Below are positions 1 to 39,246 of a stretch of 39,246 bases of DNA, one piece after another; position 1 is the first letter of the stretch; each line of letters starts with the position of its first letter. The DNA comes from Pigoraptor vietnamica (taxonomy: Eukaryota; Opisthokonta; Filasterea). Made by a program: the position numbers and the translations under genes. The notes under the pieces are model-generated. The model worked only from the letters and a program-made list of their open reading frames with translations. It was not told the DNA's origin and ran no database searches. The stretch lies in the NCBI GenBank assembly GCA_943704525.1, contig CALSCQ010003016.1:1-39246 (forward strand), written 5' to 3'.

Positions 1-317
1 CAACTCACGGGCTACTGGCTGCACTTTGTTTGGTACGAATATATGCAATATTAATGGAGATACGAATCAAAACGTAAAATCGTAAAAAGTGTTATTCTCA
101 ACGCGGCCCGACTTTAATTCTTATTCGTATGCGGCGCGTGCGTATCGGATGGGAATAACAACTTCGTTCCGCCTTGCACCTTTTCCTTCGGCAAACGTGA
201 AGAAGCTACTCTTACGCACACACACATGCACACATGCACTCATCCACACACTGCCGTCCCCACTTCTTTGAGAAAGGCGCTTCACTGTCCTGGGCGTGTT
301 AATCGTAACATCGAAAA
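1..317. other. Non-coding 5' flank of the first gene
   Basis: No convincing coding region lies here. The stretch is less GC-rich than the gene that follows (roughly 1-110 is AT-rich) and holds a short CA-rich run near 217-251. It probably contains the promoter and 5' untranslated region of the gene starting at 318. I see no clear TATA box or other recognisable element. Confidence 0.5.
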
Positions 318-3300
318 ATGGCTACCGGCGTTAACGACGTCTGTGGCGAACTTCCGAGCGCGCTGCAGGACGCGCCCGCTTGGCCCGACCCACTGCCGCC
401 GCGGGGACTCGGAGCGCCGGTCGTTGATGATGTGTCGCGCTTGAACATGCGTGTTGTGGGAGGCGTTTTTGAACCACGCACAGAGGACGACGTTCGGGCG
501 CTCGTGGCACTAGCCGAAAAGACAGGACGATGCATCTGTGTGCGCGGCACCCAGCACAGCATGGGAGGCCACTCGATTGCGGACGGTGCCATCGTGATTG
601 ACACCGTGCGTCTCGCGCGTGTCGTGTACGACCCTGCGTCGAGACTGGTGAAGGCGCAGACGGGGGCGCTGTGGTGCGACGTTATTCGCGTGCTGAACGC
701 GCACGGAATGTCCCCACGCACGATGCAGTCGTATGCGAGCTTCTCTGTGGGTGGCACTCTGGCCGTCAACGCGCATGGGATCACGACGGACCACTGCATC
801 GCCGAGAGCGTCGTGTCCTTTCGCCTCGTCAAGGCCGACGGCAGCGTCGTCGTGTGCGCGCGCGACGGGCCCAGCGACGAGAGCCGCGAGTTGTTTGCCC
901 TTGCGATTGGCGGCTACGGCATGTTTGGGATCATTACCGAGGCAACGATGCGCGTGGATGAGAACTGCACTTTGCTCGTGCACACGCTCCGCCTCACTGT
1001 CCAAGAGTTCCCCGACGTGTTTTCCGCCGCGCTGGAAGCCGACGACGTCGCCATCAAGCTGGCGCGCCTCGATCTTTCCGACACGACCAACATCACCCTC
1101 TTTCTCTTCCGTTGCTGCACACCAAAGGGACTGGGGACGGTGTCTTCGCTGCCACACAGGCCGCGCGAGATGGCGGGCGCACGCCGCCTCCTATTCAAGT
1201 GGCTCGCGCCCACGTTCAAGGAGCTGCGGTTTGCGCTGGAGAACAGGTTTGGCGTCGCGCTGGACTGGAACGACGCCGACGAACAGCAGCGGAATTTGCT
1301 CATGTTCGAGTCTGCCGAGCCCCTCGCCCGCCTCTTTGAGCCGCTGCTGCGCACCGACGACACGTTCGTTCTCCAGGAGTTCTTTGTGCCGCGCTCCCAC
1401 TTTGCGGCGTGGCTCTTCGCCGCGCGTCCCATTCTCGTGGAGGCCGACGGTCAGCCGCACAGGCGCTGCACCCTCCTCAACGTCACGATACGCTTTGTGC
1501 GGCAGGACGTCGACACGGCGCTTCCGTACGCGAAAGACGCCGAGGGAATGTTTGCCTTCGTTCTCTATTTTCGCATTCCTCGGACCGACGCCGGCGACGC
1601 GGCGCTTCACGATATCCACCGGCGGCTTACTAGCGTCACGCTTGGCCTCGGTGGCACGTTTTACCTCCCGTACAGGCATCACTATGGCAACGAAGACCTG
1701 CGCGCCGCTTACCCCGGCATCGAGGCGTTCTGGGCAAAGAAGGAGGCGCACGATCCCCGAGGTGTCTTCGACAGCCTGTGGCGCAAACGTTACGGCCCGT
1801 CATCGTCGCGCATACAAGTGGCGACGCCGAACGAGCGGCTCGTGCTCGACCGTCCCATTGTACCTCGTCTCGACCCCTCTCTGAACTCTGTCGCCGTCGT
1901 GCCACAGCGGCGCACCGACTCCTTCCGTCGCGTCATGGGCAGCGCTGACTTGTGGCGCCAGTTCACCGACGAGTTTCTCACGGCCGTATTCAACGTGGAA
2001 GACCCAGTGCGCCTCTCGCGACGGGTGGCGCGGTGCGCGTGGAACCCAAAGCACTCCGACGACGATGCCATCTACGCGGCACTTCAGCACGCGCTGGCGA
2101 GCGAGTCCTCGGGCGTTCTCGCGGGTGCCGCCAAGGGTCTTCGCGGGCTCTTTCAGCTGCGTGATCAGAAGGCCGAGCTGTTGAGAGAGACAATGTCAAT
2201 TCTGGGGCACCTGGGCAAAACGGGCGCCGTTAACGACTACCTCAGCATCGGAGACCACGGCAAGATGGTCGAGCCGCTCCGCAAGGCCCTCGGAATGCGG
2301 GGCGAGTGCGTGTGCGCGCACGACGCTTGCGACGACACGGATATGGCCGCCGTGGTTGAGCGCGGGCGACTGGACCCGCCCGACCGCTTTGTGTTCATCG
2401 ATTACGAGCACGTGGCCGCCGGCTTCCCCTCCCTCGCCGCCGACTCGTTCGACCTCGTGACGATCAACCAGGGACTGCACCACATGCCACAGGAACAGCT
2501 GCTCCCGTTCCTCCGCGACGTGCGCCGCGTGCTGCGTCCCGGCGGCCTCCTCATCGTCCGCGAGCACGACTGCGACCCAACGGCGCGTCACCCGGACATT
2601 GCAGCCATGCTGGACGTCGCACACATGGTGTTCAACGCCGTCACGGGTGTCGACTTTACGTCGGAAAAGGGCGAACGGCGCGCCTTCCGCCCTCTTCTCG
2701 AGTGGCGCCGCATCGTCGAAGCCGCCGGCCTGTGCGACACGCTGCTTTACGAGATGCAGCCCGGGGATCCCACGTGGGACGAGATGATGTGCTTCTTCAA
2801 GCCCCCTCTGTGGCCGTCACACGCCGCCTCGTCCGCTGCCGTTGCGGCGTCGCCTTCGGGCCGCCTGTCTACAGCGGCATATGCGCCTCCCATTGCACTC
2901 CCCCGCGTCGTCGCAGCGCTGAACGAGGTGCCCGGTGTCGTGCACGCAGCCGCGACCGGCATTGTGGATGGCGTGCTCTCTGCACTTCCCGCACTCGCGG
3001 CGCATGTAAAGGCCCTTGCGGCGTCGGCAATGCCAGGCCACGCGTCCATACTCGACGGCCCCATTGACGGCGTCGTCGCGTCGGCCGCCGTCCTGCTGGA
3101 GCGCACAAAGGCGCATTTGGCGTGCGTGGAACTGCGCGACGACGTCCCCGAGCTCATCCCACACGAGGTCTTCCTCGCCCTCGAGTGCCTCAAGCGGAAG
3201 GCCGCAACGAACCGTGCGTCCGCCACCGAACTCGCCGCCTGCGCCCTGCTCAAGAAGCTCGAGTCGGCCTTTACCATGCAGCCACCCGCCGTGGTCGCGC

Positions 3301-5066
3301 CCGTGTGCCACGTGACCGCCGAGGGGCTCAGCGCCGTGCGTGCGGAGGACGTTGCGGCCGAACTCCGCGCCCTTTTGGAAGCGCAACCGGACCTGTGCGA
3401 CCCTGACGCGCTGGATCGCTTCGGGCTCTCTGCGCTGGGAAGTCGGTACGCCGCGATGGCCCTACAGCAAATCCCGGAGGGTGGGCGCCTCGAGCGCTGC
3501 GCCGAGTGGCTCTCTCTCAACTTAGATGCGAACGCGTGGGAGGAATTGAAGGCGGCTCTTGCACGCCTCAAAGTGCCGGGCGGTGTGGTCCCGTTGACGC
3601 TCGCGAGTGTGCTGGCGGAAGGGAACGCATGGCACGACGCGGCCATGGCGGTGCTTGGATGCCCCAAAGTGCGGCTCAGCGCTGCCGTCACGTGGCAGTT
3701 GCGTCTCGTCGGGCACCCCGAGGTCGCGTCGTTGTGGGCGGCGGCGCAGTCGAGGAGGTCGAGCAGGGCGCACGAGGTTGGCGGCGACGACGACGAGAGC
3801 GCGTTTCCCACCGTCTCGCAGCGCGAACTGCTCGCAATTCGGTCTGCCCTCGCGGATCTCAACGCCGGCCAAGTTGCGTGCGTGCGGATGGACGAAGGGG
3901 ATCTGTACGACGTGCCCAACGTGAGCGAGGTGGTGGAGGCAAGGTACGACGGCGTGGACGCGACAGCGGCCGTGCGGCGCCTCTACTTTCGCAACGGGCA
4001 GTTACGGCTGCGCGGGCGCGACATCACTGCGGACCTTTACGCCGAGGGCGTGCTACAGTGGTCTGTCGTTGGCGCTGTCTTTGGAATGCTCACGTGGCGC
4101 ACGCGACGCTTCGTCGTGCGGTATCGCGCCACGGGTGGCGACGCGGCACTTGGAGAGGAAGAGGCCCTGCGCATTTGCTGCCTGCTTGCGAGCGCGGGGC
4201 TGACCCGTCCGCTGCACGGTGGCGCGGGGGAGGGCCACTGGACGTGGTTCAAGCTGAGCGAGTGGATGCAGGTGGAGATGATGCAGGCGTTTGCGAACGG
4301 AATGGAACGGACTCCCTGGTACCGCTTTCCCTTTGGCCGCTTTCTCTCCCTGTATTTTGACGTGCTGTGGCGCGAGGTGCGCGTGGTCGCGGACAGGTGG
4401 GGGTGGAAGGCGGCCGTGCTCAGCCAGGCCTTTGCCGTCGATTTCGTGCCGGGCCTCGTCATGGGCGCCGTCTTTGCACAGCTGCAGGCGCTGGCACTCC
4501 CCGCGTTGAGTGTGGGCGGCGCGCAATACGACGACACGCGGATGATTGAAGAGCTCGTCGTCGCGACGCCCGACGACACGCCCGTGGACTGGACGGCAAT
4601 AGACCCCCGCATTCGATCCGCCATGAAGGTGGTCGACGGCCTCTACGTTCTTGCCGTGCCGACGTTCAAGCCGCTCACGGAAGTTCTGCTCACGATCGCC
4701 GTCTCTCTCCCGTTTGCGTGCGTTCTGGAGATATCGCAGCGCAAGGAGGTCCAGGTACGCCTCAAGATACTCGACGGCGAAGAGGACGGCACCGACAGCA
4801 GCATGGCTTCCGGCGGTCCGTCGACGGCGCCCGGCGATCGCGAGGCCGCCATAACGTCGAGCTTGTTGCGCACGTTGGGAGGTCGCATGCCGCACGGCTG
4901 CGAGATCAAGTTTGCGTACGAGTATCCCACGTTCGGCGAGTCCGGGTCGCTCGGCCGCCACGTGAGCGTGTGTGTGCAAGTGCCGCACCTGCTCGAGGCC
5001 CTTCGCGTGTTCTCGCGGCATTCTGGGCGCATATCCGTCGCACAAGTGTACGACTTCTTCAACTAA
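318..5066 (+). CDS. FAD-linked oxidase fused to a SAM-dependent methyltransferase, with a long unknown C-terminal region
   Basis: Single uninterrupted reading frame of 1582 codons. Residues about 38-230 look like an FAD_binding_4 (VAO-type) domain: a VRGTQHSMGGHS segment near residue 75 is the usual FAD-contacting loop, followed by IVIDT and a glycine-rich VGGTLAVNAHG segment. Residues about 450-493 (YRHHYGNEDL, FWAKKEAHDPRGVFDS) resemble the C-terminal end of aldonolactone/alditol-type oxidases. Residues about 635-830 form a class I methyltransferase: YLSIGDHGK (motif I-like), FDLVTINQGLHHMP, then VRRVLRPGGLLIVREHD. The rest, about 830-1582, I do not recognise. It has an alanine-rich helical part and a hydrophobic stretch near 1440-1490. 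The ATG at 318 opens the frame. Substrate is unknown; a small-molecule oxidation plus methylation step is inference. It is intronless while most neighbours have introns, and its 3' end is duplicated at 7321-7605. Confidence 0.85.
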   Translation: MATGVNDVCGELPSALQDAPAWPDPLPPRGLGAPVVDDVSRLNMRVVGGVFEPRTEDDVRALVALAEKTGRCICVRGTQHSMGGHSIADGAIVIDTVRLARVVYDPASRLVKAQTGALWCDVIRVLNAHGMSPRTMQSYASFSVGGTLAVNAHGITTDHCIAESVVSFRLVKADGSVVVCARDGPSDESRELFALAIGGYGMFGIITEATMRVDENCTLLVHTLRLTVQEFPDVFSAALEADDVAIKLARLDLSDTTNITLFLFRCCTPKGLGTVSSLPHRPREMAGARRLLFKWLAPTFKELRFALENRFGVALDWNDADEQQRNLLMFESAEPLARLFEPLLRTDDTFVLQEFFVPRSHFAAWLFAARPILVEADGQPHRRCTLLNVTIRFVRQDVDTALPYAKDAEGMFAFVLYFRIPRTDAGDAALHDIHRRLTSVTLGLGGTFYLPYRHHYGNEDLRAAYPGIEAFWAKKEAHDPRGVFDSLWRKRYGPSSSRIQVATPNERLVLDRPIVPRLDPSLNSVAVVPQRRTDSFRRVMGSADLWRQFTDEFLTAVFNVEDPVRLSRRVARCAWNPKHSDDDAIYAALQHALASESSGVLAGAAKGLRGLFQLRDQKAELLRETMSILGHLGKTGAVNDYLSIGDHGKMVEPLRKALGMRGECVCAHDACDDTDMAAVVERGRLDPPDRFVFIDYEHVAAGFPSLAADSFDLVTINQGLHHMPQEQLLPFLRDVRRVLRPGGLLIVREHDCDPTARHPDIAAMLDVAHMVFNAVTGVDFTSEKGERRAFRPLLEWRRIVEAAGLCDTLLYEMQPGDPTWDEMMCFFKPPLWPSHAASSAAVAASPSGRLSTAAYAPPIALPRVVAALNEVPGVVHAAATGIVDGVLSALPALAAHVKALAASAMPGHASILDGPIDGVVASAAVLLERTKAHLACVELRDDVPELIPHEVFLALECLKRKAATNRASATELAACALLKKLESAFTMQPPAVVAPVCHVTAEGLSAVRAEDVAAELRALLEAQPDLCDPDALDRFGLSALGSRYAAMALQQIPEGGRLERCAEWLSLNLDANAWEELKAALARLKVPGGVVPLTLASVLAEGNAWHDAAMAVLGCPKVRLSAAVTWQLRLVGHPEVASLWAAAQSRRSSRAHEVGGDDDESAFPTVSQRELLAIRSALADLNAGQVACVRMDEGDLYDVPNVSEVVEARYDGVDATAAVRRLYFRNGQLRLRGRDITADLYAEGVLQWSVVGAVFGMLTWRTRRFVVRYRATGGDAALGEEEALRICCLLASAGLTRPLHGGAGEGHWTWFKLSEWMQVEMMQAFANGMERTPWYRFPFGRFLSLYFDVLWREVRVVADRWGWKAAVLSQAFAVDFVPGLVMGAVFAQLQALALPALSVGGAQYDDTRMIEELVVATPDDTPVDWTAIDPRIRSAMKVVDGLYVLAVPTFKPLTEVLLTIAVSLPFACVLEISQRKEVQVRLKILDGEEDGTDSSMASGGPSTAPGDREAAITSSLLRTLGGRMPHGCEIKFAYEYPTFGESGSLGRHVSVCVQVPHLLEALRVFSRHSGRISVAQVYDFFN

Positions 5067-5172
5067 GAATGTCAGTCCTGGGGTGTGGCACAATGAATCG
5101 CATTGTCTGAACAGCTGCGTTACTCGTGAAACCCCAACTGTGGCCTGCACCGTCAGTTTCGATCAGGTGAAA
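4881..5172 (+). repeat. Donor copy of a duplicated segment (3' end of the oxidase-methyltransferase gene plus 3' flank)
   Basis: This segment, covering the last about 62 codons, the stop codon and about 105 nt of 3' flank, is repeated in the same orientation at 7321-7605 with high but imperfect identity. Shared landmarks include the CDS end, the AAGAATGTCAGTCCTGG that follows the stop, and GCTGCGTTACTCGTGAAACC. Similarity stops near GTCAGTTT(C/T)GA(T/A). Confidence 0.9.
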
Positions 5173-5571
5173 CGTCAACCTTCAGTCACCTAGGGGCTGC
5201 TCTTCAGTTACCCATGGCGCTCACTGACGCCTGACCTAACCCAATGACGGAAAACTCGTCTCGTTAATGGGGCGCTCGATGTATGGCAGCGCCTGTGCCA
5301 CTTGCCTGGAGGACATGGCAAGGTCAAGCAGCGATTGATCCGCAAGGGGTGAGAGATTGGTTACTGTGCGTTCCCAAGATGCACGTGACGACCACGTGAC
5401 TCGGAACCACCTTACTTGGCGCTGTCCTAAAGGCAATGCGTCGCTCTCTCTTCAGACGCCACTCACGCGGACGCTGCGCAACGATGGATAAGAGAGCTAA
5501 GCGCGAAGCCTCTGCATCGGAGTCGGACGCGCCCGCCAAGCGCTCGTGCCCCCCCCACGCAAGTCGCGTCG
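5173..5571. other. Spacer without a recognisable gene
   Basis: Only short frames occur here and none gives a recognisable protein. The stretch lies between the end of the duplicated segment and the first recognisable part of the fossil NTPase. It may be 5' flank belonging to the inserted NTPase unit. Confidence 0.4.
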
Positions 5572-7129
5572 ATGGACGCAGGGATCGAGGGTCTCTACGC
5601 TTCGGCGGTGAATGCGTCCGCGGGCGTTTTCAAGCCGTGGCCAATGGAGGGCCCTGTCCCCAAGGACTGGTTCGATGACGAAGCAGGGGCCAGCTTCGCG
5701 CACCGCGAGTTGCTGCTGGTGCTCCGTCGGGAGATCGAGAGGGGATCGAGCCACCGGCTGCGCACCCCGGCGTCGTGCTCTCGGGCCCACCCGGCGTGGG
5801 AAAGTCGGGTCTCATACACGTGCTCGCGGGGGCCTTCCAGTGCCGTCCCGACTTCCTTCCTGTCGGATCTTCCCGCCGGTTGCCGGGCACGCCGCTTCAC
5901 AGCTACATGGACAAGTGGGCGCGGGTTACCAGCAGTACGTTCATCACGTGACCCCTCTGAGCGCCATTGAGCTCGTTCGTTGGCTGCGGACGCCCGTGGG
6001 CGGTTGCGTTCTGGCGTCGCTGGACACGAAGCGTGGCGTCCGGCTTCTGAGCAATGTGTCGTGGACGGGAAGCGTCCCTCGTGCGCTCGTGCGCATCGCG
6101 CGTGCTATCGGGAACACTGGCACGTGGGGATCGGCTTTCGACGAAGAGAGGACGGAGATGATAAGGCGCTGCAACGACTTCGCTGGAACGGCGAACGCTT
6201 CCGATCTCAACACGCTAGGCGAGGCATGCACGTCCATCTTCTTCGGCATCTTCTTCGGTGGCAAGAAGAGAGTTACTTGGAGTAACATACTTCTCCGCAC
6301 ATCGCTCGTCTACGCAGCAGAGTCGTTGTTGCCGGATAAGCGCATTGTCTTCGACTGTGCCCCGCTCAACCCCGTCGCCGAGGCGGTCCTCCTTGAGTGG
6401 TGGATGGCGTGGGCTAAGGGCTCGATCGGGGCGAAGATTGCGGTGGCTGTCGCAACGCTCGCGAGCAAGAACGATGTCGAGCGCGGTTATGCTTTACAGA
6501 ACTTGCTGCGGTTCACGATTCTCACACGTGAGGACCACGTGCATATGCTGAAGGTGTGCCGCGTGAAGCCGACGCCAGCTGCGCCCAGCGACGGCGAGAT
6601 GCTCGTGCTGCGTTGCGATGAGCACGTGCACACGTCGTTTGAAGGCCTGATGAATGAGGGCGCCGAGTTTCCGCTCGGTGCACGCTGTTTTGCGTCGTTT
6701 ACGGGCAACGGCCCGCCCGGGTTCGACTATGTCTTCAAGGTGGAAGTCGAGAAGGAAAACGATCCGACGCTCTTCGTGTTCATCGACGCCACCGTGTCGC
6801 GGGTCAACTACAGGCTCGACTCCAAAGATTCGGACGAGCGCAAGCGCACAGTCGTGTGTGGCGCCATCGCCAAAGTTCTGGGCGTCAAGCATGAGGACTT
6901 GGAGGTGCGCAACACGAATGTCGACGCAGACATCGTCGTTTTGGGCGCGGACCGGAAGCCTCGTGATGACGTCCGCGTGGTTTTTGTCCTCGCCACTTCC
7001 CAAGCCGGTGCGCCTGCCCTGCGTAAGGAAACGGCCAGCTGGAATCGTTACGCCGACCTCGACAGTCTCATCAGTTGCGGGTGGCTCGTTGGCGCGCAGC
7101 GAGATGCCATTGCTGCCGCCAACTCGTGA
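5572..7129 (+). pseudogene. Fossil of a P-loop NTPase of Crinkler/RHS (retrotransposon hot spot) type
   Basis: A Walker A signature (GPPGVGKS) is encoded at 5784-5807, and downstream there is a long region of conserved-looking protein ending at 7129. That region includes segments such as PLSAIELVRWLRTP, GFDYVFKVEVEKE and LFVFIDATVSRVN. The layout, a P-loop NTPase followed by a further domain that may be a degenerate nuclease fold, resembles the Crinkler-RHS family of expanding eukaryotic NTPases. Some members of that family are secreted effectors, others sit at retrotransposon hot spots. The copy looks broken in about two places, so it is treated as a fossil. Most of its second half is still open, which suggests it is not very old. 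It sits between two copies of the 3' end of the neighbouring gene. The family assignment is from remembered motif resemblance only. Confidence 0.55.
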
Positions 7130-7320
7130 GCGTGAAATAGGTGCATGCACTGAACGTCAAAGCGCTGGCCTCTCCTGACCAGTCGGCGTCGCTTGTTAGC
7201 GCAGTATTTGAGCGATGTGCGTAGGCTGACGGAAAATGTTGTTTTTCTCAGCTCTCGAAAACAGTTTGGGGCACTTCATTGGAAGTACTGAGCCGGTAGG
7301 TTCCTAATTAGGGTGCCCGC
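7130..7320. other. Spacer between the fossil NTPase and the duplicated gene fragment
   Basis: Short non-coding stretch. Nothing recognisable is seen in it. It marks the right edge of the DNA lying between the two copies of the oxidase-methyltransferase 3' end. Confidence 0.4.
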
Positions 7321-7605
7321 GGTCGCACGCCACACGGCTGCGAGATCTTGCGTACGAATCCCCCCCGTTCGGCGAGTCCGGGTCGCTCGGCCGTCACGTG
7401 AGCGTGTGTGTGCAAGTGCCGCCCCTGCTCGAGGCCCTTCGCGTGTTCTCGCGGCATTCTGGGCGCATATCCGTCGTACAAGTGTACGACTTCTTCTACT
7501 AAGAATGTCAGTCCTGGTGTGTGACACAATGAATCGCATTGTAACAGCTGCGTTACTCGTGAAACCCCCACCGTAGCCTGCACCGTCAGTTTTGAATAGG
7601 TGAAA
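7321..7605 (+). pseudogene. Decayed duplicate of the 3' end of the oxidase-methyltransferase gene
   Basis: Direct repeat of 4881-5172. It covers the last about 60 codons of the upstream gene, its stop position and about 100 nt of 3' flank. It is no longer coding: the AAGT in GAGATCAAGTTTGCG is partly lost, giving GAGATCTTGCG and shifting the frame, and several single-base differences follow. No upstream part of the gene is present. It is either a leftover of a former tandem copy or a segment duplicated when the NTPase unit arrived. It ends about 80 bp before the next gene. Confidence 0.85.
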
Positions 7606-7683
7606 CAGTTTTGTTGCGCCACTGTATACAAAAAATACTGAAATTGTGGTGCTGTCGGTGCTCGACAGTAGTGGCCAGCGAAG

Positions 7684-9270
7684 ATGCACGAGCCGGGGCG
7701 CAAGTCCCTGGCGCGGGATAGCGTGCTGTTTGGGCGCGACACGAGCAGCTTCATGAACCTCGACTCGTTCCGCAACACGTTTGACGTGCACTCGCCAAAC
7801 GAAGCGTCCCGCATCGTCCTTCCCCTCTCCCACCTGCACCTCCATGGATCGCAGGCGTCCGTCGCTCCTGTCGACCGCACGACGGGCCCGCAGTTCAACC
7901 CCGGCTGGCTTGAGCGCCGGCTCGTCCTGTTTGCGCAACACCACGGGTACAACATTCCGCGTCATGTGTTCCGCGCCGTCGTGCACGCGCTTCTGAGCGA
8001 GGCGGGTGTGGCGATCATCGAAGTCAACTCGATGCGCTTGGGTCTGGACGTTGCAAAAGTTGTCGAAACGGTGGGTTTATTGTGCTGAACAGAGGGGGCA
8101 TTGAAGAGACCGTCGTGGCTAACGTACTCTTCCGGTGTGCGCGTGCGTGTTTTGTGTGTGCGCGCTCTCGCAGGCGACCACGGCCATCATGGGCCTCTCG
8201 TACGCGGAGATCACGTGCTCCGCAGAGACGACAGCGCCGGATCTCTTCGCGTCGATGGTGGTGCGGTCCACGAAAATACGCGCGTCGCGTGCGAGCGCCG
8301 TGTTCCGCGTGTCCGACCCCTTTGGGCTGCACGCTCCCAGCCACACTCGCCGTGCGAAGCGAGACGACTCCGTCCACTTCAAGTACCTGAGCGAAAACAC
8401 CGAAGAAGAGCCTCCCGAGACCTTTCGCCGGCACTCGATGAGGAGGGCGACGTCGTTTGAGATGGTCGTGATGCCCCACGTGACCCTCCGCCGCGCGCAC
8501 TCTGACGGCAACTTGGCGCACGGGCTCTCGCAGCAGCGACGCTCGGAGGCGCGGCAGGGCCTCGTGGATGACCGCTTCTCTGTTGCGGACGTGTGCGTGA
8601 TCAACCGCCTCTCGAAGGCAGATTCGAACGTTGCGCTGGAGCTCGCCGAGGTGCGATTGGGCTTGTCCCACTTTATTGTTGTGGAAGGGCACTGTCGTTC
8701 GTCTGTTCTATTGCTAAGCGCGCGACTCGCTCATGGTGTCGGCAGTCTGTCTCTGAATTCAATGTCGCTTGTGTTGTTAATTGTTTTCGGCTCATGTTTG
8801 TCGCAGTCGATCGTCCGCGAGGAACTTCCGTTTGACGGCGGCATGTGCCCTCTCCCGCGCAACTTTGCCATCGTTCTCATCGTGGCCGAAGACCACAACA
8901 GCCTTCCGCAAGTGCTGGTGGGGAGGACGGTCCGCCCACGCACGCGTTCATTGCACGCCTGTCGGCCTGTTCGCACTCCCATACGTTATGTGTTCTAGGA
9001 CCGCTATTGCTGAACGGAGAGTTTGTTTTTGGTTGCTTACGATTGTGGCAAAACTTTGTGCAGTTGGACCGCGTCGTCGCGAGCGTGCGTGCTAGCGCAT
9101 CGATTGCACGTCCGCCCTTGATTGCCCAACCAGAGCCCGTTCTCCCTGTGCACGTGGGTTGATCTTGAGCCGCAGGAGTGACACACGCTCACCTCTCACA
9201 GAAGCGGCGTGTGTGTGTGTGTGTGTGTGTGTGCGTGTGTGTGCGTGTGTGTGGGTGCGTGTGTGTGTGG

Positions 9271-9302
<32 letters not shown>

Positions 9303-10119
9303 TCTAATTGCTTGAGTGGATGCAGGTTATTGCGTGCGCGCGCGAGGCGTGCCTCCAAGTGCACGTGAGCACACTGGTCGAGCGATATGCGCGAGACATT
9401 GTCGTGGTCCTGCGCAACCACAAGGCCGTCGCCGGCGGTGTCGCCGCGCGATTGTCCGGACTGCACCTTCTTTCCATGGCAAGGTGCGCAACAACTAGCG
9501 ATTCTCGCAAGGCCTCAAGTCTGGCTAGTGTGCGGATGTATCGACTGCATGCGTGCGCCTCACACTGTGTCGTTGCCAACATACGGCACATATTATGTGC
9601 GTCGTGTGTGAGTCCGGTGCTGTGCGCAACTCTCCAACCCCCCTCCCCACCCCCCAATCGCGCAGGATCATCGCACTCATCAACGGCGACACGTTCGTCC
9701 ACCCGCGTCACGTGGCGGCCGCCGCGGAAACGGTCTTCAGCCACCGCATCGTCCTCAAGCCGTGGGTCGCAGAGGCGATTGCGCAGGCCGTCCACGCGCA
9801 ACGCTCCGCAGCACCCGACGCACCCGCCAAGACGCCCGTCACGCGACCCAAAGCAGACTCACTTCTGTCGGTGGGTCCAGGAACGCGTCCCAAGTCCGAC
9901 TCGCTCCTCTCGTCCGCGACCGTCCCTCCCATCAGCGGCGATATGACCGGCGTGCAGATGTCGCCGTCGGTGGCGTCGCCCGCCCTCAACGCCAAGACGC
10001 CCGGTGGAATCCACGCGCATGCGCACCACCACCATCACCACAGTCACATCGACTCGCCAATCGACCTCGCGCGCCGAATCATCCGCAAGATTGTCGGCGG
10101 TCTGCCGCAGCCGCAGTGA
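7684..10119 (+). CDS. MoxR/Mg-chelatase-related AAA-lid protein (ATPase-core-less), six exons
   Basis: Exons 7684-8070, 8174-8650, 8807-8911, 9064-9147, 9326-9483 and 9666-10119 join with correct GT...AG borders and phases into 1665 nt (554 residues). The most telling part is exons 5-6: VERYARDIVVVLRNHKAVAGG, then ARIIALINGDTFVHPRHVAA and AETVFSHRIVLKPW. This matches the C-terminal helical lid seen in MoxR and magnesium-chelatase-like proteins (ALINGRD(Y/F)VTPxxV...HRI), especially fungal proteins annotated as magnesium chelatase. LPRNFAIVLIVAEDHNSLPQ followed by LDRVV would correspond to the sensor/arginine-finger area. I find no Walker A motif, so ATP hydrolysis is doubtful. The middle (about residues 185-255) is Ser/Arg-rich linker. 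The C-terminus has repeated TRPKSDSLLS-like serine motifs and a histidine run (HAHHHHHHSH). Borders of the small exons 3 and 4 are less certain. Function unknown. Confidence 0.75.
9209..9302 (+). repeat. TG microsatellite in intron 5' of exon 5
   Basis: Imperfect (TG)n with GC and GG interruptions fills half of the intron 9148-9325 of the AAA-lid gene. In the sense transcript it is a GU-rich tract ending about 23 nt before the acceptor TGCAG. Confidence 0.9.
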
Positions 10120-10284
10120 ACTCGCTCCCCTCTTCCATTTGAGAGCGACCCGACGCCCCGCGACTAAGGGACGGCACGTGTGGGTGCGATCTCTATTCAA
10201 CAGTCAAGACGCGGCGACGCAACAGCAGACGGACGCTTTGCAAGCGCAGCGCAACGCGGGGAACGAACGCGGCGGCGCAGGCAT

Positions 10285-10891
10285 CTACTTTGACTTCCCA
10301 CCGGCCTCGCCCTCTTCCACGCCCGCCTGCGCCATTATTGTGCTGATGGCCTTCTCGAGCTCGGTGATGCGACCGCCCATGTCGTCGAGTGCACGCGCGG
10401 TTAAGGACCCATGGCAACGGCTGCGGCATGTAGCTGCAACAACACGTGGACGGCACACACGGGCTAGACAGCTGCGTGTGAATACAGTGGCGGATATTCT
10501 TTGTTGTGATTTGGTCCGACATCTTCTTGAACTTGTCTTGCTGTAAGGGGCAAACAGACGCAAGGCACGACATAAGAAAATAACACACCGCAAATTCGAT
10601 TGATAGCAAACACTGTAAATTCTTTAAATGTAAACACAATAAATTCGATGAGAGCACATACGATGTCCGCAAGAGGTCCTATAGCACGGCAACGCGAGAC
10701 TCGCACCCACACGACCAATACGACCACTGTGTGCTCTTGAAACAAATAACTTAAGGTGCGCGCTTCAATCCCAGAGACGAAGACGCAGAACGCACCATGT
10801 CGTTCAGCAGTGTCTGCACGAAGAGGGCGAGGTCCTCTGCGTTCTTGGTGTCGAGCGCCGCATCACCGCCCTGATCGCCCTTGTCCGCCAT
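10285..10891 (-). CDS. HSBP1: Heat shock factor-binding protein 1 homologue (HSBP1)
   Basis: Small trimeric/hexameric coiled-coil protein that binds heat-shock factor and WASH complex components in other eukaryotes. Exon 1 10796-10891 encodes a start at 10891 and ends in LALFVQTLLNDM. Exon 2, from 10540 down to about 10486, continues QDKFKKMSDQI, exactly as the family reads (VQTLLxxMQDKFxxMSDQI). Exon 3, about 10433-10285, carries LDDMGGRITELEKAI and IMAQAGVEE, then a basic end. The exon 2/3 junction is the weak point: the only pair with matching phase (donor at 10485/10484, acceptor after 10434) inserts about 20 residues between MSDQI and LDDM, where the family has about 4. Total 99 residues with that model. 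The 3' end faces the AAA-lid gene at a distance of 165 bp. Confidence 0.85.
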
Positions 10892-11473
10892 ATTCAAGAA
10901 CACGCGCAAAGGAAAAGCGACGCGCACGCACTGCAGCGACAACACCGCTTCGTTTGTGTGTGCTTTCTCCGTCGCTCAAAGTTTCACGTCCTCTGTGAAC
11001 TCGAGTAGGAACTCTTGTGTGACAAAGAAATTGAAAATTCCATGCAAAATGTGGCACATTTTCGGATAGGCTTCACATTAATGCTCGGCAATAGAAAACT
11101 AAATTGTTTATAATAAATAGATTTATATGTCTTTACATATAGGCCATCTTCTCGGATAATTTCAAGATTTTCACCTGTTATCTATTACTCATCACATGAG
11201 ACTGCTTAATAGACCCATTACGTTGCCCATAAGCAGGCAATCAGGTGGGCGCGTGACGAGTGTACGTAGCCCCATGAAAGTCATCTTCTCTTCTTACGAC
11301 CACGCAATCACACACGTACACATCGGACCTCACGAAAGCCTTGCAGCGAGGGCGGATATTGCCCAGTTTGAAGCCCTTCGCGTTTTAATCCGTGCGTTTC
11401 ACTGCTTTCATGGAGGCTCCGTGAGATCTTCCACGACGCACTCCTGCGCCACGCGGTCGCGCGTCGGTGCACC
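10892..11473. promoter_or_regulatory. Divergent intergenic region between HSBP1 and the first POMT
   Basis: No coding signal. The part from about 11030 to 11220 is strongly AT-rich against a GC-rich background. The two genes diverge from here, so it probably holds both promoters. No specific factor site can be claimed. Confidence 0.5.
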
Positions 11474-12726
11474 ATGGAGCTGCGACAGCGCACGTTCATG
11501 GGCACGCCGGCCTCTGCGGCGTCGCCCCCCTCGGCAACCTACGACGACCATGTGTACATAGTGGGCGCGCCTGGCGAGGGGGTGGAGGAGCCGGTGTCAC
11601 CAACAGAGGCAAAGGCTGCCCATCTGCCGCGGCCGCTGTTCGATGCCGACGACGCGCTCTTTCGCGGACACGGGCGCTATCTCGAGGCCCTCTTTCGCAC
11701 GCCCCGAAGCCGTCGCGTGTTCGTCACCATCGTCTTTCTTCTGTTGGGACTGGCGACGCGCTTCTATCGCATCTCGGAGCCGCACCAGGTCGTGTTTGAC
11801 GAGGTGCACTTTGGGGGCTTTGCGAGCAAGTACATACAGCGCTCGTACTTTTTCGACGTGCATCCGCCGCTGGGAAAGCTGCTTGTTGCGCTGCCTGCGT
11901 GGCTGAGCGGGTACGACGGGTCGTTCACGTTCAAGGACATTGGGCTCGACTACAGCAAGGCGCACACGTGAGTGTCTCGCCGCTGTGTGCATGTGTGCCT
12001 TTAGATCGACCACGAGTACTTGTCACTCGCACTTACCTCTTTTGCGAACGCAGGGACGTGCCATATGTTGCGATGCGCTCCGTGCCGGCGTTGCTCAACG
12101 CGCTCGTCGTCCCCCTCTCCTTCCTCACGATGACAGGTGCGCGCGCAGCGTAATTGCAGCGACTGATTTTGAATTTTAATTACTGTTATTTTGTCCGTTT
12201 GTATGGGCGTCTTCCTTTCGTGTTCGCCATTGACGCGCTATGTGTGTCTGGTCGCGGCTAATCGCAAATCTCACCTTGCGCAGAGTGGGGCTTCTCGATG
12301 ACGGGGTCGATCATAGCGGGCATGCTCGTGCTGTTTGAGAACAGCTTTGTCACGCAGTCGCGCTTCATCCTCCTCGACTCGATGCTCATCTTCTTTGTCG
12401 CCACGTCCGTTTACTGGTGCGTCCATGCTGCGCTCAATTGTACGGGGTATGTAAAGGGGTGTGGACGTGTCCTGACGTTGTTCCATTCCGTGCGGTCGTA
12501 GCTGGGCGGTGTTCTGCAACCTGCGGTCGCGGGCGTTCACGCGGCAGTGGTGGCTGTGGCTGTTCCTGCTGGGCGCGTCGCTGTCGTGCGCGGTGAGCGT
12601 CAAGTGGGTCGGTCTCTTTATTATTGCGCTGATTGGGGTCCACACGGTGCTGGACATCTGGAGGCTCATCGGCGATCTCAAGCTATCGATCGTGGACTTG
12701 GTGGGTTTTTGCTATGTGCGTGCGTG

Positions 12727-12762
<36 letters not shown>

Positions 12763-14798
12763 CGTGTGTGTGTGCGTGTGTGTGTGTGTGTGCGTGCTTG
12801 CGTGCGTGCGTGCGTGCGTGTGCGTGTGCGTTTGTGTGCTGTGTGTGTATGTGTGTGTGTGTGCGTGCGTGCGTGCGAGTGCAAGTTCGTGGACGCGTTC
12901 TCTGTGCTCCACTTCCATCCTGACGCAAAGTGCAATCCGTGCGCAGCTGCTCCACTTTTTCGCGCGAGTGCTCTGCCTCATCATCGTGCCCATCGTGGGC
13001 TATGTGCTGTTCTACTACATTCACTTTTCTATCCTCACCGTAAGCGGACCCGGCAACGCCTTCATGAGCTCCGACTTTGTTCAGGGACTCCAGGGCGTCA
13101 TCAAGGCCGACGTCGCTGGCCTGGGCTTCGGATCGCAGGTGGGCTGCATGTGTGTTGGTGTGTGTGTGTGTGTGTGTGTGTGCGTGTGTGTGTGTGTGTG
13201 CGTGTGTGTGTGTGTGTGTGCGTGTGTGCGTGTGTATGCGTGTGTGCGTGAGTTGTTTGTTGGCTATGCATCGACATCGCTCGTTCATATGCGGCGGAGC
13301 GTTCTATTGCTCGTCTCATCACTGCAAACCCCTTTCCAGATGACGTTCAAGCACGTGGGGACGAGCGCGTATCTCCACTCGCACTCGCATCTCTACCCCT
13401 CGGGCAGTCGGCAGCAACAAATGACGGCGTACGGCTTCAAGGACCACAACAACTGGTGGATCTTGAAGCGCACCCCGCAGACGGCGAGCACGAACAGCTC
13501 CGACCGCGGCATCCGCACCGGCTCCGTCGTCTACCTCGAGCACGTGGCGACGGAGAAGGGCGTCTACATGCACGGGTATCCCCCGCCCGTGAGCCCAGCC
13601 GGCGACCCTCAGCGCCTCTTCGAGGTCAGCGCGAACGAGGACGACGGTCACCCGTGGGAGATACGCATCGTGAAACCAGGGCCCACGCGGCACGGCAAGC
13701 GTCCGGACGTCCTCGAAATGATGCTGGGCGCGACGGTGCGCTTTATCCACCGGGGAGGCGCGGGCACCGCCGAGTGCGCAATTGCGTCGTCGCAGACGCG
13801 CCTGCCGGACTGGGGCTTTGCGCAACAGGAGGTCACGTGCTCCACCGACGTCGAAGGGAACGACTCTCTGTGGGTCGTGGACGAGGCGAACGCGGCGAAG
13901 GGTGTGTGTTGGTGTGTTTGTAGTCGTGCGGTGTGCCTCCATTCCTCTCTGACAATGCATCGCATGGTTCATCCCGCGCAGCCGAGACGTTCGTGACGAC
14001 GCCCGCCCACAAGGACCGCAGCGGGTTCTTCACGCGGCTCGGCGACATTTGGGACATTCAGTTTATCGCGTGGGATGCGAACAAGCGCATCAAAGGGGAG
14101 CACGTGTTTGCGAGCCGACCCGAGGACTGGCCCCGGCTGAAGCGCGGGATAAGCTACTGGCAGAACAACGGCAAGCACGCGCAGGTCTATCTCATGGGCA
14201 ATCCGATCGTGTGGTGGTCTGCGGGCCCCGCGTTTGTGATCTACGCCGTGCTCGGCTTTGTGTATCTCATTCGTGGGCGCCGAGGGTGTCGGGACTTTGA
14301 CGCCGGTGAGTTGTGTCTGTGGGTCTGTATGTGCCAGTGTAGCATGTGTGTGTGTGTGTATGTGTGAGTGTGTGTGTGTGTGCGTGCGTGCGTGCGTGTC
14401 TGTGTATGTGTGCGTCTGTGTGGTTCGTTTGTCCCAATGGCGTGCAAAAGCCAAACGTTCTCCGTGTCTACGCAGAGGGCCGTCGCAAGTACATTCTCAT
14501 CGCGGATTTCCTCGCCGTCGGATGGTTTCTCCACTACGCACCCTTTTTTGCGATGGACCGACAGCTCTTTCTTCACCACTATCTCCCCGCGCACCTCTTT
14601 GTTCTGCTCGGCCTCGGCGCGTTTCTGGACCACTGCGTCGGGTGGCTGCGCATGCGCCTGCGTGTCGGTGCCCTTGCGGCCATCACGCTGTGCGTGTTTT
14701 GGTCGTTCTGGTACTTCGCGCCCTTGTGTTACGCAACGCCTCTGCCGCCTGAGCAGAGCACAAGCCGAAAGTGGCGGCCGGATTGGGACTTTGTGTGA
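11474..14798 (+). CDS. Protein O-mannosyltransferase, POMT2/PMT2 class, copy A (eight exons)
   Basis: ER membrane enzyme that moves mannose from dolichyl-phosphate-mannose to Ser/Thr. Exons 11474-11967, 12054-12136, 12284-12416, 12502-12700, 12947-13138, 13340-13901, 13982-14305 and 14476-14798 join in phase to 2310 nt (769 residues), a normal PMT length. The catalytic Asp-Glu pair is in VVFDEVHFG near residue 110, followed by [12 protein letters not shown]. Exons 2-5 encode hydrophobic membrane helices. Exon 6 encodes the lumenal MIR domain (about 368-550) with [24 protein letters not shown] and [17 protein letters not shown]. Exons 7-8 hold the C-terminal membrane block, with [12 protein letters not shown] and [16 protein letters not shown]. 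The MIR motif pattern is closest to PMT2/POMT2. TG repeats fill introns 4, 5 and 7. A tandem sister follows at 15567. Confidence 0.95.
12715..12882 (+). repeat. TG/TGCG microsatellite in POMT-A intron 4
   Basis: (TG)n mixed with TGCG units occupies most of intron 12701-12946. The sister gene has only a short, degenerate version at 16795-16870 in the same intron, while the last about 45 nt of the intron are nearly identical in both. Confidence 0.9.
13149..13250 (+). repeat. TG microsatellite in POMT-A intron 5
   Basis: (TG)n with CG interruptions at the 5' part of intron 13139-13339. The matching intron of the sister gene (17124-17248) has no such repeat, so the tract arose or was lost after duplication. 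Confidence 0.9.
14343..14422 (+). repeat. TG/TGCG microsatellite in POMT-A intron 7
   Basis: TG-rich and TGCG-rich tract in intron 14306-14475. The corresponding intron of the sister copy (18215-18332) instead carries a T run near 18223-18236. Confidence 0.85.
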
Positions 14799-15566
14799 GC
14801 GTGTGCGTTTTGCGTGTGCTGCGTTGCGCGACTGCGTGCGTGCGCGTGTGCGTGATTGTTTATGGGACTAATAGGCGACGTCACCTTGACTCGGCGTTCC
14901 TTCCGTCATGGCAAAGGGCATTCATGGTACATAAAACTACACCGGAGGAGAAAGGACCAAAGATGGAAAGGACCGCAAAAAAAAAAAAAAAAAAAACAAA
15001 AAATCCCGGTGCTCCACGTTCCAGCCAGTAACAACGGTAGCACACAGCTGTTCATTGCAAGGTGGGTGTTTCGCAGGCCTACGATCCCCACGTACTGTGG
15101 GTGTTAGGAATGCATTTACGATTTGATGATTGAGTGGGTGTTATGAATTTCCCGCGCAGCAACAACGCCCCCTCGCGTGACGCACACGGCGCACCCAGAC
15201 ACACACACGCACGCGCACGCCCTATATCGTCGGACATTTGCTGCATGTGTTTCCATGGTCTTCTCCGCGGTATGCCATTCGCTGTCGGCACACCCTTGTG
15301 GCTTGCGTCGATTGAGAGGGTCTTCTAGCGCCGAACTGCCTCTGTCGAATCGGTTTTCGGTCGATGTAAACTTGTTTGCGTCTGCGCGTTGGCTTACGTA
15401 AGCGTCGTTGACGAACTCAAAAAGGGCTTCGTCGCCGGCATCCTGCGTGGGGAGCGAGGGGCCCGTGTGCGTTTTAGCTCACGTGACCGCGCAGATGGCG
15501 TGCGAATAGCGTGATTTGGACGGGCGCGCGCCGTTGTTGCTGCGTTGCGTGCGCGTGCGTGAGACG
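14799..15566. other. Spacer between the two tandem POMT genes
   Basis: About 770 bp without a credible gene. It holds a run of A residues near 14977-14996 and otherwise mixed sequence. It should contain the 3' end of copy A and the promoter of copy B. It shows no evident similarity to the region upstream of copy A, so the duplication seems to include little 5' flank, or the flanks have diverged. Confidence 0.45.
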
Positions 15567-18500
15567 ATGGAGCTGCGTCAGCGCGTGGCGGCCACGCATC
15601 ACGCGGGCCAAGAGTTGACGAAGCGCCACATTGCGACGCCGACGGGTGTGTCGGAGCGCGCGGACGATGGCACGGCATCTCCGCGAAGGTCGCGCGTGTC
15701 GCCGCCCCTGCTGGACTCTGAAGACGACGTGCCGTTCCGGGGACGCGGAGGTATCTTGGAGGCGCTGTTTCGCACGCCGCGCAGGCGACGTCGCCTCGTG
15801 GCCTTCGTCTTTCTTCTGTTGGGACTGGCGACGCGCTTCTATCGCATCTCGGAGCCGCACCAGGTCGTGTTTGACGAGGTGCACTTTGGGGGCTTTGCGA
15901 GCAAGTACATACAGCGCTCGTACTTTTTCGACGTGCATCCGCCGCTGGGAAAGCTGCTTGTTGCGCTGCCTGCGTGGCTGAGCGGGTACGACGGGTCGTT
16001 CACGTTCAAGGACATTGGGCTCGACTACAGCAAGGCGCACACGTGAGTGTGTTGCGTGCCTTGTCGCGTGTCTCGTTTATCGCTACTAATCAACTCCCCT
16101 CGTGTTTTCGCCCGTAGCGATGTTCCCTATGTCGCGATGCGCTCCGTGCCGGCGTTGCTCAACGCGCTCGTCGTCCCCCTCTCCTTTCTGACCATGATGG
16201 GTGCGTACCTGCTGTGTTTCGCCTTTGGTTTGTTTGCTTTCGTTGTTCACTTGTGTGTTCTGTTATGTGTTGTGAACGACTTCTGTGCTCGTATTGGCGC
16301 AATGTGTATTTGCGCACACGTCTGACGCTCTGCCCTCTTCTCTCGCAGAGTGGGGCTTTTCGATGACGGGGTCGATCATTGCGGGCATGCTCGTGCTATT
16401 TGAGAACAGCTTTGTCACGCAGTCGCGCTTCATCCTCCTCGACTCGATGCTCATCTTCTTTGTCGCCACGTCCGTTTACTGGTGCGTCCATGCTGCGCTC
16501 AATTGTACGGGGTATGTAAAGGGGTGTGGACGTGTCCTGACGTTGTTCCATTCCGTGCGGTCGTAGCTGGGCGGTGTTCTGCAACCTTCGGTCGCGGGCG
16601 TTCACGCGGCAGTGGTGGCTGTGGCTGTTCCTGCTGGGCGCGTCGCTGTCGTGCGCGGTGAGCGTCAAGTGGGTCGGTCTCTTTGTTATTGCGCTGATTG
16701 GGGTCCACACGGTGCTGGACATCTGGAGGCTCATCGGCGATCTCAAGCTATCGATCGTGGACTTGGTGGGTTTTTGCTCTGTCCGTGCGTGCACTGTGTG
16801 TGTTGGTGTGTGGGTGTGTGGGTCTGGATGTGGGTGTGGGTGGGTGTGCGCGTGTGTGCGTTTGTGCGTGTAGATGCACGCGTTTTCTGTGCTCCACTTC
16901 CATCCTGACGCAAAGTGCAATTCGTGCGCAGCTGCTCCACTTTTTCGCGCGAGTGCTCTGCCTCATCATCGTGCCCATCGTGGGCTATGTGTTGTTCTAC
17001 TACATTCACTTTTCAATCCTCACCGTAAGCGGACCCGGCAACGCCTTCATGAGCTCCGACTTTGTTCAGGGACTTCGCGGCGCGACCGTCACGAACTCAA
17101 CCGCCCTTACATATGGCTCGCAGGTGTGTGCCGACCTTCAACTGCTGTACCTTGCTTGTGTGTCTGAACTCTATGCGTCTGTCAGTTGCACTGAGCTGGT
17201 GCTGTCGAAATTCCGGCCGTTTTATGACACCGACGTGTCCCCGCGCAGTTGACGCTCAAGCACGCGACGACGAGCGCGTACCTTCACTCGCACTCGCATC
17301 TCTATCCCTCGGGCAGTGGCCAGCAACAAATGACGGCGTACGGCTTCAAGGACCACAACAACTGGTGGCTAATTAAGCGTCCGCCGGCCATGTCGAACAC
17401 CTCGGACATTGTGCTGCACTCTGGATCGCAAGTGTACCTCGAGCACGTTGCGACCGAAAGGGGCGTCTATGTACACGGGTACCCGCCGCCCGTGAGCCCG
17501 CCCGGCGACCCGCAAGTCCTCTTCGAAGCCAGCGCCGACGACGGCGACGGACATCCTTGGGAGCTGCAGATCGTCGCGACCCCGCGGGACAAGCTCGCAC
17601 GTGACTCCGGCCAGCGGCAGCTCACGCCGAACTCGGTGGTCCGGCTCGTGCGCCGCGGCGGCGAAGGACGGCCTGAGTGCGCCCTCTCCGCATCGTCGAC
17701 TCGCCTGCCGGAGTGGGGCTTCTACCAGTTTGAGGTCACGTGCTCGCGGGACCTAGGCAACAAGGAGTCCCTCTGGACGATCGAAGAGGCGAATGCCGCA
17801 AAAGGTGGGCATCGTGCTTTTAGGCTCGCGTCTTACGCTAATGGAAGCGATAATATATGCTGCACTGTTTCTGACACTGACGCAATGCAGCCGAGACATT
17901 CGTGACGACACCCGCCGTGAAGGACCGCAGCGACTTTTTCACGCGGCTCGGCGACATTTGGGACATCCAGTTTATCGCGTGGGATGCGAACAAGCGCATC
18001 AGCGGCGAGCACGTGTTTGCGAGCCAACCGGAGGACTGGCCGCACTTGGCGCGCGGGATAAGCTACTGGCAGAACGCCGGCAAGAACATGCAGGTCTACC
18101 TGTTGGGCAATCCGATAGTGTGGTGGGCCGCGATTCCCACGTGCGCCCTGTATGGGGTCATGGCATTTGCGTATCTCATACGGTGGCGCCGCGGGTGCCG
18201 CGACTTTGACCCGGGTGAGTTTGTTTTTTTTTTTTTGTTTTCCCTGTCCTGTTGGTTGTTGCGAAGAGACACATCTGCCAGTTTGACGACGCAGCTTGTT
18301 CTTACTTTTGTTTTTCTCTTCGCTCTTTGCAGAGGGTCGGCGCAAGTTCATGCTGGTCGGGGATTTCCTCGCTCTAGGGTGGTTTCTCCACTACGCGCCC
18401 TTTTTTGCGATGGAGCGACAGCTCTTCCTCCACCACTACCTCCCCGCGCACCTCTTTGTGCTGCTGGGCATCGGCGCATTCCTCGACCACCTTCTCGTGT

Positions 18501-18655
18501 GGCCGCGCCTGCGAGTACGAGTGGCGATTGTGGCTGCGATTAGCCTCGTCGTGTTCGCGTCGTTTTGCTACTTCGCCCCGTTCGGCTATGGTATGCCGAT
18601 GTCGTTGGAGGAGCGGGAGGCGCGGAAATGGCGACAAGACTGGGATTTTATGTAA
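15567..18655 (+). CDS. Protein O-mannosyltransferase, POMT2/PMT2 class, copy B (eight exons)
   Basis: Tandem sister of the gene at 11474. Exons 15567-16042, 16118-16200, 16349-16481, 16567-16765, 16932-17123, 17249-17804, 17891-18214 and 18333-18655 give 2286 nt (761 residues). Every intron is at the same place and phase as in copy A. The ATG at 15567 is chosen because it gives MELRQR, the same first residues as copy A; an in-frame upstream ATG at 15516 is possible. The Asp-Glu pair (VVFDEVHFG) is near residue 104; the MIR domain is encoded by exon 6 ([26 protein letters not shown]). Exons 1 (second half), 3, 4 and 5 are almost identical to copy A, including the whole of intron 3; exon 6 and the N-terminal 70 residues differ much more. 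PMT enzymes usually work as dimers; no PMT1- or PMT4-class partner is in this window. Confidence 0.95.
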
Positions 18656-19281
18656 TGCTCCTTCGTTGCATCTTGGCGTAAGGTTGTTTATATGCGTGGC
18701 GTCGCGTGCGGTGGCTGTGATTAAATTCTATCGTCCGCACTGGTTGCGGAAGATGGGAAACTCGCGCGTGGTCGGTTTAATCATTGCAACGAATGGGAGA
18801 GGGAACCTGAAATTTCATGGCATTATTAATAGTGCAGGTAAATAAAGGTGTGCCGGCATAGAAGGCAGGTGCGTTCGTGTGCCTGGTCGACTTCATTTGC
18901 GAGGGGTCGAAGGTGTCGGACGGATGACTCATTCAATCGAGCGGACGTGCTAGCAGCAGTTGGTGGAAGTTGCTAAAATAATCCCCACTGACGATGTGAG
19001 TCGTAGTAAACAGTAGGTAGTTCTTTTTCCTAGGAATTAAACTGAGTTTAAAAGACATGCCATGCATGAGCCGGGAGGTGTGTGTGCGTTCGGTGGAAAG
19101 CTCCAGGATTTTTACGTCTTCCACCCAGCCCGGTGGCCTCTTGTCTGCTCAATGGTTTTACATATTTTATCCCCGGGTCAGGGCCGGTCAAATGCACTTA
19201 CGGTGCGGTGTTGCCAAAACACCGCGCCATTTTTCCACACCACTGACAAACACATAAATCAACACTCTACAACCGAGACAA
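18656..19281. other. Convergent spacer between POMT-B and the SAM-TKL kinase gene
   Basis: No credible gene. An AATAAA hexamer at 18841-18846 on the plus strand lies about 185 nt after the POMT-B stop and may serve as its polyadenylation signal. The region around 18930-19060 is AT-richer. The kinase gene ends from the other side at 19282. Confidence 0.45.
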
Positions 19282-22200
19282 TTATAGCGCGGCCGTCCAC
19301 GCTGTCCCAGGCGCGCTCGACGCCAGCGACGGCTCCGACTCGCGTATTGCGCCGCGGCGCTTCTCAAACGCAGCCTTGAGAATGGACGTGAGGTCCGCCG
19401 CAGCCGCGGGGGGAAGCGCCTTCAAGTCGGCAAGTTGGCGGGACTTGGGCCCTGATGTTGGGCGAAGGGACTGCTTTCCCGCGCTGATTTCGTCCAACAA
19501 CGTCTCCACGCGGGCATTCGCGGCGGCGGCCGCCCCCACCGACCCCTTCCGCACCGCAGGCGGCGTCCCCGAGACCGGCGGTTGACCACTCGCGCGGGGC
19601 GGACGGGACGACGACGACGCCGAGACGCCGTCACCTTTCGCGGCTTCGGCTTTACCCCCGGCCATGCGAATTGCCTGCTGCAGAGTTGAACTCAGCGCGC
19701 GCTTGGGAGGGGTGTCGGTTTGCCCGGCATCGCGCGCGACGCTCTTTGGGGCTTTCGGAGCCTTCGCTGCGCCCTCGCCTGCAGCGATGGGGGACGGCGC
19801 ACAGACGGAGCGACCGACGAGGTCGACCACGAACATCGCCGTCGCTGGGTCTGCAATTTCGTCCTGGCGAATGCCCGCCTGCGCAAACAGAGCGCGCCAC
19901 TCGGGGGGAAAGACAAGGGCGTCGAGATCGGCGAGAACGTTGGAAAATTCCGGGCGCGCCGACGGCTGCTGGTGCCAGCACTTCGCCGCGAGTGACGACA
20001 GGCCCGCTGGACAGTCGGCGGCAAAGACCGGCCGCGTCCCGCTACGCACCGTCGTCATGATCTCGACCATGGAGAGACCCTCAAAGGGCTTGCGACGCGA
20101 CGCCATTTCCCTGCCAGAAAAGAGGAACGGCGAAATCAGACACTCGCGCACATCATAACGGAAAAGAAAACAACAACAACAACAAAAAAACAGAAACCAA
20201 CGATGACGTCCACCCACCATAGAATGATTCCGTACGCATACACGTCGGCCTTTGTCGTGAGCGCCATCGCCTTGCCCTCAAACGCCTCCGGCGCAAGCCA
20301 CGCGGGCGTCCCTCGCAGTCCGCCGCTAATCGTCGCAGCCGCATCGAGCTTGAGGCGCGAGAAGCCAAAGTCGCTGATCTTCGCCGTCCCCGAGCTGTCC
20401 AGCAGCACGTTGGGGCTCTTGAGGTCGCGGTGGACGATCGGCGGGCGGTGCATGTGCAGGAAGTTCATGCCCTGCGCAATGTCACGCGCGATCTTGTGGA
20501 AAGTCACGTGGTCGTCCAGCCAGGGCGACCCCTTGCGCCGGTGAATGAGGTCGTATAAGGAACCGCCCGACATGAACTCGAGCACCATCGTCGGTCGCCG
20601 CGACGCCGTGCACGCGCCGAGGAAGAGGATGATGTTGGGGTGACGCAGGCGGTACAGCATCGCCGCCTCCGAGAGAAAGTACGCGTGGTGCTTGCCGTCC
20701 ACGCTCGCCCGCAGTCGCTTCACCGCGACGTCCGTGCCACGATACATCCCGCGAAACACCTCGGCAAACGCGCCGCTCCCAAGCACGGATCCTTCAACCA
20801 CGTGCACCTCCTCCTCCGCAATCTCAAAGTCGGGCCGCGCCGAGTGCGTGTCGGGGATCGCAGAGAGCTCCTCGTCCGCACGCCGGATGAGCCGGTCGTT
20901 AGCCTCAATGCGCGAACGCGCAAACGCAGAAAGTTCGTCCGCGCCCGCAAACTTCCCCTCTACAACCTGCGCCTCGAGCGCCTTGATAAGCGCCGACGTT
21001 CGCTCCAGAGCCGCCGCCCTCTCCCCGTCCGAACCGGGCGCAGCGCGCTCGTCCTGCGCACGGCCCACGCCGAGACGGTTCGACTGTCCCCTCAGCTCGT
21101 CCACTAGCCGCCCAATCTCCGCAGCGTGCTGCGAGTGCGAAAGCCCATCGCCTCCCGGTGCCGCGTCCGCCTTCTTCGTCAGCGGAACGGTGGACGAGTC
21201 ATCCACCATTGGCCGCCCTTCGCCACCACCGATGCCGACGCCGAAACCAAGATCGAGGATGGCAGGCTGCAATGCGGCACGCGGCGCACGCACTTGGCTT
21301 GAGGAGACGCGGGGCACCGGTGGCGGCCGCGACGCCGACCCTATTCGCCCGCCTGAGGCGCGCTGTGACTTTGACGCAGCTGGTGCCTCGGTCGCCCGAG
21401 CGTCGTGCGGAGACGACGGGCTGTCATCGGCGACGCGCGGAGAGTCCGCTGCATCGCTGGGAGGGCGTCGCGGTGGCTTTTGTGCGCGCGGGGCCGAGGG
21501 TGCCTTATCCTTCGCAGTCTTTCGAGTGAGCGAGGCGCCCTTCTCCGGGGCATCGGTTGTCACTTCCACTGGCGGTGCGTTCGGTGCGTTCGATGCGTTC
21601 AGAGCGTTCGCCGGCGCTGTGGTGGCGACAGGCGCGGGCGGCGCGTGCGGTGCTGGCGGCTCTGCAGGCGGAGGGTTGAGCTTCCGGCGGAGGGCCTCGA
21701 TGCCAGCGACGAGCTTGTTGAGTGTCCCTATGGCAGCGACGCCCATCTCGCGCAGCTGGGACTCGGTGACCATGCCGAGGGAGTCCATGTCGACTTCGTG
21801 CTGCTCGAAAAGCGCCGCGTACTTGCCGACATCCCGGATGTTCAGCGACGACAGCCAGCGCGCAACCTCGCTTTCCGGCACCTGCGGCGCAGCGGGCACC
21901 TCATGCGCGTGCGGGTGGGTGGCTTCCACGGGTGGCGACTGCGGCGAGGCGGTTTCCGGAGGCCGCTCTCGCACTGCCGACGCAGCTCGATCCTCTGTCA
22001 TCGGTGCACCGCGCCTGGCACGACCGCCCGCGTCCGAACCGTCAACGACGCTCGATCCACTCGTTGCGTCCTGGTCAGCCGCTGCCTGCAACAAAGGGTC
22101 CGCCGCAGCGCTCCTCGCACGGGGCGATTCGACGCGCGTTTCGGTATCCGACGGCCCGCTCTTCCGCTTCTTCTTCGCGACCTTTGCTGGCACCGCACCG

Positions 22201-23482
22201 ACGTCATCAGTCGCCGCCGGACGCACGTGTGGCGTCGCCTTCGCGCCAGACGTCGACCCTCCAGCGCTGCTCTCTGCCGCCTCGGCCGCCTTCAAGCGCA
22301 CACTGCCCAGTTTCGACGCCTTCTTCGCGGACACGTGACCGCTGTCGGTGGCGGGTTCCGGCGCCGCAACGGGCACTTCCACAACCGGTGCTCGAGCCGC
22401 CGATGTAACGCGACCCTCGGCGTCCGCAGTCACGGGCGCCTTCTTCTTCTTCGACGTGCCCTTGGACGCCTGCGCACGAGTCGCATTCCCCTCGCCATGC
22501 GGCGCTGCTGGGACAGACGCAATTTCCTCACGTGACAGTGCTGCGCCTCCTTCAACTTTCACACGCCCAGTACCAGCGTCGCCCGCGGCAGAAGCGCCGG
22601 TGGCGGTCCCCGACGACCTCTCGCGCTTCAGAGACGCCGCCCTCGCATCACCACTTCTGACATCCCCAGAACTCGGGACGCGCACATGGACGGCCGTCGT
22701 CGCACTCTCTGGCTCGCCCGTGGTCGCGGCTCTCTGCGACGGTTTCGCACGACTGACTGTGCCATCGAGAGCCGCGGCAGCATCGGCGTGGACAGCCGCA
22801 TCGGGCGTTACGCGAACCGCCTTTTTCTCCACTTTTCTCGCTCCCGCGCCCGGTTGTACGTTATTAGCTTCTCCTCGCTTCGCCGACGCACGGTCCCCGT
22901 CGGCTACAGAGCCACCCCCTTCGTCAGGAGCTCGATCGCCTCCTCGGCTCGGACGCGTAACTTCCGTTACTCGCACCGTCCGCGAACTCGCGTTATTGGC
23001 TGATGCATCCGATGAGCGCAAAGCGGCGGCGGTGGCCGACGCCGACGACTTCGCGCTACCCAAAGTGCTACGATCTGCCGAAGGGGCCGTGATAGTGTCG
23101 GGCCGATCGGGCTCCTTTCCGGTCAGCACGACGACGCGGGGCGATGCACTGCCACCCTTCGTGTCTGCCGCGGGCTTGGACTTTGGCGGTTTCGCTGATT
23201 TCCATCCACTGGAAGGCAACGAGAAGAAGAAAGGAGAGAGGAAAATCAGTACGAGGAAAGTGGAAAAAAGATGAACGGGTGAGTTTTGGCGCATGATTGC
23301 GCAATTAACACTCGCAACACCCACCCCGTCTTCGAGTCTGCAGTGGCGAGGCGCGTCTTGTGCTGCTCGAGCAGCTCCTGCATCCGCCGCACTTCCGTCT
23401 CCAACCTCGAGTTCTCCGCCTCAATGCGCGTGCTGTCGAGCGAGGACGTCCGCCACGGGTTGTACGGCGCTTTCGACGCCAT
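19282..23482 (-). CDS. SAM-domain tyrosine-kinase-like (TKL) protein kinase with WASP-like CRIB/WH2/central C-terminal motifs
   Basis: Exons 23482-23325, 23208-20218 and 20110-19282 join in phase to 3978 nt (1325 residues). Residues 1-52 form a predicted coiled coil (EAENSRLETEVRRMQELLEQ). Residues about 55-490 are low-complexity, rich in Ala, Ser, Lys and Arg. A SAM domain follows at about 495-560 (VARWLSSLNIRDVGKYAALF, LREMGVAAIGTLNKL). The kinase domain is at about 855-1115: GSGAFAEVFRG, VAVKRL, HRDLKSPNVLLD, DFGFSR, GTPAWLAPE, YAYGIILWEM. All catalytic residues are present; the pattern is TKL-like. The tail has FPPEWRALFAQAGIRQDE (like the helix after a CRIB motif), LLDEISAGKQSLRPTSG (WH2-like) and DLTSILKAAFEKRRGAI (like the WASP central helix). 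It ends GTAWTAAL without an acidic stretch. Role inferred: signalling kinase that also binds actin. Confidence 0.9.
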
Positions 23483-24004
23483 TATCGCGACACCTTTCCC
23501 GTTCTCGGAATCGCCTCCATCAACAGTGCGCGTTGAAGACTGCTCTTTGCATGCGTGGAGAGCCCGCTCCCTATGTTGCTCGCCTACGCAGATGTTGAGC
23601 AAAACGTGCGTAGGTGAACGTGTGACTCCTTTGCCAGTTTGAACGCTGGCACAACCGCCGCATTCCGCAATTTCGATTGACCGAGATCTCGCTAAAACGC
23701 ATACGGTGGAGGTTTCCAGTTGTCGTGGTGTGTACGAGTGGAGCAAGTTGGTTCAATGCACTGGCAGAGAGGTAAGAAAGGACAAAAAAAAAACAAAAAA
23801 AAAAAAAAAACACAAGTGGCCACGTGAGGCGCGCTCGAATGTGCATGAAACAGATCATCTCCCAGGAAGGCCCTCCAATGGCCGTCTTTTGATTCGGCAG
23901 ATTGGCTGCCGGCGAGACGCGACGCAATGCCACGCACGCACGCGCAACAAACGAAATGGGCACAAGGACACAGCATACAGCCGCTCTCACGTCGGCGAAT
24001 ATAC
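23483..24004. other. Spacer between the SAM-TKL kinase 5' end and the phospholipase 3' end
   Basis: Both flanking genes are on the minus strand, so this should hold the promoter and 5' leader of the kinase and the 3' end of the phospholipase gene. An A-rich run lies at about 23783-23810 on the plus strand (a T run in the direction of transcription). No coding signal is seen. Confidence 0.45.
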
Positions 24005-24511
24005 TCAAGGGCACAGGCATGCATTCCGTTGCGACTTCTGAAACGCAGCGCAACCAAAGCCAGCCGTTCCAAAGTGGAAGAGCTCGGCGTTGTTCTTGCA
24101 CTCGACACGCTCCTGCTCCGAACGCTTCGAGTCGCAGACCTGGTCCATGCACGCTCGGAAGCGGTCGTCGCACTCTTTCTTCTTGGAGAGGCACGTGTCG
24201 TAGCAGTAGTCGTGCGCATCGCAGCAGGGCTCCAGTTCAGGCACGTCCAGCTTCATGCCCTCCACGCCGCAGCCGTTCGACGACTTTTGGTGTTCCGGGT
24301 TGGGCAGGGGTTTGGCGCCATTCGGACACTTGAAACCGCACGCGTCGCCGCCGAGAATGCCAGCGCCGCCACCAAAGAGAGACCCCAGGACGTTGCCGAG
24401 CTCCTCGAGTCCCAAGTTTTCCGGGTTGCCCTGCTGCGCCGCCGCCGGTGCAAACGTTGCGGCACACAGACACACGAGCGCAAGCACACAGAATGCACGC
24501 GCGCCAGCCAT
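24005..24511 (-). CDS. Secreted phospholipase A2, group XII type
   Basis: Intronless frame of 168 residues. An N-terminal signal peptide is clear (MAGARAFCVLALVCLCAATF, cleavage likely near residue 25). The mature protein carries the group XII pattern: CGFKCPNGAKPLPNP, SSNGCGVEG, then the catalytic box CCDAHDYCYDTC with the His-Asp pair, and a cysteine-rich end (FGCAAFQKSQRNACLC). This matches the human PLA2G12 order CGFQCPNG...NGCG...CCNQHDRCYETC closely and differs from classical group I/II enzymes. Expected role: calcium-dependent hydrolysis of the sn-2 ester of phospholipids outside the cell or in the secretory pathway; group XII members often have weak activity. Cys content predicts many disulfides. 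Start chosen at the ATG that gives the signal peptide. Confidence 0.92.
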   Translation of the reverse strand: MAGARAFCVLALVCLCAATFAPAAAQQGNPENLGLEELGNVLGSLFGGGAGILGGDACGFKCPNGAKPLPNPEHQKSSNGCGVEGMKLDVPELEPCCDAHDYCYDTCLSKKKECDDRFRACMDQVCDSKRSEQERVECKNNAELFHFGTAGFGCAAFQKSQRNACLCP

Positions 24512-24951
24512 TTTTGAATACCGATACTATCGGCGAATAATAAGATTGGGTGAGATTTTCACCCGAGAAATGAAGCTTGTGGTTAATGTGTTCGTTCGTG
24601 CGAAACCAGCCAATCAGCAAGAGCCACATGCGCGGTTTTTGGTAAGTCTTTTCTTCCGAGAGCTCGTAATAATTTGGTCGCCTAGCAATCTTGTGGCCGT
24701 GACAAATTAATTTGAAAATGCGCAAAAATCTGCGAGAATCGTGGAGTAATTTAAATTTAATCGGCAGAGCAAGAATGCGAGGTACTGTGACACATTCCAA
24801 CGTGAAACACCACGCACACACACACAACACGCACACACTCGTCACACTCGCAAGGTACAAAGCATCCTTCATACCGAGAAAGCTATAGAGAAGAAGATCT
24901 TAGTCGTACACTCTTTTTGGCGTCGATTCTTGCTGCCTTATAGATACGAAG
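24512..24951. promoter_or_regulatory. Divergent promoter region between phospholipase A2 and the zinc-ribbon gene
   Basis: Non-coding and AT-rich (notably about 24700-24770) with a CA-rich run at 24809-24840. Both neighbours are transcribed away from it, so it probably holds both promoters. No individual site is identified. Confidence 0.5.
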
Positions 24952-25562
24952 ATGTGCAAGCACATTCTCAACGCCCAGGTATGGAGTCGCACGTATTGAC
25001 ACGTCCTTGCGTTCCGTCGCGGCAACAACTGAGTCGCCCGATGAATGGATTGTAGCTAAGCGAGCTGGGCCTCTATTGGTTCGACAGGTCTCCATCCGCG
25101 CGCCGTGCTGCAAGAAGTGGTACGACTGTCCCGAGTGCCACGCGGAGAACGAGAAGCACGACCTCCTCAAGACGAACGAGATGGTCTTTGGTTGCAAAAA
25201 ATGCAAGAAGGTGTTCCGAAAGGACATGACGTGAGTTGTTTGCTCTCAATCACATCCCAGCAGTTGCATTCGTCGTTTTGCGATTTACGTACTGAGCAAT
25301 GGTGTGCCTTCATGCAGTGAGTATGACGACAGCGACGAGTACTGCCCCGGGTGCGACAACCAGTGAGTAACAAGGCACCGCTTGCGAACGCCCTGTATCT
25401 GTGCAAACCACAGGGAAACTGACGCCGCCCTTTCCTTCTCTCGCTAGTTACGTCATTGAGGCCAAGGAGCCCGTACAGGAGGTGTACATCCAGGGTGACG
25501 AGAACATGATTCGCGACGGCCGCGATCCCCGACGAGCGGGCGCTGCTGTGCCGCCCATGTAA
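24952..25562 (+). CDS. Small CHY-type zinc-finger protein (four exons)
   Basis: Exons 24952-24978, 25088-25230, 25318-25362 and 25448-25562 join in phase to 330 nt (109 residues). The first coding exon is only nine codons (MCKHILNAQ). The protein shows paired zinc ligands: CC-KKWYDCPECH, CKKCKKVF and CPGCDNHYVI, with conserved spacing around NEKHDLLKT. This is the pattern of small CHY/zinc-ribbon proteins found in fungi and other eukaryotes, related to the zinc-binding part of yeast Hot13. The C-terminal 35 residues (EAKEPVQEVYIQGDEN...) are outside the finger. It probably binds two or more zinc ions. A cellular role is not evident from sequence; Hot13 acts in mitochondrial intermembrane-space import, but no targeting signal is visible here. 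Confidence 0.85.
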
Positions 25563-26072
25563 AATATCGCGCGCGCTGCTGTCCTTTTCCTTTGCGTTTT
25601 CTTGCTGATTACAAGACGGGCTTCTTGCATGTGGATCTGCCACATCGATAACGAGACGAACGTTAAATCGCTTCGCCGCCCTATACGCGCACACGCCAAA
25701 CCACCTCCTCCCGAGAAGCTTTAGGGACACTTGGACTCTCCGTTGCTCAAGGCGGAGAGGACGTTCTATTCGTAACCGCTGTGACATCCGCGCGACAACT
25801 ACGTTTTCTCAAGTGATATCGGCGTTGGCCTGAAAGGTATCTTGCGCACCCGCAGGGCGCGATGATGCCGGCCAATGACTGGCGCAGCTTTCGAACTTGC
25901 CTCTCGAGTAATACTGTGGAGGCCTCAGAGGTAGCCGGCCAAGGGGGACTTCCCGCCAGCGCATCCTTACAACCACAACGCTGAGTTGCTATGACGTCAT
26001 TGCCGCCGTTACCCTGAAACGATTGCGAGTGCAAAGCTAGACACTCTTTGTGCCTTGCGGTGACACACTGTC
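25563..26072. other. Spacer without a recognisable gene
   Basis: About 510 bp. Only short frames occur, with no family resemblance and no plausible splice structure. It lies between the zinc-ribbon stop and the start of the proline-rich repeat of the kinase remnant, and may include that gene's old promoter. Confidence 0.4.
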
Positions 26073-27318
26073 ATGTCGTCTACACAACGGAAGAGGTCGA
26101 GGTCGCCCAATAGGGATGGCGATAGTCCGCAATGGACTCCGCCGCCGCCGCCGTTCACACAGCCCCCCTTGCCTGTGCCCCGGGTGGATGACGGCGCTCC
26201 TTCGTCTCACGTGAGCGGCGTAGGTGCACAGCCCCCCTTGCCTGTGCCCCGGGTGGATGACGGCGCCCCTTCGTCTCACGTGAGCGGCGTAGGTGTGGGT
26301 CCATTCATACAGCCCCCCTTGCCAGTGCCCCGCGGCGCTCCTTCGTCTCACGTGAGCAGCGTAGGTGTGGGTCCATTCACACAGCCCCCATTGCCTGTGC
26401 CCCGGGTGGATGACGGCGGCCGCGGGTGTGGCGACGATCTTCCAGCTGACATTGGCGGCCAACGTCCACTCGGTATGTTCCCTTTGTGCTCGTCCATTTA
26501 TTTCGCTGTTCGAAACCCAAGTGTTCGTCCGTCCCCTCTTACATTTATCCTGTCGCTCTTTCCCGCAGTCTGAGCTGACCTCTGCCTGGCGCGCATTTGA
26601 TCGGGATGGCTGTGAAGTGTGCGTCGTCGTGAACGACGGACGGAGCCCCGAGGGACGTCCTCAAGGCCCTCCAGGGCAAGCCGTCGATAGTACCGCTGCT
26701 CCATTTCCTCGCGAACGATGACGCATACGTGCTCGTTCTTCCGTTTCTTGGGGAGGTGCCGTTCGCGACAGAGTGGAGCGTGGTGAGTGGCTTTTGTCAA
26801 TGGCCTCTTTTCTCCTCGAGCACTTGATCGAACGCCTTGTATACGCAGATCCTGACGCGCTTGCTGGAGTGCCTGCGCGCCCTGATGGCTGTCCACGAGT
26901 GCGGCTACGTGCACCGCGACATCAAGCCGACCGCGCTCCTCTTCGACGATGAGGACCAGTGCATCGTCCTGATTGACTTTGACCTGGCGGCGCCGCTCGT
27001 CGGGGGACGTGCGGAGGGCGATGCGGGCACGAAGGTGGGTGTGTGATCCGTCGAGCTCAACGCCGTGCGAATATCGTAACATAGAAATTGATGCACTCGA
27101 TTCCAGGGATTCATGGCCCCAGAGGTTGTGGACGGACGCGGAGCCAGCCCTCTTTCGGACGTGTGGTCACTTGGAGTCTCAATGCGCTTCATGTTTCAAC
27201 CCGACGACGACGTCGTGTTGTTCTAGATCGCATGACTGCAGAGCATGAAGACCACCGCCCAAGTGTGGCGCAGCTCATCGCGGAAGTCGAGGATATTCTG
27301 GAGAGTGGCGACCTCTAG
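26073..27318 (+). pseudogene. Decayed protein kinase gene with a proline-rich repeated N-terminus
   Basis: An N-terminal frame from 26073 (RS/Pro-rich, with repeats of QPPLPVPRVDDG) runs to a donor near 26473. Kinase-like pieces follow: SAWRAFDRDGCE (26582-26617, like a glycine-loop strand); a lobe ending in VLVLPFLGEVPF (to 26782); exon 26849-27034 with YVHRDIKPTALLF and VLIDFDLAA; exon 27107-27226 with GFMAPEV and SDVWSLGVS; and RMTAEHEDHRPSVAQL, ending at 27318. The pieces cannot be joined in one frame. Exon 1 to 2 has the wrong phase, the frame shifts near 26640, and the frame changes again after 27180. Most of the segment between DVWSLG and the RPS helix is missing. The DFG triplet reads DFD and I see no clear VAIK lysine. 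Splice sites still look intact, so decay may be recent. Parts could also be miscalled bases. Confidence 0.7.
26158..26416 (+). repeat. Proline-rich coding tandem repeat, about four units
   Basis: Direct repeats of about 66-83 bp, each containing CAGCCCCCCTTGCCTGTGCC and the shared TCGTCTCACGTGAGCGGCGT. They encode QPPLPVPRVDDGAPSSHVSG-like units. Unit length varies: the second and third units add a GTGGGTCCATTC block, and the third lacks the GTGGATGAC block. The fourth unit is partial. Confidence 0.9.
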
Positions 27319-27921
27319 CGCTATTACTCTCAGTGCTGCTTGCACGCCGGAGTACTGTGGTCCCTGACCAGCCGGGACCTTTTCGCCATCTCTTCCAGGC
27401 TGGCCCGGGCCTCTTCCTCGCATGTTGCAGTCCATCACGTCTTGTCAGTGAGCACTCGTGGCATGCGATTGCCTCCGTTGACTTTTGTTGTCCTTGTTGC
27501 AACTCGAAACACCCGGCGCTCGAGCCCCAGCGACATTGTCGTCTTTGGTATGCTGCCGGTCGGTTACACTGGTCAGTCGTTCGCGCATATGACGTTTTGA
27601 CCTCTCCATTGGCGATTCGTCTCGTGTGCTCGCTCATTCTTCCGTTTCTCGGGAGGTGCTCTCGACAGAGCGGGAGGTGGGGAGTGGCTTTTCTCCCTTC
27701 CTCGCTCACGAAACTTGTTGCCGCAGAAGAGAAGGCGAAGCAACGAACAATACAACCGTGGAACTAGCATTAATCAGTCACGCTGCTCAAAGTTCCATAT
27801 ACACGGCAGAGCAAGTAAAGCTGCCCAGCCCTTTGATAAAGACACGCACAGCGCAAATGCACACGCAGACGCCGCCGACGGAAACGCACCAAAAGACACG
27901 CAAAAAGCACGCACGAGGCGC
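27319..27921. other. Spacer holding a second short copy of a kinase-remnant fragment
   Basis: No gene is evident. At about 27636-27695 the sequence (TTCTTCCGTTTCTCGGGAGG, GACAGAGCGGGAGGTGG, GAGTGGCTTTTCTC) resembles 26736-26800 in the kinase remnant, covering its PFLGEVPF codons, the donor and the start of the intron. This points to a second degraded copy of the same kinase gene. The rest, 27319-27630 and 27700-27921, shows nothing I can name. Confidence 0.55.
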
Positions 27922-29628
<1,707 letters not shown>

Positions 29629-30640
29629 ATGGACGTCGAAATGGAGCACGAGTCGCAGTTCTCGCTGGCGAATTTCGTGATTGAGAAGAAGATTGGGCGT
29701 GGGCAGTTCAGTGTCGTGTACCGCGCACGCTACCTTGTGGACAACTCTATCGTGGCGCTCAAGAAGGTTCAGGTGGGATGCGCCTGTCGTCCGTATTGGG
29801 TCTCTCCTGCGTCGTTGGCGATGTTTTCGCGTGTACTTGAACTGGCGTGATTCTTGTGGAACCCCTTTGCTGTGTGTGATAAGTGCAATGTATTGGTGTT
29901 TGCGTCTAGTCCGTTGGGCGCGAGTCTCATTTCGCGTGTCTGTCTCTGTGCGCAGATTTTTGAGATGATGGACGCCAAGGCGCGAAACGACTGCATCAAG
30001 GAAATCGACCTGTTGAAAGTGAGTCTTTGTTGCATACACTGTCTCATCCCGGGTCCGCTCGCAGAGGTGTTTAGCTGCGTGCGTTGCTGGGATGCCATAT
30101 TTGTATGTGTGTCACACAAACGCACACACGCGCAACGCACAATCGCACAATCTCAAACGCACACACGCACACACGCACACGTGCACACATCTGACAAGGC
30201 TGATGCGACGATTGCTCACGAATGTGCGACTGTGTTTGTTTGCAGCAACTGAACCATCCGAACGTAATCAAATACCTCGCGTCGTTCATCGAGGATAACG
30301 AGCTCAACATTGTGCTCGAACTGGCGGACGCCGGCGATCTCTCGCGCATGATTAAGCACTTCAAGAAGTCGGGCCGCCTCATTCCCGAAAAGACAATATG
30401 GTGCGCCGCGTAGCCTTGTTTGGGAAACTTTGCTGCGACTGCCTTCGACGTTCTTCCCTTATTTGTGGGAGTGAGAGCAGGCGACGCAGACACGCGTGCT
30501 TACGTCGGTTTGCTGTTGCAGGAAATACTTTGTGCAGCTCTGCAGCGCACTCGATCACATGCACTCTCGGCGCGTCATGCACCGAGGTACGTCTTGTCGC
30601 AATAATGCACCGCTGTCCCCTGGTGATAGCAATCTCATGC

Positions 30641-30725
<85 letters not shown>

Positions 30726-31485
30726 CTCGTGTGTGTTGTGTGCGCAGACATCAAGCCTGCGAATGTGTTCATCACAGCCAGCGGCGTTGTGAAACTCGGC
30801 GACCTCGGTCTCGGCCGATTTTTTAGCTCGAAAACAACGGCTGCGCACTCACTCGGTGAGTCACTCTCCACTGCTTGTTCGTGTCTGAGTGTGTGCATTA
30901 TGTTCACTTTGGTGCTCTTTCAATCGTGGGGAGTGGGGCTGGTTCTAATGCTTATGCCTCTCGGATCTCAGTGGGCACGCCGTACTACATGTCGCCCGAG
31001 CGTATCCACGAGAACGGCTACAACTTCAAGAGTGACATTTGGTCCCTCGGTTGTTTGCTGTACGAAATGGCCGCGCTGCAGTCGCCCTTTTACGGCGATA
31101 AGATGAACCTCTATTCCCTGTGCAAGAAGATTGAAAAGTGCGACTACCCGCCCCTCCCCGCCGACATCTTCTCCGAAGAGGTTGGTGCTCGTGCTGGCGT
31201 TTGCGTATTGTTTGTGGGTCTCTCCCAAGTGCGTCGTGTGTTGTTTTGTGCTGCGTTGTGTGTGTTTGTGGCTGTCTTTCGTTTTGGTTTGACTGTGGTC
31301 TGCCCGACTGCCATTTCCCGCTCGCTCACCTGTGGGCTCCACTGTAGCTCCGAAATCTCGTCCATCTCTGCATCAACTCGGATCCCGATCAGCGACCCGA
31401 CATTCGATATGTTCTGAGCGTCGCAGAGCGCATGCACTCGCACTTTCAGTCGATGGCGCGGCCGTCTTCAGGCTCGTCCCAATAG
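29629..31485 (+). CDS. NEK6/NEK7-like serine/threonine kinase (seven exons)
   Basis: Exons 29629-29772, 29956-30018, 30246-30400, 30522-30586, 30748-30855, 30972-31180 and 31348-31485 join in phase to 882 nt (293 residues), close to human NEK7 (302). The protein is almost all kinase domain. Motifs in order: [38 protein letters not shown] (the NEK6/7-specific stretch), [93 protein letters not shown]. The activation-segment start reads DLG, as in NEK6/7. Expected role: mitotic spindle and microtubule signalling. No C-terminal regulatory extension is present beyond [13 protein letters not shown]. Introns 2 and 4 carry long CA or TG repeats. Confidence 0.96.
30130..30191 (+). repeat. CA-rich tract in NEK intron 2
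   Basis: ACGCACACACGCACAC-type repeat in the intron 30019-30245. It has the opposite sense orientation to the TG tracts in most other introns of the plus-strand genes here. Confidence 0.8.
30642..30724 (+). repeat. Perfect TG microsatellite in NEK intron 4
   Basis: About 83 nt of uninterrupted TG dinucleotide fill half of the intron 30587-30747. This is the longest perfect simple repeat in the window and is likely polymorphic. Confidence 0.95.
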
Positions 31486-31508
31486 CCGTGGTTTGGCTCT
31501 TGCGGTGC

Positions 31509-31559
<51 letters not shown>
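31509..31559 (+). repeat. TGCG tetranucleotide repeat after the NEK stop codon
   Basis: About thirteen GTGC/TGCG units lie just downstream of the NEK stop at 31485, probably in its 3' untranslated region. Translated, it only gives artificial CVRA repeats. Confidence 0.9.
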
Positions 31560-31858
31560 TTGCGTTGCGTCCTGTACAATTTCTCTGCGTCACCCTACAC
31601 TCACCTGCACTTTTCGTTGCTTCTCGTCGCACACTACGCGCGTTCGTTTTGACCTCGATTTTCTGTCTCTAATGTATTTTCATCGAAGTGAGCACGTGAC
31701 CGTGGATGGCGTGGCGTGAGGTGAGGGTTAGCATCCAAAAGAACATCGTCAGTGCCAAGTTGCATCTCGGCGCGACAAAAGAGTTACCCGGATCACTTTT
31801 ACGCTCATTCGTGAGCGCCGCGAGAAGAAGAGAGCAGCAACCCGTGCTGCGCGTGGAA

Positions 31859-33227
31859 ATGTACAACGGGCCGCCCCGCGGGGGTGCGCGCGGTGGGCGC
31901 GACCAGTTTGAATGGGACTCTGTCAAGACGGACAAGTACAGGGAAAACTACCTCGGTGAGCACTCGCCGCCCTTCGTTTGCGCCGTGGCGCTGTGCCTCG
32001 CTGTGTCTGTTGCTTCGTGGCTCGTGTGCGGCGGTTTGGTTTGTCGTGTGTTGATGGGTATTTTCGATTGCAGGCCACTCGTTGATGGCCCCTGTCGGAC
32101 GCTGGTGCAAGGGAAAGGACCTCACATGGTGCGTGTTGTTGCGGATGTGTGAGACAATGTCTCGCGGGCGTGCTCGTGTGTGTGCGCGCATTTTGCGTCA
32201 CGAGGGTTTGGAGGTGACGTGTATGGCAGGCCTACTTCTTTTGTGTATGCACGTGACTTTCTGTGTGTCTTTCCGAATGGAGAACTCAAACCCTAAATCT
32301 TTCCTTCCATACCAAAGGTATGCGAAGGACGGCACACCCGCGGCGGAGGCGGCCAAACAGGCGGCGCGAGAGGAGCTCGAGTCTGTGCGGTCGAAAGAAG
32401 CAGAGGCGCTTGCGGCTGCGCTGGGCTATGGCCCACCCCTCCGCACTGTGGCGACGACGCCCGCGGGACTGACGGGGGTGAGTGACATGTAGCACATTGC
32501 TTTATCGGCAACGGCTGTCGGAGGGAGAACGTGGGCCTATGTTGGGATTGTATATGCAGTATGGCGTGTTGCTGACGCGAGTCCGGTTGTCTCGGTCACA
32601 CAGGCGAACGCTACCCCTTCTGCGGTCCCGCCTCGCGTCATTCCCGGTGCGGGCGACGGGGGTGAAAAGTCGAAAGAGAAGAAGGAGAAGAAGGAGAAGA
32701 AGGAGAAGAAGGAAAAGAAAGACAAGAAGGAGAAGAAGGAGAAGAAGAACAAGAGGGAGAAACGAGACAGGGACCACGATGGCGACAGAGAGGGCGACCG
32801 ACATGCGCCGCGCGATCATCGGGAGGATGCGCGCGACGTGGAGAGAGGGCGCGATAGGGACGTTGGCGGTGAGGAGCGGCGGAGGCGGAGGTCGCGCTCT
32901 CGGTCACGCGAACGCCTTGCAGAAGGGCGGCGGCGCGGTCGCACCGACTCACGTGAACGATCTACAGAAGGACGGCGGCGCAGTATCTCGGGTGAGCGGA
33001 GGGGTCGCTCTCGGTCACGGTCGCGGTCACGTGAACGCTCGGCAGAAGGACGGCGGAGCAGTGACACTCGTTCACGGTCGCGGTCACGTGAACGCTCACG
33101 CGAGAGGAGGGGTCGCAGTGACTCGGGTGAGCGGAGGGGTCGCTCTCGATCACGTTCACGGTCTCGGTCGCGGTCACGTGGACTGCGGTCTCGGTCGCGG
33201 TCGCGCAGCGTGGGGCGAAGGCGGTGA
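31859..33227 (+). CDS. MMTAG2 (C1orf35)-family protein with a long RS-rich tail (four exons)
   Basis: Exons 31859-31955, 32074-32128, 32318-32477 and 32604-33227 join in phase to 936 nt (311 residues). Residues 1-105 carry the MMtag signature: [46 protein letters not shown], then [18 protein letters not shown]. Human MMTAG2 reads [20 protein letters not shown] and [10 protein letters not shown]. The start at 31859 is chosen from the family; an in-frame ATG at 31706 would add 51 residues. Exon 4 encodes a KEKK-repeat block (about 32680-32755), a charged Asp/Arg region, and then a long Arg-Ser domain with repeated [15 protein letters not shown] units up to the stop. RS tails of this kind are typical of splicing factors, so a nuclear, splicing-associated role is inferred. 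The family's own function is poorly known. Confidence 0.9.
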
Positions 33228-33346
33228 TGCAGATGGGCGCCTCTCTAAAACCGCTGAATGACCTTATTGACGCACGCCTTGGTTAATCTCGTACTTGTTC
33301 ATTTTTCTCTTATTCGGCACATTTCAAATTTTCGTCGGCGAGATGT
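33228..33346. other. Short convergent spacer
   Basis: About 120 bp between the stops of the RS protein and the RNase III gene. The transcripts probably overlap or share termination signals here. Nothing else is seen. Confidence 0.4.
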
Positions 33347-34411
33347 CTAGGCAGGCAGAGCAACGCTGCTTGAGGCCGCGACGGCCGCGCGCGCGGCGGC
33401 GAGGCGCGCCTTCTTCGCGCTCGACCCCACCCCCGTCGCGACAACGCGGCCGTCCTTCGCTATCAAAGCAACGCTGTGCGACGCGCAGTGCGAGGGACCC
33501 GTCGTAGTCACAGGTCCGAATGCGCTGCCGGGGTACGCGCGACGCACGCACGCAATGGGATCAAGCGAACCGCAGAGCACGTCGCGGCCGAGCGGCGTCG
33601 TGTTCGAAAGGGACGTCCACAGCGCATCTGCACATGCAAAGAGGCCGGCATCGGCCAGTGCGCCAAACACAGCCTCCAGCGCATCCGCAGGGGCAGAGCT
33701 GGCGCGCGTGGCGCTGTTGTGGTCACTGAAGCGCAGAAGCGGTGGAATTCCGACCGACGCAGCGTGTGCGCACAGCGCCTCGTTGTTCACCGCGGCGGCG
33801 CGTGCGAGGGTGAGGCTGCCGGCGTCGAGCGCAAAATTTCCAGCCCGCGCAATTCGATACGTGGCAAGGGCGCCGATCACGGCGTCCCCGAGAAACTCGA
33901 GCCGCTGGTAGTTGTCTGCTCCACACGACGGGTGTGTGAGGGCGCTCCGGAGATTACGCCCCAGTCGCGTGTCGCGGGCCGACGCAGCCACGAGATCACC
34001 GACCGTCTGCACGACAGGCACGCTCGCAGCGTTTATAGATGCCGCTCCAAAACAGTGCTTGAAGCACTCGTCAAGTCCAATGGCAGCAGACGCGCGACCC
34101 ACTCGGCAACGAGGGTCGCAGGCGAGATGACCTTCATGCGCCGACTGGTGGTAACAGAGGCCGTCTGCGAGACGCGAGAGGTGTTCGTGGTCCCCAATGA
34201 GGGCCGCGCGACGAGACGAGAGTTCTGCTTCATTCGCGCTCGGCATGCTACGAAACAAGTCGAAGGAGACGACGGCGCGCAGAATTCCGTCGCCGAGCGT
34301 GTGAAACGCACACGGGCAACGGGGCGCATCAATGCGCGCGCGTTTTGCTGGTCGTCCCTGCGCCTCGTCGCCGTCTTCGTCAAGCGATCGACGAGAGGAC
34401 ATTCTTGGCAT
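33347..34411 (-). CDS. Ribonuclease III with a degenerate second RNase III domain and a dsRNA-binding domain
   Basis: Intronless frame of about 354 residues. The clear RNase III domain has ALTHPSCGADNYQRLEFLGD then ADALEAVFGALADAG; the acidic positions E and D of the first box and D and E of the second are all present, so it looks catalytically competent. A dsRNA-binding domain follows, with DPIACVRRAYPGSAFGP, VATGVGSSAKKARLAAARAA at the end. N-terminal to these, HTLGDGILRAVVSFDLF, NEAELSSRRAALIGDHEHLS and IGLDECFKHCFGAA resemble a second, degenerate RNase III domain that lacks its first helices and several catalytic acids. Two RNase III domains plus dsRBD is the layout of Drosha/Dicer C-termini, but no helicase or PAZ is seen. 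The start is uncertain: ATGs at 34411 and 34402 fit best; the frame is open to 34546. Confidence 0.85.
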   Translation of the reverse strand: MPRMSSRRSLDEDGDEAQGRPAKRARIDAPRCPCAFHTLGDGILRAVVSFDLFRSMPSANEAELSSRRAALIGDHEHLSRLADGLCYHQSAHEGHLACDPRCRVGRASAAIGLDECFKHCFGAASINAASVPVVQTVGDLVAASARDTRLGRNLRSALTHPSCGADNYQRLEFLGDAVIGALATYRIARAGNFALDAGSLTLARAAAVNNEALCAHAASVGIPPLLRFSDHNSATRASSAPADALEAVFGALADAGLFACADALWTSLSNTTPLGRDVLCGSLDPIACVRRAYPGSAFGPVTTTGPSHCASHSVALIAKDGRVVATGVGSSAKKARLAAARAAVAASSSVALPA

Positions 34412-35204
34412 CTGGTGGCGACCCGAGATGATCGGGGGCAAAGGGTCCGTATGGGATCGTTTCGCCTTTTGTAGGGTAGTGTGAGTGTGTGCATGTGTGA
34501 GTGGCTCAGGCACCATGACGTCATGCATTTCGTGCGTCATCACCAAAGCTTCGTGGGCTCATCATGCTCTCAAGTCCAATTATTATGAACATGTTTCCAC
34601 AAAATTCAAATCCATTATCCCTCTAAATAAACTACTTTTCCAATCACTATGAGTTATCAGATGCATATCTTACTCTGTTATATTAGCCTAATATTAGTTC
34701 CATACAGAAGCATTGTAAGAACGAGGCTTTCTGTGAACTTCTTGACAGAAAAGGGGGTTGGGCGGCAAACAACTTCCCTTCTGTCGCTGCTCCTCTCTCT
34801 CGTCTCTGGTCGCATCCCGCATCCATCCGTCAACGCAGCGAGCCATCCGTCTGCGCATCCACGCGTGCATGAAAGGCACTGCACCCGCCTTGCATTCTGC
34901 GCGTTTTGCAGCCCGCTGGCGTACGTCGCCGACGTGCTTGCGAGATTTTCCTTCGCTGGACACTTTTGGTGTTACGTGGATTTGCCCACAGACAGAGCTT
35001 TGCCTTCGCCGCCGTTGTCGTGGACGGTTACTCCGCGTGACAGACGACGCGAGGCGTGTGGGTGTCACACGAGTGACCCGCGTCGCGCAATTGCGCGTGT
35101 TAATCTCGACTCCGGAGGCGCGACGAGTGTGACTACGTCAGCTGTTGATTTTCGGCGCGCAAATCCGTCGTCGCGGAGGGACGCATTGGCGATAGCGCCG
35201 CCCC
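34412..35204. promoter_or_regulatory. Divergent region between the RNase III gene and Sin3
   Basis: No gene is seen. The part 34555-34720 is strongly AT-rich, in contrast to its surroundings. I looked on the minus strand for a further 5' exon of the RNase III gene (the missing start of its first domain) and found no candidate. Likely holds both promoters and the Sin3 5' leader. Confidence 0.5.
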
Positions 35205-38200
35205 GTGACGATGTACCAACAACAGCGCCGCGGTTACGATGCGGGCATGCCGTACCATCACCCCGCGCTCGCGCCTGCGCCGCCAGGCGGGGGTATGATG
35301 AGCGCACCCCCTGGCGCTCAGGGAACTGAGATGCACGGCGGGATGCCTCAGCAGTACATGGCGCCTCCCGCGCAGCAAGGACACCCGCCTGGCGGTCCCG
35401 TCCATTACGGTCCGCCGCAGCCGCCGCAGCCCGGCACGCAGCAGAACATGGCGAGTTACCAGCGGCTGAAGGTGGAGGATGCCCTGTCGTACCTCGACCA
35501 GGTCAAGCTGCAGTTTGGCGACCAGCCCGCCGTGTACAACCAGTTTCTCGACATCATGAAGGAGTTCAAGTCGCAGAGCATCGACACGCCGGGCGTCATC
35601 GGGCGCGTTTCGTCGCTGTTCGAGGGACACCCGGATCTCATCCGAGGCTTTAACACGTTCCTCCCGCCGGGCTACAAGATTGAGGTCAGCGCGAACGGCA
35701 CGATCGTGCAGCAGCCCTCGGGGCAGTCGCAGCACATCCTCACGGCGGCGCAGCAGGCGGCGCAACAGCAGGCTGGCATGGGTGGCGCGGGGATGGGCCC
35801 TGGACAGCCGCCCCATCACCTTATGCAGATGGGCGCTGCGGCGGGAGCAGTGCCCGCGGGCGCCGCGCCGGTGCCTCCCGGTGGGTCGCCGCCGCCCGCG
35901 AATCGCCGTCCCGTCGAGTTTCACCACGCGATCAACTACGTGAACAAGATTAAGAACCGCTTTGCGAACCAGCCCGAGATTTACAAGCAGTTTTTGGAGA
36001 TCCTCCACACGTACCAGAAGGAGCAGAAGACGGCGAAGGAGGTGCATGCCATCAAGGAGGTCTACGGCCAGGTCGCCTCGCTCTTCCGCACGCACCCGGA
36101 CCTACTCGAGGAGTTTTCGCAGTTTCTTCCGGACGCCGTCCCCCAGGGCGTCGGCGGCAAGCACGGCGGCTTTGCGCAGGGCGGCTTTTTCGGGTCGTCA
36201 GCGCTTGATCTCGGCGAATACCGCAAGGCACAGGCGCAGGGAATGCCCCCCATGCGCGAGGGCGGAAAGGGCGGCCGCGGCTACAAGCGCAGCGCGATGG
36301 CCGCGGGTCTTCCCGGCGCGCCACAGGGCCCGCCCTCTAAGGTGCGTCGGTTTGGGATCTGTCCGAGTCGCAATCTGATGGGTCGAGTCACTGTTACTCT
36401 GTCATGTATTTTTCCGTTTTTTTTGGCGCCCTGCTTTGTGCTGACGGTTTTTTCGTCGGTGTTACTGCGACTGTGCAGAAGGCCAAGCGGGCGGCGGAGG
36501 CCGGCTCCGCGGTGACGATGGTGAACGCTGCGGCGGCGCAGCGCTCGCTCGAACACGCGGAAGAGTACGCGCTGTTCGATCGCATCAAGAAGGCGATCAA
36601 CAACCGCCTCGTCTACGACAACTTTCTCCGCTGCCTCAACCTCTACTCGCAGGAGATCATCAACAGGCATGACCTCGTCGGCCTCGCTCACAGTTTCATC
36701 GGCAAACACGCGGACCTCTTTGAGCGCTTCAAGGCGTTTGTCGGGTACCGCGAGCCGCCGCCTTCGTTCCTCTCGGCGCCCAGCCACGGGGACATCACGA
36801 CGCGATCGCCCGGCGTGATGCCGTCGGAGGGTCCCATGAACATCGACTTAAGCACGTGCAAGCGCCTCGGGCACAGCTACAGGGCGCTGCCAAAGAGCTT
36901 CCAGTACCAGCGCTGCACTGGCCGCCAGTCGCTTGGCCAACAGGTGTGTGGATGTGGCTAGCGTTGTGTTTGATTAGCGTCGTGCTTGCTAGCGTTGTAT
37001 TTCTTGCAAGGGTTGTGTGCTACTTCCGCGTTTTCCTCCCTTGTCCTGTCCGGAATAGGCCTGATTTTTTTTGTGGTTTCACTGACGCGTTCGTCGTCGA
37101 TTGCGGCGGTTGCAGATGCAGGTGCTGAATGACCAGTGGGTGTCGTTCCCGACCTGGTCCGAGGACACGACGTTCCTCGCGTCGCGCAAGAACCAGTACG
37201 AGGAGGCGATGTACAAGGTGGAGGACGAGCGCTTTGAGCTCGACCGCGTGCTCGAGCTGGTGCTCTCGACGATCCGCGTCTTTGAGCCGATCGCCAAGAG
37301 GATCGCGGGGATGGGTGCGGACGAACAGGCGCGCTTCCGTCTGGGGCCCACGCTCGGCGGCAAGTCGGAATTTGTCCACCGCAAGGCCATTGAGCTGCTC
37401 TACGGCGCCAAGGCCGCCGAGGTCGTGGACATGCTGCAGAAGTCGCCGGCGACGTCGCTGCCCATCGTGCTGCGGCGGCTGAAGCAGAAGGACGAGGAGT
37501 GGCGGCGTGCGCAGCGCGAGTGGAACCGCCTGTGGCGTGAGGTGCACGAGCAGAACGCCCTCCGCGCGCTCGACTACCAGGGCATCCAGTTCAAGCCGAA
37601 CGACAAGAAGTTTATCGGGACGAAGGGGCTGATCGCGGAGGTCGAGTCGCTGCTTCAGGAGGAGAAGGAGCGCGCCGAAGAGAGGGCCGACGGCAAGAAG
37701 GGAGAGGGCGAGGCGCGCGAGGCCAAGCCCCACTTCCAGCTATCGTGGGTGTTGCCCTTCCTGGTCTATTGAGTGTGTCACTCGTCTGGATCGCGTGTTT
37801 GAGGGAACTGGCCATTCACTGTTTCTCGCTTTGGCGTGGCGTAACGTTGACACTTGTTGTCTTGCTAACAGGATCAGCCAACCTGCGTACCTCTTCTCGG
37901 TTGTCGCCGATCTCGTCTACTACCGCCTGAACGCCTCGGGCGCGCTGCCTGCGGCTGATCGCGAGCGCGTCGAGAAGATATTCACGTCGTTCATCCCCGA
38001 ATTTTACGGCATCGGCGCCGCTGCTCTCCCCAAGGAGAAACTCCGCAGCGAGGACGAGGCTGCGGCTGCGGCGGCCGGCGGCGAGGGCGACGGGACTGTG
38101 AGCCCGGGCAGCGAGGAAGTCCCGAAGTCGGACTCTACTGCGGCGCCCGCCCCGGCTGCCGAGGACTCTGACGCTGCCGGCGCGGCCCAGCGGGACGTTG

Positions 38201-39246
38201 TCATGGAGGACGCGGGCGCGGCGGAGGATAAGGAGAAGTCGGCGGGTGGGGACGCAGCGACGGGTGCGGCACCTGCTGCGGAGGTGCCTGTCGCTGTCAA
38301 GACGGAGGGTGCACAGGAGGAAGGCCAGCAGCCCACGACGCCTGCGGCCGCGGCGGCCGGGCTTGTGGGACTGAAGCCGATCAACGTTGTCGGGGACGTC
38401 AACGGCACGCTGGTGCCCGGAAAGACGACCGTGAACGTGTTCTTTGGGAATAACCCGTGGTACTGCTTCTTCCGCCTGCACCAGGTGGGTGTCCCGCAGC
38501 AACGCCATAGTCACACTCACGTGCCCCCTCGTACTACTCCCGGATCAGCCTATCTTGTCTCTTCGTTGTCAATCTCTCTTTAATTGCCCGTGCGGCAGTT
38601 CTGTGTTATGTGTACACTTTCTGACGCCCGCGCCCGCCCGCCCCACAGCTGATGCTCGAGCGCCTCGGCACGATTTACGAGGCCTCGCAAAGGATTGCGG
38701 AGGAGGAGGCGGCGGCGGCGCAGGCCGGGAGGACAAAGAAGGACGTCGCCTTGCAGCTCGGCTTCAGGAACCCCAACTGTACGTGTGCGAGACGTGGCGT
38801 TGCGTGCAGCCTTTGCGTGCATCCTTTGCGCTAACCCTGTGCGACGCGCGTGACTCTGCGTACATTCGTAGTCTCTCGGCTAACCACCCCTTCCCCCCTC
38901 CCCCCCCCCCCCCTTCTTTGTCTCTGTCTTGCGCTTACCGCAGCTGCCATCCGGCGGGAGAACGCGTGGGAGTCGTTCCTTGCGTTCACTCGTCAGTTCA
39001 TCGACGGCTCTGTCGACGGCCTCGTGTACGAAGAGGCTTGCCGTGAGGTCTTCACGACGAAGGCGTATCCCGCGTTCACGATGGACAAGCTCGTCATGAA
39101 CGTCGTGCGCCACGTGGGTGCCGAGGCTGTCGTCGCGTTCCGTCTTTGTTGTCGTCCAACAATTGCTTTGTTGGCTGTGATTTGTTTCCACTTCCCTCTC
39201 TTTGTCGCACTCGTGCTCACGTTTTTCCGCATTCCCCCCCTCCCCC
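35205..39246 (+). CDS. SIN3: Sin3 transcriptional corepressor, partial (runs off the window end)
   Basis: Scaffold of the Rpd3/HDAC corepressor complex in the nucleus. Exons 35205-36341, 36479-36943, 37116-37744, 37872-38484, 38649-38778 and 38944-39113 join in phase; the sixth intron begins at 39114 and the gene continues outside. After a Gln/Pro/Gly-rich N-terminus come three PAH domains. PAH1 is at about residues 85-155 ([20 protein letters not shown]), PAH2 at about 230-310 ([20 protein letters not shown]) and PAH3 in exon 2 ([20 protein letters not shown]). The Sin3 HDAC-interaction domain follows in exon 2 and exon 3: [54 protein letters not shown]. Exon 4 has an Ala/Glu-rich insert, then [12 protein letters not shown]; exons 5-6 ([16 protein letters not shown]) continue the conserved C-terminal region. 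A start at 35211, giving MYQQQ, is an alternative. Confidence 0.95.

Follow-up and report, generated by a model that had tools for sequence, protein, structure and literature searches.

WASP is usually controlled by GTPases, lipids and separate kinases. In WASP and N-WASP, autoinhibitory helices are followed by a WH2 motif (V) and a C helix, and the same order is found in the tail of the kinase described here, although this kinase has a SAM-TKL kinase in front of these elements, a degenerate acidic end and no detected WH1, basic region or CRIB. Kollmar et al. 2012 (PMC3298513) use the name WAID for that half of the GTPase-binding domain of WASP which is autoinhibitory and binds the C helix, and they describe WASP-family members with a WAID but no CRIB. 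The WAML protein of Entamoeba (IMD-WAID-PPR-VCA, same source) likewise combines a CRIB-less WAID, a WASP-type tail and an unrelated N-terminal module, but this module is an IMD rather than a kinase, and WAML is described with a VCA domain. The family members named in the accessible text are WASP, WAVE, WASH, WHAMM, WAWH and WAML, and the word 'kinase' occurs there twice, both times within the name of IRSp53. Ack1/TNK2 (SAM-kinase-SH3-CRIB, PMC10047419) also brings together a SAM domain, a kinase and an element of the Cdc42-effector type, and is linked to WASP, but it is a tyrosine kinase with a CRIB, and its domain list in the accessible part of that source includes neither a WH2 motif nor a C helix. 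In MLKs a CRIB-type element is C-terminal to the kinase, and the PBD of PAKs has a similar helix, but both have a CRIB and no WASP V-C tail features in their descriptions as far as these are available (PMC8847673).

The window, which is the whole stretch of 39,246 nucleotides of DNA analyzed here, contains the kinase gene on its reverse strand, with the following features:

19282..23482, reverse strand: SAM-TKL kinase gene, three exons (23482-23325, 23208-20218, 20110-19282), 1325 amino acids
21687..21878, reverse strand: SAM domain, residues 497-560 (Pfam SAM_1, 3.1e-11)
19924..20792, split by the intron 20217-20111, reverse strand: TKL-type kinase domain, residues 859-1112 (Pfam PK_Tyr_Ser-Thr, 2.8e-61)
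19804..19911, reverse strand: WAID (WASP autoinhibitory helices), residues 1117-1152 (score against the WASP of the same genome; Pfam PBD below cut-off)
19456..19509, reverse strand: WH2-like (V) element, residues 1251-1268 (Pfam WH2, 13.6-14.3 bits, below cut-off)
19333..19398, reverse strand: C-like amphipathic helix, residues 1288-1309 (conserved with V in the orthologue P0032; predicted helix)
19282..19332, reverse strand: C-terminal end with a lone Trp1321 and the stop, non-acidic (residue counts)

Both introns are of the GT-AG type and a single reading frame continues through both splices, in agreement with the preliminary description of this DNA as encoding a SAM-kinase protein with its tail in the last exon. 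The three tail stretches named there are also found at the places and in the order given, with FPPEWRALF starting at residue 1117, LLDEISAG at 1254 and DLTSILKAA at 1289. The N-terminus, MASKAPYNPW, is similar to the MSSNPW of P0032, and the kinase domain has the catalytic motifs GSGAFAEV, VAVK, HRDLKSPN, DFG and APE. The kinase domain is completed only in the last exon, which also encodes the entire WASP-like tail, so that a transcript cannot include the full kinase without the tail, barring alternative splicing. MLKs are TKL kinases. For the window kinase, a place in the TKL group is tentative: its database matches include many CTR1 kinases, but some viral kinases rank higher. Among the matches listed, kinases of Pandoravirus and other giant viruses outrank most of those from eukaryotes, which may reflect whole-protein scores that add up two kinase domains. 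Elsewhere in the window, one open frame of 1585 residues (309-5066, forward strand) has a FAD-binding oxidase domain (5.6e-26) and a methyltransferase domain (1.6e-7), which looks like an unusual combination. Two adjacent genes resembling dolichyl-phosphate-mannose-protein mannosyltransferases (11372-11971 and 15510-16046, forward strand) have first-exon frames that are 65% identical over 177 columns, with the last ~60 residues identical, and a gene at 24005-24526 (reverse strand) is similar to group XII secretory phospholipase A2 (2.7e-27).

The comparison of the WAID (F1117-V1152) with the WASP of the same genome gives a score of 97, compared with 21.6 ± 3.9 for shuffled sequences, none of which (0/5000) scores as high. 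The best non-kinase match of the whole tail in this genome (32.5 Mb, 1395 contigs) is also the WASP gene (E 2.2e-5, 43% identity), and the score of the WAID against human WASP is 62 (0/5000 shuffles). When compared with PBDs of the same genome, the loci L005 and L008 lying outside this comparison, the WAID scores 98 and 76 against the two WASP-type domains and 50, 44, 24 and 18 against four others. The scores of 50 (L004) and 44 (the PAK-like PBD of L001) are not reached by any of 1000 shuffles each, whereas those of 18 (L006) and 24 (L007) are at or near chance (928/1000 and 116/1000). A PAK origin of the helix is thereby disfavoured, as it is clearly closer to WASP than to the PAK-type PBDs. 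The Pfam PBD model gives 12.7-15.8 bits (cut-off 21.3) and aligns only at its positions 26-53 of 59. A WAID profile of the two orthologues finds, as top PDB match, the PBD of an Entamoeba PAK (E 0.03), followed by acyl carrier proteins (E 0.3-0.7), which are mostly above WASP (0.5-0.8). The sequence identifies the first tail element, beyond chance, as the WAID half of a WASP GTPase-binding domain. The preliminary description had proposed a contact with Rho GTPases at this helix, but the helix is the autoinhibitory half of the domain, and the CRIB consensus is matched at 3 of its 8 fixed positions at best in either the window protein or P0032. With no CRIB half found, the GTPase contact is unsupported, and since the WAID half normally binds the C helix, a different mechanism, self-locking, is the better expectation.

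Taken alone, the WH2-like and C-like elements of the window protein are not clearly beyond chance. The WH2-like element is below the Pfam cut-off of 23.1 bits, its score against a WH2 profile of the same genome (built from 11 WH2 matches, minus L034, plus a second WH2 of L031 chosen by eye) is equalled by 323/5000 shuffles, and it departs from the LLxxIxxGxxL pattern by one additional residue between Gly and Leu. An equal Ile-to-Leu length is seen in one of the WH2 motifs of this genome's WASP (L032). The C-like element aligns without gaps with the C helix of human WASP (89/5000 shuffles), and 828/5000 shuffles score as high against that of the WASP in this genome. When both elements are compared together with this WASP, the score is at chance level (2105/5000), and a profile of WASP and WAVE gives 4148/5000 and 559/5000 for the tail, the latter for V-C. 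The tail elements of neither the window protein nor P0032 reach the Pfam cut-offs, the single-sequence search of the window tail against the PDB gives no match, and an NCBIfam search gives nothing informative. Ten shuffled V-C sequences yield no WH2 or PBD in Pfam, but one of them finds a chance family at E 0.046, so that E values near 0.05 prove little alone.

The two elements become credible through the orthologue P0032 (EukProt Nk52_evm28s343), which was found by a database search with the window protein. The Nk52 prefix denotes Chromosphaera perkinsii (PMC6981761), a dermocystid ichthyosporean (PMC5560861). The kinase domains of the two proteins have 138 identities in 264 aligned residues, with HYD instead of HRD and DLG instead of DFG in P0032. 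Pfam calls no SAM in P0032, yet the SAM regions score 83 against each other (0/5000 shuffles), and the only match of the P0032 SAM region in the genome of the window is the window kinase gene (E 0.0017). The tail of P0032 has, in order, FPSEWRVLFNEAGVKDEEI, NLLAEIQGYDISKLKKR, SDIVSVLKQALASRRSVL and ELWSATG, which are the window elements in the same order, with NLLAEIQGYDISKLKKR being a fuller WH2 at the site of the WH2-like element. The score between the orthologues is 105 for the WAID and 46 for V-C (9/5000 shuffles); for residues 1166-1325 and the corresponding part of P0032 it is reached by 46/5000 shuffles, and the linkers hardly align at all (4 identities in 23 aligned positions). The preliminary description had made its reading depend on the conservation of the tail helices in related species, and in P0032 they are indeed kept.

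The V-C region of P0032 scores 81 against the WASP of the window genome (shuffles 24.7 ± 4.5, 0/5000), 60 against its WAVE-like protein (1/5000) and 32.4 bits against the WASP and WAVE profile (0/5000, best shuffle 10.5), and 4/5000 shuffles equal its score against the WH2 profile. Its WH2, which is not called by Pfam, scores 51 against the WASP WH2 (0/5000), and its C helix matches the WASP C helix at 0/5000. Matches to human proteins are weaker (WASP GBD 1/5000, N-WASP GBD 51/5000, WASP C 146/5000). When P0032 is added to the WASP and WAVE profile, the window V-C also scores well (4/5000). In PDB searches, the V-C of P0032 alone finds three thymosin/ciboulot-type chains and one Mediator chain (E 0.24-0.79), and the V-C and C-only profiles of the pair match no WASP. 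The window V-C is thus credible because the V-C of P0032 matches WASP strongly and is itself matched by the window V-C. For the pair of orthologues, these alignments give good support to a homology between the tail and the back half of WASP without its CRIB, and the tail elements likewise stand in the WASP order.

In the structure model of the tail, calculated from an input without any WASP sequence, the overall confidence is low (pLDDT 50, pTM 0.38), and the C-like element is predicted as a helix (block pLDDT 63-81). The top PDB match of this model is autoinhibited WASP (1EJ5), but the match is non-significant (Foldseek E 2.3 over 36 columns; Z within the noise range of the tool). The AlphaFold training set includes the PDB, and this likeness may therefore be recall. 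For a model of the kinase and tail of P0032, the nearest structures are CRAF, CTR1 and BRAF, and all 50 matches listed are kinases.

The acidic end required for strong Arp2/3 activation is missing from the window kinase. Its last 20 residues include 2 acidic ones and those of P0032 include 3, as compared with 12 in the WASP and 13 in the WAVE-like protein of the window genome. A Trp near the C-terminus is retained in both orthologues (Trp1321 and the ELWSATG motif), as the preliminary description had it for the window protein. The possibility of a hidden acidic 3' exon was rejected, as none is seen in the ~880 bases downstream of the stop when read in three frames. Without a CRIB and an acidic end, the protein is not to be filed as a WASP-family nucleator and would work only partly like one.

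The same genome encodes a WASP with a CRIB-WAID domain, two WH2 motifs and a C helix, behind which an intron precedes the acidic end DDEDDGDVGGDDDEWD. It also encodes ARPC3 (1.2e-36) and a WAVE-like protein that ends in an acidic stretch. Targets on which a V-C tail could act are therefore probably present in this genome. ARPC2 and ARPC4 models find no match in it, but the controls are equally without matches and hence uninformative. A second CRIB-WAID (L003/L036, G000:C194:2841-3002) is very close to that of WASP, and its frame ends soon after. Another locus (L031, G000:C1055) has two tandem WH2-like motifs, of which the one scored reaches 22.4 bits, just under the Pfam cut-off, and further downstream LESDDDWD ahead of a stop; it is possible that it encodes a further Arp2/3 activator.

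The arrangement is known from two species. When a WAID profile built from the two orthologues and the two WASP-type domains is compared with 121 kinases, the orthologues score 72 bits each and the next kinase 1.8. Among 39 loci of the window genome, the profile finds only WASP, the second WASP-type gene and the window kinase, with L004, L001 and L005 below the threshold (7.8-12.2 bits). Other WAID-bearing kinases of this genome were also sought among the best of the 96 matches to the tail, which alone were taken as loci (L009-L023), and only the window kinase carries a WAID. Protein searches with the window tail give no match at E ≤ 1 among 7988 candidates, P0032 included, and those with the P0032 tail give only P0032 itself at E ≤ 10 among 1496 candidates; these searches reach only proteins of similar length with shared exact words, and absence from other species is therefore not established. 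Literature searches aimed at the layout, with most subscription papers outside their coverage, turned up no described kinase with a WASP V-C tail, in line with the novelty claimed earlier.

We consider it probable that this protein is a SAM-TKL kinase with a CRIB-less WASP tail, whose C helix is held by the WAID and is released by means other than Cdc42, probably by the kinase. A SAM-TKL kinase would have gained the back half of WASP (WAID, linker, WH2 and C), with the WH1, basic and CRIB parts left without counterpart and the acidic end worn down. As happens in resting WASP, the C helix would fold onto the WAID, here directly behind the C-lobe of the kinase. Lacking a CRIB, the protein would not allow Cdc42 or Rac to open this lock in the WASP manner. 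Opening could be achieved by kinase activation, autophosphorylation or SAM-driven clustering, after which the released V-C would bind G-actin and touch Arp2/3. We infer such an actin and Arp2/3 function for the tail; since there is little acid, nucleation would be expected to be weak, or the tail would mostly serve to bring actin and Arp2/3 to the kinase. A bolder version, in which the kinase takes over from Cdc42 the role of the switch releasing V-C and phosphorylation leads to actin assembly without a GTPase, is possible but somewhat doubtful.

It could also be imagined that the WAID docks on the kinase and holds it off, as in PAKs, with V and C being vestigial. The WAID adjoins the kinase domain with hardly any linker, it resembles PAK-type PBDs, including that of Entamoeba, and V and C have drifted in the window protein; but the clearly greater likeness to WASP and the strong V-C of P0032 make this unlikely, and the order in PAKs is different, with the PBD and inhibitory domain N-terminal to the kinase (PMC8847673). 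We regard as similarly improbable that the tail works in trans, with the WAID binding the C helix of the cellular WASP and the kinase phosphorylating WASP, as Ack1 does (PMC10047419), while the V-C of the kinase, itself no nucleator, acts as a competitor for actin or Arp2/3. A WASP with an intact C helix and acidic end is available for this, conservation between the orthologues is higher for the WAID than for V-C, and poor nucleation is expected without an acidic end, but the kinase's own C helix, being in cis, would be favoured over a partner in trans. That WH2 and C are merely short patterns in low-complexity sequence, with only the WAID being real, would agree with the chance-level score of the window V-C against WASP, but the elements recur in P0032 in an unchanged order despite barely alignable linkers, and its V-C exceeds all shuffles against WASP. 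We hold this to be very improbable, and a chance origin of the whole tail is likewise disfavoured by P0032.

With its WASP-like tail and the same arrangement in a related species, the self-locked kinase that we prefer may act directly on actin. A kinase with such a tail, kept in two protists, would shorten the signalling pathway to WASP. It would further be an example of the WAID half of the WASP switch being put to use under another controller, detached from the GTPase half, and it would provide, in a relative of animals whose actin regulation is of interest for evolution, a compact and testable system for the study of the release of the WAID-C lock.
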